Assembly (NCBI GenBank): GCA_030841085.1
Contig: JAVEDP010000022.1
Coordinates: 1 to 64,000 of the forward strand
From: Pyrinomonadaceae bacterium
Lineage (GTDB): Bacteria; Acidobacteriota; Blastocatellia; Pyrinomonadales; Pyrinomonadaceae
DNA: 64,000 nt
Reading direction: 5' to 3'
The translations under genes and the position numbers were made by a program. The notes under the pieces are model-generated. The model was given only the letters and a program-made list of their open reading frames with translations, was not told where the DNA came from and searched no databases. Position 1 is the stretch's first letter; each line of letters opens with the position of its first letter. Below are positions 1-64,000 of this stretch, in pieces.

Positions 1-1037
1 GATTTATCGAATTCAGCCAGAGCCAGGAAGCCATTCTTCAGTTCGCCTGACGGTGGCGGTGGCTGAGGTGAAGCATTACCAAACAATTCTTTGCCGCTAT
101 CGATGAAGCCATTCCCATTACGATCCAAGACCAACCAGGCATCGTCAGAATTCATAGCAGTCCAGGACAGTCTTTGTGCCTGGCCGTCGCCGTCAAAATC
201 AAAGTTGACGCCACCCGCAAGATCCGTCAGGTTAAATCCGTTCCCCAATACATCAATAACGATAGGAGTTTCACCGCAGAGGCCGTTCAAGCAGACATTT
301 GGGAAGGTACACGCGGGAGAGCATCCGTCGCATTGACCATTCTCGTTACAGATTCCCCCACAACAGCCGCCAGCTGCAATGCATGACTCACCGTTAGGGG
401 TACATGGTGTTGGTGTTGGCGTTGGATAATTAACTTGCTTTAGCTTCTGATTATCGCAAGGACTTGGGCTTGTTGGTCTGCCAACAACCGCATTGTATTG
501 GCCTTCCGGCGGACCTGGAGCCATCACAGAATCGCTCGGCGCACAACTGTCGCATTCGCCGAAACCAGCCGGATGACCTATTTCGTGAGCCACCACTTCA
601 AGAAAAGCCAATGGATCAGTCACGCGGGAATCAACTACCATGCTTGCACTAAGTGATTGCAACTGTGCGTTAGTCGAAGTATCTGTGCGTGCTCTTACGC
701 CACCGGCCGGAGTGCCTAAACTTACAGTGATGCTGGAGGTGCCGGGAGCAGGAGGGGAAGTAATAAACTCATAAGTCACACCAGAGTTATTCCCATTCGA
801 CCCATTGGCAGCATTCCAGTTGAGGAAGGAACCTTGAGTAACATCTAAAAGATTTCCGGTTATTGCGGGGTTGATGTACACCTGTACCGTCGCTCCCTGC
901 GGCCAGCCAGCCTTGTTAATCGGTGGAGTATTCTGAGAAGTGCAGGTCTGAGCTTTGATGGTAAGACTGGACAAACATATTAGCCACAGTCCCAACCAGA
1001 CTGAATACCATAGGGATCTTGATAGAGTGTGCTTCAT
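1..1037 (-). CDS. Secreted metzincin-like protease with Cys-rich and EF-hand-like modules (3' end outside window)
   Basis: I translated this open frame by hand from the ATG at 1037; it runs off the left edge, so the C-terminus is missing. Order of parts: signal peptide (about residues 1-29, ending SSLTIKAQ), a domain with the zinc-site motif [12 protein letters not shown] followed by SVMAP, which fits a metzincin Met-turn, a proline/threonine linker, a Cys-rich stretch (GGCCGG), then a module with [13 protein letters not shown], which looks like a calcium-binding EF-hand loop. Metzincins use HExxHxxGxxH/D; here the third ligand position is Glu, so activity is uncertain. The C-terminal module is paralogous to that of the gene at 9738. 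The start overlaps the stop of the preceding gene as ATGA, so the two are probably translationally coupled. The export call is good; the substrate is unknown. Confidence 0.75.
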
Positions 1038-1852
1038 GGGTTGAACCGCCTTTTTTGATTCCCGCTAGGAGGATTCTTGACGGCTTGTTCTGTCGCGTTT
1101 CGGAAAGCTTGATAGTCTTCATCGTTGTGTTTATCGAACACCCAATCACCACGCCCAAGATTCACTCTCGCACCATCTAGAGCCTGTACCTTATTACCCT
1201 GTAGTTCGTAAGCGGTTAGTATATTGTAATTACCCTGTTCGGCTCGGGAGAGAAAGAATAGATAGTTCTTTCCTTTTGCCGGAGAGCCTTGTCCAATAAT
1301 TCCGTAACGAACAATCTGGCCATTCGGATATTTGACCCGCCCACCAAATCTTTCCGTTACTATCGAATCACCATTTCTTACGTTGAGGTTAGTGGTGTTC
1401 TTCAAGACATCACTAACTTGGACCGTAATTTCTGAGTACACCGCGCCTTTGTCGTTAGAAAGAAAAGCGGCCGAGTCGATTACTCTCCCTTCAACGATAA
1501 GGTCACTCTTATCCGCAGGGATGTCGGGAATACCCTCAGGAGGCTCCCTAACCACACTTACTGTGTTCGAACCAACCTCGGTTTTAACCATTCCCTCGTT
1601 ATCGTACCTACTATTCTTTATTATTCGGTCGGTACTGACGCCGGTGGGGTATGAACTAAGGTCGACGACTGGCGTTGCTGCGTCGTCAAGTTCTTTAGCT
1701 CTTGACTGTGGCTTCACTTCGTTTCCAGTCAGATTCTGTTCGGCCGCTTTTGCTGCGTTCTGCTTTGACTGTGGGTTCTTGCTGAGTACGCCAAATGCCA
1801 AAGTGACTAAGATAAAAGAAAGGGCAACTAGCACTGCTGATTTGAAGAGCAT
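1034..1852 (-). CDS. Secreted protein of unknown function, first gene of a coupled pair
   Basis: This is a 272-residue protein. I chose the ATG at 1852 because GGAGGT lies six bases upstream and the product then opens with a normal signal peptide ([13 protein letters not shown]). A longer frame to 1945 has no such support. The middle holds a beta-rich stretch with SDLIVEGRV, a GGRV element and KNYLFFLS. The same order (VVLAEP or VVVAEP, GGxV, KRYLLxL) occurs in the proteins at 10877 and 11782, so I infer a shared fold although identity is low. It overlaps the metzincin-like gene downstream by four bases (ATGA), suggesting co-production and perhaps a shared extracellular job. I do not recognise a named family. 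Confidence 0.7.
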
Positions 1853-2134
1853 GATACACCTCCGATTGTGAGACATCCCGACGTTAAATGATCTTGGGAA
1901 CGGACAAGACTTTTGAGGGATAAGCTTGCGCAAAATTCGGGTCAAGTAAGTTCGTCAACAAATAGTCTTGTAGAATTACCTGCTAAGAGTCAAACCTAAT
2001 CAGAGTAGCAAGGATTTCACTTCCAGCAAGAAGACGGCTTCGAGTTCTGGTTTTTTTTCTTACCTCCGCGCTTCGATGCAAGATTTTAAGCATACACACT
2101 TCCTCTGTGGTAACCTTGCTTCGTCCATAAAACA

Positions 2135-2271
2135 AAGACCGGCACGCTATGGGAGCCGATGCCGGTCTTGTCGCGCCACGCTCACCCTTTTGACGTGGCG
2201 CTAGTGGGACACTTTAGTTCCATGAAGACTAAAGTGCCCGGCTGGGGTGCACGCCGCTAAAGGTGCACCCC
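2135..2271. repeat. Cluster of four consecutive hairpins
   Basis: The 1853-2277 spacer contains four inverted repeats in a row: 2135-2144 with 2160-2169, 2173-2180 with 2194-2201, 2210-2218 with 2228-2236, and 2244-2251 with 2264-2271. They lie just behind the 3' end of the minus-strand TPR gene and may end its transcript, although none has a clear T-run. The remaining 160 bases, next to the gene starting at 1852, show nothing I can name. Confidence 0.6.
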
Positions 2272-2277
2272 GGCTCC

Positions 2278-3792
2278 TTAATCACTCTGCGGACTTCCTT
2301 CCACTTCCACGCCTTTATGTTTTTGCGCGCGCCGGTGAATCGGCGAACGCGCCGTCAGCAGATCGTGGTGCCTCGAACCAATCACATAGGCGAGACCCTG
2401 ATAAGTCATGCCCAGCAACTGCGCGGCGTGCGTGACGCTGCCGTTCGATTGCGCCAGCGCCTGGCGAATTAAACCTGATTCGAACTTCAAGACTTCCAAC
2501 GGGAAGGTGCAAGGCGTGTTGAAAACGATTTCGGTGGCGGCTTCCGGTTTCAACTCACCGCGAATGTTGGCGAACACTTTGCGCGCGGCGGCATTCAGTC
2601 GCAGCATGATGTCCTGACTCTGCGATTTGGCCAGCCAGTCGCTGGCGCGATCGTAAGCGGCGTACAACGTTTCGGCCGGCAGGTCGTCGAGCTCTTCGAT
2701 TAATGTGAGCGCGGCGAGCCCCGCCTTGTTAAGAGCGCCAACCTGATGGCCAATCTCGATGGCCTTTTGAAAAGTAAACTGCGCGCGTTCGGTTTGTTTC
2801 AGCCGGGCAATGGCGATGCCGTGAGTGATGAGCGCATCAGCGAGCAGGCATTGATGCCCGCTCTTTTCCAGCACCCGCACTGCACCGCGCGCAACCGCGT
2901 CGGCTTCCTTGAATTTCTTCTCGGCAATCAAAACCTGCGCGCGCGTGTCGTCGATTTGAGCAACGCCAACTTTGTCTTTTACGCGTACTCTCAATCGCCG
3001 CGCTTGTTCAAGGTATACGTGCGCTTCCTTGAAGCGTGAAAGCTTGTACAGAAGAAACCCGAGATTGTTTTTGACGTCGGCACGGAACACATTATTGCCT
3101 GCCAACTTAAAATGATGATCCGCTTTTTCATACTGTTGAAGTATCCGCTCGGTGTTTCCAGCTTCTCCCTTTTCTCCGTCAGAGTTTAGCTTCCTTAGCA
3201 CCATTGCCAACTGACTGTGGTAAGCGCCCTTTATTGCGTGACTTGGTATCTTGTCGAACAGTGCGTTGTTCTCCGTGAGGATTACTAGCGCCTTGTTAAA
3301 TCGCTCAGCGGACCACTCAACAATCGCCAATCGCAAAAGAGCTCTAGCTCTCGTATTCCCGGCTGAAGGGAGCTTTTCGAGTGACTCGACAAGAACGATG
3401 CGGGCCTCATCCAAGGCGCCTTCGCGCCAGTAGCAGCAGGCAAGCTCAACACGCGCCGCCGCTACCTTTTGCCTGTCTCCAATCGACTCGAAAAATTGGA
3501 TACTCTCACTGATGAGATTCTTCGCTACTTCCTGTGCTTCCTTAATCCCTTCCTTGCTCCCGACCCAGCGTGTCAAAACTCCAGCGCACAATAGAACTTC
3601 CGCAGCCACCAATGGATGAAGCGTTTTGGTTTCGGGCCGATCACCTACGCGTTTCCAAAGGCGACCCATCATTTCTTTTGCGCCCTTGTAATCTCCTTTA
3701 TCTTTTAACTCCAGTGCGGCTCGACTTCTGACCAGAGCCTCGTCATTGGCGCTTAGGTGTGCGGTATTGAGTTTTCGTGAGGTTATCCTCAT
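2278..3792 (-). CDS. TPR protein with C-terminal Fis-type helix-turn-helix (putative regulator)
   Basis: The 504-residue protein is almost all alpha-helical TPR-like repeats from about residue 20 to 400 (for example ADVKNNLGFLLYKLSRFKEA and ALITHGIAIARLKQTERA). Near residues 435-475 there is a Fis-like DNA-binding helix pair (ESGLIRQALAQSNGSVTHAA then QLLGMTYQGLAYVI). TPR domains bind peptides or proteins, so this looks like a peptide- or partner-sensing transcription factor, but the HTH is at the C-terminus, unlike the N-terminal HTH of RRNPP regulators. It is divergent from the small secreted peptide gene at 3953, with 160 bases between them. No signal peptide is present, so it should be cytoplasmic. 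The architecture call is solid; the regulatory target is inference. Confidence 0.8.
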   Translation of the reverse strand: MRITSRKLNTAHLSANDEALVRSRAALELKDKGDYKGAKEMMGRLWKRVGDRPETKTLHPLVAAEVLLCAGVLTRWVGSKEGIKEAQEVAKNLISESIQFFESIGDRQKVAAARVELACCYWREGALDEARIVLVESLEKLPSAGNTRARALLRLAIVEWSAERFNKALVILTENNALFDKIPSHAIKGAYHSQLAMVLRKLNSDGEKGEAGNTERILQQYEKADHHFKLAGNNVFRADVKNNLGFLLYKLSRFKEAHVYLEQARRLRVRVKDKVGVAQIDDTRAQVLIAEKKFKEADAVARGAVRVLEKSGHQCLLADALITHGIAIARLKQTERAQFTFQKAIEIGHQVGALNKAGLAALTLIEELDDLPAETLYAAYDRASDWLAKSQSQDIMLRLNAAARKVFANIRGELKPEAATEIVFNTPCTFPLEVLKFESGLIRQALAQSNGSVTHAAQLLGMTYQGLAYVIGSRHHDLLTARSPIHRRAQKHKGVEVEGSPQSD

Positions 3793-3952
3793 GAGAATTA
3801 GACCTTTCTTCGTGAGTGTCAGAGAGCTTGCTAGCCTAACGCCTGCGAATATTAGTTGCCCTTAGCTCGCCTTGCAAGAAGTTCCTGAAGTTGGTCTATT
3901 CTGTTTTATGTAAGAAGTCTTGCATCCCCAAAAACCTTAAAGGAGAATATTC

Positions 3953-4168
3953 ATGAAACGCTTTCTAATGGCTAGTGCCATTGCATGCGCACTTTCCGTT
4001 GCGGCTCTAGCAGGCGAGATACCATCCGACGGTGCACCGCAACCTCCGCCGCAACAAACGACAGGCACAACGAATCCAGGCCAAATACCGACGGATGGTT
4101 TGGTGCCAACAATATCGGACGCAGCGCTTTCTGCGCTGCTGACTGCCCTTGGTCTGGTCTCATTCTAA
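3953..4168 (+). CDS. Small secreted peptide with two IP(S/T)DG repeats
   Basis: A 71-residue product with a clean signal peptide (MKRFLMASAIACALSVAALAG) and a strong ribosome site, AAAGGAG, about seven bases before the ATG. The mature part has two copies of a short motif, GEIPSDG and GQIPTDG, separated by a Pro/Gln/Thr linker, and ends in a hydrophobic tail (ALSALLTALGLVSF). It has no cysteines after the signal. It is divergent from the TPR/Fis regulator, and an 8-base palindrome (CTTGCAAG, 3871-3878) lies in the shared promoter region and may be an operator. Function is unknown; a signalling pro-peptide is one possibility, a small envelope protein another. Confidence 0.75.
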   Translation: MKRFLMASAIACALSVAALAGEIPSDGAPQPPPQQTTGTTNPGQIPTDGLVPTISDAALSALLTALGLVSF

Positions 4169-4342
4169 GAACGCTAAATCGGTATTGGTTTTGAAAGAGA
4201 GATTTTTCGCGGTGTGCTTAGCTAACCCTTCACCGCACTCACCCTAACATTACCGATTCGCTCTCCGGCTGGACGCGACAATCTAACTCAACTGGGCCGC
4301 CTCACGGCAGCATGGAGTAGTGTGTCCGCCGCTGTAAGGCAA

Positions 4343-4406
4343 CTGTTAGTTTGCGGTCGTTCGTTGCCACTCAAGTTGAAGGGTAGCCACGGCCGCAAAC
4401 TAACAG
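4343..4406. repeat. 14-bp perfect inverted repeat in spacer 4169-4515
   Basis: The arms 4343-4356 and 4393-4406 are perfect complements (CTGTTAGTTTGCGG and its reverse complement) with a 36-base loop. It lies downstream of the secreted peptide gene and could end its transcript or belong to the palindromic repeats seen elsewhere in the window. Nothing else in this 347-base gap is recognisable. Confidence 0.6.
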
Positions 4407-4515
4407 TTTGCTTTACGATTGGCATGAGGATCCGATTTCTCCCATCCGCTCTCACTTCCCGCGAACAAAATCTCTCACGCAGTCGTATGAATCACGCAAC
4501 GGAGGTTTAGCAACG

Positions 4516-4725
4516 ATGCGCGATCCATTTACCGCAGGCATTCTTAGTTTTCTTATTCCCGGCGTGGGCCAGCTTTACAATGGCCGCATACTGGCCGGCA
4601 TTCTGTGGCTGATCATCACGCCTGGCATGTGGATTGGCACCGGCGGCACGCTCGGTTGGATCTGTCACATCATCGCCGCCTACACCGCGTACTCCTTCGC
4701 AAAGGATCACCCCGTTCGCGTGTGA
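4516..4725 (+). CDS. TM2-like small membrane protein
   Basis: A 69-residue protein. The ATG at 4516 has GGAGGT nine bases upstream; a longer frame from 4408 adds an unlikely charged N-terminus. The sequence shows FTAGILSFLIPGVGQLYNGR, the GxGQxYxG signature of TM2-type and related small membrane proteins, followed by a second hydrophobic span (ILAGILWLIITPGMWIGTG) and a third near the C-terminus. The family sits in the cytoplasmic membrane and its function is not established. It lies just upstream of hicBA but with a 78-base gap, so it need not be co-transcribed. Confidence 0.75.
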   Translation: MRDPFTAGILSFLIPGVGQLYNGRILAGILWLIITPGMWIGTGGTLGWICHIIAAYTAYSFAKDHPVRV

Positions 4726-4803
4726 ATCGCCCAAGCAAACGCGACTCCTGACGCTAGTAATTCTGCCATTATCATCATCTCCGCTGTATGTTAGAGTTAG
4801 CGC

Positions 4804-5091
4804 ATGAAGTCAGTGCGCAAGAATCGCAACGGGCGCCCACGAAAGCCGGAAGTTCCGGTTACGATCGGAAAATACACCTTCAATGTAATTATCACGCCTA
4901 ATGATCCCGATGGATATTTAGTTACCTGTCCTGCCCTACCCGGACTCGTTACTCAAGGCGATACTCTTGAAGAAGCTCGTGAAATGGCGGCGGATGCTCT
5001 TGCCTGTCATTTGGAGAGCATGATTGAAGACGGTCTCCCTATCCCTGAAGACCTGACGTTCATCACACCTGTGAGCGTCAAGGTTGCATGA
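4804..5091 (+). CDS. hicB: HicB-family antitoxin
   Basis: The 95-residue protein has a basic N-terminal tail and then the partial-RNase-H HicB fold: YTFNVIITPNDPDGYLVTCP, ALPGLVTQGDTLEEA and a helix with ALACHLESMIEDG. HicB binds and neutralises the mRNA interferase HicA and usually represses its own operon. The next gene overlaps by four bases (ATGA, 5088-5091), so the pair is translationally coupled. The antitoxin comes first here, the reverse of the common hicA-hicB order but a known arrangement. Confidence 0.88.
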   Translation: MKSVRKNRNGRPRKPEVPVTIGKYTFNVIITPNDPDGYLVTCPALPGLVTQGDTLEEAREMAADALACHLESMIEDGLPIPEDLTFITPVSVKVA

Positions 5092-5306
5092 CCAAGTTGC
5101 CACAATTGAAGCCTCGCCAGGTCGTGCGTGTTTTGGAACGCGCTGGTTTCGCCAAACGCAAATCGAAGGGCGGTCATCGCACTTACGTCAAAGGCGCTCT
5201 TCGAGTAACACTTCCCTATCACGCCACAGACATCAAACTCGGAACGCTACGTTCAATAATTGACCAGGCTGGGATGACTGTTGAAGAGTTTCTCCGGTAT
5301 CTTTAG
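5088..5306 (+). CDS. hicA: HicA-family mRNA interferase toxin
   Basis: At 72 residues this has the usual HicA length, a double-stranded-RNA-binding-like fold. Visible motifs are the N-terminal LKPRQVVRVLERAGF helix, KSKGGHRTYVKG with the catalytic His, and LGTLRSIIDQAGMTVEEFL at the C-terminus. HicA cleaves mRNA and halts growth when HicB is lost. The pair seems intact, with no frameshift and the active-site His present. It lies directly in front of zwf but has no apparent link to it. Confidence 0.88.
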   Translation: MTKLPQLKPRQVVRVLERAGFAKRKSKGGHRTYVKGALRVTLPYHATDIKLGTLRSIIDQAGMTVEEFLRYL

Positions 5307-5341
5307 CAGCGTAACTTCATAAGTCCGCCGGTTGTGTGTTG

Positions 5342-6883
5342 ATGGATACAACTACCTCCTCCAATGAAAATCCTTTGCGCGCGGGCATGCGGCTCGAGCG
5401 CGTGGCGCCCCCGTGTGTGGTTGTCATTTTTGGCGCCACCGGCGATCTCACGCGCCGCAAACTTTTGCCTGCTCTCTATCGCTTGACTGAACAGCGATTG
5501 ATACCGGCGGAGTTTGCGATTCTGGGGACCGCGCGCCAAACGATGAGCGATGACGAATTTCGCGCGCACATGCAAGCGGCAATAAAAGAATTTGCGGCCG
5601 ATGAAAACTTTGACGAATTAACCTGGCAGAGTTTTGCGAAAAGACTTTTCTATATCGCCGGAGAGTTCAATGACGTCGAGCTTTACACCAAGTTAAAGAG
5701 CAAGCTTGAAGAGGTCGATGCCGAATGCAACACGCGCGGCAATCGCTTGTTCTATCTCGCGACTGCGCCCGACAATTTCGGTTTGATTGCCGGACAACTG
5801 GGCCAGGCCGAATTGGCGCGGCCCAAAGAGGGAAGCTGGACGCGCATCATCGTTGAAAAACCATTTGGCCACGATCTCGAAAGCGCGCGCGCATTGAACC
5901 AGGAGCTGGCGGAAGTTTTTGAAGAGAAACAGATCTATCGCATCGATCATTATCTCGGAAAAGAAACGGTGCAAAACCTGCTGGTATTTCGTTTTGCCAA
6001 CAGCATCTTCGAGCCGCTCTGGAACCGCCAATACATCGATCACATTCAAATCACCAACGCCGAAGGGATCGGCGTCGAAGGTCGCGGCGGCTATTATGAA
6101 AAGGCCGGCGCGTTGCGCGACATGATTCAGAACCACGTGTTCCAGGTGACGTCGTTAATCGCCATGGAGCCGCCGGCGTCGCTCTCGGCCAACGGCGTGC
6201 GCGATGAAAAGATCAAGGCGATGCAATCTGTGCGTCCGCTGCCCGCTGAGCAAATAGAAAAATTTACGGTCCGTGGCCAATATGGACCAGGCACGGTGCT
6301 GGGCGACACGGTGCCGGGTTATCGCCAGGAGCCGGGCGTCGATCCAAATTCTTCCACCGAAACTTTCGCCGCGCTCAGACTTCATTTCGATAACTGGCGT
6401 TGGGCCGGCGTTCCTTTCTATCTGCGTTCCGGAAAGCGTCTGCAGAAACACATCACTGAGATTGCGATTCAGTTTAAGGATGTGCCGCATCGTTTGTTTA
6501 CAGATGCCGATGCGCCGCTGCAGCCAAATGTATTGGTCATTCGCATTCAACCAAACGAAGGCATCACGTTAAGGTTTGGCGCGAAACTACCGGGCCAGGC
6601 AATGCGCATTCGTTCGGTCAACATGGATTTCCGCTACGGCTCGTCGTTTGGAGTAAAGCCGCCGGAAGCCTACGAGCGTTTGTTGCTCGATTGCATGTTG
6701 GGAGACTCTACGCTTTACGCGCGCCGCGACATGGTTGAGCGCGGCTGGGAAATTGTTTCGCCGATCATCGCTGCCTGGCAGCAACCGGCAACAGATTTTC
6801 CCAACTACGAAGCCGGTTCCTGGGGGCCGCAGGCCGCGTTTGAAATGATCGAGCGCGATGGCAGAAAGTGGCGGCGACTTTGA
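5342..6883 (+). CDS. zwf: Glucose-6-phosphate 1-dehydrogenase
   Basis: A 513-residue enzyme that oxidises glucose-6-phosphate to 6-phosphogluconolactone with NADP, the entry to the oxidative pentose phosphate route. The N-terminus has the dinucleotide site FGATGDLTRRKLLPAL, then the EKPFGHD element and the active-site motif RIDHYLGKE (about residue 202). Full length fits the family. GTG and TTG codons at 5336 and 5339 are in frame; I prefer the ATG at 5342, though no clear ribosome site helps the choice. Its partner opcA follows after a repeat-filled spacer of 183 bases. Confidence 0.95.
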   Translation: MDTTTSSNENPLRAGMRLERVAPPCVVVIFGATGDLTRRKLLPALYRLTEQRLIPAEFAILGTARQTMSDDEFRAHMQAAIKEFAADENFDELTWQSFAKRLFYIAGEFNDVELYTKLKSKLEEVDAECNTRGNRLFYLATAPDNFGLIAGQLGQAELARPKEGSWTRIIVEKPFGHDLESARALNQELAEVFEEKQIYRIDHYLGKETVQNLLVFRFANSIFEPLWNRQYIDHIQITNAEGIGVEGRGGYYEKAGALRDMIQNHVFQVTSLIAMEPPASLSANGVRDEKIKAMQSVRPLPAEQIEKFTVRGQYGPGTVLGDTVPGYRQEPGVDPNSSTETFAALRLHFDNWRWAGVPFYLRSGKRLQKHITEIAIQFKDVPHRLFTDADAPLQPNVLVIRIQPNEGITLRFGAKLPGQAMRIRSVNMDFRYGSSFGVKPPEAYERLLLDCMLGDSTLYARRDMVERGWEIVSPIIAAWQQPATDFPNYEAGSWGPQAAFEMIERDGRKWRRL

Positions 6884-6884
6884 A

Positions 6885-7063
6885 AAGCAGTCGGCAGACG
6901 GCAGTAGCAGTCGGCAGTTGTCAGTAAGCAGAAGGCAGAAAGCAGTAGGCAGAAAGAAGAATCAATTCAGTATTCTAACTTCTGACCCTGATCCTGAACT
7001 CCGAACTCCGAACTCTGATCTCTGAACTCTGATCTCTGACCTCTGATCTCTGACTTCCGATTC
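6885..7063. repeat. Short tandem repeat block between zwf and opcA
   Basis: Two different degenerate tandem repeats are back to back. 6885-6955 is built on units like GGCAGTA/GGCAGAA, and 6981-7060 on units like CTCTGATCTCTGA. They leave no room for a normal promoter, so opcA probably depends on zwf transcription. They belong to the same class of element as those listed at 13280, 18001, 26893, 34464 and other sites. Confidence 0.75.
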
Positions 7064-7066
7064 ATT

Positions 7067-8272
7067 ATGCAGCAAATCGCATTGGGAAAAACTTTAGATG
7101 TTGAGGTCGTCGAGCAGGAACTCGACGCGCTTTGGCACGTCAGTACCGGCGCCGCGCGGTCGCAACTCTCCGCCGCCGACAAGCGGTCCGATGACGAGCG
7201 GTCCGATGACGAGCGTTCCGATGACGAGACGGCGGTGCTGCGCGCGCGCGCCGCAAACTTGTTGGTGTTCGTCAGCGATGACAAGTCGCTCGAGCAAGTT
7301 CATGAACTGCTGCAGGAACTAACTACCGTGCATCCCAGCCGTGTGCTGACGATGTTCGGCGAGAACAACGCACCTGATAACGATATTGAAATGTTCGTGT
7401 CGGCTCTCAGCCAAAAAGAAAAGCTCGGTGGCCAGAAACGTTTGTGCTGCGAAGAGGTGACACTCAAAGCGCAGGGCAGCTTTGTCTCAGAACTTCCGAG
7501 CGCCGCGTTGCCGCTGCTGGTTTCCGACCTGCCGATATTTCTTTGGTGGCGCAGCGTGGTTGATAGCGAACAAAAAGTTTTCAAGAACTTGCTGCACGCG
7601 TCCGATCGTTTGATCGTGGACTCGGTCGAGTTTGCAAAGCCCGTCGCCGAGCTGTTGGCAGTAAACAAAATTTTCAAGCAGCACGATGAGACTGCGGTTG
7701 GCATCAGCGATCTTAACTGGGCCAGGCTCACGTCGTGGCGCGGTCTACTGGCAGACTTTTACGATGTGGCGGAATATCGGGCGGCACTCGAAGAAATCGA
7801 TAACGTTTGTATTAGTTATGTGGCGCCGCAAACGGACGAGACCGCGATCGCGCCGCAAGCGCTGTTGATGGCGGGCTGGCTGGCAAGCCGGCTGCGATGG
7901 ACCATATTGGACAACCCTGCAACTCGCGACGATGAACGTTCGGTTTTTGAGTTTGGAAGTGAACGCGGTCAGACTGTTAACGTTGAACTTCATCGCGTAA
8001 AAGAAGTCGGCATAAACCCCGGACGACTTGCCCGCGTCGAATTGCAATCGTCGATCAATGGCTCAGGTTTTAAAGTTGAACGCAGTCCTGATCTCCAGCG
8101 CGTGTTAACTGAAGCCACGCTTGGCTCCAACGTGCAGCGCGGCCGAGTATTGCCGGTGCGCAATCGCAGCACCGCGCAACTGCTCAGCCGCGAGATGGAA
8201 ATTCTCTGCAACGATCAGATCTATCAGCATGCGGTCAAGGTCGCTGCCAGCCTGATTGAACGTTGCTCCTGA
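7067..8272 (+). CDS. opcA: Glucose-6-phosphate dehydrogenase assembly protein OpcA
   Basis: A 401-residue OpcA-family protein, which activates or assembles Zwf in cyanobacteria and actinobacteria. Typical features are LLVFVSDDKS, the SELPSAALPLLVSDLPIFLWWR segment (about residues 145-165) and WLASRLRW. It follows zwf on the same strand, as usual. A linker at about residues 40-54 encodes three copies of RSDDE from a 15-bp direct repeat at 7184-7228, probably a lineage-specific expansion. A decayed piece resembling its 3' end appears at about 12541, beyond the accessory island that starts right behind this gene. Confidence 0.9.
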   Translation: MQQIALGKTLDVEVVEQELDALWHVSTGAARSQLSAADKRSDDERSDDERSDDETAVLRARAANLLVFVSDDKSLEQVHELLQELTTVHPSRVLTMFGENNAPDNDIEMFVSALSQKEKLGGQKRLCCEEVTLKAQGSFVSELPSAALPLLVSDLPIFLWWRSVVDSEQKVFKNLLHASDRLIVDSVEFAKPVAELLAVNKIFKQHDETAVGISDLNWARLTSWRGLLADFYDVAEYRAALEEIDNVCISYVAPQTDETAIAPQALLMAGWLASRLRWTILDNPATRDDERSVFEFGSERGQTVNVELHRVKEVGINPGRLARVELQSSINGSGFKVERSPDLQRVLTEATLGSNVQRGRVLPVRNRSTAQLLSREMEILCNDQIYQHAVKVAASLIERCS

Positions 8273-8484
8273 ACTGTTTTTGCGAAGCTTGCTGCGTTCT
8301 CTCCCGCGCGAGCGCTTACTAGAATACTTGCAAGTAACCAAGACTTCTGTTCTGAGGAAATGACTTGACAGAGATGCCAACTGGGGCATATGTTCACGGC
8401 GTTTTGACGGTTAACTGCCAGCAAGAGCCTCATTCCTCAACGAATCCCGCTCTTGCTAAGCAGACAGCCCTTAGAAATCTCCAG

Positions 8485-8997
8485 ATGATAAATCTAGCTA
8501 GAAAAATTGAATTCATAGCGAATGTGTCAATTATCATCGTCGCGATGCTTTTAGTCATCGTTCTTACCAAGCAATATTTAATTAGAACAACACAGGTTGA
8601 GACTCCCATCGTGGACAGCCGGCAATCTCGTATCGGCTCGAAGACTGCGGCGCTTAATATTAATTGGAGCCAAAACGGGCAGACGCTCCTGTTAGCGATT
8701 TCAAGCACTTGTAGGTATTGCACTGAAAGTGCTGTCTTTTACCAGCGCGTCGTTAATGGGAATACAAACACGACAATCGTGGCAGTCATGCCGCAAACAG
8801 CCGATGATGCCAGGAAATATTTGGATGACCAAAAGATACGAGTTAATGAGATTAGACAGGCATCTTTGGAATCTCTGGGAGTTACTGGTACGCCGACGCT
8901 TATTTTAGTGGATGGCAATGGAATTGTAACAGGGTGGTGGGTCGGAAAGCTTTCCACGAGTCAGGAAACAGACGTTCTACACAGATTACACGTGTGA
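8485..8997 (+). CDS. Membrane-anchored thioredoxin-like protein (CRYC)
   Basis: I place the start at the ATG 8485, giving MINLARKIEFIANVSIIIVAMLL, one signal anchor close to the N-terminus, and a product of 170 residues. An upstream TTG at 8365 with GAGGAAA before it is in frame and cannot be excluded. The exported part has a thioredoxin-like redox motif, STCRYCTES, and the cis-proline strand GVTGTPTLILVDGNG. It probably reduces or oxidises thiols of envelope proteins. Two downstream island proteins (10877, 11782) have matching CxxC motifs and may be its substrates; that is inference. It opens the 8.4-12.5 kb accessory island. Confidence 0.75.
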   Translation: MINLARKIEFIANVSIIIVAMLLVIVLTKQYLIRTTQVETPIVDSRQSRIGSKTAALNINWSQNGQTLLLAISSTCRYCTESAVFYQRVVNGNTNTTIVAVMPQTADDARKYLDDQKIRVNEIRQASLESLGVTGTPTLILVDGNGIVTGWWVGKLSTSQETDVLHRLHV

Positions 8998-9009
8998 TAG
9001 GAGGCAGGT

Positions 9010-9741
9010 ATGGCAAACTCCGGTGGTCCCAAGCTGATGTTCAAGTTGGCGTCTTTGGGAATCTTGGGTGCCTGTTTGTGGATCTTTACCAGTGGTGGGT
9101 TAACACAATCGGCCAACTTAACTATTGAACACCAGCCAGACTCACCTTTACAAATCTCATCGTCCCAAATTGACCTAACCTATTCCGAGCCATCGCTGGA
9201 AGTGACGTTGATGTTAGCTAGCCGTAGCGTTAAGCCTATTAGGGCTTTCACAATTGCTAGCTCAGTCGGGCGCGACAAAACGGGAGCGTTGCTAATTACT
9301 ACTAATACGGACGAACAGATGTGGCAATTCAACGAAATAAAGCCTATCACTATGCGGAAAAGTCGAGCGGAGATTATTGATGGCGTCAAACTCTCAATAG
9401 ATTTCGTAGAGTTCTCTGATGGTACTACATGGGGACCTGATAGCTTTAATTCAGCAGATGATCTCGCTGGCGAACGTGAAGGTCTTCGTCTCTCAGTCCA
9501 AATTCTCAGCCAAATAGCCAAGACAAAAGGATTCGGTGGATTCATAAACAATCTCACATCAAATAGAAGTGATATTTCAATTCCTAAAGGTAAATCTCTC
9601 AGTTGGGAACGAGGGTTTCAAAGAGGGGCGGGCACCGTTATCGAACGGCTAAATAGAGCATATACAAAAGGTGGCCCGGGACAACTAGAGAGTGAGTGGG
9701 CGCGTACCCTTGCTGACTCAAAAAGGACTTCACCGGAATGA
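9010..9741 (+). CDS. Exported protein of unknown function
   Basis: A 243-residue protein with a strong ribosome site (TAGGAGG, about six bases before the ATG) and an N-terminal hydrophobic segment ([19 protein letters not shown]), so it should be exported or anchored. The rest is a probable beta-sandwich region ([19 protein letters not shown], then [20 protein letters not shown]), followed by a charged C-terminus. It overlaps the next gene as ATGA (9738-9741), so the two are coupled, repeating the layout of the pair at 1034-1852 and 1-1037: a secreted partner gene followed by an EF-hand-like protein. I know no named family for it. Confidence 0.65.
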
Positions 9742-10844
9742 ACTACTCACTTAGGTATGTTGTCATATCGTTCCTGCTTGCGGGAATTGTTACGTGCGCT
9801 CTATTGGTGTGCATTGATCGCGTGTTTGCGACACAAGTGGGAACTGCCACCTGCGGTATCGGCTCTACTACTCATAGTCCTCCCTTTCGGATAATTCAAT
9901 ATGGAGACGTTGCCTGTGAAGGCAACTTTAATGGGCTTAACTGCACTCCAAATCCTGCTTTTCAGCGGCAGTCATTAGATGAATATCTCCCAGACGAATA
10001 CGACTGTTACGTTGTTAATGCGTTAGCTTGCACAAATAACAACCATAGCCTTTATTACTCATATCATTGCGATAATCGTCCCGGCGGCGCCGAAACGGTT
10101 AGTATAACTTGCCCGTTAGACTGTAGCGTACCAACACCGACACCGATTCCTTGCGGCCAGGAGTTCGATATCTGCCTGACGCACTCCGACTGTTGTGGCG
10201 GAAACTGTCAGGGTGGCCAATGCGTGAGCGGATGTTTTTGTAGTCCTTTTCATGAGTGTTGTCCTGCTGATGAGTTCGGGAACTGCAACTGTAGCCCAGT
10301 CCTGGTAGATGTGTTAGGAAATGGATTCAGCTTGACAAGCGCACCAGCAGGCGTTGCGTTCGACCTTAATGCGGATGGCTTTGCTGGGCGTATTGGATGG
10401 ACCACAGCGGGGTCGGATGATGCATTCCTGGTGTTGGACCGCAACGGCAACGGCAAGGTAGATGACGGCTCTGAGTTGTTCGGTGGTTCAACGCCGCAAC
10501 CTGCGACGCCACCTGCGGGCAAAAGCAAGAATGGTTTTCTCGCTTTGGCTGAGTATGACAAAGCTGCGAATGGCGGCAATGATGATGGGTTAATGAGTAG
10601 CAGCGACGCGATATTTTCATCGCTGCGCCTCTGGCAAGACACGAATCACAACGGCATTTCAGAAGCGTCGGAATTACACACCCTGCCACAACTTAGTATC
10701 GATTCGATTTCGCTTGATTACAAAGAATCAAAACGGACTGATCAGTTTGGCAATCAGTTTCGTTATCGCGCTAAAGTCGATGATGCGCAGCATTCGCATG
10801 TTGGGCGCTGGGCTTGGGATGTGTTCTTGATCAGCGGACACTGA
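9738..10844 (+). CDS. Secreted Cys-rich protein with EF-hand-like C-terminal module
   Basis: A 368-residue exported protein. It has an N-terminal signal segment ([18 protein letters not shown]), a Cys-rich N-domain with no protease motif, a TPTPIP linker, a knot-like stretch ([17 protein letters not shown]), then [13 protein letters not shown] and the loop [13 protein letters not shown], with a second loop [12 protein letters not shown]. Both loops fit calcium-binding EF-hand spacing (D-x-N-x-N). The C-terminal half is clearly paralogous to the protein starting at 1037, which instead carries a metzincin-like domain in front. So one C-terminal module is reused with different N-domains. It probably acts outside the cell or on the surface. 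Confidence 0.7.
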
Positions 10845-10876
10845 TCTAGATCCTTACTCAAAGGAAAACTCAGACG

Positions 10877-11596
10877 ATAAAACTCCTCATAACAGTCAGT
10901 GCTTTAGCAGTCGCCTTGTTCGTAGTTGGAACGTTCTCCTTCCAAAATCAATCCAAGATTGAAGCCCTTGAGAAGTCTAGAGACCGTGGGCAACTAAAGT
11001 GGTATGCCGAAATGGCAAAGGCCAAGGGACAGCATGAAGTAGCGTTTCCTGCACCTATTGCACTCTATGGAGTTGCGCGAAATCTCGACGAAGCGGCAGC
11101 TCATTTCAATGTCGTGTTAGCGGAACCAGTTCAGCACAAATTCTACGCGGTGAGCGATGACGGTATCCTAACCTGGTACAAGATGAGGCTTATTGAGGAG
11201 TTGTCAACGCCGATTGTCAGCTGTACTAACTGCGATAAGATTGCTGACGTTCCATCCGATATGTTGCCGCTCGCAGATGACGAATTTTTAGTTGCACAAT
11301 CAGGCGGTGAAGTCGAAATAGATGGTATTCGGATTATAAGTAGGAACATTCAATTCCCCGCCTTTGAACACCGCAAACGATACTTACTCTTTCTTTCTCT
11401 AGACTCAGAACGAAAAATCGGCTCGCTCCAAATGGGGCCTTGGGGTGCATTTGCTTTGGATGCGACTCAGAATTTTAAGCCCGTTAATGAGAAACTTACT
11501 CATCCTTTGAGCGAGGAGTTAAAAACTAAATTCGATTCTGTAAGCAAACTAAGAATTCGCATTAAGGCTAGGTCTAAACCCACATTATCAGAGTAA
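10877..11596 (+). CDS. Exported CxxC protein, paralogue of the next gene; likely non-canonical start
   Basis: The first usual start in frame is a TTG at 10916, inside the signal-peptide hydrophobic core. In-frame sequence upstream encodes IKLLITVSALAVALFVVGT, a complete signal peptide if translation begins at ATA 10877 (or ACG 10874). AAGGAAAA lies at 10861-10868, well placed for the ATA. I therefore give 10877, with the caveat of a mutated start or a read error. The mature part has VVLAEP, a CTNC motif, SGGEVEID and KRYLLFLSL in the same order as the protein at 11782. The function is not known. Confidence 0.6.
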   Translation: MKLLITVSALAVALFVVGTFSFQNQSKIEALEKSRDRGQLKWYAEMAKAKGQHEVAFPAPIALYGVARNLDEAAAHFNVVLAEPVQHKFYAVSDDGILTWYKMRLIEELSTPIVSCTNCDKIADVPSDMLPLADDEFLVAQSGGEVEIDGIRIISRNIQFPAFEHRKRYLLFLSLDSERKIGSLQMGPWGAFALDATQNFKPVNEKLTHPLSEELKTKFDSVSKLRIRIKARSKPTLSE

Positions 11597-11642
11597 ATCA
11601 GTCCCTGCTTTTCTCACCATTTCGTCGTTAAGGAGATTGCAC

Positions 11643-11780
11643 ATGATTGTTCGGTCCTCTTCCCCTATTCGTCTTGCACTTTCTTGTGACCAGGGGAAAA
11701 TAGACGTTGACACCTCAAAGGTGGAGGAGCAGGATGGGGGCCCCTCGATTCCTTTTTTCACCATTCTGGAAGGAACTTAA
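11643..11780 (+). CDS. Possible 45-residue peptide gene
   Basis: A short frame with a good ribosome site (AAGGAG at 11630-11635) before the ATG at 11643. Its stop lies one base before the ATG of the next gene, so it could act as a translational leader. The product starts MIVRSSSPIRLALSCDQGK and ends FTILEGT; it has no signal peptide or known motif. Position and ribosome site argue for a real gene; length and lack of relatives argue against. Confidence 0.35.
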   Translation: MIVRSSSPIRLALSCDQGKIDVDTSKVEEQDGGPSIPFFTILEGT

Positions 11781-11781
11781 G

Positions 11782-12480
11782 ATGATTCTCAAATGTATCC
11801 TCGCAGTCGCGTTTGCGGCGGCCCTCGTTGGCCTTGGTATCGTGCCTCTTTTAAAAAATCGTCAAAGCAATAGCCCCGCTCAATCCGTACAAGCGAAGTC
11901 CCTTAAAGAAGTCGCTCAGCGGACTAAGGCTGAGGGAAGACAAGCAGTAGAGCTACCCGGTCCTATCGGTGACTTTCCCGGCGAAGATATGGATATCGAC
12001 GAAGCGCTTCGAGACTATACCGTTGTAGTCGCCGAACCTCTTACCAGCAAAAGCTATTTGATTGGCGACTATCGCATTAACACCTGGTATAGATTCAGAA
12101 TCATTGACACGATTTCCAGGAGAGACGCGATCTTTTGTTATACCTGTCCTCAGGTACCTGATGCGCCCGCAGACCTTCCGTCGCTAAGTGCTGATGAATT
12201 CTTTCTCCCCAGGGGCGGCGGTACCGTGACTCTAGATGGTGTTGCAGTGACGATGGGCAATCCTAACTTACCTTCATTTGAAAGCGGCAAACGGTATTTG
12301 CTTATTCTGAAGTTAACATCCTCCGGTGTGGCAATCCTAGGCGCAGGGCCAACCGGTGTTTTCCAAACATCCGATAACGAACACCTCGAACCGTTCGTTA
12401 AGAATGACCGGCGCATGCACTCTGAAATGAGCGAACGTTTTAACCTTAAGTTGTCTCGGCTTAAGGCCCACATGAAATAA
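11782..12480 (+). CDS. Exported CxxC protein, second copy
   Basis: The start at 11782 has GGAAGGA upstream and gives a signal peptide (MILKCILAVAFAAALVGLG); the frame extends to 11707 without support. The 232-residue product shares with the 10877 protein an ordered set of motifs: a KEVA/EMAKAK helix, VVVAEP, NTWYRFRIID, CYTC, DEFFLP, GGGTVTLDG and KRYLLIL. The conserved CxxC pair suggests a disulfide or a redox partner of the thioredoxin-like protein at 8485. These look like a tandem duplication. Function is unknown. Confidence 0.7.
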   Translation: MILKCILAVAFAAALVGLGIVPLLKNRQSNSPAQSVQAKSLKEVAQRTKAEGRQAVELPGPIGDFPGEDMDIDEALRDYTVVVAEPLTSKSYLIGDYRINTWYRFRIIDTISRRDAIFCYTCPQVPDAPADLPSLSADEFFLPRGGGTVTLDGVAVTMGNPNLPSFESGKRYLLILKLTSSGVAILGAGPTGVFQTSDNEHLEPFVKNDRRMHSEMSERFNLKLSRLKAHMK

Positions 12481-12540
12481 ATAGCTTCGGAACAAAAAAA
12501 TATGCGCTCACAACTGCGAAATCTCGCGCCGTGGAAATTG

Positions 12541-12690
12541 TTTCTTGTGACTCTCATTGTTCTCGGCGCAAACCTCAAGCGCGGTCGTGTTGCCGGTGCG
12601 CTGCGATACTAAACGCCAAATTGAGCGATGCCCGCCGAAAAAAGTTCGTAGCCGCTGGTCCATTGCCGGCTGCCTAATACTCCTGGTGGG
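12541..12690 (+). pseudogene. Decayed fragment resembling the 3' end of opcA
   Basis: Within the 12481-12809 gap, 12562-12600 aligns with opcA 8120-8160: about 31 of 39 bases match with a two-base gap, including TTGCCGGTGCGC in full. Translated, GANLKRGR-LPVR matches GSNVQRGRVLPVR of OpcA. Weaker similarity continues to about 12690 (VAA near the end). It is in the same orientation as opcA and closes the accessory island that begins right behind opcA. The alignment was done by eye and the outer limits are soft. Confidence 0.5.
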
Positions 12691-12809
12691 TCCACATTCT
12701 TGCGCGGCTTCACGTGTGTTTGTTATAGTTCGAGTCTGAAAATCTCCAATTCAATATGTTAACCAGCCCGGCCCCGGAGGCTGTGGCTTCCCTAGAAAGG
12801 ACTTTTGTT

Positions 12810-13277
12810 ATGGCAAACGATGATTATCGACGTGACTCTGGCGACAGCGTTTCCACTCGGCTCACCTACCTCTTGATTGGCGGCGGCATTGGCGCCGTTA
12901 TCGCTCTGCTTTTTGCTCCCAAATCGGGACAGGAACTGCGCGGAGACATTGCTGACGCGACGCGCAAGGGCATTGACAAATCGCGCGAGGCTGCCCAACA
13001 AGTGGGCGAACGCGCCGGCGAGTATTACGACGCAACGCGTGAGCGCGCGACTGAACTCTACTCGCAAGCAAGCGAGAAAGCTTCCGATCTCTATACGCAA
13101 GCGTCCAGCAAGGTTGGCGAGGTAGCGCAGACTGCGCGGGAAACAGCGACGCGCCAAACCAGCACGGTGGCGGCAGCGATCGACGCGGGCAAAAAGGCTT
13201 ACCAGGAAGAGAAGCGAAAGACGGAAATGTCCGGCCGGATTGAAGCAGCGCCGAAGTACACCGAAAAAGCGAACTGA
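12810..13277 (+). CDS. YtxH-domain protein
   Basis: A 155-residue protein; the ATG at 12810 is preceded by AGAAAGGA. The N-terminus has the YtxH-type glycine-rich membrane span (LTYLLIGGGIGAVIALLFAP) followed by KSGQELRGDI. The rest is a long amphipathic Ala/Glu/Arg helix with repeated AxExAxxLYxQAS units, probably a coiled coil lying in the cytoplasm. The family is linked to general stress in Firmicutes, with no defined activity. A DUF948-like protein follows, a common neighbour. Confidence 0.8.
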   Translation: MANDDYRRDSGDSVSTRLTYLLIGGGIGAVIALLFAPKSGQELRGDIADATRKGIDKSREAAQQVGERAGEYYDATRERATELYSQASEKASDLYTQASSKVGEVAQTARETATRQTSTVAAAIDAGKKAYQEEKRKTEMSGRIEAAPKYTEKAN

Positions 13278-13279
13278 AG

Positions 13280-13388
13280 CATTGCCGATTGGCGATTGCC
13301 CGATTGCCGATTGGTCTTTAGCTGAACAGGCAATGTTGGAGCGCAAGCTCTCATCTGAAAATCGGAAATCGGCAATGGGAAATTGAAA
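13280..13388. repeat. Inverted pair of short tandem repeats (GATTGCC / GGCAATC type)
   Basis: The left arm at about 13280-13315 repeats CGATTGCC-like units. The right arm at about 13358-13388 repeats the complement (AATCGGAAATCGGCAATGG). Together they can form an imperfect hairpin around a loop of roughly 40 bases. The same unit family reappears inside the TPP riboswitch at about 58490-58570. Confidence 0.7.
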
Positions 13389-13961
13389 ATGTCCACGCTT
13401 GCCCTGCAAATAAATCCTAACGATCCGATGTTCTGGGTGATGGTGGTGATCGCGTTGTCGTTCATCATCATCGCCGTGGCCATGATTGCGATTGCGGTCT
13501 TTGTTAATCGCGCCGTGAAGTCGGTGACTCGCCTCGAACTAAAACTCGAGCCGTTGATCGAGCGCGTTTCCGTGATCAGCGAACAGGGCAAACAAATCGC
13601 GGTGCAGGGCAAGCAAATAGCCGAACAGTTCAATGCTGTTTCGGGTCATCTCTCCACGGCTACCATGAACCTTTCCGAATCGTTGGCGATCATAAAAGAC
13701 GAGGTCGGCGAACTAAAGGACCTGGTCAGCGAGACAGCGGGCGAAGCGCGCGACAAGGTTGAACTCGTCAGCCGTACCATTGACCGGACCCACGGTCAGA
13801 TAGTTACCACGACGGATTTCATTCAGCGCCGGGTGGTTGAGCCGGCTCGCGAGATCGCCGCGATTATGGCGGGCTTTCGGCGCGGCCTCGAGGTGCTTGT
13901 GGCGCCGTTGCCAAAGCCCATCAATCAAACTTACGGAGAGGATGAGATGTTTATTGGCTGA
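13389..13961 (+). CDS. DUF948-like membrane protein with coiled coil
   Basis: A 190-residue protein with one N-terminal membrane span (MFWVMVVIALSFIIIAVAMI, running on into AIAVFV), then a long helical region with heptad character (LEPLIERVSVISEQGKQIAV onward). This matches DUF948-type proteins, whose function is undefined. I use the ATG at 13389; a TTG two codons earlier is also in frame. The upstream repeat element runs right up to the start and leaves no ribosome site, so expression may rely on read-through from the YtxH gene. A terminator follows at 13987. Confidence 0.7.
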   Translation: MSTLALQINPNDPMFWVMVVIALSFIIIAVAMIAIAVFVNRAVKSVTRLELKLEPLIERVSVISEQGKQIAVQGKQIAEQFNAVSGHLSTATMNLSESLAIIKDEVGELKDLVSETAGEARDKVELVSRTIDRTHGQIVTTTDFIQRRVVEPAREIAAIMAGFRRGLEVLVAPLPKPINQTYGEDEMFIG

Positions 13962-13986
13962 TTGCGGTTCAACGCTGAGATACAGG

Positions 13987-14024
13987 CCCGAACCATCATC
14001 CGAGCGGATCTGGTTCGGGTTTTT
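13987..14024 (+). terminator. Intrinsic terminator
   Basis: Arms CCCGAACCA (13987-13995) and TGGTTCGGG (14011-14019) are followed directly by TTTTT. It is placed to end the YtxH/DUF948-like transcript. Confidence 0.8.
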
Positions 14025-14026
14025 AG

Positions 14027-14166
14027 TTTCCGCGCTCTGTAGGAGCGCAATGTTTATAGCTCAATTTCTCTCCAATCGCCTTGCGTTCATCAGGAGCGCG
14101 GCGCTCCTGATGAACGCAAAGTTCTAAGTGAACTAAATGCTATAAACATTGCGTCCCTCTGGGACT
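14027..14166. repeat. REPIN-like element with ATGTTTATAG heads
   Basis: Two inverted copies of ATGTTTATAG (14050-14059 and complement 14140-14149) each sit next to a short outer hairpin (GCGCTC-tgtag-GAGCGC on the left, GTCCC-tctg-GGGAC on the right). Between them is a perfect 19-bp palindrome arm pair, 14081-14099 and 14101-14119, around a single G. The element at 17283 has the same plan with different stem sequences. Confidence 0.75.
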
Positions 14167-14240
14167 GAACACGCGGTTCTTATTTTGATCACCGCAACAG
14201 TCAACTGTTAGTATTCTTGGTCCGCTGAATATCGACGCTT

Positions 14241-17222
14241 ATGTCTACTGAAACGCCACTCGATCTAAAAAAGACTATCAACCTGCCGAAGACCGGGTTT
14301 TCTCAAAAGGCAAATCTGGCCCAGTCGGAACCTGCCCGTTTGAAAAAATGGTCGGAAATAAATCTGTATCAGTTGATTCGCCAGGCGCGCGCCGGCGCCG
14401 ACAAGTTTATCCTGCACGACGGACCACCATACGCGAATGCCGACATCCATCTCGGCACCGCGATGAACAAAATCCTTAAAGACTTCGTCCTTAAGTCGCG
14501 CAGCATGATGGGCCATGACGCTCCCTACGTTCCTGGTTACGACTGTCATGGGTTGCCAATTGAGCTGTACGTTGATCGCAAACTCGGCGCCAAGAAAGCG
14601 AACATGCCGGCAGTTGCTATTCGCCGCGCCTGTCGCGAACACGCGGCCCAGGCGCTGAAACGACAGACGCGCGATTTTCAACGGTTGGGCATTCTTGGTG
14701 AGTGGGACAATCCGTACCTGACGATGTCCAACCATTACGAAGCGGAAACGGCGCGACTGTTTGGACGCTTCGTTGAGCGCGGCTACGTTTACAAAGGAGC
14801 GCGGCCGGTCTACTGGTGCATTCACGATCAAACGGCGCTCGCCGAGGCCGAGGTTGAATATCATCAGCACACCAGCCCATCGGTCTATGTAAAGTTTCCG
14901 CTCGCCAGCGATCCTGCGCTCATCGATCCGGCACTAGCCGGTCGCAAAGTATTCGTGCTGATTTGGACCACGACGCCATGGACGCTGCCTGCAAATCTGG
15001 GCATCACTGTCCATCCGGATTATCAATATTCCGCGTTTGAGAATGGCGACGAAGTTTACATTGTGGCCAGTGAATTGCTCGACGCCGTCGTCGAAAAATG
15101 TGAGTTGCGAAAAGGGCGAGACGGCGAGTCGCAACCGCCGAAAGTCCTGGCGCGGTTTCCTGGCGCGAGGCTGGATCGCCTGGAGTGCCGGCACCCGTGG
15201 ATTGATCGCCGGTCGCTGCTGATGGTTGGCGAACACGTCACCCTCGGTGGCGAAGCTGATGCCGAAACTGAACTCGACGTTAAAGACGCTCGCGAGAAAC
15301 AGTCATCGAGCAAAGCAGGCACCGGCGCCGTGCACACGGCGCCCGGTCATGGCCACGACGATTTTGTTATCGGCAAGCGCTACGGTCTGGAAATCTATTG
15401 CCCGGTCGATCACGCGGGCCACTTTACGCCTGAGGTGGAACACTTCGCGGGTCAAAGTGTGTTCGACGCGAACCCAAAAATTGTTGAGTTCATGCGCGAG
15501 CGCGGCGTGTTGTTGTTCACCGAAAGCTTCAGCCACCGCTATCCGCATTGTTGGCGCTGCAAGAATCCGGTGATCTTTCGCGCCACGCCACAATGGTTTA
15601 TCTCGATGGACCAGGCTGTCGGCGCTGTAGTTGAAACGATTGAGAAAGACGAAGATGGTCGCGACCGCAGCAACTTCACGGAAAATTTTTCTGAAGGCGA
15701 AACGTCTTTGCGCGCCGCGGCCCTGCGCGAGATCGAACGCGTCAAATGGTTTCCGTCATGGGGCGAAATACGAATGCGCAACATGCTGAAAGGGCGGCCT
15801 GACTGGTGCGTTTCGCGGCAGCGGGTGTGGGGAGTTTCGATTCCCGTTTTTTATTGCGCCAAATGCAGCGAAGCCGTCGCCGAACCCGCTGTGATCAATC
15901 ACGTTGCCGACATTTTCGAACGCGAATCTTCCGATGCCTGGTTTATAAAAGAAGCGCGCGAGTTGTTGCCTGCGGGTTACGAATGCAAGCAATGCGGTGC
16001 CGCCGAATGGACCAAGGAAACCGACATTCTGGACGTCTGGTTCGACAGTGGCTCGTCGTCTGTTGCGGTTTTGGAGAGCCGCCCAGAATTGCGTTGGCCG
16101 GCAGATGTTTATCTGGAAGGCGGCGATCAGTTTCGCGGATGGTTCAATTCGTCCTTGATGGTCGGGATCGCGGCGCATGATCGCGCGCCCTACAAAGCTG
16201 TCATCACCCACGGCTGGACAGTCGATGCACAAGGCAAAGAGATGCACAAGTCGGGCGGCAATGCCGTGCCTCCTGACGAAGTGATTAAGGAATCTGGCGC
16301 CGACATTCTGCGGTTGTGGTGTGCGTCGTCGAATTATTTCGATGACATGCGTTCGTCGAAAGAAATACTTCAGCGGGTCACCGATGGCTATCGCAAACTT
16401 CGCAACACGGCGCGTTATGCGCTTGGCAATCTTCATGGATTCGATCCAGCTCGCGACAGCGTGGCGCACGAGGAGATGCAGGAAGTCGATCGTTGGGCGC
16501 TGGCTGAGCTCGATGCAGTCATAAAAACGGTGCGCGCCGCGTTCGACATCTACGAATTTCACACTGCTTATCATGCGCTCTATCGTTTCTGTACGGTCAC
16601 GCTGTCGGCGCGTTATTTCGATATTCTGAAAGACCGGCTGTACACCTTCGCGCCACGTCATCCGGCGCGCCGGGCCGCACAGACCGCGCTTGCTCGCATC
16701 GCGGATGCATTGGCGCGCATGCTCGCGCCCCTGTTGGTTTTTACTGCCGATGAGATTTGGGAAAACCTGCCCGCCGATAGCGCGCGGCTTCAGTCTGTGC
16801 ATCTCGCACTGCTTCCCGAAGCGAGCGATGTAATGGATGAGGAGTTGGCCTCAAACTGGAAACGATTGTTTGAGATGCGCGAAGACGTTTTGCAAACGTT
16901 GGAAGAAGCACGGATAGCAAAAGTAATCGGCAGTTCACTCGACGCGCGTGTTGAGATCGCCGCGACTGGCGCCAGCTATGAATTGCTAGATCGGTATCGC
17001 AACGAGCTGCGTTATATCTTCATTGTGTCGCAGGTTGAAGTAACGCGATCGGATGAAGGTGCCGATGGATTCGTAGTGAAAGTCTTACCGGCGGAAGGCG
17101 CGAAATGCGAACGCTGCTGGAACTATTCAACGCGCGTCGGTGAGTCTGAAAAGTATCCGAGCGTGTGCGAACGTTGCGTTGCGGCGTTGGATGAGATCGA
17201 ACAGGAGTCGCCGCGAGAGTAA
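14241..17222 (+). CDS. ileS: Isoleucyl-tRNA synthetase
   Basis: A 993-residue class I synthetase that charges tRNA-Ile, full length for the family. The HIGH-type signature is in PYANADIHLGTAMNK (about residue 70), the KMSKS-type loop is EMHKSGGNAVPPDE (about residue 667), and a C-terminal zinc site is visible in CERCWNYSTRVGESEKYP and VCERC (about 957-980). The ILDVWFDSGSSS block near residue 598 is also typical. No T-box leader is visible; the spacer upstream holds the REPIN-like element. lspA and lgt follow on the same strand, a frequent grouping. Confidence 0.97.
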   Translation: MSTETPLDLKKTINLPKTGFSQKANLAQSEPARLKKWSEINLYQLIRQARAGADKFILHDGPPYANADIHLGTAMNKILKDFVLKSRSMMGHDAPYVPGYDCHGLPIELYVDRKLGAKKANMPAVAIRRACREHAAQALKRQTRDFQRLGILGEWDNPYLTMSNHYEAETARLFGRFVERGYVYKGARPVYWCIHDQTALAEAEVEYHQHTSPSVYVKFPLASDPALIDPALAGRKVFVLIWTTTPWTLPANLGITVHPDYQYSAFENGDEVYIVASELLDAVVEKCELRKGRDGESQPPKVLARFPGARLDRLECRHPWIDRRSLLMVGEHVTLGGEADAETELDVKDAREKQSSSKAGTGAVHTAPGHGHDDFVIGKRYGLEIYCPVDHAGHFTPEVEHFAGQSVFDANPKIVEFMRERGVLLFTESFSHRYPHCWRCKNPVIFRATPQWFISMDQAVGAVVETIEKDEDGRDRSNFTENFSEGETSLRAAALREIERVKWFPSWGEIRMRNMLKGRPDWCVSRQRVWGVSIPVFYCAKCSEAVAEPAVINHVADIFERESSDAWFIKEARELLPAGYECKQCGAAEWTKETDILDVWFDSGSSSVAVLESRPELRWPADVYLEGGDQFRGWFNSSLMVGIAAHDRAPYKAVITHGWTVDAQGKEMHKSGGNAVPPDEVIKESGADILRLWCASSNYFDDMRSSKEILQRVTDGYRKLRNTARYALGNLHGFDPARDSVAHEEMQEVDRWALAELDAVIKTVRAAFDIYEFHTAYHALYRFCTVTLSARYFDILKDRLYTFAPRHPARRAAQTALARIADALARMLAPLLVFTADEIWENLPADSARLQSVHLALLPEASDVMDEELASNWKRLFEMREDVLQTLEEARIAKVIGSSLDARVEIAATGASYELLDRYRNELRYIFIVSQVEVTRSDEGADGFVVKVLPAEGAKCERCWNYSTRVGESEKYPSVCERCVAALDEIEQESPRE

Positions 17223-17282
17223 GTGCGAAGCAGCGGTTGAGCGCCATGAGCCGGCGATGAATGCGATTCGTCCGCAACTTCC

Positions 17283-17420
17283 TGGCTCCGTAGGAGCCAA
17301 ATGTTTATAGAATATGGTTTACTCAAAGATCCTTTCGCGCGAGCGAAACTGCGGCAGTTTCGCTCGCGCGAAACAAACGAACGCCAATCGAACTCTATAA
17401 ACATTGCGCACCTACGGCGC
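17283..17420. repeat. REPIN-like element with ATGTTTATAG heads (second copy)
   Basis: ATGTTTATAG at 17301-17310 and its complement at 17395-17404 flank a 20-bp perfect palindrome (17333-17352 and 17354-17373) around a single G. The outer hairpin GGCTC-cgtag-GAGCC precedes the left head and GCGC-acctacg-GCGC follows the right one. Stem sequences differ from the 14027 copy but keep base pairing. Heads are 104 bases apart end to end, against 100 in the first copy. Confidence 0.75.
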
Positions 17421-17475
17421 GCGGAGTGCGGCAAAGCCGCAAGCTGCAAGCTGCAAAGTGACGAAGCTCGATAAG

Positions 17476-18015
17476 ATGAACGCGACGATTGATAAAACTG
17501 AATTGAATACCAACGTGCGAACCCGGATGGGCTGGCGCTTCGGCTATCTGCTCGCCAGTTTTGGCATCTACATGGTCGACCAAACAACCAAATCCTGGGC
17601 CGTGCGCACGCTGCGCTTCCAGGGCGATCGCACGATCGTTCAAGGTTTTTTTGATTTCGTATACACCGAAAATCGCGGCATCGCTTTTGGACAATTGCAG
17701 GAAGGCGGTGCGTTTGGGCGTTGGTTTTTTGTCGGCCTGGCGATCGTGGCGGCCACGGCAGTCTTTTATTATTTCGTGCGCACGCCGCGCAGCGATGACC
17801 GCGTGCTCGGCGCCTGCGCCCTGCTGCTGGCCGGAATTGCCGGGAACCTGACGGATCGCGCGCGGCTTGGTTATGTGATCGACTTCGTTGTGCTGCACGC
17901 GCATTCCTATCACTGGCCCACATTCAACGTGGCTGATGCCAGCATCACCATCGGTGCCTTGCTGCTCGCCTTTGATCTGGTTTTTACTAAAAAACCGTCC
18001 GTGGTCAGTGGTTAG
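17476..18015 (+). CDS. lspA: Lipoprotein signal peptidase (SPase II)
   Basis: A 179-residue polytopic membrane aspartyl protease that removes the signal peptide of prolipoproteins after lipidation. I chose the ATG at 17476; an upstream extension to 17404 reads into the repeat element. Motifs: VDQTTKSWAV near the first span, the catalytic Asp in GNLTDRARLGYVIDF and the second in FNVADASITIG. Four hydrophobic segments fit the family. lgt, which carries out the earlier lipidation step, is the next gene. Confidence 0.93.
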   Translation: MNATIDKTELNTNVRTRMGWRFGYLLASFGIYMVDQTTKSWAVRTLRFQGDRTIVQGFFDFVYTENRGIAFGQLQEGGAFGRWFFVGLAIVAATAVFYYFVRTPRSDDRVLGACALLLAGIAGNLTDRARLGYVIDFVVLHAHSYHWPTFNVADASITIGALLLAFDLVFTKKPSVVSG

Positions 18016-18085
18016 CAGTCAGTTGCTCGCTCGGCTAACTAGCTACGACCACTGACCACTGACCACTGACCACTGACCACTGACT
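18001..18085. repeat. GACCACT heptamer repeat with inverted arm
   Basis: At 18047-18084 the heptamer GACCACT/GACCACTG repeats about five times. The left arm at 18001-18025 (GTGGTCAGTGGTTAG) is complementary, so the block can form a hairpin. It overlaps the last codons of lspA and ends eight bases before lgt, replacing any ribosome site there. Confidence 0.8.
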
Positions 18086-18092
18086 TGAAATT

Positions 18093-18929
18093 ATGTTTCC
18101 TGAACTTTTCCGCATCGGCAATTTCCCTATCAACACCTACGGCGTGTTTCTGGCGCTGGCGTTTCTTTGCGCGATCCTGATTGCGGTAAAGCTGGCGGCG
18201 CGCGATGGCTTGCCGAAAGAAAAGATTTACGACCTCAGCTTGTGGATGTTGCTCGCTTCTCTGATCGGCTCCAAGGCGCTCATGTTCTTCACCGAACCCG
18301 AGTATCGCGATCATCCTTTGCAACTTATTTCGCTGGATTTTTTGCGTTCGGGTGGAGTTTTTTATGGCGGCCTTATCGGCGCGGTAATCACTGGCTATTT
18401 CCTGATGAAGCGCTACAAGTTGCCCTGGTGGAAAACGGCAGACGCGTGCGCTCCGGGAATTGCGCTGGGAAATTTCTTTGGACGCTTGGGCTGTTTTTCC
18501 GCCGGCTGCTGCTGGGGAAAGCCAACGACGCTGCCCTGGGGTGTGAAGTTCACCGAGCTGGGCCACGAAATCACCGGCGTGCCCATTGACGTGCCCTTGC
18601 ATCCGACGCAGCTTTACGAATCGTTCTCCATGTTCATTGTTTTCTTTTTTCTGCTGTGGCTGCACAAGCACAAGCGTTTCAACGGCCAGGTGATTCTGTT
18701 CTATGCGCTGCTCTACTCCATCATTCGTTTCTTGATTGAGTTTTTGCGCGACGATCCGCGCGGCGATTTATTTGGACTAACGAGCAGCACTGGCCTTTCC
18801 ACTTCGCAACTGATCAGTATCGTCGTCGGCCTGGGCGCGCTGGTGTTGCTCGTCATTCGCTGGCGTCGTGCGGCGGCTACTAACTCAGCAATAAGCGACC
18901 CAAGCCCGGCCAAAATTTATCCGGCATAG
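18093..18929 (+). CDS. lgt: Prolipoprotein diacylglyceryl transferase
   Basis: A 278-residue integral membrane enzyme that attaches diacylglycerol to the lipobox Cys of prolipoproteins. The family signature appears as GNFFGRLGCFSAGCCWGKP (about residue 130) with HPTQLYES near 170, plus FPINTYGVFLALAFL at the start. Around seven hydrophobic spans are visible. The C-terminal tail is basic and probably cytoplasmic. It lies directly behind lspA and should share its transcript. Confidence 0.93.
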   Translation: MFPELFRIGNFPINTYGVFLALAFLCAILIAVKLAARDGLPKEKIYDLSLWMLLASLIGSKALMFFTEPEYRDHPLQLISLDFLRSGGVFYGGLIGAVITGYFLMKRYKLPWWKTADACAPGIALGNFFGRLGCFSAGCCWGKPTTLPWGVKFTELGHEITGVPIDVPLHPTQLYESFSMFIVFFFLLWLHKHKRFNGQVILFYALLYSIIRFLIEFLRDDPRGDLFGLTSSTGLSTSQLISIVVGLGALVLLVIRWRRAAATNSAISDPSPAKIYPA

Positions 18930-19075
18930 GAATTTTTCCCGCGATCCAAGAGCGGGGGCAAGCCCGCCTTCCCAACCCCGAGCTGATGAGAGATGAGCGC
19001 CCGTTTCGTTACTGCGCGAGCGCTCGGTTACAATGCGCGCAAACAATTCTTTGATCGCAAGAGGAGCAGCCCTTC

Positions 19076-20371
19076 ATGATCCGACCGCAACTTGCCGAGT
19101 TTATGCGCCGCATGGACCAGAAATCAGTAGCCATCATTCCCAGCGCCCGCGAAGCCACGCGGTCCAATGACACGCAGTATCGCTTTCGTCAGGATTCGGA
19201 TTTCTTGTACCTGACGGGCTTTGATGAACCTGACTCAGTCGCGGTCATCGCTCCCTCGCGCGAGCACAAGTACACCTTGTTCGTGCGGCCGCGCGATCCG
19301 GAACAGGAAATCTGGGTGGGACGACGCGCCGGCGTTGAAGGCGCTAAGAGCGAATTTGGCGCGGACGAATCTTTTCCCATTGAAGAGTTTGAAGAAAAGC
19401 TTCAAGACATCCTCGATGGCGCGGAGAAACTCTATTATCGTCTCGGCGCTTACCCGGATTTGGATCACAAAGTCATTCAAAAGATCGCGCAGATGCGCGC
19501 GCTCAATCGCAAGCCAATCCATCCGCCGCGCACTATCATCGACCCCGCCACCATCGTGCACGAGATGCGCGTTTTCAAAAGCGATTCCGAGATTGAGCTG
19601 ATGCAGAAGGCCGCCGACATTGCAGCCGAAGCGCACGTCGAAGCGATGAAAACGGTGCGCCCGGGCATGAAGGAATATGAAGTCGAAGCGCTGGTCGAAC
19701 GAATCTTCCGGCAACGGGGAGCCTCTGGTCCATCTTACAATTCAATCGTTGGCGCGGGCGCAAACGCCACCGTGCTGCATTACATAAACAACGACGGCGA
19801 GTTGCGCGACGGCGACTTGTTGTTGATCGACGCCGGCGCCGAATACAAAGGTTATGCATCCGACATCACCCGCACGTTTCCCATCAACGGTCGTTTCAGC
19901 CCGCCGCAGCGAGAGATTTACGATCTGGTGCTGGAAGCGCAGGTCGCATGCGTCGACATGGTCAGGCCGGGCACCACGCACGATCAACTGAAACAACGAT
20001 CCATCGAAATCTTGACTGAAGGTATGGTCAAGCTGGGATTATTAAAGGGAAAACCGGCGGACCTCATTAAAGAAAAGAAGCACGAACAGTTTTACATGCA
20101 TGGGCTCGGGCACTTGCTGGGGATCGATGTGCACGACGTTGGTGTTTATTACTACGACAGGCAGTCGCGCGCGCTCGAGGCGGGCACGGTGATGACGGTC
20201 GAGCCCGGCATTTACGTTTCGCCGGATACCAAAGACATTCCGGAAAAGTATCTTGGGATTGGCGTGCGCATTGAAGACGACGTGCTGTGCACCAGCAATG
20301 GTCCACGCGTGTTAACTACGAGAGTGCCGAAAGATCCGGGCGAGATTGAAGCGCTGATGGCGGCGGGCTGA
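19076..20371 (+). CDS. pepP: Xaa-Pro aminopeptidase (M24B)
   Basis: A 431-residue metallopeptidase that removes N-terminal residues preceding proline. The N-terminal domain shows RQDSDFLYLTGFDEPDSV. The pita-bread catalytic domain has the metal ligands in LLIDAGAEYKGYASDITRTF (two Asp), GLGHLLGIDVHD (His), TVEPGIY (Glu) and VRIEDD (Glu). All five ligands are present. AGAGGAGC is the ribosome site before the ATG. It is cytoplasmic and stands as a single transcription unit. Confidence 0.93.
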   Translation: MIRPQLAEFMRRMDQKSVAIIPSAREATRSNDTQYRFRQDSDFLYLTGFDEPDSVAVIAPSREHKYTLFVRPRDPEQEIWVGRRAGVEGAKSEFGADESFPIEEFEEKLQDILDGAEKLYYRLGAYPDLDHKVIQKIAQMRALNRKPIHPPRTIIDPATIVHEMRVFKSDSEIELMQKAADIAAEAHVEAMKTVRPGMKEYEVEALVERIFRQRGASGPSYNSIVGAGANATVLHYINNDGELRDGDLLLIDAGAEYKGYASDITRTFPINGRFSPPQREIYDLVLEAQVACVDMVRPGTTHDQLKQRSIEILTEGMVKLGLLKGKPADLIKEKKHEQFYMHGLGHLLGIDVHDVGVYYYDRQSRALEAGTVMTVEPGIYVSPDTKDIPEKYLGIGVRIEDDVLCTSNGPRVLTTRVPKDPGEIEALMAAG

Positions 20372-20394
20372 GCTGCGAAGATCACCTCAATTGG

Positions 20395-20811
20395 CTAACT
20401 GGCTTCGGCAAGAATCTCATTGAGAAAGTCCTTAACACCCGAAACCTGGTAACGTACTGCCTCAAGAAGGTCATTGAGAATTTGAGAATTTGGGAATGCC
20501 CAAGGACTCAGTTCGTTCTCATCTAGCAATTCGAGAACAGCCCGGCTCGTCCAGTATGGGTATTCCTGTTGATCGAACCGTACTCCTAAAGAAAACGACG
20601 GGTTCGGCTTGTCGACTTTGTATCTCTTTTCGTAGAGTCGAAGTGTTCGATCTTTGTAATTGGTTTCGTAAACAACATCCACCCTGGAATTGTTTAGTTC
20701 TGCATTTAAATGGGCAGGCGGTTTAACCGGCTCCCACTTTAAAGATCCTTGTTGAGTCAGTTGCAGGAGTTTTCCAACCGCGTCGATCCACTTATTTTTG
20801 TCTGACGCCAT
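20395..20811 (-). CDS. Protein of unknown function
   Basis: A 138-residue protein with no signal peptide. The N-terminus reads DKNKWIDAVGKLLQLTQQGS, followed by LKWEPVKPP, and the middle is a likely beta-sheet (VDVVYETNYKDRTLRLYEKR). The pattern of a helix followed by W-rich strands recalls small domain proteins paired with accessory genes, but I know no family name. It starts one base after the stop of the gene at 20813, so the two are one operon, probably an accessory cassette behind the DHH gene. Confidence 0.6.
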   Translation of the reverse strand: MASDKNKWIDAVGKLLQLTQQGSLKWEPVKPPAHLNAELNNSRVDVVYETNYKDRTLRLYEKRYKVDKPNPSFSLGVRFDQQEYPYWTSRAVLELLDENELSPWAFPNSQILNDLLEAVRYQVSGVKDFLNEILAEAS

Positions 20812-20812
20812 T

Positions 20813-21265
20813 TTATGCCTCCCAACCTAAGTCCTTCTGGTAGTCCTTTAGTTCTTCAATCACTTTTATAATTTCTATGTGAACCTTTCTCACTTGAGAT
20901 TGATTGTCACGCCTAACCTCGCATTGGTCAACATAATCCCGCACGCGCTTTACTGAATTTTTGGGTTCGCCTTTGAGTTTGTCTGTCAGAGTCTTCAGCT
21001 TCGAGCCTATTTTGCCAAGCTCTTCCGCGATCTGAGTGGTAGACCCGGAATAATCGTTAAGATATTCAGAGAGCTTAGAAGCCATTATTTGGAGATCCCC
21101 GATCAATTCGGGACCTCTTACTCTGAGTTTATACAGCGACCGCAATTTACGCGTTTCAAGTAGTACCCATATGGTCGCTATCAAGCTCGCGATCGAAAAA
21201 ACACTACCGATCTTTGAAACCGTTTCCCAACTAACGAATGCTTGAACGTAAAACAGGAACGACAT
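20813..21265 (-). CDS. Membrane-anchored coiled-coil protein of unknown function
   Basis: The ATG at 21265 gives 150 residues; a TTG at 21292 would overlap the preceding gene. An N-terminal span (IGSVFSIASLIATIWVLLET) is followed by a charged helical region (QIAEELGKIGSKLKTLTDK) that looks like a coiled coil. The gene is 10 bases behind the DHH phosphoesterase and one base ahead of the 20395 gene. Partner and function are unknown. Confidence 0.6.
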   Translation of the reverse strand: MSFLFYVQAFVSWETVSKIGSVFSIASLIATIWVLLETRKLRSLYKLRVRGPELIGDLQIMASKLSEYLNDYSGSTTQIAEELGKIGSKLKTLTDKLKGEPKNSVKRVRDYVDQCEVRRDNQSQVRKVHIEIIKVIEELKDYQKDLGWEA

Positions 21266-21275
21266 TGGCTGAATA

Positions 21276-22244
21276 CTACATCCTGTCTTCAAGTAGCGAA
21301 AGCTCTTCCACGATTTCGCTCATGGCATTCCTTGCAAGTTCTATTTCATCAGGCTTAAAAGAGATCGCGCCAACCACTGCATGACCGCCGCCGCCGTAGC
21401 GTTCGCAAATTTTGGCAATGTTGTGGGTTCGTGGTGTGGGCGACCAGGGATTTGAGCCGACTGAAATTTTGGTGCGCTGAGAACCGCGCGTGAGAGCGAC
21501 CGAATAAGTTGTGTCAGGATAGAGATAGTAAGGAATGAATTTGTTGAAGCCTTCGTAACCTTCGTCGATGAGATCAAATCGCACCACGCCATTCTCAAAA
21601 ACAGCCTTGCGGCGAATTGTTTCCAGCGTCTCAAGATGCTGTTTAAGAATGGGTTTGAAGCGCCGCTGAACTTCTTCGCTGGTCGCAACTTCGTCGAGCG
21701 ACTTCACTGCCAGCTCGCGGATTGCCGTCTCAACAAAACTGTCGTCCGGGTCGGCTTCGATCACCTGCATCAATTGCAGCGCCGGCTCTTTCAGCTCCAC
21801 GCATTGCGCCGCCGACTCGTACAACGCGCCGTCGATAATGTGTGCCCAACTTACGAGCGACTTGATTGGCGCATCGTCATAGCCAAATTGCGAGTGTGCG
21901 ATGTCGGCGATAAATTCCGTGCAGGACTTGCGCGTGGCATCGAGAAACTTCTTTCCTGATTTATCGGCGCGGAAATGCGCTTCGTCTTCGGGGGTAAGAA
22001 ACGCCGACTGATGATGATCAAACCACCAGGTCAGCTTGTCCGAAGGCGCATACTTGAAGTCCACAATCGCGTTTTCGTCGCCGTCAAACAGTTTTAGATC
22101 AAACAGGTTTCCCGGGCGATGCAGCAAACCGCCGTAATTGACTTCCGCTTCCGGATGAATGCGTTCTTTGTAAAAGCGCGTGAAGACCGCCGCCGAGGCG
22201 ACGCCGTCAAAACAATGACCGTGATAGAGCAGACGAAGTTTCAT
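21276..22244 (-). CDS. DHH-family phosphoesterase
   Basis: A 322-residue protein of the DHH/DHHA1 superfamily, Mn-dependent enzymes that split phosphoester bonds in nucleotides or short oligonucleotides. The N-terminus begins with [17 protein letters not shown], the DHH motif itself is in [11 protein letters not shown], and the C-terminal DHHA1-type motif is [12 protein letters not shown]. Metal-binding residues seem complete. It is shorter than RecJ and lacks its extra domains, so an oligonuclease or cyclic-dinucleotide type activity is more likely than RecJ function. Which substrate is used cannot be told from the sequence. Confidence 0.85.
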
Positions 22245-22430
22245 GGTTTAGGTTAACAAGGCCCAAGCGGTTCAGAGTCCAACCTTCAGGTTGCCTCTTA
22301 CGAAAGCGTCAAGCTACAGCTTGTACTCTGAACTGCCGGCCTCTAGCTCAATCGGTTGACTGAGTCCAAAAAAGAGTCGGCCATAGTACCAACGAAGGCC
22401 GCATATCGTAAATCGTGAATTGTAAATAGG

Positions 22431-22459
22431 AAAAAAAAGGGCACGCCCAGACGTGCCCC
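22431..22459 (-). terminator. Intrinsic terminator of the thiol-redox operon
   Basis: On the minus strand, GGGGCACGTCTGGGCGTGCCC folds as a stem and is followed by eight T. It lies 28 bases behind the stop of the 22487 gene. The rest of the gap 22245-22486 holds only a loose inverted repeat near 22270-22335. Confidence 0.85.
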
Positions 22460-22486
22460 TACCGAATCATTCAAGCTGAGCAGTTC

Positions 22487-23104
22487 TCAGTTCTTACAAG
22501 GCTCGATGGCTGCGGTTTTCGTGTTCAATCGTTCAGCAATGAATTTGTCGACGTCCGCCTCGATCAATTCGCCATTCACGACCCACGCTTTTTCAGTCAA
22601 CACATCGCCGGTCTTGTTGAGCGATGCCGGGTCGAGAAAAATATTCCACGGCGAACCCCACTTGCGCGTGTCGCCGGTCAATTGCCGGTAGCTGTAGTGC
22701 GCCGTCTTGTCGCGATCTTCGCGAAGTTCCGATTCACTAACCACCGGATAAGGCAGACCTTCGGGCGCAAAGAAAGTATTGACCGCATCGCGCGTGCCGT
22801 ATTCGCTGACACCGATCACCTGAAAACCCTGGTCCTTGTATTTCTCATAAAGCTTCGCAGCCACTGGCGCTTCGTTGCGCCAGTTGGGACACCATGGCGC
22901 GAAGTAAACCACCATCACCAATCTCTTTCCCTGGACCAACGAGCGCAGGTCAACCGGCTTATTGTCTTTCAGAGAATTCAGCGTCCAGTTCTTGTAGTTA
23001 ACGGTTTTCTCAACGAGCGGCGAATACTCGTGACCGTCCTGTGCGCGTGCCGAGCTCGGAATGAACATCAGCGCAAGTATCAAGGCGACAAAAAAAGTTT
23101 TCAT
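22487..23104 (-). CDS. Exported thioredoxin-fold protein with altered WCPNW site
   Basis: A 205-residue TlpA-like protein with a signal peptide (MKTFFVALILALMFIPSSARA). The active-site loop reads FAPWCPNWRNE, so the first Cys is kept while the resolving Cys is Trp. A cis-proline region is less clear. Only one further Cys is present, close to the C-terminus. This may be a one-Cys peroxidase or chaperone-like variant rather than a disulfide reductase. It is the last gene of the operon after the CcdA-TlpA fusion. Confidence 0.8.
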   Translation of the reverse strand: MKTFFVALILALMFIPSSARAQDGHEYSPLVEKTVNYKNWTLNSLKDNKPVDLRSLVQGKRLVMVVYFAPWCPNWRNEAPVAAKLYEKYKDQGFQVIGVSEYGTRDAVNTFFAPEGLPYPVVSESELREDRDKTAHYSYRQLTGDTRKWGSPWNIFLDPASLNKTGDVLTEKAWVVNGELIEADVDKFIAERLNTKTAAIEPCKN

Positions 23105-23128
23105 GGGAACATACTCCTCGAGCGTAGC

Positions 23129-24355
23129 CTATTTTCCATTCTGCGCGGTGGCAGACGGCTCATCAAGCAAAGGTTTCACGACCGCTTCCCATCCTTCGCG
23201 ATCGCGCGCGCCGATAATCTTCTGGCGAATGCGCCCCTCGCGGTCTATCAAATAAGTTGTCGGCAGCGGCGTGCCGCCAAACTTTGCTTTCGCGTCGTCG
23301 CCGCCGACCAGTACCTGGTATTCAAACTTGCGAACATCTTTCTGATACGCATTGACGCCCTCGGCGGTATCTTCCAGCGACGCGCCAATAACCTTTAGGC
23401 CTTTGCCTTCGAGTTCGTGCTGCATTGCATTCAACACCGGAATTTCTTCGCGACAGGGAATGCACCAGGTGGCCCAAAAGTTTAGCAGCACTACCTGACC
23501 ACGCAGTTGGCCCAAAGTAAATGGGTCGCCAGTCAATGTTTGAAACTGTACCTCAGGCGCCGCTTCAAAATTCGCGTTCGCCGGCGTTGTAGTGCTGGCG
23601 GTCGATGGCTTAACTTTTATCCAGCCTTCAGCATTGGGCAACCATGCCGCCAGTTTCGAACTCGTCAGCAGCGTCGATTGCCCGCTCATCACCAACAACC
23701 CGACGACGATCAGCACCACGCCGGAAACCACCTCAACTTTGTGCAGGTGCTTGCGAAACTTTCCGTAGAACGCGAGAAACTGATTAATTCCCAGCCCCGT
23801 CAATAGAAATGGCACTGCCAAACCGGCCGAGTAAAACGCTGAAAGCGTTAGGCCACTGCGCCAACCGCCGCTCGTGGCCGCCAATCCGATAATGCCGCCC
23901 AGGATTGGACCAATGCACGGCGTCCAACCGGCCGCAAAAGCGATGCCCAGCGTAAACGAGCCCAACGGGCCGCGCGGTTTGTCATTGGAAAAGAACCGTG
24001 TGTCTTTGTAGAGCGTGGCGATTTTCAAAAGTCCGATGAGCTGAAGTCCGAAAGCGATGATGATCAGCCCACCTATCACGCGCACCCAAATGTTGTTGAT
24101 GATCGCCGCGCCGATCAGTCCGGCAGTTGTTCCCAGCGCCAGAAAAATTACCGAGAGCCCGGCGTTGAACGCGAGCGAGTTAAGAATAACTGCGCGCCGA
24201 GCAGTCGTGCTCGAGCCGCCTTCTTTCAAACGGTCGATGCTGACGCCGGACATCAGCGAGATGTAACCGGGCACCAGCGGCAAGACGCAGGGAGATAGAA
24301 ACGACAACACGCCGGCGATGAACGCGATTCCGATTGTTATGTTTTGGTCCTGCAT
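23129..24355 (-). CDS. CcdA-like membrane electron carrier fused to a TlpA thioredoxin domain
   Basis: A 408-residue fusion. Residues 1-250 form a DsbD/CcdA-type transporter with six hydrophobic spans and the Cys-Pro motifs LSFLSPCVLPLVPGYIS and AAGWTPCIGPILGGI. Residues 270-400 form a periplasmic thioredoxin domain with FWATWCIPCREE and the cis-proline strand GGTPLPTTYLID. Such proteins move electrons from cytoplasmic thioredoxin to the periplasm for cytochrome c maturation or disulfide reduction. The start lies one base behind the upstream TlpA gene, so the operon is tight. Confidence 0.9.
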   Translation of the reverse strand: MQDQNITIGIAFIAGVLSFLSPCVLPLVPGYISLMSGVSIDRLKEGGSSTTARRAVILNSLAFNAGLSVIFLALGTTAGLIGAAIINNIWVRVIGGLIIIAFGLQLIGLLKIATLYKDTRFFSNDKPRGPLGSFTLGIAFAAGWTPCIGPILGGIIGLAATSGGWRSGLTLSAFYSAGLAVPFLLTGLGINQFLAFYGKFRKHLHKVEVVSGVVLIVVGLLVMSGQSTLLTSSKLAAWLPNAEGWIKVKPSTASTTTPANANFEAAPEVQFQTLTGDPFTLGQLRGQVVLLNFWATWCIPCREEIPVLNAMQHELEGKGLKVIGASLEDTAEGVNAYQKDVRKFEYQVLVGGDDAKAKFGGTPLPTTYLIDREGRIRQKIIGARDREGWEAVVKPLLDEPSATAQNGK

Positions 24356-24356
24356 G

Positions 24357-25712
24357 TTACCTGGCGCTCACTGTCTCGCTGCTCTTTACAGTTTCTTCAG
24401 CCATCACTTTCTCAATCATTTTGCCGAGCGCCGCAATTTCCTCGGCACTCGCGCCCATCGATATGTATCTCATTCTTCCCTGGCGGTCGATCAGAAACGA
24501 CATCGGGATGGTAAACACGCCGTAGTTCAAATCATTGACCGAAGATTCGGCTATCGCAAAACCGTATGGCAAACGATTCCTCTTTTTAAAACTGCGCAGA
24601 TAGACCAGCTCTTCGCCGCGCGTTGCTTTATGGCCATCCGCCTCGCCGAAATAGTTTGTCATCCCGAGAATGACCAGTCCCTTGTCCTTATAGGCTTCAT
24701 GCCATTGTTGGAGCCTGGGAAAAGTATAGCGGCATGGACCACACCAGGTCGCCCAGAAATCCAGCAGCACGACCTGGCCGCGCAATTCAGAAAGTTTCAC
24801 CGGCGCTTGATCGATCCACTGCGTCGCCACGATTTCCGGCAGCTTACTCGCGTCCTTTGGCAACTCACTAAAAACACCGCGCAGGTCAATCGCGCGGTCC
24901 AGCCCGTTGAGCCGAATGTTGGCGAGCCGCAGCAGGTTTCCGGACGGCAACGCCAACGCCAGCTTGCGCAAGTCCTGCACGGTGGCAATCGCTTCGGCTT
25001 TCCGATTCGAATTGACGTAAGCCTCGGCCAAAAATGAAGCGGCTTTGAAAAGCATGTCGTCGCGCCGAAGCGTATTTATGCCCTGGTTGGGAACAACCAT
25101 CCGCGCAATCTTGGCCATTTGCTGCGCATGTGCCGCCATGCGCTGGTAGTCCTTCGTTTTTTGAAGCAGCTCCGTAACCAGCGACTCCATTCCAAACCAT
25201 TCGGCCAAAGTCTGCGGTTGGTTGTTTCCATAATCGGCCACCGCGCGTTCAGCTTCCGCAATCAAGCCTTTGCGAGTCGAGTAAAGTACGACAACCGCGC
25301 GCGCGAGTTGCGCGTTCTGGCCGCTCGCTTCGCCACCGAGATAGTGGCCCATCGCTTCGAGCGCTCCATCGCCGTTACCAGCCAGGTGATAAAGCATGCC
25401 CAGATAAAACTGATCCATCTCGGATAGCGAGCTGCGCGAATGCAAAACTTCAGCATACTTCGCGGCCAAATCTTTTTGTTCCTGCTTTGTCTTCGCTTCC
25501 AGGTTTGAATCGTAAGCAAGTTTTTGTTTATTGAACTCGGCGTACTTTTTTTCGAGGTACTTGTCGGCTTCAGCGAACAACACATTGGCAGGTCGCGTAT
25601 CGGGCGCCAGGGACAGGTTATTGGCTGTTGGCGGTGACTGGCCGCGCGCGCTTGCGGTCGCCAGCAACACGACCGTGACGAGGGTGGGTAAAACTTTGCT
25701 CGTGAACTTCAT
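24357..25712 (-). CDS. Exported TlpA-family thioredoxin with long helical N-domain
   Basis: A 451-residue protein. After a signal peptide (about residues 1-24), residues 30-290 are helical and TPR-like (SEMDQFYLGMLYHLAGNGDG). Residues 300-440 are a thioredoxin domain with FWATWCGPCRYTFP and the IPMSFLIDRQGR cis-proline strand. The redox Cys pair is complete. It probably works in the periplasm as a disulfide reductase supplied by the CcdA-type protein encoded next. It seems to be first in the operon; thiO lies 17 bases upstream on the same strand and may be co-transcribed. Confidence 0.87.
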   Translation of the reverse strand: MKFTSKVLPTLVTVVLLATASARGQSPPTANNLSLAPDTRPANVLFAEADKYLEKKYAEFNKQKLAYDSNLEAKTKQEQKDLAAKYAEVLHSRSSLSEMDQFYLGMLYHLAGNGDGALEAMGHYLGGEASGQNAQLARAVVVLYSTRKGLIAEAERAVADYGNNQPQTLAEWFGMESLVTELLQKTKDYQRMAAHAQQMAKIARMVVPNQGINTLRRDDMLFKAASFLAEAYVNSNRKAEAIATVQDLRKLALALPSGNLLRLANIRLNGLDRAIDLRGVFSELPKDASKLPEIVATQWIDQAPVKLSELRGQVVLLDFWATWCGPCRYTFPRLQQWHEAYKDKGLVILGMTNYFGEADGHKATRGEELVYLRSFKKRNRLPYGFAIAESSVNDLNYGVFTIPMSFLIDRQGRMRYISMGASAEEIAALGKMIEKVMAEETVKSSETVSAR

Positions 25713-25729
25713 TTTACTTCAGTCGGATG

Positions 25730-26869
25730 TCAACGACTTGACACGAGTTGAAAACGATCAGGCGAAAAAATCTGCAAGGGCGGGGAAACTTCTTCGTCAA
25801 CAATCACATTAGCAAGCAGTTCCGCCGTGATGGGCGTCAACAATATGCCGTTGCGATAGTGCCCGGTCGCATAAAATGCCCCTGCAATTTCAGCACAAGG
25901 ACCGAGTACTGGCAAACCGTCAGCGGCACGCGGCCGCAATCCAGCCCAGGTAGATGCGAGCGGCAGGGCTGCGATCGCCGGAGTAATCTCAAGCGCAGAC
26001 GCGACAATTGATTGAACGCCTGCCGCAGTGACGCGCTTATCAAAGCCAGCGTGTTCCGTCGTTGAACCGGCCAATAATCTTCCATCGCGACGGGGCACGA
26101 TGTAACCGCGCGGGCTGTAAATCACGTGCCGCGCAATCTGCGGAGTCGCTTCGAATGAAACCATCTGGCCGCGGACTGGTTCGATGCGCGGGTTTGGCAG
26201 CGCTTCGTTTATGACCTGGCTGGTCCATGCGCCTCCGGCGATCACAACTTTTTCACAGGCGACAAACCCGCGCGAAGTTTCAATACCGGTCACGCGATTT
26301 CGATTCAGTTTCAAAGAGTCAACTGAGACTCCGGTCCACACATTTACCCCGAGCGCTTCATTCGCCGTTGCCAGCGCACTTATCAGTCTGCGATTTTCCA
26401 CCTGAGTATCGAACGGAAATCTCAGCGCCGCGCGCACCCCGTCGGAGATGCAGGGTTCATGCAACCGCGCCGCTTCAGCAGACAACTTTTCGACTTCCAG
26501 GCCGGCGCGTGTTTGCCATTGATAACGCTGCTCGAGTTCGCGCTCGTCTTCCTCGGTAAACGCCAAATACAACGTGCCCGAAGTTTCAAGCTCGATGTCG
26601 ATGCCGGTTTCCTCGTAGAGAGATTGCGCGAAGGCGGGATACAAGTCGCGGCTTTGGCAACAGAGTTGAAAGAAATCGCCGGCACTATCGGCTTCCGCCT
26701 GCGGCGCGAGCATTCCGGCTGCGGCTGAGGAAGCTTCGGCTCCCAAACTCGAACGCTCGACAATCAACACATCGCGCGCGCCGCGTTGCGCAAGCGCACG
26801 CGCAATAGCCAAGCCGATGACGCCGCCGCCGATGATTGTTACGTCAGCAGTTTTTATCGGCTCAGTCAT
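25730..26869 (-). CDS. thiO: Glycine oxidase ThiO
   Basis: A 379-residue FAD-dependent amine oxidase that converts glycine to iminoglycine for the thiazole part of thiamine. The N-terminal FAD site reads VTIIGGGVIGLAIARALAQR, followed by EASSAAAGMLAP, typical of ThiO. The C-terminus has STWAGLRPRAADGLPVLGP and GHYRNGILLTP. Length is normal. The only other thiamine gene in the window is thiC at 58805, far away and under a TPP riboswitch; no riboswitch is visible here. It lies at the head of the minus-strand run leading into the redox operon. Confidence 0.88.
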   Translation of the reverse strand: MTEPIKTADVTIIGGGVIGLAIARALAQRGARDVLIVERSSLGAEASSAAAGMLAPQAEADSAGDFFQLCCQSRDLYPAFAQSLYEETGIDIELETSGTLYLAFTEEDERELEQRYQWQTRAGLEVEKLSAEAARLHEPCISDGVRAALRFPFDTQVENRRLISALATANEALGVNVWTGVSVDSLKLNRNRVTGIETSRGFVACEKVVIAGGAWTSQVINEALPNPRIEPVRGQMVSFEATPQIARHVIYSPRGYIVPRRDGRLLAGSTTEHAGFDKRVTAAGVQSIVASALEITPAIAALPLASTWAGLRPRAADGLPVLGPCAEIAGAFYATGHYRNGILLTPITAELLANVIVDEEVSPPLQIFSPDRFQLVSSR

Positions 26870-26892
26870 GTCGTTACTTGCTAATTAACATC

Positions 26893-26990
26893 GGGAGGTC
26901 TTTGACTTGGTCTTTGGACTTTGGTCTTGGAACCATTATGCTTAGGTAATAAAAACAAAGTCCAAAGACCAAAAACCAAAGACCGAGATT
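26893..26990. repeat. Inverted pair of short tandem repeats (GTCTTTGG / CCAAAGAC type)
   Basis: Left arm at 26897-26935 repeats units such as GGTCTTTGGACTTT; right arm at 26957-26987 repeats the complement (CAAAGTCCAAAGACC). It fills the whole divergent gap between thiO and the isocitrate dehydrogenase gene. Confidence 0.75.
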
Positions 26991-26994
26991 GATT

Positions 26995-27996
26995 ATGAAA
27001 CATCGTATCACACTGATTCCAGGCGACGGCATCGGCCCGGAAGTCGCCGCAAGCGTCGTGCACATCATTGAAGCCGCGGGCGCCGAGATTGAATGGGAAA
27101 CGCATTATGCAGGCGCGCAGGCGGTCGAAAAATTTGGCGAGACGCTGCCGAAAGAGCTGCTCGAATCGATCAAGCGCAACAAAGTCGCGCTGAAAGGTCC
27201 CGTCACTACGCCGATTGGAAAGGGTTTTACTTCCGTTAACGTCGGCCTGCGCAAGGCGCTCGATCTTTATGCAAACGTGCGTCCCATTCGCGCGCTTCCC
27301 GGCGTGCCCTGCCGCTTTCCCGAACTCGACCTCGTGATTGTTCGCGAGAACACGGAAAGCTTATATGCCGGGCTGGAGCACATCGTCGTTCCCGGCGTGG
27401 TCGAGAGTTTGAAGATCATCACTGAGAAAGCATCGACGCGCGTGTCGCGGTTTGCGTTTGAGTTTGCGCGGCGCGAAGGACGAAAGAAGATAACCTGCGG
27501 CCACAAAGCAAACATCATGAAGTTGTCGGATGGGCTTTTTCTCGACTGCTTCCGCAAAGTGGCAATGGAATACCCCGAGATCGAAGCCGACGACAAGATC
27601 ATCGACAACGCCTGCATGCAGCTGGTAATGCGACCTCAACAGTTTGACATGATGCTGCTCGAGAATCTTTACGGCGACATTGTTTCGGATCTTTGTGCGG
27701 GTTTGATTGGCGGGCTGGGTCTCGTGCCCGGCGCAAACATCGGCGAACAGGGCGCGGTATTTGAGGCGGTGCATGGCTCGGCCCCGGACATTGCCGGTCA
27801 GGGAATCGCGAACCCGACCGCTTTGCTGCAATCGGGAGTTCTGATGTTGCGTCATTTAGGAGAACGCGAAGCCGCGGACAGAACCGAGAACGCGATGTTT
27901 GAGGTTTTCACAGAAGGCAAAGTGCGCACTCGCGATATTGGCGGCACGGCTAAGACTGCTGAGTTTGCCGAGGCGATCATTTCGAAGATGAAATAG
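26995..27996 (+). CDS. NAD-type isocitrate dehydrogenase (IDH/IPMDH family)
   Basis: A 333-residue beta-decarboxylating dehydrogenase. Family motifs are ITLIPGDGIGPEV at the start, LDLVIVRENTESLYAG, the YGDIVSDL metal/substrate segment and EAVHGSAPDIAGQGIANP. Asp and Ile after HGSAP point to NAD rather than NADP. The NVRPIRALPGV and ENTE segments match homo-/isocitrate dehydrogenases better than LeuB, so I favour isocitrate. A TTG two codons upstream is in frame; the repeat element ends right at the start, leaving no ribosome site. The aconitase-type partner may be the LeuDC-like gene at 42798, which is inference. Confidence 0.85.
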   Translation: MKHRITLIPGDGIGPEVAASVVHIIEAAGAEIEWETHYAGAQAVEKFGETLPKELLESIKRNKVALKGPVTTPIGKGFTSVNVGLRKALDLYANVRPIRALPGVPCRFPELDLVIVRENTESLYAGLEHIVVPGVVESLKIITEKASTRVSRFAFEFARREGRKKITCGHKANIMKLSDGLFLDCFRKVAMEYPEIEADDKIIDNACMQLVMRPQQFDMMLLENLYGDIVSDLCAGLIGGLGLVPGANIGEQGAVFEAVHGSAPDIAGQGIANPTALLQSGVLMLRHLGEREAADRTENAMFEVFTEGKVRTRDIGGTAKTAEFAEAIISKMK

Positions 27997-28004
27997 TCCA
28001 CGGC

Positions 28005-28125
28005 TTGCTGGCTACCTCTGTGCGTTCTCTGTGTTCTTTGTGTCTTTGTGGTGAATCAAATTCACCCAGAAAGAACTCCGCCACAGAGACACCGAGTTCA
28101 CAAAGGACGCACAGAGAATCAAGTA
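28005..28125. repeat. Inverted repeat of CTCTGTG-type units
   Basis: The left arm at about 28015-28052 (units like GTTCTCTGTG, TTTGTGTC) pairs with the right arm at about 28080-28120 (CACAGAGACACC, CACAAAGGACGCACAGAG). It is another hairpin built of short degenerate repeats in an intergenic gap. Confidence 0.7.
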
Positions 28126-28146
28126 ACAACGGGAATACTTTTGAGT

Positions 28147-29424
28147 ATGAGGTTTCGCCTTAGCGTCATCGCCTGCTGTCTGCTCTTGGTCGCGCCGTCA
28201 ACTTTCGCAAGATCACCTTCACGCTGCGCTCTCGTAAAATCTCAACCAGACAGGTGGGTAACGGCGCGAGTTAATTCACTTATCACGACGGCGCGTGCGG
28301 CGTACGAATCCGACGATGCGCTGCCGGCTTATCACCGCGTTCTGGACGGAATTACGCGCACCTTGCGGCGATGCAAGCTTTCCGAAGACGCCGATTTCGT
28401 CAATCACCATCGCGAGTTCGTCGAGTATGTAGCAACGATTTCTCTCGATCGAAGGCCGGACCACGAGTTGGGTTTCAACGTGCCCGACAAACAATACTTC
28501 GACGAGACGCGCTCATTCGTCGAGGTTCCCGATTACCTTCTTCAGCCCGCCTTTCTAAAACTAGTCAGCCGCTGGGAGACACTCGATAAAGCGAAAGCGT
28601 TTCTCCGTCAACTCAACTCTACGCGGTCCGCTTCCGAGCAGTTAGTTTTCCTTAGTTACATCTCGCGTCATCTGGGCACGCCTGACAACGATGACAGTTA
28701 TCGCCGGCTGTTGATTGTCGTGCCGGGAAATGTGGCGCTCGGCATTCCTGATAAGTGGGTGCAGTTTGGCATCAGCGATCCGGGCCAGCGAGTGCTCACA
28801 CGCAATCTTTCGGTGGTGTCGGCGCTGACAAACGCGAACGGAACGTTCGACGCTTACTTCAAAGATTATTTCCGCACCTTTCGTCGGAACGGTTCGATCA
28901 CGATTAAGGGGCGTTGGGAGCTGGGCGAAGGCGACGACAACTGCGCGCAATGTCACAAGAGCGGTGTTCTGCCAATATTTCCCGTGGCCGGCAGCGTTAC
29001 GTCGGCCGAGCTCGAGGCGGTTGAGATTGTGAATGCGCGCTTTCGCAGTTATGGCTCGCCGCGCTTTGGAGGGTACTTAGACCAGGCGAAATTAGGGCCG
29101 GGGTTGAGCATGGCCGGGGGCGAGGATCGCAATCATCGTTTTGGAAAAGATTTTGCAGCAACGAATGTTGCGCGCGCGATGACCTGCCAGTCGTGTCACA
29201 ATCCGCAGCGGCTCGGCTCGCTCAACTGGCCTATGGATCCGTTGATATTGAGTTCTTTCGTCGAGGGTGGGCAAATGCCTTTCGGCATGACCTTGAAAAA
29301 TGTTGAGCGCCGCCGGCTGTATGAAACATTGATTGAGGAATACTTTGCGACTGACAATGCAAACCCGGGCATTCTCAAATCCTGGTTGCTTGGCCAACAT
29401 CGCGAATTCCCTGCTCGGAACTAG
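28147..29424 (+). CDS. Exported dihaem c-type protein
   Basis: The start at 28147 gives a signal peptide (MRFRLSVIACCLLLVAPSTF); the longer frame runs into the repeat. The 425-residue protein carries two CxxCH haem c motifs, CAQCHKSG near residue 265 and CQSCHNPQ near 350. The N-terminal 250 residues look helical without a recognised domain. It should be periplasmic and could move electrons or act as a peroxidase-like enzyme; no peroxidase signature is certain. Its end overlaps the convergent Spy-like gene by four bases. Confidence 0.75.
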   Translation: MRFRLSVIACCLLLVAPSTFARSPSRCALVKSQPDRWVTARVNSLITTARAAYESDDALPAYHRVLDGITRTLRRCKLSEDADFVNHHREFVEYVATISLDRRPDHELGFNVPDKQYFDETRSFVEVPDYLLQPAFLKLVSRWETLDKAKAFLRQLNSTRSASEQLVFLSYISRHLGTPDNDDSYRRLLIVVPGNVALGIPDKWVQFGISDPGQRVLTRNLSVVSALTNANGTFDAYFKDYFRTFRRNGSITIKGRWELGEGDDNCAQCHKSGVLPIFPVAGSVTSAELEAVEIVNARFRSYGSPRFGGYLDQAKLGPGLSMAGGEDRNHRFGKDFAATNVARAMTCQSCHNPQRLGSLNWPMDPLILSSFVEGGQMPFGMTLKNVERRRLYETLIEEYFATDNANPGILKSWLLGQHREFPARN

Positions 29425-29816
29425 CGATTGTCAGGCCTGCCCCGCCGTTCACGGCCGCGGTTTGCATCGCGCTCCTGCTGAAACTGCTTCCACTGCTCCG
29501 GCGTCAGCACCTTTTGTAAACGCTCGTCAGCTTGGGTCCGAATTGCATCAAAGCGCGGTTCAGATTCCTTGCGCAAGCTTTGTAACTGCTCGCGCGACTC
29601 ACTGAGTATCTGATGGACCTGGGTCTTCTGGTCCGCGTTTAGCTGAAGCCGATCGAGCATTTGCTCAAAACGTTGTTGCCGAGAGCCCTCGGCCCTGGAC
29701 CTGGACCAGCGTTGATAGCCGTTAAGGGCAAGCGCACCGGCCGCAACACCAAGCACAAAAATCAACAGCGCCGCCACTCTTACCTGCCATTTGCTTTTGT
29801 TACTGATGTCCATCAT
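29421..29816 (-). CDS. Spy/CpxP-like periplasmic protein
   Basis: A 131-residue protein with an N-terminal anchor (VRVAALLIFVLGVAAGALAL), then an all-helical domain with LTxxQ-like motifs: LNADQKTQVHQIL and LTPEQWKQFQQE. Spy and CpxP-type proteins are periplasmic chaperones or metal-stress sensors. The Arg-rich C-terminus is typical of acidobacterial members. It lies behind an ECF sigma/anti-sigma pair on the same strand and is probably part of that envelope-stress unit. Confidence 0.8.
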   Translation of the reverse strand: MMDISNKSKWQVRVAALLIFVLGVAAGALALNGYQRWSRSRAEGSRQQRFEQMLDRLQLNADQKTQVHQILSESREQLQSLRKESEPRFDAIRTQADERLQKVLTPEQWKQFQQERDANRGRERRGRPDNR

Positions 29817-29824
29817 TACCTCGT

Positions 29825-30313
29825 TTACTTCGCTCCGCCGTCGTCCACCGAATACAAAGTCGTCAGCACCTGCGCGTCGGATGCGTGTTCGTCCTGCAAA
29901 TCGTTTTGATTCAGAATTACTTCTTCAGCGGTGTAGCCGTTGAACTCAGAAGCCTGCGCGGTTGCCGACGTTTGCGTGCCGGGAACAACGAAACTCAAAA
30001 CCGCCAGCAGCGCGACGGTTGCGGTCATTGAAGAAACCAACGCGCCTGCGGTTTGCCACAGCCGCTTGAACGCCGGGACTTCGTTTTGCCGCTCACGCAG
30101 CGCGGCCATCATCCGAGTGTGAAAAAAGGGGGACGGCTCGACCGTCTCGATGGCACGCTCTCTCAACAGCGATGACGCAATCCTGGTCGCTTCGTAGGCA
30201 CGTGCGCAAGACGAACAGTTCGCAGCGTGCGCCTGAATAGCAGTGCGTTCACTTTGATTCAAACTCGCAAACGAACGATTCTCAAGAAGATCGATAATGT
30301 GATTTTCTTTCAT
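29825..30313 (-). CDS. Zinc-finger anti-sigma factor
   Basis: A 162-residue protein. The ATG at 30313 is preceded by AGGAG and lies just behind the sigma gene stop. The N-terminal cytoplasmic domain has the HxxxCxxC zinc motif in AHAANCSSCARAYE. One membrane span follows (VSSMTATVALLAVLSFVV), with a short periplasmic tail. Anti-sigma factors of this type hold the cognate ECF sigma factor inactive until an envelope signal arrives. Its neighbours on both sides fit that role. Confidence 0.88.
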   Translation of the reverse strand: MKENHIIDLLENRSFASLNQSERTAIQAHAANCSSCARAYEATRIASSLLRERAIETVEPSPFFHTRMMAALRERQNEVPAFKRLWQTAGALVSSMTATVALLAVLSFVVPGTQTSATAQASEFNGYTAEEVILNQNDLQDEHASDAQVLTTLYSVDDGGAK

Positions 30314-30329
30314 TGCTCCTGCCTCTCTA

Positions 30330-30914
30330 TCATCCACCGGCCACCGCCGGCGGCAATTGTTTCCCCAGCAGTTTCTCTACCGCTGCGCGCATGCGTCGAC
30401 GCGCGCGAAACGCCTGCACTTTTACTTTCGACTCGGACCAACCAGTGAACTCCGCTACTTCTTTTACTGACGCATCCTCGCCGTCGATCAAAGTCAAAAC
30501 CACGCGATCGTCAGGGGACATATTTTCCAGCACGCGGTCGGCAAGATCTGCTGCGACAAAACTTCGCTCGCTTGATCGATGTCGTTCGGCCGCTACGTCG
30601 CTAAGCTGACTCTCAAGCCAGGTACTTTCGTCTTCACTCAAATCCGCTGACGCCAATTCAGGACGTCGCTTTGCGCTTCTCAGCATGTTCAGGCAGGTGT
30701 TGGTGGTGATGCGCGTCAGCCATCCCTCCATCGACCCGCGCCCTTCGTAACTGCCAAGCTGTGTAAACGCTTTCATAAAAACTTCCTGCGCCGCTTCTTC
30801 CACCACGCTGCGCTGGCGAAAAAATTTGCTGGCGAAGCGAAAAACTCTCGGGGTGTAACGTCGCACTATTTCGGCGAACGCACTCTCGTCACCGGCGCGA
30901 GCAAGCTGCGCCAA
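30330..30914 (-). CDS. ECF RNA polymerase sigma factor
   Basis: A sigma-70 family factor of the extracytoplasmic type, about 194 residues from the TTG at 30914. Region 2 shows AFAEIVRRYTPRVFRFA and VEEAAQEVFMKAF; region 4 shows VLTLIDGEDASVKEVAEFTG and SESKVKVQAFRARRRM. In-frame sequence upstream continues sensibly to a CTG at 30950 (LDNSIEHRSDLE), with AAAGGAA nearby, so the true start may be that CTG. It heads a sigma / anti-sigma / Spy-like unit and probably controls itself. Confidence 0.9.
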   Translation of the reverse strand: MAQLARAGDESAFAEIVRRYTPRVFRFASKFFRQRSVVEEAAQEVFMKAFTQLGSYEGRGSMEGWLTRITTNTCLNMLRSAKRRPELASADLSEDESTWLESQLSDVAAERHRSSERSFVAADLADRVLENMSPDDRVVLTLIDGEDASVKEVAEFTGWSESKVKVQAFRARRRMRAAVEKLLGKQLPPAVAGG

Positions 30915-31025
30915 TTCCAGGTCCGACCTGTGTTCGATGCTGTTATCCAGAAGCGTTCCTTTGCGAATGTTCGGGCGGCGGACTGAACGCTTTCCGGTCC
31001 GCCACCCTTTGCTTGAAACATTAGT

Positions 31026-31586
31026 TTACTGCTTTGGGGCTTCGCGACGCTCGCCGCGACCGCGACCGCCCTTGAAGTTGCCGTGGTCGCTCTTGAACTG
31101 CTGACGCATCTGGTCAAGCTGCGTCTTCTGTTCCGGAGTTAGTACTGTAAGCATTTCCTGGCGAAGTTTGAATTCCTCGCCCATGAGTTTAGCCTGCAGG
31201 CCTGCCGACTCGGTCAAGTTCTGAGTAGTAAGCGCTTCATTGAACGTACCGCCGTCATTCGCCTGACGCAACTCCTGGCGCTTGGCCCTGAGCTATTCAC
31301 GCAGAGACTTGGTGCGCTCGCCGAAACTCTCTCTGATCTGTTTCATGCTGGCTTTCTGGGCGTCGGTCAAATTCAGTTTTGCAAACATCCCGTCGCCGCC
31401 AAAGCCGCCGCGATGATCCCCTTCTCCGCCTTCGCCTCTGCCGCCACGCCCGCGCCATTCGCCACGAGCTTTATTTTGGTCACCCTGGGTCGTGCGCGCT
31501 GTCTGCGCAAACGCCACCGAAGCAACCAGCACAATGCTTGATAGGGAGACTAATGCAAGCATCTTAAAATTCGCGAATTTCTTCAT
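31026..31586 (-). pseudogene. Spy-like periplasmic protein interrupted by an in-frame amber codon
   Basis: Two frames, 31586-31293 and 31292-31026, are in the same phase and separated only by a TAG at 31295-31293. Removing it gives a 186-residue protein with a signal peptide (MLALVSLSSIVLVASVAFAQ), a Gly/Arg-rich linker, LNLTDAQKASMKQIRESFG, then LRE-stop-LRAKRQELR, and finally LTPEQKTQLDQMRQQF. The expected residue at the stop is likely Gln (CAG to TAG). It is otherwise undamaged, so this is either a recent pseudogene, a read error or a readthrough site. It resembles the intact gene at 29421. Confidence 0.75.
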
Positions 31587-31689
31587 CTGTTCTTTCTCCT
31601 ACTTGTAATTTTAAAGAAGGCCTTCATTAGCCTCCGAAGAGCTAGACACCACAATCCGCGAAAGCGTTACAAATAATCGCAAGCCGGCC

Positions 31690-31835
31690 GGATAAAGAGG
31701 AATTAGCCGCGGATTCACGGGGATGAACGCAAATTGGACAGTTAAGACAAAGAGAGAACGGCCACGGACTCCACTTCTCTTTTGTCTTGAGCGGTTCTGA
31801 TCTGCGTTCATCCGCGTGAATCCGCGGCAAATTTC
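31690..31835. repeat. Inverted repeat of CCGCGGATTCACG type in gap 31587-31913
   Basis: Left arm around 31708-31735 (CCGCGGATTCACGGGGATGA) pairs with the right arm around 31800-31832 (TTCATCCGCGTGAATCCGCGG). The same family occurs at 38836-38937. Nothing else stands out in the gap. Confidence 0.7.
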
Positions 31836-31913
31836 TTCGCTGGTAAATATTTGTAACCGCTGGCCACAAACTGGTGTCTCTCTAATTGGCAGAGTCAGGC
31901 GGCAAAGATTCAT

Positions 31914-32669
31914 ATGAAACACTTAATACAATCCAGCGTTTGTGCGGTCATTCTTACTTTGTTCGCCGTTGGCTTTGCGGCCGCACAAATCGCTGCGCCT
32001 GTAAACAAAACGGGTTCGTCCTTAATCGCATCGACCGAGGAATATAAGGCGGCGACCGAGAGACTGGTCCCGTTACAAGAAGCCGAAATTAAGACTGCCA
32101 CCGACAAGCTCGCGCAACTGCGGCAACTGGTGGCGGACGGTTTAGTCGCAAGAAATGAATTGGAAACAAGCGAACAAGCGTTGACTGCGGCGCAAGCGAA
32201 ACTAGCAGAGGCCAAACAACAAATAGCCAACGCCGATCGCTTGATCGCGGAAACGAAAACTGCCGATGAGCTGGCAAAGGCACAAGCAGCAAGGAACCAA
32301 ATCGCGCTGGCCCAGGCAAAACAGATCCGCAGCCTGACCACACCAACGATGCTCTGGTATGGCGGACAGGCGGGAGTTGGCAGCTCGATTATCGCGATAC
32401 TGCCGACAATTCAAACATTCTTTCTGAGTAAGTTTGGGCGCGCACTTCCGACCAGCGCCATCGGGCAAAGCGCAACTCACAATGCGCTTAACTACGATCA
32501 TAGGAACGCAGTGGATGTCGCACTCAGTCCCAATAGCGTCGAAGGGCAAACGCTAATTAGTTATCTGCAAAGCCAGGGTATTCCGTTTCTCGCATTTCGC
32601 GCCGCAGTGCCGGGAGTGGCGACGGGGGCCCACATTCATATTGGCAATCCATCGCACCGGCTGGCTTAG
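31914..32669 (+). CDS. Exported coiled-coil protein with M15-like C-terminal domain
   Basis: A 251-residue protein with a signal peptide (HLIQSSVCAVILTLFAVGFA), a long Ala/Gln/Glu coiled coil (residues 40-135) and a C-terminal domain of about 100 residues. That domain has YDHRNAVDVAL and GAHIHIGNPSH, the His-xxx-Asp...His-x-His layout of M15-type zinc peptidases or related cell-wall hydrolases. The call is by motif only. It stands just upstream of macA but has its own start and may act independently on peptidoglycan. Confidence 0.55.
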   Translation: MKHLIQSSVCAVILTLFAVGFAAAQIAAPVNKTGSSLIASTEEYKAATERLVPLQEAEIKTATDKLAQLRQLVADGLVARNELETSEQALTAAQAKLAEAKQQIANADRLIAETKTADELAKAQAARNQIALAQAKQIRSLTTPTMLWYGGQAGVGSSIIAILPTIQTFFLSKFGRALPTSAIGQSATHNALNYDHRNAVDVALSPNSVEGQTLISYLQSQGIPFLAFRAAVPGVATGAHIHIGNPSHRLA

Positions 32670-32743
32670 TTTTTGCCACTCAATAAAAGAAAATCGCTCT
32701 AATTCTGTGTAACCCATTGCCCCAGGAAGGTGTCTAGCAAGGT

Positions 32744-34462
32744 ATGGCTACTGAATTCACTAAAACTTCCCACATCTCCAGCGGAACCGTTTTTGCGCCA
32801 ATAAACGCGTTTAATTGGCTGAAATCATACGCTAGCGGCGGGAAACGCTACATCATTGCGTTTGCAGCGATGGTGCTGGTGGTCGCCGCTGGCTTCGCTT
32901 TTCACAGCCAACAATCGAGTGCTGCGACTTATCTGACTGCGAAAGTTGAGCGCGGAAATCTTCGGAATACGGTCACGGCAACTGGAACACTTCAAGCAGT
33001 AACAACTGTGCAAGTTGGTAGTCAGGCATCGGGCACTATCTCTGCGCTGTTCGCCGATTTCAATTCCAAAGTCAAAAAAGGCCAGGTGGTCGCGCAACTC
33101 GATCCCTCGACACTGCGGGCCCAGGTGGACCAGGCGAAAGCAAATCTGGAACAAGCGCGCGCGAGTTTGGTTCAGGCGCGAGCAGGTGTTGCGAATTCGC
33201 GCGCCGGCGTCAGCGACGCGCAGGCAAAAAGGCTCGCAGCACAATCAACTGTGCAAGGGCAATCAGCCGGCGTCTCCGGCGCCCAGGCAAATCTCGCAGT
33301 GCTCAAAGCGCAAAGCGATGACGCGCTAGCTTATCTAAAGCAACAGGATTATTTACTTAAGAGCGGTGTGATTGCGCAGCGCGATTACGACATGGCGAAC
33401 ACGGCTTACAAAGCAGCAATGGCCAGGTACGATCAGGCGGCCGCCCAAGTTAACCAGGCGGTAGTTAGCCAACAGTCGGCGGCCGGCTCGGGCATGGCCC
33501 AGTCGCAGGCGCAACTACAGCAATCGCAGGCGCAGGTGCAATCGTCGCAGGCCCAGGTGCAACAGGCACAGGCGCAGGTGCAACAGGCGCAAGCGGCGTT
33601 GAGTCTCGCGGAAATAAATCTGACGCATACAACTATTCAATCGCCGATCGACGGCATCGTTGTATCGCGCGACGTTGACGTGGGCCAGACAGTGGCCGCT
33701 AGTCTTTCGGCGCCGACATTGTTCACGATTGCCAACAATCTGACGGAGATGCAGGTTATCGCCAACATCGATCAGGCTGACATCGGCCTGGTGGAAACGG
33801 CGAAGGGCGTGCAGTTCACTGTCGATGCGTTCCCGGCAAACAATTTCACCGGCAAGATTCAACAGATAAGAATCAATCCGGTGAACACTCAAAACGTAGT
33901 TACTTATAACGTGGTTATCGACGTCAGCAATCCGGAAGAAAAACTGAAGCCAGGTATGACTACGAATCTGATTTTCACGATCGACGAGCGAAATAATGTG
34001 CTGAAGGTTCCAAACGCTGCGCTTCGTTTCAGACCCCAGGATGCGAGTGCAACTTCAGGAAGCAACGGCCAGGGTGCTCGTCAGGGGCGACAACGCGCTG
34101 CGGATGCGGGGGGCAACGCGGCAGGATCGTCGCCCCAAAATAATGGGCAAGCTAACGCGTCAGGCGGGGCGCAGGACAACCAGGTTAACTTCGCGCCGGC
34201 CTCGGCGCCGGTGCTTCCGGGACAGACGCGCGTGGTTTGGGTGCTGGGCGCTGATGGCAAGCCGCAATCGCGTCGGATCAAGATTGGTCTGACCGACGGC
34301 GTGTCGACTGAAGTGGTTGAAGGAAATTTGCAGGAAGGCGAACTGGCAATCACCAGCGAGACATTGTCGGCTGCGAGCAAGCCAACGACTACGCAAGCGG
34401 CGCCTGGCTTTGGCGGCGCCCAACGTACGCCCGGCGCTGGCGGCGGCGGCAGAAGGAACTAA
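32744..34462 (+). CDS. macA: MacA-like membrane-fusion (HlyD) protein
   Basis: A 572-residue periplasmic adaptor. The inner-membrane anchor is IIAFAAMVLVVAAGFAF (about residues 37-53). It continues with VTATGTLQAVTTVQVGSQ and lipoyl halves around a very long coiled coil made of QAQVQQAQAQ-type repeats (about residues 130-285), then HTTIQSPIDGIVVSRDVDVGQ. The tail has a low-complexity Gly/Ala/Gln insert. Together with MacB it would form a tripartite ATP-driven efflux pump. macB ATPase and permease genes follow. Confidence 0.9.
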   Translation: MATEFTKTSHISSGTVFAPINAFNWLKSYASGGKRYIIAFAAMVLVVAAGFAFHSQQSSAATYLTAKVERGNLRNTVTATGTLQAVTTVQVGSQASGTISALFADFNSKVKKGQVVAQLDPSTLRAQVDQAKANLEQARASLVQARAGVANSRAGVSDAQAKRLAAQSTVQGQSAGVSGAQANLAVLKAQSDDALAYLKQQDYLLKSGVIAQRDYDMANTAYKAAMARYDQAAAQVNQAVVSQQSAAGSGMAQSQAQLQQSQAQVQSSQAQVQQAQAQVQQAQAALSLAEINLTHTTIQSPIDGIVVSRDVDVGQTVAASLSAPTLFTIANNLTEMQVIANIDQADIGLVETAKGVQFTVDAFPANNFTGKIQQIRINPVNTQNVVTYNVVIDVSNPEEKLKPGMTTNLIFTIDERNNVLKVPNAALRFRPQDASATSGSNGQGARQGRQRAADAGGNAAGSSPQNNGQANASGGAQDNQVNFAPASAPVLPGQTRVVWVLGADGKPQSRRIKIGLTDGVSTEVVEGNLQEGELAITSETLSAASKPTTTQAAPGFGGAQRTPGAGGGGRRN

Positions 34463-34463
34463 G

Positions 34464-34583
34464 TTCGTAGTTTCAAGTTTCAAGTTTCAGGTTGCAAGTT
34501 CCGAAATGAACTACGTTTCCGAACCCACTTGAACGCGAAAAACTTGAAACGAACTTGAAATCTGAAACTTGAAACTTGAAACT
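34464..34583. repeat. Inverted pair of AGTTTCA / TGAAACT repeats
   Basis: Left arm 34468-34500 repeats AGTTTCA-type units, right arm 34538-34583 repeats TTGAAAC units, so the block can form a long hairpin. It fills the space between macA and the ATPase gene and ends just before its ATG. Confidence 0.8.
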
Positions 34584-34585
34584 CA

Positions 34586-35458
34586 ATGCAATCGACTTTG
34601 GAAATTCAAACACAGAATGTGGGCGTGGCGCCGGGCGTCTTGTCAAAGGTTGACGAGGCGCCGGTAGTCATCTCGTTGGACCACATTCACAAGACCTACA
34701 CGATGGGCGATGTCGAAGTGCACGCGCTACGCGGCATTTCACTTGAAATCAAACAGGGCGAGTTCGTCGCAATCATGGGCACCTCAGGCTCAGGCAAATC
34801 GACGACGATGAACATCATCGGTTGTCTCGACCGGCCAACGAAGGGACATTACTTTCTCGACGGCGAGGACCTGTCCCAACTTTCGAAAGATCAGCGCGCC
34901 GACATTCGCAATAAAAAGTTGGGTTTTGTCTTCCAGGGTTTCAATCTGCTGTCGCGCACTTCGGCATTGGAAAATGTTGAGCTGCCAATGCTTTATGCAG
35001 GTGTCGAAACTTCAGAGCGCCATCGCCGGTCGATGGCGGCATTGGCTGCAGTGGGGCTCGCGGGACGAGAAAAGAATCATCCGAACCAGTTATCCGGCGG
35101 ACAACAACAACGCGTGGCTATCGCTCGTTCCTTAGTGAACGATCCGGCGCTGATCCTTGCTGACGAGCCAACCGGAAATTTGGATTCGCGCACCTCGGTC
35201 GAAGTGATGGAAATTTTTCAACGGCTGAATCGTGAACGCGGCATGACGCTGATCCTTGTCACGCACGAACCGGACATTGCTGATTATGCCGACCGCGTGG
35301 TCGTGTTCAAAGACGGAAAAATTAAGAGCGACTACCGAATCGAATCACCGCGCAACGCAGCCGAAGAGTTAAAGCTATTGCCTGCCGTTGATTTTGAAGA
35401 TGACGATGACGACAGCGAAACAGTGGTCAACGAAGTAGCGGAACAGAAGGAAGCATGA
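34586..35458 (+). CDS. macB: MacB-type ABC transporter ATPase
   Basis: A 290-residue ATPase of the LolD/MacB class. Walker A reads GTSGSGKST, the signature [15 protein letters not shown], and Walker [14 protein letters not shown], with the class-specific [14 protein letters not shown] segment. The C-terminus is very acidic ([10 protein letters not shown]). In canonical MacB the ATPase and permease are one chain; here they are separate genes overlapping as ATGA (35455-35458). Confidence 0.92.
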
Positions 35459-36678
35459 ACTTATTAATGATCATTCGCGTGGCGTTTCGCGCGCTGGTGA
35501 GAAACAAGATGCGCGCGGCGTTGACGATGCTGGGCATCATAATTGGTGTTTCGGCAGTCATCGCCATGGTCAGTATTGGCCAGGGAGCGCAGCAGTCTGT
35601 TCAGGAACAAATCGCGAGCATCGGCACCAACCTGCTTTTCGTAAGTGCCGGCGCACAAAACGTTGGCGGTGTTCGCACAGGTACCGGAGATACGGGTACG
35701 AATACGCTCACCGTCGAAGATTTGGACGCCATCAAACGCGAAGTGCCAAGCGTCTCGATGGTGACGCCAACCGTAAACACGCGCTCACAACTGATTTTTG
35801 GCAGTCAGAATTGGAACACCCAGATTCAGGGAGTGAGTGAACAGTATCCGGACATTCGCAAATGGACTGTCCAGGACGGCAGTTTCTTTACCGACGCTGA
35901 CGTGCGCACAGCCGGGCGCGTGATCGTAGTCGGGCAAACCATCGCTGACAATTTATTTCCCGGAACATCTGCGGTGGGACAAACTGTGCGCGTCAAGGAA
36001 TTGCCTTTCCGCGTCGTCGGCGTGATGGCGCGCAAGGGCCAGGACCAACAGGGTCGCGATCAAGACGATACCGCGTTTGCTCCGTACACTACGGTGCAAA
36101 AGAAAATCCTCGGCAGCCCACGCGTGCAGGTAGCGTATGTTTCGGCGATATCCGCGGATGCAACCTACACTGCGCAGGTGCAGATTGGTCAGTTGCTGCG
36201 ACAGCGCCACAAATTAGGGCCGCAGGACGCGGATGATTTTTCAGTGCGAAATATGAGTGACATTGCAGATGCAGCCAACCAAACAAACAGCATCATGACG
36301 ATGTTGCTGGCCAGCATCGCCAGCGTTTCATTACTCGTCGGCGGCATCGGCATCATGAATATCATGTTGGTTTCCGTGACCGAACGAACACGCGAAATCG
36401 GAATTCGCATGGCGATTGGCGCGCGTTCTTCCGCGGTGCGAACTCAGTTTCTAATCGAGTCAGTGGTGTTGAGTTTGACGGGAGGCCTGATCGGAGTCTT
36501 GCTCGGCTTGGGCGTTTCGCTGCTGATCCCATCGCTGCTGGGTTGGCCCACGGCTGTCTCAACTGCTGCAGTTATAGGTTCCGTAATTTTCTCGGCGGCG
36601 GTGGGAATCTTCTTCGGCTACTATCCCGCGCGCAAGGCTGCGGCGCTGGATCCGATCGACGCGTTGCGGTACGAGTAA
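35455..36678 (+). CDS. MacB-type ABC transporter permease
   Basis: A 407-residue permease with the MacB/FtsX layout: N-terminal span (MRAALTMLGIIIGVSAVIA), a large periplasmic domain, then three C-terminal spans (ASIASVSLLVGGIGIMNIML, VVLSLTGGLIGVLLGLGVS, AAVIGSVIFSAAVGIFFGYY) and the usual end ALDPIDALRYE. It should pair with the preceding ATPase and MacA to export peptides, toxins or lipids. Its last 30 bases and the repeat that follows recur at 37305-37393. Confidence 0.9.
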   Translation: MNLLMIIRVAFRALVRNKMRAALTMLGIIIGVSAVIAMVSIGQGAQQSVQEQIASIGTNLLFVSAGAQNVGGVRTGTGDTGTNTLTVEDLDAIKREVPSVSMVTPTVNTRSQLIFGSQNWNTQIQGVSEQYPDIRKWTVQDGSFFTDADVRTAGRVIVVGQTIADNLFPGTSAVGQTVRVKELPFRVVGVMARKGQDQQGRDQDDTAFAPYTTVQKKILGSPRVQVAYVSAISADATYTAQVQIGQLLRQRHKLGPQDADDFSVRNMSDIADAANQTNSIMTMLLASIASVSLLVGGIGIMNIMLVSVTERTREIGIRMAIGARSSAVRTQFLIESVVLSLTGGLIGVLLGLGVSLLIPSLLGWPTAVSTAAVIGSVIFSAAVGIFFGYYPARKAAALDPIDALRYE

Positions 36679-36764
36679 CTGTTCGTTAAGAGACAAGACA
36701 TTTATCATTTCTCATCTGACATCTCTCACTTGTCATCGGCGGATTCAGGTTGCAGGTTCAGCCA

Positions 36765-36805
36765 TTTGGACTCGATTTCGCTCCAGCGGAGCGAGATGTT
36801 TATAG
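36765..36805. repeat. Single REP-like half unit with ATGTTTATAG head
   Basis: The hairpin TCGCTCC-agc-GGAGCGA (36776-36792 area) is followed by GATGTTTATAG, the head being 36796-36805. It is one half of the paired elements at 14027 and 17283. Just upstream, 36690-36737 is a CATTT/CATCT-type tandem repeat. Confidence 0.65.
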
Positions 36806-36911
36806 TTACCCACCCTCCTACGAAAAAACGATTGCGTTCAGAATTTTTATCCCGAAAACCAGGACTACTCTCGCAAGGAAGCATGTTAAAATCGTTTTCC
36901 GAGGAAGTTAA

Positions 36912-37193
36912 ATGCGCACTTTGAGGAATCCCGAAACAAACGCAATTCCAGACTCGCTCGTTGAGCAGGGGGCAGTTTTGTATGGCACTCAACTGCAAGC
37001 TGCGCTCGAGAGTCAGCACTCTGGAGAATTTGTCGCCGTTGACCCCTTTAGCGCGCGCTATTTTCTCGGTCAAACAGCAACTGCCGCACTTGTAGCCGCT
37101 CGGAATGCAATGCCCGACACCCAGTTCTTTCTCACCCGAGTAGGCAGTGACTCAGCCCACAAAATTGGCGGCCATGCCAAACGAATCCGGTAA
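36912..37193 (+). CDS. Small protein paired with a clan AA aspartic-protease gene
   Basis: A 93-residue protein with GAGGAAG before the ATG. The order VEQGAVLYGTQLQAALESQH, GEFVAVDPFSARYFLG, then AALVAARNAMPDTQFFLTRVG, matches a short family often encoded directly before small retropepsin-like proteases, possibly as toxin-antitoxin-like pairs; that role is not proven. The protease gene overlaps from 37174. The pair sits between the macB permease gene and the duplicate of its 3' end. Confidence 0.6.
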   Translation: MRTLRNPETNAIPDSLVEQGAVLYGTQLQAALESQHSGEFVAVDPFSARYFLGQTATAALVAARNAMPDTQFFLTRVGSDSAHKIGGHAKRIR

Positions 37194-37500
37194 AGTTAAT
37201 CTATTTAGAGAAGCCCTAATTGAAGTCAAATTTTCCGGCGGCGCATCAATCGAATGCGTAGTGGACACAGGATTTGACGGAGGATTAATGCTGCCGCGAA
37301 CTCTGATCCCATCGATGCGTTGCGGTACGAATAGCCCGTCAGTAAGAAACAGAAACTTTATCATTCGTCATTTGACATTTCTCATTTGTCATTTACTAGG
37401 GAAGGACTCGGTCGAGGTTTCAGACAAGGCGTACTTTTCAGGAAGGTTACGGCCAACTGAATGGTGGAAGAATTCGACGTCGTTTTCCTAAATGACAAAT
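37174..37500 (+). pseudogene. Broken clan AA aspartic-protease-like gene
   Basis: From the ATG at 37174 the product reads normally to IECVVDTGFDGGLMLPRTL, with the catalytic DTG of retropepsin-like proteases. At 37305 this gives way to 30 bases equal to the macB 3' end (26 of 30 match), then a CATTT-type tandem repeat to about 37395. After it, DSVEVSDKAYFSG and, one frame away, VEEFDVVFLND look like the protease C-terminus. So the gene seems interrupted by a macB-tail-plus-repeat insert, and the protein as read is unlikely to work. Confidence 0.6.
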
Positions 37501-37562
37501 GAGAGATGTCAAATGATGAATGATAAATTTTCTTTTCGCTTTCAACCCATGATCTAAAGGCG

Positions 37563-38831
37563 TCACTCATAACGCAGCGCTTCAATAGGATTCAACCGCG
37601 CGGCTTTCCACGCCGGCCATAATCCGAACGTCAGTCCCAAACCTACCGAAACGACAAAGCCTACAATCGGCGCCCACAGCGGAATGTAAGTCGGCATGAT
37701 CATTTGAATCAGCAGTGCAATTACGCATCCGGCGATAATTCCCAAAAGACCGCCCAACCCGGTCAGCGTGGCGGCTTCGATCAAAAACTGAATAATGATA
37801 TCGCGCCGGCGCGCGCCAATTGCTTTGCGCACGCCAATCTCGCGCGTTCGTTCAGTTACGGAAACCAACATGATGTTCATCACGCCAATACCGCCAATCA
37901 AAAGGCCCACGCTCGAAATCCCAACCATCAAAGCGAACACGCCGCCGGTGATTGCACCAAACTGCGAAAGTATTTGTTCTGAAGTAGAAATTCCAAAGTT
38001 GTCCGCTGCGCCATAAGCGACCTTGCGCCGCCGCCGCAACAGATCGCGCACTTCTTCCACCGCCTGTTGCATTTGTCCCGGACGCGCCTGGGCCATCACA
38101 AAATTATCCTTCACTTCCGGATAACTCTTCCGCAGCGTGAGATACGGCATATAGACCGCTTTGTTTTCGTTGTTCGGATCTTCGGCGCCGACTAGGAACA
38201 CGTCGCGTTCGGTCAGGACGCCAACCACGCGATAGCTGCGGCCGTTGATGGTGACTTCTTTGTCGAGCGCGTCGCTGAACGGAAAAAGCGTGTTAGCAAC
38301 GTCGCAACCGATTACCAACACATCCGCGTGGTGTTCATTTTCAGCTTCGCTGAAATAGCGACCCTCGGCGATGTTAGTTACGCCCATCTGGAAATACGAC
38401 GGCGAAGCACCCTGCACCGCGGCGTTCGTCATCTCGATGTCGCGGTAACGAACGTTGACGCGCTGAGTGAACGAGCCACCAAAAAAATCTACCGGAGACA
38501 TGAACGCGGCTGAATAGATAATCGCCGGACATTCGCTGCCAATGGCCTCGTTGTCTTCATAACTCAAAGGCTTGCGCATGCGCTCTTCCTGGGTTGGATT
38601 AAAGTTAAAGCCGGGATCGAAGCGGTAGATGTAGATTGAGTTTGTGCCGAACGATTCGATCTCTTTGGAAACGCGCGCATCGATGCCGGAAACAAACGCT
38701 GCAATCACGATCACGGTCATCGTGCCAATGACGACGCCGAGTATCGTTAACAGCGAACGGAGCTTGTGCTGCCACAAGGTGTCCAGCCCCATGCGCAGGT
38801 TTTCGAAAAGGTTGCTGTGGAAGAATTTCAT
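37563..38831 (-). CDS. MacB-type ABC transporter permease (second)
   Basis: A 422-residue permease. I chose the ATG at 38831; the longer frame to 38873 comes from the repeat element. It has the MacB plan: LRSLLTILGVVIGTMTVIVI near the start, a long periplasmic domain, three C-terminal spans with VGLLIGGIGVMNIML and ERTREIGVRKAIGAR, and the ending RLNPIEALRYE. No ATPase gene is adjacent, so it may use the macB ATPase encoded convergently at 34586. Substrate unknown. Confidence 0.87.
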   Translation of the reverse strand: MKFFHSNLFENLRMGLDTLWQHKLRSLLTILGVVIGTMTVIVIAAFVSGIDARVSKEIESFGTNSIYIYRFDPGFNFNPTQEERMRKPLSYEDNEAIGSECPAIIYSAAFMSPVDFFGGSFTQRVNVRYRDIEMTNAAVQGASPSYFQMGVTNIAEGRYFSEAENEHHADVLVIGCDVANTLFPFSDALDKEVTINGRSYRVVGVLTERDVFLVGAEDPNNENKAVYMPYLTLRKSYPEVKDNFVMAQARPGQMQQAVEEVRDLLRRRRKVAYGAADNFGISTSEQILSQFGAITGGVFALMVGISSVGLLIGGIGVMNIMLVSVTERTREIGVRKAIGARRRDIIIQFLIEAATLTGLGGLLGIIAGCVIALLIQMIMPTYIPLWAPIVGFVVSVGLGLTFGLWPAWKAARLNPIEALRYE

Positions 38832-38835
38832 GAGA

Positions 38836-38937
38836 TAAATTTGCCGCGGATTAACGCGGATAGTACGGATCAATCAAAAGCAAATATCGGTTTTCTGACC
38901 TTCTGATCTGCGTGTATCCGCGTTAATCTGCGGCCAA
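38836..38937. repeat. Inverted repeat of CCGCGGATTAACG type
   Basis: Left arm about 38837-38862 and right arm about 38905-38935 are complementary (GCCGCGGATTAACGCGGATA and its reverse). It fills the gap between the two permease genes. Same family as 31690-31835. Confidence 0.75.
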
Positions 38938-40164
<1,227 letters not shown>

Positions 40165-40234
40165 GGCAAACCGATTGTTATTTCGAGACTATGATTGTTA
40201 TCTACGCTCGGTATGTGAGTGGGAACAGCGCTGT

Positions 40235-40624
40235 CTAACGGCGCGCGCGTTTCTTGCTTGGCGCTGCAGACACTTTGGTTTCGAGTTGCCGTCTAATCTT
40301 TGCCGGCAGTTTCTCGTAAACAAGTCCATAAGCAGTCCTCAGCAACTGTTTCAATTCGCCGGCAGGCAAGGCATCGAACCGCTTCAACGCAACCCAATGA
40401 TAACGCGCCACGTAGGGAGCCGGAAAAATGCCTTCGTGTTCTACCAACTCGGCAAATGTCTCGGGCGTGCACTTGAATGACATGCAATGGTCCGAGGTTC
40501 CTTCAAGCGAGACCACGGCAAACATTTTTTCGCCGATGCGAAACAACAAATCGTTACCCCACTGCACTTTTTCATCCACGTGCGGCAAGGAAAGACAGAA
40601 GCTGCGAACTGATTCGATGTCCAT
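40235..40624 (-). CDS. MmcQ/YjbR-family protein
   Basis: A 129-residue small protein of the MmcQ/YjbR fold: MDIESVRSFCLSLPHVDEKVQ at the start, FRIGEKMFAVVSLE in the middle, and ARYHWVALKRFDALPAGELKQ, then LLRTAYGLVYEKLP. The family has a double-wing DNA-binding-like fold and no settled function. The C-terminus is strongly basic (PSKKRARR). It stands alone behind the permease genes. Confidence 0.85.
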   Translation of the reverse strand: MDIESVRSFCLSLPHVDEKVQWGNDLLFRIGEKMFAVVSLEGTSDHCMSFKCTPETFAELVEHEGIFPAPYVARYHWVALKRFDALPAGELKQLLRTAYGLVYEKLPAKIRRQLETKVSAAPSKKRARR

Positions 40625-40627
40625 TTG

Positions 40628-40705
40628 GTTGGTGAATGGTCAATGGTAAATGGTAAATGGTTGTCGTCTTTTTCCCATTCACCATTTACCATTCACTATT
40701 TACCT
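40628..40705. repeat. Inverted pair of AATGGTAA / TTACCATT repeats
   Basis: Left arm 40632-40662 repeats GGTGAATGGT and GGTAAATGGT units; right arm 40676-40702 repeats the complement (CCATTCACCATTTACC). Another intergenic hairpin of the short-tandem-repeat class. Confidence 0.8.
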
Positions 40706-40709
40706 GTTC

Positions 40710-42050
40710 TCATTTCTTCATCAATTCCAAAACCGCCGACGTCATCGCCTTCACGCCGGTGCGCAGCGTCGGTTCAGGCAGCGGCGCAAACAATGCGGAA
40801 TGCAGCGAAGGTAACTGCGTTCCCGTGGCCCGACTTTGTTTCACTTTTTCCGGATCGACGGCGCCCAAAGAAAAATCAACGGAGGGAATCGTTTTGTCCA
40901 TACTGAAGTAACCAAAGTCTTCGCTCATCATCAGGGGGGGCAGTTTGACGACGTTATCGGCTCCCAGGACCTTTGTGAAAACGCCAGCCAATCGTTCGGT
41001 CAAGGCCGGATCGTTGTACGTCGCGGCGGTAAATTGAGTCGTACTGACAGTCACAATGGGGGACCGATCGGCGGGAATACCGGCGGCTAAGGCAATGCCT
41101 TTCGTGATCCGTTCGATAGACGCCAACATCCTTTTTCTTACTTCCTCACGGTACGCCCGCACAGTGAGCTGCAAGTTGACCTCGTCGGGGATGATGTTGT
41201 GTTTGCTGCCCCCATGAATCGAGCCGACGGTAATTACGGCCGGATCCAGCGGAGAGTTTTCTCTGCTCACAATTGTTTGCAGCGCCAAAATTATTTCCGC
41301 AGCCACGACGATTGGATCTTTTGTGCTTTCAGGCGCCGCGCCATGTCCGCCCACGCCGCGAATTTTTATGTCCACAGAATCGCCGCTGGCGAGTGAATAC
41401 CCAGGCGTGTAGCCGACCTTTCCTGCTTCCAGGTCGGAATGGTCGTGAAGCGCCACCACGAAATCAGGTTTGGGAAACTTTTGATAGAGACCGTCGCGCA
41501 TCATGGCACGCGCTCCATCTACAGTTTCCTCGGCTGGTTGGCCCAGAATGATCAGGGTGCCGTGCCATTGATCCTTCAGTTCGGCCAGCACCTTTGCGGT
41601 GCCGAGCATACTCGTGATGTGAATATCGTGCCCACAGGCATGCATGACACTCACTTCATCGCCGGCGTCGTTTTTTGTTTTGACCGTGCTGGCATAAGCA
41701 AGCCCGGTTTTTTCGTTTACCGGCAAGGCGTCTAGTTCAGTGCGAATCAACACCACCGGGCCTGCGCCATTTTTCATGATGGCGACAACGCCATAACTGG
41801 TCCATGCCGGGTTTTCATACTTGCCAATGCGCTCGGTTACTTCATAGCCCAGCGCACGCAACTGCGCGGCAAAAAACGTTGACGTCTTTTCCTCGTGATG
41901 TGACAGCTCAGGTGCGGCATGCAACGTTTTGTACGTTGCTACCAGTGACGCGATGTTGCGATCGATCAGGGCATCGAGTGGTTGTTGCGCTTGAATGGCG
42001 CTTGCCGACAGAACGATGAAGATTAAAGTAAGACAGCTTCTATCTCGCAT
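40710..42050 (-). CDS. Exported M20-family amidohydrolase
   Basis: The ATG at 42050 has GGAG upstream; a GTG four codons earlier is less likely. The 446-residue product has a signal peptide (residues 1-22), then an M20D-type amidohydrolase with VLIRTELDALPV, HACGHDIHITSMLG, QPAEETVDGARAM, and IRGVGGHGAAPESTKDP with the dimerisation domain behind it. Such enzymes remove acyl groups from amino acids or peptides. Metal ligands seem complete. Export to the periplasm is unusual but common among acidobacterial relatives. Confidence 0.88.
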   Translation of the reverse strand: MRDRSCLTLIFIVLSASAIQAQQPLDALIDRNIASLVATYKTLHAAPELSHHEEKTSTFFAAQLRALGYEVTERIGKYENPAWTSYGVVAIMKNGAGPVVLIRTELDALPVNEKTGLAYASTVKTKNDAGDEVSVMHACGHDIHITSMLGTAKVLAELKDQWHGTLIILGQPAEETVDGARAMMRDGLYQKFPKPDFVVALHDHSDLEAGKVGYTPGYSLASGDSVDIKIRGVGGHGAAPESTKDPIVVAAEIILALQTIVSRENSPLDPAVITVGSIHGGSKHNIIPDEVNLQLTVRAYREEVRKRMLASIERITKGIALAAGIPADRSPIVTVSTTQFTAATYNDPALTERLAGVFTKVLGADNVVKLPPLMMSEDFGYFSMDKTIPSVDFSLGAVDPEKVKQSRATGTQLPSLHSALFAPLPEPTLRTGVKAMTSAVLELMKK

Positions 42051-42167
42051 TGATTGCTCCACTAAGAAGAGTTTGGAAAGTCTTTATTGTACGAAGGCGT
42101 CAGAAAGTGTTTTGAAGCGCTAATCCTACAACTTTCCTTTGTGTCGTAACAAGATATTCTGTGATAG

Positions 42168-42222
42168 TGACATAGACTTTAGTCTGGCCTTGGTACCAGA
42201 CACAGACTAAAGTCCATGCCAC
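42168..42222. repeat. Inverted repeat ACTTTAGTCTG/CAGACTAAAGT
   Basis: GACTTTAGTCTG at about 42175-42186 is mirrored by CAGACTAAAGTC at about 42202-42213. Similar TTTAGT/ACTAAA palindromes occur near 2210 and 50210, so it may be one more repeat family. It could also act as an operator for the VOC gene. Confidence 0.6.
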
Positions 42223-42242
42223 TTCTGAAAGGAACCAACTCT

Positions 42243-42629
42243 ATGCCAAGTAACCTAAAACACTTTGCGGTCCATGCCGACGATGTCGAGCGCGCGCGCA
42301 AGTTTTATGAAGACGCATTCGGCTGGCAGTTTACCGCCTGGGGGCCACCGGGATTTTTTCTCATCAAGACCGGAACGAATGACGACCCTGGCGTTCAGGG
42401 TGCGCTGCAGGGACGCCGCGAAGTTGTCGCCGGCAAACCAATGTTCGGATTCGAATGCACTCTCGGCGTCGCTTCAATCGATGAAACAGTCAAAGCCGTC
42501 GAGGCCGGCGGCGGAAAGATTGTAATGCCCAAGTTTCATATTCCGACCGTCGGCACGCTCATCTTTTTCGAAGACACGGAAGGCAACGTCGTCGGCGCCA
42601 TGCAGTATGAACAAGGCCACGGCGCATAG
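42243..42629 (+). CDS. VOC-superfamily (glyoxalase-like) protein
   Basis: A 128-residue single-domain VOC protein; GAAAGGAACC precedes the ATG at 42243. It reads LKHFAVHADDVERARKFYED, FGWQF, then a second half VASIDETVKAVEAGGGKIVM and LIFFEDTEGNVVGAMQ. His and Glu positions fit metal ligands (H near residue 7, E near 115). The family covers glyoxalases, antibiotic-resistance proteins and dioxygenases; the exact activity is not clear. Confidence 0.85.
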   Translation: MPSNLKHFAVHADDVERARKFYEDAFGWQFTAWGPPGFFLIKTGTNDDPGVQGALQGRREVVAGKPMFGFECTLGVASIDETVKAVEAGGGKIVMPKFHIPTVGTLIFFEDTEGNVVGAMQYEQGHGA

Positions 42630-42797
42630 GTAGACAGATTCTCGCTGACTACGCCGATCGGGAAACAGTCCAGCAGTCACAGATGTGCTTGACCTACCCG
42701 CGGCGAATTGGCTTTCTAAAAAGGCAGTCCATTCGAACCTTTTGCGAGCCGAGGTTATAATGAGGCAAACAACATTTGCTTTTGCCGAGGAGTATTA

Positions 42798-44831
42798 ATG
42801 AGTTCCGACAAGGTCCCACAGCTATCTGAAAAAGTCAGTTTCAAGGGCCGCATTCTTTTTCTAACCGCAGACACGTCGCTTATCAGGCAGCAACTGGAAG
42901 CGCAGGGCGACGAACGCGAGCGAATTGAATCCCAACTCGCCACGCGCCTGGCGAACGACGATCTGCCGTTGATGAGCAACATCTCGACCGACGAGATCAC
43001 GCCGGGTTGGGTTTGTTTTTATTACGACGAAACGCTTGGTCAATATGTTTACGTCGGCATGCGCGACGGCGCGGTGAAGAAAGACGAAGTGAAGCAGGGC
43101 GGCTTTGCCGTTGTCGTTTCCGGTTTGTCCAAAGGCTGTGGCTCATCGCGCGAGACGGCGCCATACGCCGAAAAGTGGGCGGGAATTCAACTGGTCATCG
43201 CAAAAAGCATCGAAAAGATTTACGGCCAAAACTCGCAAAATATCGGGCTGCTGACCTCGAATGATTTTGGCCTGGTCCAACGCATTCGCAGCGGCGAAGA
43301 AATTCCGCTAAGCGAGTTTACTGACGGACTTGATCCGATTGCGCAGGCTATTGTCGAGCATGGTGGGTTGTTCAACTACAACAAGGCGCGGCTCGCCGGG
43401 CAGGTTTCACCGCCGCCTTTGGAAACAAAAGCGCGGCCGATGACTATCGTCGAAAAGATCATCGCCCGCCATGCGTTTGTGACTGCCGGCAAGATCGGTG
43501 TTGAGGCAGTGAAGCCCGGCGATGCTTTGTTTGCCGTCGCCGATGTGCGCTTTTCGCATGAGTACGTCACGCCGATGGCTGAGTCGTTACTGAAACAGGC
43601 GCTTGGCCCAGGCGCGCGGGTAACGGAACCGGAATCAGTTTTTGCTTTCCGTGATCATCTGACTTTTCTTGGCCGCGTGATGTCGCAAAAGCACCGCGAC
43701 ATGGGCCTGCTGGAAAAAGCCGAAGGCCTCGCCACCACGCAGGAAGATTTCACTACGAAGCAGGGCATACGGCTCTATGGCGAAAATCCTGAAGGCGGCT
43801 CGGAGGCAATCTGCCATAACGCCGTGGTCGAGGACCTCGCCTTGCCGGGCCAGATTGTGATCGGCACCGATTCGCACACCTGCATGGCGGGCGTGCTCGG
43901 CTGTTTTGCTTTTGGCGTCGGCTCGACTGACATGGCCAATGCCTGGTACGCGAAAGACATTCGCATTCGCGTGCCGGAAACTGTGCGCTACGTTTTCATA
44001 GGACGAAAGCGTTCTGATGTCGCCGCAAAAGATGTGATGCTTTACATCCTGGCGAGCGACTACATGAAGACCAGCAAAGGCATCGCCAAAGTTCTCGAGT
44101 TTGCGGGCGAAGACTTAAAGAACTGGCCCATGGACGAACGCGCCACACTTACGAACATGTCGGTTGAAGCCGGCGGCACGACCGGCATCATCGAGCCGGA
44201 CGAAGTGACACTCGATTACATCGTGAAGATGCGCGGACTGGATGCCGACGAAGTACGCCGCGGCTTTACCTACAGCGATCTTGACGCTGAATACGCCGCC
44301 GTGTTTGAAATCAATCTGGATGAGATTCGGCCGATGGTGGCCACGCCCGGCGATCCGCGCAATGGAATTCCTATCGCTGAACTTGCCGAAGAAGTGCGCA
44401 TCGATGCGGCGTATGGCGGCAGTTGCACTGGCGGAAAGATGGCGGACATGGACATGTACGCCGAGGTGTTGCAGAACGCGCTTGATCAAGGCAAGCGCGT
44501 CGCGCCGGGAGTTCATCTCTATCTTCAGTTTGGTTCGCAGAAGATCAAACAATACGCTCGCGATCGAGGCTACCTCGAAATCTTTGAACGCGCCGGCGCG
44601 GAACTGATCGATCCCAGTTGCGGCGCTTGCATCAACGCCGGACCCGGCGCTTCGCCAAGCGCTGAAACAGTGACCGTCAGCGCGCAGAATAGAAACTTCC
44701 CCGGCCGCAGTGGCCCAGGCAAACTTTATCTCGCTTCACCTTATGTCGTTGCTGCGTCCGCGATTGCCGGCAAGATCGTCGAACCGTTCGAGTTTCTGCC
44801 TGAGCGGGAAGAAGAGTTGGTGCGCGCCTAA
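42798..44831 (+). CDS. Fused LeuD-LeuC aconitase-family hydro-lyase
   Basis: A 677-residue fusion. Residues 1-200 are the small swivel domain (SNISTDEITPGWVCF, LSKGCGSSRETAP), residues 215-677 the large [4Fe-4S] domain, so the order is reversed relative to aconitase. Cluster and active-site motifs: VIGTDSHTCMAGVLG, YGGSCTGGKMADM and DPSCGACINAGPGA hold the three cluster cysteines. The likely reaction is 3-isopropylmalate dehydration in leucine synthesis, but homoaconitase or aconitase use is also possible. A decayed copy of its 3' end lies at 45303-45416 beyond a toxin-antitoxin pair. Confidence 0.87.
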   Translation: MSSDKVPQLSEKVSFKGRILFLTADTSLIRQQLEAQGDERERIESQLATRLANDDLPLMSNISTDEITPGWVCFYYDETLGQYVYVGMRDGAVKKDEVKQGGFAVVVSGLSKGCGSSRETAPYAEKWAGIQLVIAKSIEKIYGQNSQNIGLLTSNDFGLVQRIRSGEEIPLSEFTDGLDPIAQAIVEHGGLFNYNKARLAGQVSPPPLETKARPMTIVEKIIARHAFVTAGKIGVEAVKPGDALFAVADVRFSHEYVTPMAESLLKQALGPGARVTEPESVFAFRDHLTFLGRVMSQKHRDMGLLEKAEGLATTQEDFTTKQGIRLYGENPEGGSEAICHNAVVEDLALPGQIVIGTDSHTCMAGVLGCFAFGVGSTDMANAWYAKDIRIRVPETVRYVFIGRKRSDVAAKDVMLYILASDYMKTSKGIAKVLEFAGEDLKNWPMDERATLTNMSVEAGGTTGIIEPDEVTLDYIVKMRGLDADEVRRGFTYSDLDAEYAAVFEINLDEIRPMVATPGDPRNGIPIAELAEEVRIDAAYGGSCTGGKMADMDMYAEVLQNALDQGKRVAPGVHLYLQFGSQKIKQYARDRGYLEIFERAGAELIDPSCGACINAGPGASPSAETVTVSAQNRNFPGRSGPGKLYLASPYVVAASAIAGKIVEPFEFLPEREEELVRA

Positions 44832-44839
44832 AGCCCGAG

Positions 44840-45097
44840 ATGAGTAGAACTCGCTATCAAATCGAATATGGAAATACAGCTCTCGACGACTTGGACGGAA
44901 TTCCATCGAAGCAACGCGCCCAGATTCTTCGCAAGATCAGCCGACTCCAACAAGGCCTTCATGGAGACATAAAACGGTTGCGTGAAGCTGACTTCGCATA
45001 TCGTCTACGGATGGGTGACTATCGGATATTGTTCGACGTGGAAGATCCCGTTATCGTGATTCGTCGAATTGGACACAGGAAGAACATTTATGAGTAG
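44840..45097 (+). CDS. RelE/ParE-family toxin
   Basis: An 85-residue protein with the RelE-like fold: YQIEYGNTALDDLDGIPSKQ, IKRLREADFAYRLRMGDYRI and LFDVEDPVIVIRRIGHRKNIY. The conserved basic and aromatic residues (R, Y and the final HRxxxY) are present. RelE toxins cut mRNA in the ribosome. It starts eight bases behind leuDC, and the antitoxin gene overlaps its end by eight bases. The toxin gene comes first. Confidence 0.85.
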   Translation: MSRTRYQIEYGNTALDDLDGIPSKQRAQILRKISRLQQGLHGDIKRLREADFAYRLRMGDYRILFDVEDPVIVIRRIGHRKNIYE

Positions 45098-45275
45098 AAC
45101 CATCGAGAGAGAACTTAGCAAGACAATCAGAGAGAAACGAGCGCAACTGCAAGTGATCCGTGAAGAGGTCGAGAACTTAATCGACTACCTAGAGCTGTTG
45201 GAGGCCCGGGCTCGCGACAAAAACAAACCTACAACCGCGCATTCCGAGGTAATAAAGCGTTTTCGGGTAAAGTGA
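45090..45275 (+). CDS. Antitoxin of the RelE-type pair
   Basis: A 61-residue protein from the ATG at 45090. It is helical and highly charged (RTIERELSKTIREKRAQLQV, then NLIDYLELLEARARDK) without an obvious DNA-binding motif. Overlap with the toxin gene and size fit an antitoxin that wraps the toxin. The decayed leuDC tail follows at 45303. Confidence 0.7.
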   Translation: MSRTIERELSKTIREKRAQLQVIREEVENLIDYLELLEARARDKNKPTTAHSEVIKRFRVK

Positions 45276-45302
45276 TCATTCTTTCCTTCTCACCGGCCAG
45301 TT

Positions 45303-45416
45303 AAACGTTAAGCTTCATCTCACCTTAAGGTTGTTGGCCGCTTCCGAAATCGCCAGCAGGATTGTCGAACCGTTTCAGTTTCTGTTAGCGCGAATAAGAG
45401 CTGTTGGAGGGTTAAA
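45303..45416 (+). pseudogene. Decayed duplicate of the leuDC 3' end
   Basis: Translated in one frame, LLAASEIASRIVEPFQFLLAR matches the end of the 42798 protein (VVAASAIAGKIVEPFEFLPER) at about two thirds of positions. At DNA level, 45303-45416 aligns with 44721-44831 almost end to end with a few indels. It has the same orientation, no start codon, and is frameshifted in part. Confidence 0.8.
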
Positions 45417-45436
45417 GATTGTTCCTTCGAATCTGA

Positions 45437-45952
45437 TTAGGTGACGTTGTCCGTTAGGTTTCCTGAAGCTCCGGCAGCCAGAAGTCGCGCGACCAGTCGA
45501 TGCATACGGCTGAAGTCGATTGGTTTGGTCAAGTAACCGGAAACGCCCGCGTCGTAAGCCGCCCGCTGGAAACCTTCGGTGCCGAAAGCGGTCACGGCGA
45601 TTACCGGTATTTCTCGCAGAGCTTCCTGCTCGCGAATTCGGCGCGTGGCACCCAACCCATCCAACTGCGGCATGCTGACGTCCATCAGAATTAAGTTAGG
45701 CAGCGTATATGCCGCGACACTCACTGCTTCCTCGCCGTTAGTTGCAGTCACCACCCTGTAACCCTGCTGCTGAAGATCCAAACTGAGCATCGCCACGTGG
45801 TCCGCCGAATCGTCAACTACCAAAATCACAAACTCTCTCGCGCTGTCACGATCCATGGTGACATTAATGCCACCGCTTGGTGACGCTGCACCTTCGCCTG
45901 GCGGATCAATCTCCGGAAGCGCCGTGGTTGCCATAGGATCTTTGAATTCCAT
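45437..45952 (-). CDS. Single-domain response regulator
   Basis: About 171 residues from an ATG at 45952 (a TTG at 46057 is in frame but improbable). The C-terminal 120 residues are a CheY-like receiver: FVILVVDDSADHVAMLSLDL with the acidic pair, LPNLILMDVSMPQLDG with the phospho-acceptor Asp, VIAVTAFG and GYLTKPID with the conserved Lys. There is no output domain. No histidine kinase gene is near, so it must be served from elsewhere. Confidence 0.85.
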   Translation of the reverse strand: MEFKDPMATTALPEIDPPGEGAASPSGGINVTMDRDSAREFVILVVDDSADHVAMLSLDLQQQGYRVVTATNGEEAVSVAAYTLPNLILMDVSMPQLDGLGATRRIREQEALREIPVIAVTAFGTEGFQRAAYDAGVSGYLTKPIDFSRMHRLVARLLAAGASGNLTDNVT

Positions 45953-46100
45953 TGAGGGGATTATAGGATACAACTTGAATAGTTCCCCACCGCTTCGTGG
46001 ATCAGTGACACTAAAAACATGAACGCTCGAGTCCGTGCTTAGCGGACAACTGACCAATAGCCCGGCAGTTCACTGCGGGGATAAGGTCGGAAGAAATTTA

Positions 46101-46234
46101 GTCCGTGAAACGGACGGCTGAGGCGTAGGGCCAGATAGTACTGTTTCAGGCGTCCGCTTCACAGACCGAGTTGCGAATTGCTCTTTCCCAACGATAAATC
46201 GCTGGGCTACTCTCAGCCGTCCGTCAGCGCGGAC
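46101..46234. repeat. REPIN-like inverted pair with GGCTGAG heads
   Basis: Hairpin GTCCGTGAAACGGAC (46101-46115) is followed by GGCTGAG; on the far side CTCAGCC (46212-46218) is followed by hairpin GTCCGTCAGCGCGGAC (46219-46234). Stems differ in the loop but pair fully. About 90 bases lie between the two halves. Confidence 0.7.
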
Positions 46235-46304
46235 CGAAGCTGGGGACGCCTTTTTGTGCAAAGTTCAGCTAAAATATTCCTGGCTGCTACTTCATTCATT
46301 CTTT

Positions 46305-46799
46305 ATGGCAATCAAACCAATCGTTGACTATCCCGCCGCCGTACTGCTGGAACCCGGCGAGCCTGTCGTCAATTTCAATTCTGAACTCGAACAGTTGACT
46401 CGCGACATGTTCGAAACGATGTACGACGCACGCGGCGTCGGCTTGGCGGCGCAACAGATCGGACTGCCGTTGCGTCTGTTCGTTATGGACTGCGACGGGA
46501 TAAAGTTGGTGGCAGCGAATCCGGAAGTTATTTCCGCGGAAGGCGAACAGGATGGCGAGGAAGGCTGCTTGTCTGTTGGGGCCATTCACGCTGATCTTAA
46601 ACGAGCGGCCAAAGTGAAACTACGCGCGCAGGACGTCACCGGAAAAGTGTTTGAAAAAGAAGTCACCGGGCTCGCTGCGCGCTGCTTCCTGCACGAAACC
46701 GATCACAACGATGGCATTCTCTTCATTCGGCATCTCAGTCCTTTGCGACGAGATTTGCTCATCAGAAAATTTCGCAAGATGAAGAAGAACGCCGAGTAA
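46305..46799 (+). CDS. def: Peptide deformylase
   Basis: A 164-residue metalloenzyme that removes the formyl group from nascent proteins. The three family motifs are present: GVGLAAQQIG, EGCLSVG and HETDHNDGIL (HExxH type). The start at 46305 gives MAIKPIVDYPAAVLLEPGEP, normal for the family, so the longer frame from 46254 is rejected. It stands alone, with repeat-rich gaps on both sides. Confidence 0.95.
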   Translation: MAIKPIVDYPAAVLLEPGEPVVNFNSELEQLTRDMFETMYDARGVGLAAQQIGLPLRLFVMDCDGIKLVAANPEVISAEGEQDGEEGCLSVGAIHADLKRAAKVKLRAQDVTGKVFEKEVTGLAARCFLHETDHNDGILFIRHLSPLRRDLLIRKFRKMKKNAE

Positions 46800-46852
46800 T
46801 TCAGGGTGGGCCGCTTTAGTTGTCATAAAAGACTTCTTATCGGACTGAGGGG

Positions 46853-47056
46853 TGGAGAAACGCGAAGCGATCTCATTAGCACCGCGGCTTAAGCCCGGTG
46901 GTAGAGTTTGCAAAATGATTCCTTGAACCGTTTCCAACGGTTTCACTGATCCTCCTGCCAACAAAAACCGTTAGAAACGGTTACTTTTTGATTTCGGCTG
47001 CTACCGCCGCGCTGAAGCCGCGGTGTTAATGAGATCGCTTCGCGTCTCCCCACTGG
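46853..47056. repeat. Large nested inverted repeat in gap 46800-47242
   Basis: Outer arms of about 36 bases (46853-46890, GCGAAGCGATCTCATTAGCA, and its near-perfect complement at 47018-47056) surround inner arms AACCGTTTCCAACGGTTT (about 46926) and AAACCGTTAGAAACGGTT (about 46967). The next inner block, ACCGCGGCTTAAGCCCGGT and ACCGCCGCGCTGAAGCCGCGGT, can also pair. The whole could fold as one 200-base stem. Confidence 0.75.
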
Positions 47057-47142
47057 GGCTCTCACTAAAAGGAACGATTCACAGTCCATCCTCTCGAAAT
47101 TTCAGGCTGACCCACTACCTAATTCATCCACGTTCAGACAAA

Positions 47143-47177
47143 TCGGGCTGCGACGAACATGGTCCATCGCAGCCCGA
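47143..47177 (-). terminator. Likely terminator of the 47243 gene
   Basis: TCGGGCTGCGA (47143-47153) and TCGCAGCCCGA (47167-47177) form an 11-bp stem; on the minus strand it is followed by TTTGTCT. It lies about 65 bases behind the lipoprotein gene's stop. A short ACGATT-type tandem repeat sits at 47210-47240. Confidence 0.65.
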
Positions 47178-47242
47178 ATGCAAAACAACGAGTTGTTGTT
47201 GCTCTATTTACGATTAACGATTCACGATTGACGATTCACGAC

Positions 47243-47926
47243 TTATGGTGTCATTGCCGGCGAAGCTCTAACCGCGGGCGTATGCGTCACAGCGGGCGAC
47301 GGCTTCATCGCCGGCGATGGTCTCGTTGCCGGTGATGGTTTCACTGCCGGCGACGCTGTCATGGCGGGTGACGCCGTCATTGCCGGCGACGCTGTGGCCG
47401 TCGGGCCTGTGACTGGCGTGTTCGCCCCTGCTACCAGTTTCCACTCACCGTTGCGACGAACATAAGTGTCGATAAACCGAATCTGGGAAGGAATGGCCAT
47501 AGGTTTACCACCGGGCGGTGTGTACTTGCCGTTGGTGACAATGCTGCGACCAACGACAAAAGCAGAATCGGCATCGAGCACCGTCACTTGCAGATCTGTA
47601 ACCTGCCACGAATCGGCTGTCAGTGCGCCACTGGAAATATCTTTAAGGTCCTGCGCCTTGTTGCCAAGACTTCCATCCGGGTAAATGAAAACCGCATCGT
47701 CGGCTTCAACGCGCTCGACGGCGGCTGAGTCTTTCTCTTTAAATATGCGCGGCCAATCATTTTCCATGCGCATTAGTTCTGTTTGGATTGAAGCCGTATC
47801 CACCCTTTCTGGTGAAGGACTGGTAACAACTACCGGTTGATTGGTATTGGTTGCCGGCTGGCAACCGCTCAACAGCAACAACGACACCCCCAGGGAGCAA
47901 GCCCCCAAAAATACAGTTCGTTTCAT
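47243..47926 (-). CDS. Lipoprotein with NTF2/DUF4440-like domain and Ser-Pro-Ala repeat tail
   Basis: The ATG at 47926 opens a lipoprotein signal with lipobox LLLSGC. Residues 50-170 resemble an NTF2-like/DUF4440 domain (LMRMENDWPRIFKEKDSAAV, RVEADDAVFIYPDGS, VRRNGEWKLVAGA). The last 60 residues are a degenerate hexapeptide repeat of SPAMTA/SPAVKP type coded by 18-bp repeats (about 47250-47400). It should be lipid-anchored in the envelope. The function of the fold here is not known. Confidence 0.75.
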   Translation of the reverse strand: MKRTVFLGACSLGVSLLLLSGCQPATNTNQPVVVTSPSPERVDTASIQTELMRMENDWPRIFKEKDSAAVERVEADDAVFIYPDGSLGNKAQDLKDISSGALTADSWQVTDLQVTVLDADSAFVVGRSIVTNGKYTPPGGKPMAIPSQIRFIDTYVRRNGEWKLVAGANTPVTGPTATASPAMTASPAMTASPAVKPSPATRPSPAMKPSPAVTHTPAVRASPAMTP

Positions 47927-48289
47927 TGATAAACTCCTTGGCGTGGTCGCACGCCGACGAAAGCAAATTGTTGGAAAAAGCATCTTGCTTCTATGCCAAA
48001 TCGGGCGCGGAGTCAATAGTTTGAGTAACACTTTTTCGTGCTTTCTCAGACCGAACGGCCTCGCTACGCGCGGGCCGGAGCGCCGTAAAACAGACCGGCA
48101 AACCATTGACATCCAGAATTGTTGGCGATATTGTCCGCAGCGTTGAATAACTGGCGGCCGGCGCCAGCCCCCGGACTCCACCACAAGCGCATCCTGCGAA
48201 TTCTTCGGGCGCTGCCTGACCGCATTTCCATCCCACGCGGGTTACTCGCGCGGGCGTCCTCGGTAATTTCTTCGATAGGAGAAATCCTG
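47927..48289. other. Divergent gap without a recognisable gene
   Basis: This 363-base stretch separates the minus-strand lipoprotein gene from the plus-strand gene at 48290 and should hold promoters for both. Frames run through it from both genes, but they lack ribosome sites and domain signal. I see no repeat or RNA motif. Confidence 0.5.
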
Positions 48290-48778
48290 ATGATTAAGCT
48301 AATAATTGTTCCCCCAGCGTGGTTCCGCGTTTTCGCAATGATGGTTCTGGGCGCTGCGCTAGGTTCGCTTTTGACCGTGCCGATCGCGCAGTCTCAGCGC
48401 AAAGCCGAAGACGATAGCACGGTGTTTCATGACTATCGCGGCGTTCAACTGGGCATGCTCGCCGACGAGGTCCGAAAGAAACTTGGCGACCCGAAAGATA
48501 AGAGCGACGATCAGGACTTTTATCTTTTCGGCGAATCAGAAACCGCGCAGATTGTTTATGACAAAACGCGCAAGGTGATCACGATCTCCGCCGATTTTTT
48601 GACTGCAGCCACCAGCGTTCCTACTTGCAAACAAGTCTTTGGCGCGGAGGCTGAAGCCAAAGCTGACGGCTCAGTCTATAAGCTGGTGCGCTTTCCTAAA
48701 GCAGGCTACTGGCTCTCTTACAATCGGACCAGCGGTAACTCGCCGCTGACGACGGTAACGCTGCAAAAGATTCAGTGA
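48290..48778 (+). CDS. Exported protein of unknown function
   Basis: A 162-residue protein from the ATG at 48290, with AGGAG 8 bases upstream. It has a signal segment (VFAMMVLGAALGSLLTVPIA) followed by a small domain: FHDYRGVQLGMLADEVRKKL, DFYLFGESETAQIVYDKT, VITISADF and YWLSYNRTSG. The plan (Gx3LG, strand, YDxxRKV) recalls small periplasmic SmpA/OmlA-like domains, but I would not name it. queG lies about 100 bases downstream. Confidence 0.65.
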   Translation: MIKLIIVPPAWFRVFAMMVLGAALGSLLTVPIAQSQRKAEDDSTVFHDYRGVQLGMLADEVRKKLGDPKDKSDDQDFYLFGESETAQIVYDKTRKVITISADFLTAATSVPTCKQVFGAEAEAKADGSVYKLVRFPKAGYWLSYNRTSGNSPLTTVTLQKIQ

Positions 48779-48874
48779 AGGGCATTGCCGGGGCGCGTCA
48801 TTGCCCGGCCCATATCGAGCGCCAGCGTTCCCCGGTAGACGCACGCACATCCACAAACGTATGCTACGGATGAA

Positions 48875-49936
48875 ATGTCCGCGACTGCATTCGTCCATCC
48901 ATCAGACAAAATAAAAAAGGCGCAGGCAGTGTCCCCGGCCGAGCGGCCCCGCTGGGGTGCTAGTCCGCGCGAACTCGCGCTCTTGATAAAGGAGCGCGCG
49001 GCTGCCGCAGGCTTTGAAAAAGTAGGTATCGTTCCGGCACGCGCTCTTGAGCGCGAATACGAGCAACTAGGCGAGTGGTTGCTCCGTGGCTATCAAGGCG
49101 AAATGAAATGGATGGCGCGCGATCCGGAAATGCGCACCGATCCGCGCAAACTTTTTCCCGCCGCGCGCTCGGTGATCGTGGTTGCGAAAAACTATTACAC
49201 CGAAGCGCGGCACGAAAGCCATGACAAGACTGGCAAGGTGTCACGTTACGCGTGGGGCGACGACTATCACGATGTCGTCGGCGCTCGCCTGCATTCGCTG
49301 CTTTCGTGGATAAAAGAAATTATTCCCGAGGCGGAAGGAAAAGTGTGCGTTGACATTCAACCCATGATGGACAAGGCCTGGGCGGTGCGCGCCGGGCTCG
49401 GCTGGCTCGGTAAACATACAAACGTCATCACTCCTGAATATGGATCCTGGGTTTTCATCGGCGAGTTGTTGTTGAATCTTGAGCTCGAATACGACACGCA
49501 AGAGATCGAGGATCACTGCGGCAGTTGCACGATTTGCATCGACGCCTGCCCAACCGGCGCAATTACGGAACCCTATGTGCTTGATTCAACCAAATGCATT
49601 TCATACGCGACGATCGAACTGCGCGCCGATGAAATTCCGGCGGAAGTAAAAGAGAATCTCGATGGCTGGCTTTACGGTTGTGATGTTTGCCAGGACGTTT
49701 GTCCCTGGAACCGGTTTCAACAGGTGACCGATGAAACTCGCTTTCAGCCGCGAGCCGGAAATGTTGACGCTGAACTTGCCGAGGTGATCGAGCTAACGCC
49801 TGAAACTTATGCCGATCGCTTCCGCGGCAGCGCGATGAAACGAGCAAAGCTGGCTAGCCTGCAACGCAACGCGCGCGCGCTGCTTGAGGTGGCACAGACT
49901 TCAGGAAGATCTGATCAAGTTGATCAGCAGTTGTGA
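48875..49936 (+). CDS. queG: Epoxyqueuosine reductase
   Basis: A 353-residue enzyme for the last step of queuosine synthesis on tRNA, reducing epoxyqueuosine with cobalamin and two [4Fe-4S] clusters. Visible motifs: RVxDPxxxxPxARSVI-like RTDPRKLFPAARSVIVVAKN, the ferredoxin cysteines CGSCTICIDACPTGAI and GCDVCQDVCPWNRF, and KCISYATIEL between them. Full length for the family. It stands apart from other queuosine genes. Confidence 0.94.
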   Translation: MSATAFVHPSDKIKKAQAVSPAERPRWGASPRELALLIKERAAAAGFEKVGIVPARALEREYEQLGEWLLRGYQGEMKWMARDPEMRTDPRKLFPAARSVIVVAKNYYTEARHESHDKTGKVSRYAWGDDYHDVVGARLHSLLSWIKEIIPEAEGKVCVDIQPMMDKAWAVRAGLGWLGKHTNVITPEYGSWVFIGELLLNLELEYDTQEIEDHCGSCTICIDACPTGAITEPYVLDSTKCISYATIELRADEIPAEVKENLDGWLYGCDVCQDVCPWNRFQQVTDETRFQPRAGNVDAELAEVIELTPETYADRFRGSAMKRAKLASLQRNARALLEVAQTSGRSDQVDQQL

Positions 49937-49944
49937 TTAGGCTT

Positions 49945-50200
49945 AGCGCGCGGAGCGCGGCGATAGCGTAAAGCCTGGGGTGAAGCGGAGTGGAACCCCA
50001 GGTTGGCGACGATTATGAAATTCAAGCGCGCGAAGCGTGCGATAGCGCAAACGCCGCAAGTCACTGATGATGAATAGACTGTCGCCCACTTCGCGGGCTG
50101 CAACCTGGTATTCCAGGATCCTGGGGTTCCGCTTGCAAAGCCATCGCTCCGCCCCAGGCTTTATGCTAACGCCGCGCTTCGCGGGCTGAATTCAACCAAT
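49945..50200. repeat. Large imperfect inverted repeat with GCCTGGGG arms
   Basis: The gap 49937-50244 is filled by a two-sided structure: GTAAAGCCTGGGGTGAAGCGG near 49968-49990 pairs with CCGCCCCAGGCTTTATGC near 50150-50167, and GAACCCCAGG near 49993-50002 with CCTGGGGTTC near 50120-50129. GCGCGGAGCGCGGC and GCCGCGCTTCGCGGGC form the outer ends. Probably a repeat element, not a terminator. Confidence 0.6.
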
Positions 50201-50244
50201 TTGAAAAACGCCACACTAAAGTCTGTGCTAGAGGCCTAACCCAA

Positions 50245-51954
50245 ATGAAAACTTTTGTCTTCTTAATAATTGGCTTAACGCTTATGTCATTTCCGCATTC
50301 ACTTTCCGCCCAGCAACCAAAAACGCCGGCTGACCTGCGCAAGCTGGCCGACGATTATTACAACTGGCGCAATCAGCAATTTCCGGTTTTCTCGAGTGAC
50401 GCAGGCCTGCATACCTGGGACAACAAACTTACCGACTATTCATTGTCGGCAGTGCTGGCGCGAAAACTTTACATCAAGGAAGTGCTGGCAAAAGTCCGCG
50501 CGATGCCGACCACAAATTGGAGCAAAGACGATCGCATCGATTGGTTGTTGTTTCGTTCACAGCTTGATGGCTCGGATTTTTTTAGTCGCGTGATCGATTC
50601 TGAAGAGACTGATCCACAGACCTACGTCAACGAATGCAGCAACGCGATCTTCTCGCTGTTGAAAAAGGATTACGACACGCCGCGCAACCGTGCGCTGGCG
50701 GCGACGGCGCGCATGAAGCAAATGCCGTTCGTCATCGAACAAGGCAAGAGCAACCTGACGAAACCGGTGCGGCTCTATGCGCAACTTGCCATTGATTCCG
50801 CCCGCTCAATCGACAGCCTGTTTACCGACAGCTTGATGACGCTTACGAAAGACATGTCGCTGGCGGAACGAAACGACCTCGTCAAGGCGCGCGATGCAGC
50901 CCTGGTTTCAATTCACGGGTTTGCCGATTGGCTGGAAAAGCGTTTGCCGGGAATGCCCGCGTGGAAGCCGATGGGCGAAGAGAACTACAACTACCTCTTG
51001 AAAAATATTTATTACCTGCCAATCGATGCCAAGCAAGTTGAGATGCTGGGCCAGGCCGAGCTCGCGCGTTATCGTGCGCTCGAATCGATGTTGCCCGATC
51101 CTTCGCTCGCCGATCCTAATCCGGCGCGCAGCGCGAATGTGCCGAAAGATCAGGCCGCTTTCTTGAAAGCATATGAAAGCCGTGAGGCCGAGATGATCGA
51201 CTTCCTGAAAACGAATCGCCTGGTAACCTTGCCTTCTTATCTCGGACGATTTGAAATTCGCCAACTGCCCGAAGCATTCAAGCCGACCAGCCCCGGGGGC
51301 TTTATGAATCCGCCCGGCGTTTACGATAAAGACGACAGCGGCTTTTATTTCATTCCCACTTACAATCCGCAGTCGAGAAACTTTTACATTCGCGCGGCCA
51401 TTGAAGACCCGCGTCCGATCCTGGGCCACGAAGGAATTCCCGGCCACTTTCTGCAACTCTCCATTGCGAATCATTTAAAGGACGAGATTCGGCGGCAACA
51501 CGGCGACGGAGTTTTCATTGAAGGCTGGGCGCTTTACGGCGAAGAGATGTTGATGCGCACCGGTTTGTACCCGGTCAATTCGCCGTCGCAGGGGCAGGTG
51601 CTGCGGCTGGCGCGATATCGCGCGGCGCGCATCGGCGTCGATGTAAATCTGCAAACCGGCAAATGGACTTTCGATCAGGCTGTCAATTATTTCATGGAGG
51701 CCGGCGGATTGGATCGTGAAGCAGCGACAGGCGAAGCGGCCGGCGCGGCGGCAAGTCCAACGCAAAAGATTTACTACATGGTCGGCAAGTGGCAGATCAA
51801 TCGGCTGCTAGGCAAGTATCGCGACAAGCAAGGCGCAAACTTTCGTCTCGGCCAGTTTCATGACGACTTGATCAAGAACGGCAGCCTGCCGCTGTCGATT
51901 GTCGAATGGATTCTGTTGGACGACTCGTCGTCTTTAGACCAGGCGCTGAAGTGA
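50245..51954 (+). CDS. Exported DUF885 peptidase-like protein
   Basis: A 569-residue DUF885 protein with a signal peptide (VFLIIGLTLMSFPHSLSA). The zinc-peptidase-like motif HEGIPGHFLQ is at about residue 395, followed by IEGWALYGEEML with the downstream Glu, which suits a metallo-carboxypeptidase-like active site. The N-terminal 350 residues are helical. It is probably periplasmic. Substrate is unknown for most members. Confidence 0.88.
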   Translation: MKTFVFLIIGLTLMSFPHSLSAQQPKTPADLRKLADDYYNWRNQQFPVFSSDAGLHTWDNKLTDYSLSAVLARKLYIKEVLAKVRAMPTTNWSKDDRIDWLLFRSQLDGSDFFSRVIDSEETDPQTYVNECSNAIFSLLKKDYDTPRNRALAATARMKQMPFVIEQGKSNLTKPVRLYAQLAIDSARSIDSLFTDSLMTLTKDMSLAERNDLVKARDAALVSIHGFADWLEKRLPGMPAWKPMGEENYNYLLKNIYYLPIDAKQVEMLGQAELARYRALESMLPDPSLADPNPARSANVPKDQAAFLKAYESREAEMIDFLKTNRLVTLPSYLGRFEIRQLPEAFKPTSPGGFMNPPGVYDKDDSGFYFIPTYNPQSRNFYIRAAIEDPRPILGHEGIPGHFLQLSIANHLKDEIRRQHGDGVFIEGWALYGEEMLMRTGLYPVNSPSQGQVLRLARYRAARIGVDVNLQTGKWTFDQAVNYFMEAGGLDREAATGEAAGAAASPTQKIYYMVGKWQINRLLGKYRDKQGANFRLGQFHDDLIKNGSLPLSIVEWILLDDSSSLDQALK

Positions 51955-52021
51955 TAGAGTTGCTTCATGATTCACACCTCCTTGAAGCCTTCGGTCTATC
52001 ATTCCTGCATGGAGAATATCC

Positions 52022-52306
52022 ATGTTCATTGACGAGTTTTTCTGGCTGCCCGACATCATTGAAAAGCTCGAGGCGAAACATCACGTCAGCCAGGACGAAG
52101 TTGAAGAAGTGTTCTTTAATGTCCCCAAATATAGGTTCGTTGAATCAGGACATCGACCCGATGAGGATGTATACTCGGCAGGTGGACAGACTGACGGCGG
52201 ACGCTATCTGATAGTGTTCTTCATCCATAAAACCGGTAATACGGCGCTAATAGTGACCGCGCGCGACATGGATAACAAAGAGCGAAGACGATATGAACGA
52301 AAATAG
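52022..52306 (+). CDS. BrnT-family toxin
   Basis: A 94-residue toxin of the BrnT type, a RelE-like ribonuclease. Motifs: FFWLPDIIEKLEAKHHVSQD, EEVFFNVPKY, and TARDMDNKERRRYERK, the last being the typical ARxMxxKERRxY ending. The downstream antitoxin gene overlaps it by 14 bases. It lies 67 bases behind the DUF885 gene, with no sign here of a duplicated tail. Confidence 0.85.
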   Translation: MFIDEFFWLPDIIEKLEAKHHVSQDEVEEVFFNVPKYRFVESGHRPDEDVYSAGGQTDGGRYLIVFFIHKTGNTALIVTARDMDNKERRRYERK

Positions 52307-52559
52307 GGACAGCGAAAAGACCAGCATTTCTGAAGCTCATACTCCCGAAGAAATTGGCGAGTATTGGGGTAGCCACAGTCTAGCCGATCACTGGAAAGAT
52401 ACGCATGAAGTCGAATTCGAGGTCCGCGCGCAACGACCGCGCCGGATCACGGTTGAGCCGGAGATCTACGAGCGGCTGAAAGAGCAGGCGCGGACGAAGG
52501 GTATCACTCCGGAAACGCTCGTCAATCAGTGGCTGAGCGAACATCTAACACACCGATAG
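52293..52559 (+). CDS. CopG/BrnA-like antitoxin
   Basis: An 88-residue protein. The first half has EEIGEYWGSHSLADHWKDTH, typical of antitoxins paired with BrnT-like toxins, and the second half a ribbon-helix-helix region (RRITVEPEIYERLKEQARTK, then TLVNQWLSEHL). It should bind the toxin and repress the pair. The gene ends 18 bases before a convergent hydrolase gene. Confidence 0.83.
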   Translation: MNENRDSEKTSISEAHTPEEIGEYWGSHSLADHWKDTHEVEFEVRAQRPRRITVEPEIYERLKEQARTKGITPETLVNQWLSEHLTHR

Positions 52560-52577
52560 GACCGGGGCTCTCTCAAG

Positions 52578-53543
52578 TTATTTTGGGCAAGGCTTCAAAG
52601 GCAGTCCTAAAAAATCTCTCATCCAACAAATCGTCTCCGCAGGTTTTTCTTCCTGCGGCACATGGCCGCAATAGTTGATCAACTCCAAACGCGAACCACC
52701 AATCGCCGCGTGCAGCATCTCTCCAATCTGCAGCGGGACAACCTTATCGTTCAGTCCCCACAAGATGTACGTAGGCACATTGATGCTCGGGTACTGCGCA
52801 GTTATTTTGCCGATGTCTGGTGGAATGACTCCCTTTGCTATTTGCAGCAATGCATAACGCCCGCCGCAGGCACCTATCGGCGCGGCGTAAGCAGCAATCT
52901 GTGGCTCGGTGATTAGCTGCTTGTTGTAATAGGCCTGTTTAAGAACAGTGTCGGCATCCTGATACGGTGACAGGATATGAAGCACCAACCATCCGAGCAC
53001 TGGCGTTCTGAGAAGATCCAAATACCAGGGCAGCAACAGATCATATCCGCCACTGTCGATCAAAATTAATCTCGACAGAATTTTTGGGCTCTGCGGTTCA
53101 CATAACTTGATAGCAACCGACAGAGACACCGCGCCGCCATAGGAATTCCCCACCAACGTCAGATTTCTTAGATTCCGATCCTGAATAAACTGCAGCACAA
53201 GATCGCGTTGAGTCAGGATTGAGTAATTGTTGTCGTGCGGCTTGGCCGAATTGCCGGAGCCCTTGAGGTCGATCAGAATAATCTGGTAACCGGGGAACGT
53301 GTCCTTTACCTTCACGAACTCACGCCACGAATACATGCTGGCGCCCAGACCATGAATGGCAAGCAACGGCTGTCCGGTTCCATAGATTGCGTAATACAGT
53401 CCAGTCTTAGTACAGCCCGATTTGTCCGGTTTGGGCATTGGCGCCGGAGTGTCGCCACATTTTGCGAAGGCGGACGCACAGCAGCATAACGACAACGCCG
53501 CCGCTAAGAACATTATCCGAAATGAAGTTTTGATTGAGGTCAT
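52578..53543 (-). CDS. Exported alpha/beta hydrolase
   Basis: From the ATG at 53543 the protein has 321 residues with a signal peptide containing CCCAS (possibly a lipoprotein). It is an alpha/beta-hydrolase: PLLAIHGLGASMYSWREF, nucleophile GNSYGGAVS, an Asp in WGLNDKVVP and the His in YCGHVPQEEKP. Catalytic triad is complete. Similar proteins hydrolyse esters or epoxides; substrate is open. A longer GTG start at 53582 is less likely. Confidence 0.87.
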   Translation of the reverse strand: MTSIKTSFRIMFLAAALSLCCCASAFAKCGDTPAPMPKPDKSGCTKTGLYYAIYGTGQPLLAIHGLGASMYSWREFVKVKDTFPGYQIILIDLKGSGNSAKPHDNNYSILTQRDLVLQFIQDRNLRNLTLVGNSYGGAVSLSVAIKLCEPQSPKILSRLILIDSGGYDLLLPWYLDLLRTPVLGWLVLHILSPYQDADTVLKQAYYNKQLITEPQIAAYAAPIGACGGRYALLQIAKGVIPPDIGKITAQYPSINVPTYILWGLNDKVVPLQIGEMLHAAIGGSRLELINYCGHVPQEEKPAETICWMRDFLGLPLKPCPK

Positions 53544-53788
53544 GGCCGGAATGATAAGCCGCAATCGATTATTCGTCACCAAAAATTAGAAAGATTTTTC
53601 ATTGCATGGTCCAGCACTTTACACTAACCTGCAGCCGCTTGCGACGCGCTGGATGCGTTCGGGGATTGACATTCTGAGCACTCAACGGTACAAGATCCGC
53701 ACATGCCGTCATCAATCTTATGAATACACTTCAACTCATCCTTTACTGAGTTTTAATACGGCCTAATAGCGAACCTCAAGGAGCATAT

Positions 53789-54553
53789 TTGAGAACCCAA
53801 CCTCCGTTAATTCTTGAAGTCCCTCAAGATGACTTAGGAGGAGCTTCTGGTGCCCGCCGCTTCTACGTCTTAGCAGTTGGAAAACGCAATTCAGAAGATT
53901 ATCCATACACCGTAGCCAACGAGAAGATTGCCAGCGAACTTGGCAGGGCGATTGGGCTTAGAATTCCTGAAGTGGTCCTACATCGTCTTCGCGATGAATA
54001 CCACGCGTTTGCTTATTACATAATAGAGACTGAATCAGGCGAGACTGTGCCCGAAGGAACCGCAGCAGAAATAGCAGACTTTTACCAAGCCAATCCGGCA
54101 GATCTGCACGGAATGGTTTGTTTCGACTTGTTCATCTGCAACAACGACCGCAAGCCGGACAACCTCGTAATCGGCAAGGACAAGAAGGTTTGGCTGATCG
54201 ATCACGCGAATTCGCTTTTTTACCGACCGACTGGAAGCGTAAAGCCCGGAATACCACGACTTATCGCTGTTGAGCATGATCTCAGGGCGATGTTCGACAA
54301 GCCGCACGGTTTCATAAAAGCATTGCATTCATGGGAGTATACAGACATGTGGTGTGCACGGATTTCACAAATTCCATCACATTTCATACGCTCCATAATT
54401 GATAATCTCCCAAATGGAATTCTCAACGAAGAGGAGCGTGGATTTCTTTTTGAGTTCTTAGAACGAAGAAAGAAAAACATGCAAAATATGATTGGGCGGC
54501 ATCGCTCAATCTTCGCTGAGCTAGGAGATCGAGGAGTCAAAGACGATGAGTGA
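53789..54553 (+). CDS. HipA-like kinase-fold protein
   Basis: A 254-residue protein from a TTG start well supported by AAGGAG at about 53778. It has the HipA/PI3K-like catalytic pattern: CFDLFICNNDRKPDNLVIG with the catalytic Asp, and VWLIDHANSLF with the metal-binding Asp. It is shorter than HipA and lacks the N-terminal HipA domain. It overlaps a DUF3037 gene by eight bases; this pairing is frequent and may act as a toxin-antitoxin or defence unit, though that is not proved. Confidence 0.8.
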   Translation: MRTQPPLILEVPQDDLGGASGARRFYVLAVGKRNSEDYPYTVANEKIASELGRAIGLRIPEVVLHRLRDEYHAFAYYIIETESGETVPEGTAAEIADFYQANPADLHGMVCFDLFICNNDRKPDNLVIGKDKKVWLIDHANSLFYRPTGSVKPGIPRLIAVEHDLRAMFDKPHGFIKALHSWEYTDMWCARISQIPSHFIRSIIDNLPNGILNEEERGFLFEFLERRKKNMQNMIGRHRSIFAELGDRGVKDDE

Positions 54554-55406
54554 AAAGGAATACAACTACCAAATCATTCGTTACATACCAGACTTGCGCC
54601 GGATGGAGCCTCAAAACATAGGCATCTTGGTTCAAGATGAATTGGGGACTACCTGTCGAATGTGGACTCACTTTCGTCCTTTGGGTGACAAACCTGACTT
54701 TGACTATTACAACTTCCGTAAATGGCGGGAGTTTTTTGAGCTAGAAGTGAATGGACCACAGATTGAAATGTTTCAACCCCCTCGGGAAAGCGCCGAATTC
54801 TTGGAATATCTTCAGTCGCGCTGCAAGGGAAACTACACTGTTACTCGTCCCTTACATGTAACGATGGATGCCACTGATATTGAAGTAGTAAAAGATCATC
54901 TGTTTGAGACGCTTGTACGGGCACCAGAAGAAGAAGAGATGCCAGCTACGCAACCTGTCAAACGATTCAAACAACAATTGGAGAAAAAGAAGCTCGATAA
55001 GAATTCACACCTTCAGGTTGATGAGTACTTAGTTTTTCCGAGTGGTGAAACGAAATTATTTCATTGGCAATACAAAAAGAATCACGGTTCAGATGAGCGC
55101 GTCCTCATTGAGCCAGTTCAATGGCTTGATAAGATCCGTTTGACACAGCTTGAATTGGAGCATTCTCTGAGTGCAGCGCAAAAAGTACGCGATTCAAGAC
55201 TGCGAGCGCATCTTATTGTCATAATGGACGAGGTTGCTCCTCCCTCCCATCTTGCGAAGGAGGCAACCAAGCGCCTTTACGAGAATTATTTGGAAGGCAA
55301 GAAACACCTCAAGCAACTTTCCGATGAAGTCGTCGCCAACGTCCCAGAGTCCGAGGAACTTGTGTCGCGCATCGAAGATGATTTGAATGAACTCGTTCAG
55401 GTCTAA
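54546..55406 (+). CDS. DUF3037 protein, partner of the HipA-like kinase
   Basis: A 286-residue protein beginning MSEKEYNYQIIRYIPDLRRM, EPQNIGILVQDELG, the DUF3037 signature. The middle has a basic, charged helix (VKRFKQQLEKKKLDKN) and the end is a long helix. Eight-base overlap with the HipA-like gene indicates a two-gene unit. Codon use and lower GC compared with neighbours suggest transfer. Function unknown. Confidence 0.82.
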   Translation: MSEKEYNYQIIRYIPDLRRMEPQNIGILVQDELGTTCRMWTHFRPLGDKPDFDYYNFRKWREFFELEVNGPQIEMFQPPRESAEFLEYLQSRCKGNYTVTRPLHVTMDATDIEVVKDHLFETLVRAPEEEEMPATQPVKRFKQQLEKKKLDKNSHLQVDEYLVFPSGETKLFHWQYKKNHGSDERVLIEPVQWLDKIRLTQLELEHSLSAAQKVRDSRLRAHLIVIMDEVAPPSHLAKEATKRLYENYLEGKKHLKQLSDEVVANVPESEELVSRIEDDLNELVQV

Positions 55407-55522
55407 CGTCATTACCATCACTTTCCATTAGGACTCGAAAAGACAATTCTCTCTAATCCCCAGTTTTTTCAGCCGCAGCGGGTACTTGGATTCCCGCTTC
55501 ACGCCGCGTTATCATTCAATCG

Positions 55523-56524
55523 ATGTCCGGCATTCTCAAAGATTCTTACGCCCGCCCGATTCGCGACTTGCGCGTATCGTTGACCGATCGTTGCAACTTT
55601 CGCTGCTTCTATTGCCTGCCACATGGCGAGCCTCCGATTGCACCGAAAGAGCAGATGCTGTCGTACGAAGAGATCGAGTACGTCTGCGACATTTTCGTCG
55701 AACTGGGAATTGAGAAGATCAGGTTGACTGGCGGCGAGCCGATGATGCGCCGCGGCATCGAAACGATTATTGAAAAGCTAACCGCGCTTAAGGTCAAAGG
55801 CCTCCAGGATCTCGCGCTGACCACCAACGGTTATTTTTTGCCCGACCGCGCTCAGGGGTTAAGAGATGCCGGGTTGGATCGCATCACGATCAGTCTAGAT
55901 AGTCTAAAGCCGGACACGTTCAAACAAATGACCGGGGTCGATGTGTTGGATCGCGTGCTGGCTGGAATCGAAGCGGCAAAGCAAGCGCGGCTCGAGCCAA
56001 TCAAGATCAACGTGGTGGTTGTGCGCAATCATAATGAAGAGGAAGTCGCGGACTTTGCCGCTTTCGCGCGCAAGCACGATGTGAAGATGCGCTTCATCGA
56101 ATTCATGCCGCTCGATTCCGGACACGACTGGTCGCGAAGCGACGTGGTGTCGGGCCGAGAGATTTACGAACGCATCAACGAGCGTTTTCCGCTGGTGGCG
56201 TTGGATGTTTTTCGCGGTTCGGAAACTTCATCGCGTTATCGTTTTGCTGACGGCGGCAGCGGCGAAGTTGGCATTATCGCTCCGGTCACCGAGCCTTTCT
56301 GCGGCGCTTGCTCGCGCATCCGACTGACTGCTGACGGACAAATTCGCACTTGCCTGTTTTCAACCGTCGAGCATTCCCTGCGCGATGTAGTCCGCACCGG
56401 CGCTACGCGCGCCGAAATTATCGACTTCATTGAATCAGTAATACTTAAGAAGGAACCTCGCCATTACATCAACGAGCCTCAGTTCGTCGCGCCATCGCGT
56501 TCGATGAGTTTTATCGGCGGGTAG
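55523..56524 (+). CDS. moaA: GTP 3',8-cyclase MoaA
   Basis: A 333-residue radical-SAM enzyme for molybdenum cofactor synthesis. The SAM cluster motif is CNFRCFYC (residues 24-31), then LTGGEPMMRRG, and the second cluster in FCGACSRIRLTADGQIRTC (about 255-273). The C-terminus ends FIGG, matching the conserved double-Gly tail. ATG with no strong ribosome site. It is the only molybdopterin gene in the window. Confidence 0.94.
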   Translation: MSGILKDSYARPIRDLRVSLTDRCNFRCFYCLPHGEPPIAPKEQMLSYEEIEYVCDIFVELGIEKIRLTGGEPMMRRGIETIIEKLTALKVKGLQDLALTTNGYFLPDRAQGLRDAGLDRITISLDSLKPDTFKQMTGVDVLDRVLAGIEAAKQARLEPIKINVVVVRNHNEEEVADFAAFARKHDVKMRFIEFMPLDSGHDWSRSDVVSGREIYERINERFPLVALDVFRGSETSSRYRFADGGSGEVGIIAPVTEPFCGACSRIRLTADGQIRTCLFSTVEHSLRDVVRTGATRAEIIDFIESVILKKEPRHYINEPQFVAPSRSMSFIGG

Positions 56525-56536
56525 ACAAAACCTAAA

Positions 56537-57523
56537 ATGAACTCACTAGTATTAACGCGGGTCGTATTACGCGCTCCCATTTTGCTCCTCATTGCGTTCG
56601 CTACAGCTTTCGCGCAAAGCGGCCGGGCACCCGCGCCACCAAAGGACGCGCCCGTAGGCTCACGCTCGTCGACGATGCGCGTTGAATTGCCGACGCCTAT
56701 CGCCGAGACGCCGGTACCTTTACTTGGCAGTCGAACTGGAGAATTGCAGACGCTCAGCTTCACGACTCCGGACACAAACTTTGACCGAGTGTTAGTCGAG
56801 GGTGCAGCGTTTTCAGCGGACTCCGTCACCGAGCATGTGCAAACGTTGGCGGACGGCAATCGCATGGGCCGAAAGTCCGTGGCCCATATCTATCGCGACG
56901 GCGCCGGGCGCACGCGACGAGATCATGATCTGTCACGCGGCAACGCGCTCGCTCCGGACGGTCAACCGCCTCGCCTAATCATCATCAACGATCCCGTAGG
57001 TCGCGTGAACTACGTCATTGATACGCAGGCAGGCACCGCGCAGAAACGACAACTGCCACCGGCGAAAATTATGGAAGCAATGGAGCAGTCGATGCGTGGC
57101 AATGCGCCCTTCAGCGTCCTGATGCCGACCAGCGCGGCCCACCGGCCCATGGCCGAAGGCGACACGGCTCAACCATTTCCCAAGCCAGTCACGGAAAAAT
57201 TACTGCAGCAAACAATCGAAGGTGTAATGGCGGAAGGCACGCGCGTCACGATGACGATTCCCGCGGGCGAGTTTGATAACGAGCAGCCGATAATCATCAC
57301 TCACGAAGAGTGGTACGCGCCTGAGTTGCAAATGATCGTATTGATGAAGCATAACGATCCGCGCTTTGGCGAAACGACTTTTCACTTAACCAATATTCTG
57401 CGCGGCGAGCCATCACCCGAACTCTTTCAGGCTCCTACTAATTACAAAATTATCGACGGTAGAGGCCGCGGCGAAATGATTGGTCCAGCCGGCGATAGAC
57501 CACCCGTGCTGCGCAAGCCTTAA
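56537..57523 (+). CDS. Exported protein of unknown function
   Basis: A 328-residue protein with a signal peptide (ILLLIAFATAFAQSG) and a Pro/Ala-rich linker. The body holds AFSADSVTEHVQTLADGNRM, IYRDGAGRTRRDHD, DPVGRVNYVIDTQAGTAQKR, and near the end EEWYAPELQMIVLMKHNDPR. The combination is common in acidobacterial exported proteins without a named role. It follows moaA by 12 bases and precedes a small membrane protein, but the pathway is unclear. Confidence 0.65.
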   Translation: MNSLVLTRVVLRAPILLLIAFATAFAQSGRAPAPPKDAPVGSRSSTMRVELPTPIAETPVPLLGSRTGELQTLSFTTPDTNFDRVLVEGAAFSADSVTEHVQTLADGNRMGRKSVAHIYRDGAGRTRRDHDLSRGNALAPDGQPPRLIIINDPVGRVNYVIDTQAGTAQKRQLPPAKIMEAMEQSMRGNAPFSVLMPTSAAHRPMAEGDTAQPFPKPVTEKLLQQTIEGVMAEGTRVTMTIPAGEFDNEQPIIITHEEWYAPELQMIVLMKHNDPRFGETTFHLTNILRGEPSPELFQAPTNYKIIDGRGRGEMIGPAGDRPPVLRKP

Positions 57524-57540
57524 TTGACTGGAGACTGAAC

Positions 57541-57849
57541 GTGTCTCGACTAATGCTGGGAACAGTTTGCGGTTTGATTTACGGCGCACTTTCCGCCGCT
57601 TCGATGATTCCCCTCGAATTCAGCGACAAACGCGCGGCGTTAGCCGGAGCGTTTCTCAATCGGTTCGCCATTGGCTTCGTCATCGGAGCCGCGCGCTTAC
57701 CTCTGCCGGGTTGGGCCGGCGGTCTTATTTTCGGGGTGCTCCTTAGCTTGCCCGACGCCATCATCACGAAAGCGTACATTCCGATTCTCGTGCTGGGCGC
57801 CGTGGGCGGGCTGATAATCGGCGTCATTGTCGGCAAGTGGGGGCGCTAA
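57541..57849 (+). CDS. Small multi-span membrane protein
   Basis: A 102-residue protein from a GTG start. It is very hydrophobic, with four likely spans: LGTVCGLIYGALSAASMIPL, RFAIGFVIGAARL, GGLIFGVLLSLP and ILVLGAVGGLIIGVIVG. Gly-rich helices suggest tight packing. It lies 17 bases behind the 56537 gene and ends one base before a convergent bcp gene. Function not known. Confidence 0.7.
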   Translation: MSRLMLGTVCGLIYGALSAASMIPLEFSDKRAALAGAFLNRFAIGFVIGAARLPLPGWAGGLIFGVLLSLPDAIITKAYIPILVLGAVGGLIIGVIVGKWGR

Positions 57850-58314
57850 TCACCCGGCCTGCATCGCTTTGATATCATCCAGCAACACGCGCTCGTGGCC
57901 TTCGGGGTTCACCTTTAGGTAAACCTTCCGCAGTGTTCCTTCCGGATCGATCACAAACGAAGTGCGGTCCCAATACATCGTTCCTTTGTAATCGCTTTGG
58001 CCGACGCCAGCCGCGTCCAGAAGTTCATGATTTGGATCGGCAAGTAAATCAATCGTAAACGCGAATTTGTTGCAGAAGTCTTTGTGCGACGCCACGTCAT
58101 CGGCGCTGACGCCCACCACCGCGATGTTCGCGTCATCAAACTCCTGCTTGGAAGCGGTGAATGATTTTCCCTGTATCGTGCAGCCGGGTGTGTCGTCTTT
58201 AGGATAAACATAGAGGACAAGCCACTTGCCCGCAAAGTCATTGAGCGTAACCGTCTTGCCATCCTGGTTCTGAAGTTTGAAGTCTACGAAGCGTTTGCCT
58301 TCTTCTGCTGCCAT
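57850..58314 (-). CDS. bcp: Peroxiredoxin of the BCP/PrxQ type
   Basis: A 154-residue thiol peroxidase. The peroxidatic Cys is in LYVYPKDDTPGCTIQGKSF. The usual second Cys five residues later is replaced (CTIQGKS), so this is a one-Cys form. GVSADDVASHKDFCNKF and the ending fit the family. It probably removes hydroperoxides with an outside reductant. Confidence 0.93.
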   Translation of the reverse strand: MAAEEGKRFVDFKLQNQDGKTVTLNDFAGKWLVLYVYPKDDTPGCTIQGKSFTASKQEFDDANIAVVGVSADDVASHKDFCNKFAFTIDLLADPNHELLDAAGVGQSDYKGTMYWDRTSFVIDPEGTLRKVYLKVNPEGHERVLLDDIKAMQAG

Positions 58315-58442
58315 TATTTTCCTCCGCTGTACTAAGAAGTAAATTTATTCTGAGAAGCGATTGTGACACGGGAGTCGAGCCGTTGCACGCGCTCACAAAC
58401 CGACTTAGAATCAGAACTCGATTTGATAATTTAGCTAGCTTT

Positions 58443-58617
58443 CGGGGGAGCCCTGGTTTTGCAAAAGTCAGGGCTGAGAGTCCTGCCATTGTCGATTGCC
58501 AATTGCCAATTGCCGATTTAAGAAATAGCGCGTTTCCAATCGGCAATCGCAAATCGGAAATCGGCAATGAATGGAGACCCCTTGAACCTGATACGGCTAA
58601 CACCGTCGAAGGGAGAA
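58443..58617 (+). promoter_or_regulatory. TPP (THI-box) riboswitch with a repeat in its extensible arm
   Basis: The two halves of the thiamine-pyrophosphate aptamer are clear: GGGGGAGCCC then GGGCTGAGAG (58445-58480), and GACCCCTTGAACCTGAT with GGCTAACACCG and GAAGGGA (58575-58615). Between them, in the variable P3 arm, is an inverted pair of GATTGCC/AATCGGCA repeats (58490-58570). TPP binding should lower thiC expression through the terminator that follows. Confidence 0.92.
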
Positions 58618-58652
58618 ACAACCGTCCTGGCGTAATTTGAGCCTGGACGTGC

Positions 58653-60733
<2,081 letters not shown>

Positions 60734-60752
60734 TTCTGCGATAAATAGCACT

Positions 60753-60950
60753 ATGAGTACCCAAGAGCTTATCAACAAAGAAATCGAGGCTTTGCCCGAG
60801 CCTTTGCAGCGTGAAGTTTATGACTTCGCACGATTTCTTCGATTGAAGTCAAACGGGGAGTTTCAGCTGCTGCAGGAATTCGAATCATGGGAAGCGGCGA
60901 GTGACGAGGACTCGCTGAGGCTGGAACGCAGCATTGCAGAGGTAGAGTAA
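60753..60950 (+). CDS. DUF2281-like antitoxin
   Basis: A 65-residue protein from the ATG at 60753. It begins STQELINKEIEALPEPLQRE, VYDFARFL, the pattern of DUF2281/AbrB-less antitoxins, and ends in an acidic helix (DEDSLRLERSIAEVE). Its stop is immediately followed by the toxin ATG. It opens a toxin-antitoxin cluster just behind thiC. Confidence 0.78.
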   Translation: MSTQELINKEIEALPEPLQREVYDFARFLRLKSNGEFQLLQEFESWEAASDEDSLRLERSIAEVE

Positions 60951-61289
60951 ATGGCCCGCGGCGACATTTTGCTTGTTAGTCTCCCTTCAAGTGATCGCCG
61001 TGAGCAGAGTGGCCGCCGACCAGCCGTAGCGGTGCAAACCGATCAGGCGGGCGAGCCCATGTTAATGGTCGCACCCGTTACCTCAAATCTCACGGCACTT
61101 CGGTTCGCGTTCTCAATACGAGTCGAACCGTCCTCGGAGAATGGCCTTACCGTCCCTTCAGTTGTGATGGTTTTTCAGATGAGAGCGATTGATAAGGCGC
61201 GAATCATCCGTAAGATCGGTCGCGTATCACAGGCCGACTTGGCGCGCATCGACGCGGAAATATGGCAAATGCTCAAACCGCTTGATTGA
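60951..61289 (+). CDS. MazF/PemK-family mRNA interferase toxin
   Basis: A 112-residue toxin with the MazF fold: ARGDILLVSLPSSDRREQSG, RRPAVAVQTD, MVAPVTSNL, and VVMVFQMRAIDKARIIRKIG. The key Arg and Thr/Ser residues of the active site look present. MazF toxins cut mRNA at short sequences. With the preceding small gene it forms an intact pair. Confidence 0.87.
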   Translation: MARGDILLVSLPSSDRREQSGRRPAVAVQTDQAGEPMLMVAPVTSNLTALRFAFSIRVEPSSENGLTVPSVVMVFQMRAIDKARIIRKIGRVSQADLARIDAEIWQMLKPLD

Positions 61290-61315
61290 GCGAATTGATT
61301 TCAAGTTTGGGACAC

Positions 61316-61455
61316 ACTCTCGAATGTGCGGCCAACAACGTGATCGTGATTCTTGAGGTCTTTCGCAAGACTACTCAACAAACACCGCTGCGGTAATCGA
61401 GAATTGCAAGCGCCGGCTTAAGTATTATGAAGCAACGAAATCATCGAGGGGTTAA
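61316..61455 (+). pseudogene. Remnant of a HigB-like (phage Gp49-like) toxin
   Basis: Reading in one frame gives NNVIVILEVFRKTTQQTPLR, then after a frameshift VIENCKRRLKYYEAT. Together these match the C-terminus of HigB/Gp49-like toxins (LHxFxKKTxxTPxxxIxxAxxRL). No start or upstream half is visible. It precedes the intact XRE gene at 61460, its probable former antitoxin partner. Confidence 0.55.
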
Positions 61456-61459
61456 AAGC

Positions 61460-61789
61460 ATGAAAGCGAGTAAGCGCAAGAAGCTGGAGGCTGCTGGATG
61501 GAAAGTTGGATCGGCGCGGGAGTTTCTCGAACTGTCAGATGAGGAAGCCGCGTTCGTTGAACTCAAGCTGACTTTGAGCGCAAGCTTGAAAGAGTGCCGC
61601 ACCAGTCAGGGTCTCTCGCAGAGCGAGTTGGCAAAACGCCTTCGTTCCAGCCAATCACGTGTGGCCAAAATGGAAGCCAGCGACCCGGCGGTTTCGCTCG
61701 ATCTTCTGATTCGCGCGCTCTTCGCCGCCGGCGCCAAAAGAAAAGACATCGCCCGAGCGATCGCGAAGAGTGAATCTTTGGCGGCGTAG
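61460..61789 (+). CDS. XRE-family HigA-like antitoxin, apparently orphaned
   Basis: A 109-residue protein from the ATG at 61460. The N-terminus is basic (MKASKRKKLEAAGWKVGSA) and residues 55-95 form a helix-turn-helix: ECRTSQGLSQSELAKRLRSS, QSRVAKMEAS. This is the usual plan for HigA antitoxins partnered with Gp49-like toxins. The matching toxin upstream is only a remnant, so this may be a solitary repressor. Confidence 0.8.
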   Translation: MKASKRKKLEAAGWKVGSAREFLELSDEEAAFVELKLTLSASLKECRTSQGLSQSELAKRLRSSQSRVAKMEASDPAVSLDLLIRALFAAGAKRKDIARAIAKSESLAA

Positions 61790-61812
61790 CATCGCGGCCA
61801 ACACTTTTGCTC

Positions 61813-61851
61813 CTGGCCCGCGAAATGGAAGAAAAGTCGCGCGAGTTGTTG
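61813..61851 (+). pseudogene. Decayed duplicate of the thiC 3' end
   Basis: 61813-61851 aligns with thiC 60662-60701: 34 of 39 aligned bases match with one gap. Translated, LAREMEEKSREL matches [12 protein letters not shown] of ThiC. Same orientation as thiC. It lies just behind the XRE gene and before the broken antitoxin at 61893. Confidence 0.8.
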
Positions 61852-61892
61852 CCCGCTTGTCACAAACCGCAGGCGGGCCGTAGTCTTTGAGC

Positions 61893-62133
61893 ATGGCTAC
61901 ATCAGAAGAAATCTTCCAGGATGCGCTCGCCTTGCCGCTCAATGTTCGCGCTGAACTCACGAAGCGCATCGTCACAAGCCTCGCAGATGTCTCGCCGGAG
62001 AGCACCGAAGCGCAGCTTGCCGAAGTGTATTGCTCAGGTAGAGTCTGGAGAGGTAGCTCTCCTTCCGGGCGACGAGGTAATCGCGCGAGTACGACGTTTG
62101 TTCTGCTCTGACGATTGCGGCTGTGCCGTCTGA
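61893..62133 (+). pseudogene. Frameshifted addiction-module antitoxin
   Basis: The first frame gives MATSEEIFQDALALPLNVRA, ELTKRIVTSL, the N-terminus of addiction-module proteins. After AEV, reading continues properly only one base further on (CIAQVESGEVALLPGDEVIA), the expected C-terminus. One inserted base near 62027 would explain this. No toxin gene follows. Confidence 0.65.
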
Positions 62134-62185
62134 TGTGCGGTGGCGGCTGTGCCCCACCGGAAAGTCCCTTCAAAATCTCCGGGGC

Positions 62186-62216
62186 TGCGCCCCAAACCTC
62201 GGGGCGTAGCCCCAAA
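62186..62216. repeat. Pair of GGGGC...GCCCC hairpins
   Basis: GGGGCTGCGCCCC (near 62182) and GGGGCGTAGCCCC (near 62201) are two short palindromes in a row. They resemble REP half units. The gap is otherwise described at 62217. Confidence 0.55.
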
Positions 62217-62686
62217 ATGTAAAGCAGCACCCGGAAGGTCATAGACCTTCCGCACATCGGACGGCGGAGCCGTACTGCGGAACCCGGATGTTGGCGTACA
62301 CGGGACAGCCGAAAATACCCATTCGCGGGAACGCTGCTCCAGTCCGTGTGTTTTGCTCTTATCTGTTCGAGAGTCACTCAGCAGAATTTACCCGCCAATA
62401 TTGATGATGATTAAGCCCAGGCTTTATCTGGTTTTCCCTTCTCGCCCTGATTGTTTCGGGAATTGTTTTGGTCAAGATCGCGAGAAGATTCTCACTGCGA
62501 AAAGCCTTTAAGAACGCACAAGGGCGAATCCTTACTTACCGGTTGTTCGTTCCTAACAATTGAGGGGCTGAGATTAACGCAAGCGTTCAGAATTGAAATA
62601 AACTGTGGCCCATGAATACGAGTGCCATAATCACAGTCGACCCTGAAATTCCACACGGCGGGCCGGTCTGCAAAATCAGTCGTCTA
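62217..62686. other. Gap without a supported gene
   Basis: There is a hydrophobic frame at about 62420-62561 (WFSLLALIVSGIVLVKIARR) with no start codon, possibly the end of a lost small membrane protein. An ATG at 62612 is in frame with the TPR gene below. I see no RNA or terminator. Confidence 0.4.
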
Positions 62687-64000
62687 ATGCAACTATCAAG
62701 CGTTCTGATTCTCCTGCTCTCGTTCCCTCTTGTAAGCGCATCTCTTCACGCCCAAACGACCCAGCCAAATCTTACTGATCCCGTCGAAATTCTGGCGCAG
62801 CAGTTAGCTTCCGCCAAATCGGACGAGGAGCGGACGGCCCTGCTCAACGCGAATAAAGAGTTGGTGACGATCACCCTTCGCAGGAGGCTGATCCAAAAAG
62901 GCAACGTACTGATCACGACGGGGCAATACGCGAGCGCATTTGCTGTTTATGGGATTGCCAAAAGTATTGCCGAACAGCTCGGCGACCAGGAAGGTATTGC
63001 CACCGCATCCCTGGACATCGGGACCGTCTATTACCTTCAAGCCAACTACAGCGCGGCTTTGGACCAGTACAAACAGGCGCGCGAACTCTTTGCCCGCATC
63101 CCGAACAACTACGAGGCAGCGAAGGCGCTTTCCGGCGTGGCGCTCATCTACCAGGAACAAAACCACGAGGCGGAAGCACTGAAATCCTTTGCCCAGGTTT
63201 TCAAGGAGTTTGAGGCACTTAACGATAGAGAAGAGATGGGCAATGCGATGAGCAGCATCGGGACCATCTATTACAGCCAGCACAAGTATGCCGAGGCGGC
63301 GGACGCGTTTTTGAAAAGTGCTGAACTAAACCGCAGCTCGGACAATACCGTTCGCATCGCCGACGCATTTTATATGCAAGGCGATTACAGCGAGGCTGCT
63401 AATTACTACAAGAAATCCCTCGCCGGCTTTTACGAGCAAAATGATGTCGCCGGTATCATTAGTGCTTTGGGCGGCGCGGCAAACTCCGCTTACTACCAGG
63501 GCAACTATGACGAGGCGCTGGAATATTTTCAGAAAAACTTAGCCGTTCAGGAGAAGGAACACGACGAGTTGGGAGCCGCCACGTCTCTCAGAGGAATAGG
63601 AAATGTTCATAGCTCACGCGGCGACTTTGGAGCAGCGCTTGAAAATTATCAAAAGGGTCTTGACCTTTCTGAACAAATAAAAGCGCCGAGGGGGACACTG
63701 CTCGGAAGTATCGGGCTGGTTCGGGCTCTCCAGGGCGAAAACGATCAGGCTCTCGATTATTACCACGAGAGTCTGGCGGAGTTTGAAGCGACTGATAACA
63801 AGATCGATCAGGCGCGGGCTCTGAACCTCATAGGCAACGTCTATTACGCGAAGCAAAATTATAAATTGGCGCTCGAATCCTTTCGCCGCAGTCTCGTCCT
63901 GCGTGGAGCGATGGACGATAAACCGGGCCAGGCTGATTTGCTGATTGGCATCGGCACGGTCAACTTGCGACAGCAGGCCTACGCGGAAGGTTTGGATAAT
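62687..64000 (+). CDS. Exported TPR protein (3' end outside window)
   Basis: An open frame from the ATG at 62687 to the right edge, 438 codons so far, with no stop. It has a signal peptide (MQLSSVLILLLSFPLVSASL) and then at least eight TPR units (for example GTVYYLQANYSAALDQYKQA, GDYSEAANYYKKSLAGFYEQ, GNVYYAKQNYKLALESFRRS). Such long TPR proteins often end in a CHAT protease domain, but that part is not in view. An upstream ATG at 62612 is in frame; the signal peptide favours 62687. Confidence 0.82.
   Translation, partial: MQLSSVLILLLSFPLVSASLHAQTTQPNLTDPVEILAQQLASAKSDEERTALLNANKELVTITLRRRLIQKGNVLITTGQYASAFAVYGIAKSIAEQLGDQEGIATASLDIGTVYYLQANYSAALDQYKQARELFARIPNNYEAAKALSGVALIYQEQNHEAEALKSFAQVFKEFEALNDREEMGNAMSSIGTIYYSQHKYAEAADAFLKSAELNRSSDNTVRIADAFYMQGDYSEAANYYKKSLAGFYEQNDVAGIISALGGAANSAYYQGNYDEALEYFQKNLAVQEKEHDELGAATSLRGIGNVHSSRGDFGAALENYQKGLDLSEQIKAPRGTLLGSIGLVRALQGENDQALDYYHESLAEFEATDNKIDQARALNLIGNVYYAKQNYKLALESFRRSLVLRGAMDDKPGQADLLIGIGTVNLRQQAYAEGLDN

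Follow-up and report, generated by a model that had tools for sequence, protein, structure and literature searches.

Duplicated gene tails around toxin-antitoxin-like pairs at leuDC and other genes of a Pyrinomonadaceae bacterium

The movement of chromosomal toxin-antitoxin (TA) modules is an old question, and most of these modules are without a transposase. In chromosomal integrons, cassettes are bounded by attC sites and are often TA pairs, and TA cassettes stabilise the arrays in which they lie, while some genomic islands integrate into the 3'-ends of genes and restore them. Homology-facilitated illegitimate recombination is known in transformable bacteria from laboratory transformation; a single homologous anchor combined with an illegitimate join would yield a displaced gene tail of the kind described below, though to our knowledge this process has not been tied to TA modules. 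The closest known idea, proposed for restriction-modification (RM) systems, is 'insertion with long target duplication', in which the target duplications are long and variable, as described in PMC3031569 with credit to Nobusato et al. 2000 and Furuta et al. 2010. The persistence of RM systems has also been linked to post-segregational killing.

We report the analysis of a window of 64,000 nucleotides from a Pyrinomonadaceae bacterium, a soil Acidobacterium (source genome G000; other G and L labels denote other genomes and loci, respectively). In this window a leuDC-like gene is followed by a TA-like pair and then by a second, decayed copy of its own tail:

42798..44831, + strand: leuDC-like fusion gene of the aconitase superfamily, 677 aa (PF00330, E 1.7e-91; PF00694, E 4.6e-11)
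44715..44833, + strand: near tail copy, the 3'-end of leuDC with its stop codon (local alignment; over 44600-44785, 88% of the DNA is identical to G011)
44840..45097, + strand: toxin of the ParE/RelE family (PF05016, E 5.8e-9)
45090..45275, + strand: putative antitoxin, 61 aa, overlapping the toxin end (by position and size only)
45297..45417, + strand: far tail copy, decayed, with homology clearest from about 45311 (alignments)
45437..46057, - strand: response-regulator gene, the native downstream neighbour (PF00072, E 8.8e-26; 87% identical in DNA over 280 nt to the gene that occupies this position in G011)

The gene resembles a LeuD-LeuC-type fusion and the name leuDC is approximate, because the matches of its product to the NCBIfam leuC/leuD and aconitase models score under the curated cut-offs. 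The toxin scores 36.9 bits against PF05016, for which the curated cut-off is 23, and thus belongs to that family; relatives that are 62% and 57% identical occur in G140 and G141, respectively. In profile searches its 61-aa partner falls into no Pfam family and has insignificant NCBIfam matches.

A first-pass annotation of this DNA had claimed that 45303-45416 aligns with 44721-44831, coordinates which prove correct to within a few bases. Local alignment of 44715-44833 with 45297-45417 gives a score of 43 (match +1, mismatch -1), against maxima of 17 among 1000 shuffles, 18 among up to 2000 random segments of the window and 17 after 500 rounds of dinucleotide shuffling of the downstream 2.54 kb. 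The same annotation described the copies as surrounding nothing but a TA pair, the nearer completing the gene and the farther being decayed, and our alignments bear this out. The toxin and the small ORF are the sole content between the tails, an integrase gene being absent from the insert, and the near copy is in frame and forms the end of the 677-aa product. In these alignments the far copy contains several insertions of 1-2 bases 5' of the GTCGAACC motif and lacks 2 bases 3' of it; beyond this deletion TAG and TAA stand at the positions of sense codons in the gene. Substitutions between the copies favour third positions 5' of GTCGAACC (9/14, p 0.017) and are without bias 3' of it (4/12).

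As in RM insertion, a small, putatively addictive gene unit lies between long direct repeats of the target. Unlike RM insertion, the cargo at this and the further loci described below consists mostly of TA-like pairs, the target is a coding 3' tail, which is restored, the tails may differ in type from the native one, and the repeats build up into arrays. The near end completes the gene and the displaced native end lies on the far side, as with the islands that occupy gene 3'-ends, but the inserts range in length from a few hundred bases to roughly 1 kb, contain no recognised integrase and are found at several unrelated target genes.

In the sister species G011, the response-regulator gene lies directly 3' of a leuDC tail remnant, so that the far copy of G000 stands at the native position. 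Between leuDC and this native-like remnant, G011 has a different insert at the same codon, and there is therefore no empty-site relative for leuDC. The first-pass annotation had anticipated that the far copy would group either with native orthologues or with the donor of the cassette. The outcome is mixed: over the part 5' of GTCGAACC, G011 is the closest of 21 relatives to the near copy (54/59) and to the far copy (47/58) alike, so that neither copy groups with a remote donor. Since both copies look native, leuDC alone does not show a donor tail. Replacement of the whole gene by a foreign copy was considered and rejected, its identity to G011 being even (0.78 over the first 200 nt, 0.81-0.94 beyond).

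Nor are leuDC tails a common cassette site. A tail search of 119 family genomes, in which the G000 far copy appears at E 0.027, gave no other clear orphan copy; its further returns were two strong matches lying within short frames (G076:C349 and G007:C552), along with weak matches at E values over 0.3. Among 22 leuDC loci, each compared with 100 shuffles, the G000 copy alone stands out: L026 (score 20) equals its own shuffle maximum, L075 (score 16) exceeds its own by one, and the G011 remnant (score 15) is not above shuffles and is visible only in pairwise alignment.

The same layout, a gene with its own 3' tail, TA-like genes and a second tail, recurs at macB and thiC within the window and at ggt elsewhere in G000:

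35455..36678, + strand: macB-type permease gene (name assigned by eye); its tail is present again downstream (alignments)
36912..37193, + strand: first ORF between the macB tail copies, without a Pfam match, followed by a short ORF cut by the tail copy
37287..37351, + strand: macB tail copy with stop codon and 3' flank (score reached by 0/500 shuffles)
58706..60733, + strand: thiC, with a second tail copy downstream (PF01964, E 9.3e-186)
60753..61289, + strand: TA pair 3' of thiC, a DUF2281 protein and a PemK/MazF-like toxin (PF10047, E 3.9e-6; PF02452, E 1.6e-24)
61427..61789, + strand: helix-turn-helix (antitoxin-like) ORF 5' of the thiC tail copy (PF01381, E 4.1e-9)
61812..61851, + strand: thiC tail copy (score reached by 0/500 shuffles)

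The second, short ORF between the macB tails has an aspartyl-peptidase-like match below the cut-off (E 0.0076), and the codon differences of the macB tail copy, read by eye, are mostly at third positions. From 61881 onward the DNA is collinear with the region 3' of thiC in G011. At ggt, the two G000 tails, near and far, correspond to one and the same tail segment in G011 (L353, 3851-3900), and the ggt site of this sister species is thus an empty site. Long direct repeats of the target flank the insert at all four genes, leuDC, macB, thiC and ggt. That both repeats should represent the recipient's own target does not hold for thiC of the congener G005, in which the gene itself ends in a tail of a minority type, and a tail of the majority type follows at a distance of 900 bp, behind two ORFs. 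The near tail of this gene scores 113 against G000 and 97 against G014, the far tail 43 and 49, and against 9/9 type-A genomes the far tail outscores the near one; the two tails are phylogenetically distinct.

Behind Eco57I-like RM genes of Acidobacteriota the tail is present two to six times, and in the best array one TA-like pair lies between each two successive tails. G029 has six tails in a row with pairs between them, clusters of 2-4 occur in six further genomes of the 23 tail-bearing family genomes, and G485 has 4 tails and G183 has 2. By codon position the array tails differ at 33/15/106 sites (third position 106/154), a count which omits the sixth L077 tail, the truncated L111 copy and the weaker L224 and L229 copies. 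The synonymous share in 13/16 array pairs is reached by at most 3 of 300 random placements, with no synonymous excess in the L110 pair and both L113 pairs; differences mainly at third positions indicate that these tails have diverged as coding DNA. One small gene unit between successive repeats is also the arrangement of chromosomal integrons, but here it is the upstream gene's coding tail that is repeated, with its end at or close to a stop codon, and the RM arrays have no attC-type sites between their units; no integron integrase was recognised by eye in the array stretches read. ORFs which we take to be REP-transposase-like adjoin two tails (L225, L238). Arrays beyond Acidobacteriota were sought and rejected: among 41 loci from named genomes, 5 have at least two clear tails, all in Acidobacteria or Pyrinomonadaceae records and, to judge by length, the same contigs as in G029, G025, G079, G020 and G077. 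Two short Ignavibacteria contigs contain partial RM-tail repeats.

Scans of gene ends indicate how frequent the arrangement is. Tail-only duplication with TA-like cargo was found at 4/345 genes in sample 1 of G000, which includes the window and the leuDC finding, and at 0/288 in sample 2, 0/319 in G017 and 0/283 in G014. Gene-end repeat matches of all kinds number 9/345, 5/288, 3/319 and 5/283, respectively, and those remaining are without TA-like cargo; tail repeats were rejected as a general genome feature. The matches without such cargo comprise, in sample 1, three false ORFs over a repetitive gene and two tandem paralogues; in sample 2, two from a repeated gene, two inside an attC-like region (not checked singly) and one from a 26-nt repeat; in G017, two paralogues and L312, where a 69-nt copy of the tail alone lies 95 bp past the gene and no TA-like ORF is present; and in G014, three from a single tandem duplication (L357), one from a paralogue and one from a dispersed repeat. 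The mirror comparison of gene starts with upstream DNA gave 4/337, 11/279, 2/301 and 6/265, so that gene-end repeats (22/1235) are no more frequent than gene-start repeats (23/1182); the 8 of these 23 gene-start matches that were read by eye, without profiles, have no TA-like pair between the copies. It is likewise not the case that all TA loci are repeat-flanked, as this applies to 1 of 26 ParE/PIN loci of G000, that of leuDC (L126, at a contig end, is untestable), and to 2 among 16 ParE-type loci scanned (15 testable). An attC-like array elsewhere in G000, named by eye, differs in look from the tail repeats.

On balance, we favour the explanation that TA modules are acquired at gene 3'-ends by recombination anchored in a homologous tail, which displaces the native tail, and that addiction resists their loss. 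The source would be DNA of a related cell, in which a homologous gene tail is followed by a TA module; recombination via that tail would insert the small module at the leuDC 3'-end along with a second version of the gene tail, and the other end would be formed by an illegitimate join inside or just before the recipient tail, or by closure through a circle. The gene would remain unbroken throughout, its end now supplied by the near tail. The native tail, pushed behind the module, would decay there. Being direct repeats, the two tails should readily recombine and delete what lies between them; TA addiction would select against this loss, protecting an insert otherwise recombined away. Repeated events at one gene would give rise to arrays of tail, TA, tail, TA, such as those at the Eco57I-like RM genes.

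Rather unlikely, in our estimation, is long target duplication in situ, in which the module comes from elsewhere, the recipient tail is duplicated on insertion and, both copies being native, the useless one decays. For leuDC taken singly, this is a plausible origin. The proximity of both leuDC copies to G011 agrees with it, as does a 46-nt copy at thiC of G012, which has 3 mismatches and extends beyond the stop codon, and the near and far ggt tails of G000 have states in common that G011 lacks, a pattern expected from duplication in place. In G005, however, thiC has two tails of different types, and the mostly synonymous differences between array tails are not expected of a useless copy.

We consider it improbable that a site-specific recombinase targets gene 3'-ends, the element restoring the end in the manner of certain islands that target tRNA genes or guaA. 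Homology in the RM arrays inspected does stop, as read by eye, right after codons for I-V/I-E, the G011 leuDC break at ATCGTCGAACC is close to the RM motif ATTGTCGAA, and leuDC 3'-ends bear other cargo in G011, G005, G001 and G002. Yet no recombinase gene was recognised by eye within the inserts read, no common core is visible by eye among leuDC, macB, thiC, ggt and RM, and the boundary DNA of the RM arrays differs in G485 and G183. It is very improbable that leuDC or its end simply underwent tandem duplication, with later deletion and a separate TA insertion: tandem duplications do leave tails, as at L357 of G014, but the far copy holds the last ~120 bp of leuDC only, with no leuDC remnants 5' of it by alignment, and unrelated TA cargo is found where the pattern occurs again. 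Chance similarity or an assembly artefact, for which nothing speaks beyond the draft state of the genomes, is practically negligible given scores far above shuffles and the same architecture in several assemblies.

The leuDC locus is therefore one case of a recurring pattern, which the first-pass annotation did not foresee, as it did not foresee the different insert of G011 at the same codon. The scar, a gene tail, a TA pair, a second tail and an empty site in a sister, is readable from sequence alone and can be tested for genome by genome. Homology-anchored acquisition would offer a possible reason for the location of TA modules, since insertion at a 3'-end that restores the gene comes at low cost. 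Tentatively, these loci may reflect an integron-like economy, free of recombinases, through which Acidobacteriota and perhaps others keep TA and defence cassettes. The 3'-end of an ordinary gene would serve as the recombination site; each cassette would bring the gene tail of its last host, insert by homology into that gene in a new host, restore the frame and be kept by addiction, and repeated use would build arrays such as the six tails of G029. Should the tails brought by cassettes stem from other lineages, core genes would have their C-termini swapped as a side effect. The pattern points to a way in which TA pairs may enter chromosomes without gene breakage.

The first-pass annotation had the 3' tail of leuDC, in the 4.69-Mb, 43-contig genome of the window (G000), doubled around a RelE-type toxin-antitoxin (TA) pair at 44721-45416, with the farther copy decayed. 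The duplication is borne out: the near tail, which completes the gene, and the far tail, behind the insert, align with a score of 43, whereas shuffles and random segments do not get beyond 17-18, and the far copy is indeed decayed. Within the pair, the toxin has family support, and the ORF overlapping it is presumably the antitoxin. The same 11 bases (ATGAGTAGAAC) open both ORFs.

Features of the leuDC locus
42798-44831: leuDC, LeuD-LeuC-type fusion, aconitase superfamily, 677 aa
44715-44833: near tail (gene 3' end), aligned with far tail
44840 (start): ParE/RelE-family toxin between the tails (PF05016, E 5.8e-9)
45090 (start): 61-aa ORF overlapping the toxin, presumed antitoxin, matching no known family
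45297-45417: far tail, aligned with near tail, with indels and stops
behind the far tail, strand opposite to leuDC: response-regulator gene

The most similar leuDC is that of the sister species G011 (94% protein identity), where this response-regulator gene likewise lies downstream (87% DNA identity). The G011 leuDC is native-like as far as GTCGAACC, beyond which unrelated sequence encodes a DUF2188 protein (PF09954, E 2.6e-28) and a 154-aa ORF. Some 1.1 kb further, immediately ahead of the response regulator, lies a remnant of the leuDC tail that includes a stop codon and is identical to the near tail of G000 at 44 of 61 bases. Congeners differ in what follows the gene: an EcoRV-like endonuclease (PF09233, E 1.3e-45) in G005, with no methylase visible beside it up to the contig end (L066, G005:C228), a Fic-like ORF in G001 and G002, and a CYTH-like gene, sigma factor or other ORFs in further genomes (all names after the endonuclease by eye). 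The leuDC 3' end is therefore a variable spot.

The far copy, expected in the first-pass annotation to group with native orthologues or a cassette donor, is, upstream of GTCGAACC, closest to G011 among 21 relatives; so, likewise, is the near copy. Substitutions between the two fall 2/3/9 on codon positions upstream of GTCGAACC (p 0.017, tested against one third); downstream of it the split is 6/2/4. Three third-position states, read by eye, are common to the far copy and G011 and differ in the near copy. This makes the far copy an old tail from within the genus, the native one by position, which may in part have evolved as coding DNA and is now decaying. The data are compatible with either answer as to whether the near tail arrived together with the module.

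For every gene encoding 120 aa or more, we aligned its final 120 bp to the 2.5 kb behind it. Sample 1 of G000, with 345 genes from the window and 20 stretches of 20 kb each, yielded nine matches, from which three false ORFs lying on a repetitive gene and two tandem paralogues were discarded; the four others, leuDC, thiC, ggt and macB, are tail-only and all have TA-like genes between the copies.

Genes at the other three tail duplications of G000
thiC insert: DUF2281, PemK/MazF (PF02452, E 1.6e-24) and helix-turn-helix ORFs
ggt insert: DUF5615 (PF18480, E 4.9e-13) and DUF433 (PF04255, E 3.4e-24) ORFs
ggt, behind the second tail: HicA/HicB-like ORFs (partial queries, below cut-off)
macB insert: two short ORFs, of which the tail copy cuts the second (weak profile support)

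Because the window is part of it, sample 1 cannot count as neutral; one of its tail-only cases with TA-like cargo comes from beyond the window. Such repeats number zero in sample 2 (288 genes) and in the genomes G017 (319) and G014 (283), where tail repeats of other kinds do occur. A 649-aa gene of G017 (L312 395-2344, G017:C27) has a 69-nt tail-only copy 95 bp behind it, without a TA-like ORF, and a tail repeat in G014 (L357 ~12100-15000, G014:C34) is of ordinary origin, a tandem duplication taking in the tail of a desaturase-like gene and a 174-aa neighbour gene. In the mirror test, repeats at gene starts were overall as numerous as at gene ends, and none of the eight matches read out of 23 had a TA-like pair between the copies. 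One decayed gene-start copy (L364 15865, G014:C34), ~900 bp upstream of its gene and without TA-like cargo by eye, mirrors the tail duplications. The signal lies in what stands between the copies rather than in how often repeats occur, and rests on few cases.

One G011 segment (L353 3851-3900) matches the near as well as the far ggt tail of G000, and from this single tail G011 runs straight into the HicA/HicB region, which in G000 comes after the far tail. The 650-bp TA stretch was thus either inserted in G000 or lost from G011, with ~50 bp of gene tail doubled. At thiC, the protein C-termini of 12 congeneric genomes fall by eye into type A (nine genomes) and type B (G000, G005 and G014). In G005 the gene itself ends in type B, and a type-A tail stands 900-1043 bp downstream, past two ORFs of 76 and 251 aa (no Pfam match); the G005 near tail outscores the far tail against G000 and G014, and the far outscores the near against all nine type-A genomes, and thus one insert is flanked by two tails of different lineages. 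In G012 a PDDEXK_3 ORF (PF13366, E 4.8e-41) separates thiC from a 46-nt tail copy that has 3 mismatches and extends beyond the stop, a younger-looking case.

For leuDC, ggt and the G012 thiC, long target duplication in situ is a fair rival; insertion of restriction-modification (RM) systems with long, variable target duplications is already known (PMC3031569), and the phrase appears in the reference lists of PMC2654758 and PMC3874152. The literature matches listed (titles and abstract openings, subscription papers mostly outside) contain no account of TA modules flanked by duplicated gene tails, nor of tail-bounded TA arrays, which does not prove absence.

A control scan of 16 ParE-type loci of the family, 15 of them testable, found one additional locus with flanking tails, leading to an Eco57I-like RM gene (G029). 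Within 3.6 kb there are six copies of this gene's tail, with a pair between successive tails.

Pairs of the six-tail array (Phd-like below cut-off; HicA-like and small ORFs by eye)
DUF6883/DUF4926
small ORF/PIN
ParE/Phd-like
small ORF/PIN
HicB-like/HicA-like

The RM tail is present in 23 of 119 family genomes, seven of them with 2-6 clustered copies whose inserts include PIN, PemK/MazF, YoeB and UPF0175 proteins, and was matched in 31 of 396 genomes drawn phylum-wide. Four tails surround AAA_13, Hypoth_Ymh and Schlafen-AlbA_2 proteins in G485, and two a 281-aa ORF (no Pfam match) in G183; many other copies are single, in short frames. The 38 loci viewed include some ordinary RM genes; TA- or defence-like neighbours were visible at some of the 38. 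By eye, ORFs like REP-associated tyrosine transposases lie directly behind copies in G152 (L225 near 1403) and G434 (L238 near 398). An Ignavibacteriae genome has an orphan tail with an unknown ORF on either side (L186 6001-6144); upstream of it no RM gene was seen. Elsewhere in G000 (C41:120001-140000; L282 1-12000), some twelve attC-like direct repeats follow one another at intervals of 0.5-2 kb; named by eye, this is probably an integron cassette array of the chromosomal kind.

Across 16 neighbouring tail pairs from eight arrays, differences fall 33/15/106 on codon positions, with 95.5 synonymous against 58.5 non-synonymous steps; in 13 pairs no more than 3 of 300 random placements reached the synonymous share, and in the L110 pair and the two L113 pairs it was no different from random. 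The pooled p of 2.6e-19 is only indicative because pairs share copies. The G183 tails encode identical protein over 21 compared codons at 83% DNA identity. For the most part the array tails thus diverged while coding, as expected of tails from different hosts and unlike useless duplicates made in situ.

In the G011 leuDC and the Pyrinomonadaceae RM tails, boundaries lie near AT(C/T)GTCGAA, which hints at a site-specific recombinase, but none was recognised by eye and no shared motif of this type was seen at the other target genes. The duplicated tails, the empty site, the tails of mixed type and the coding divergence are observed, each at the loci named. The reading we favour is homology-anchored acquisition of TA modules at gene tails, of which we infer the homologous anchoring, the donors and the addiction. 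Incoming DNA would bring a TA module placed behind a homologous gene tail; recombination with the chromosome would take place inside the tail, the other end joining illegitimately or via a circle; the native tail would stay behind, beyond the module, and addiction would select against deletion between the two tails.
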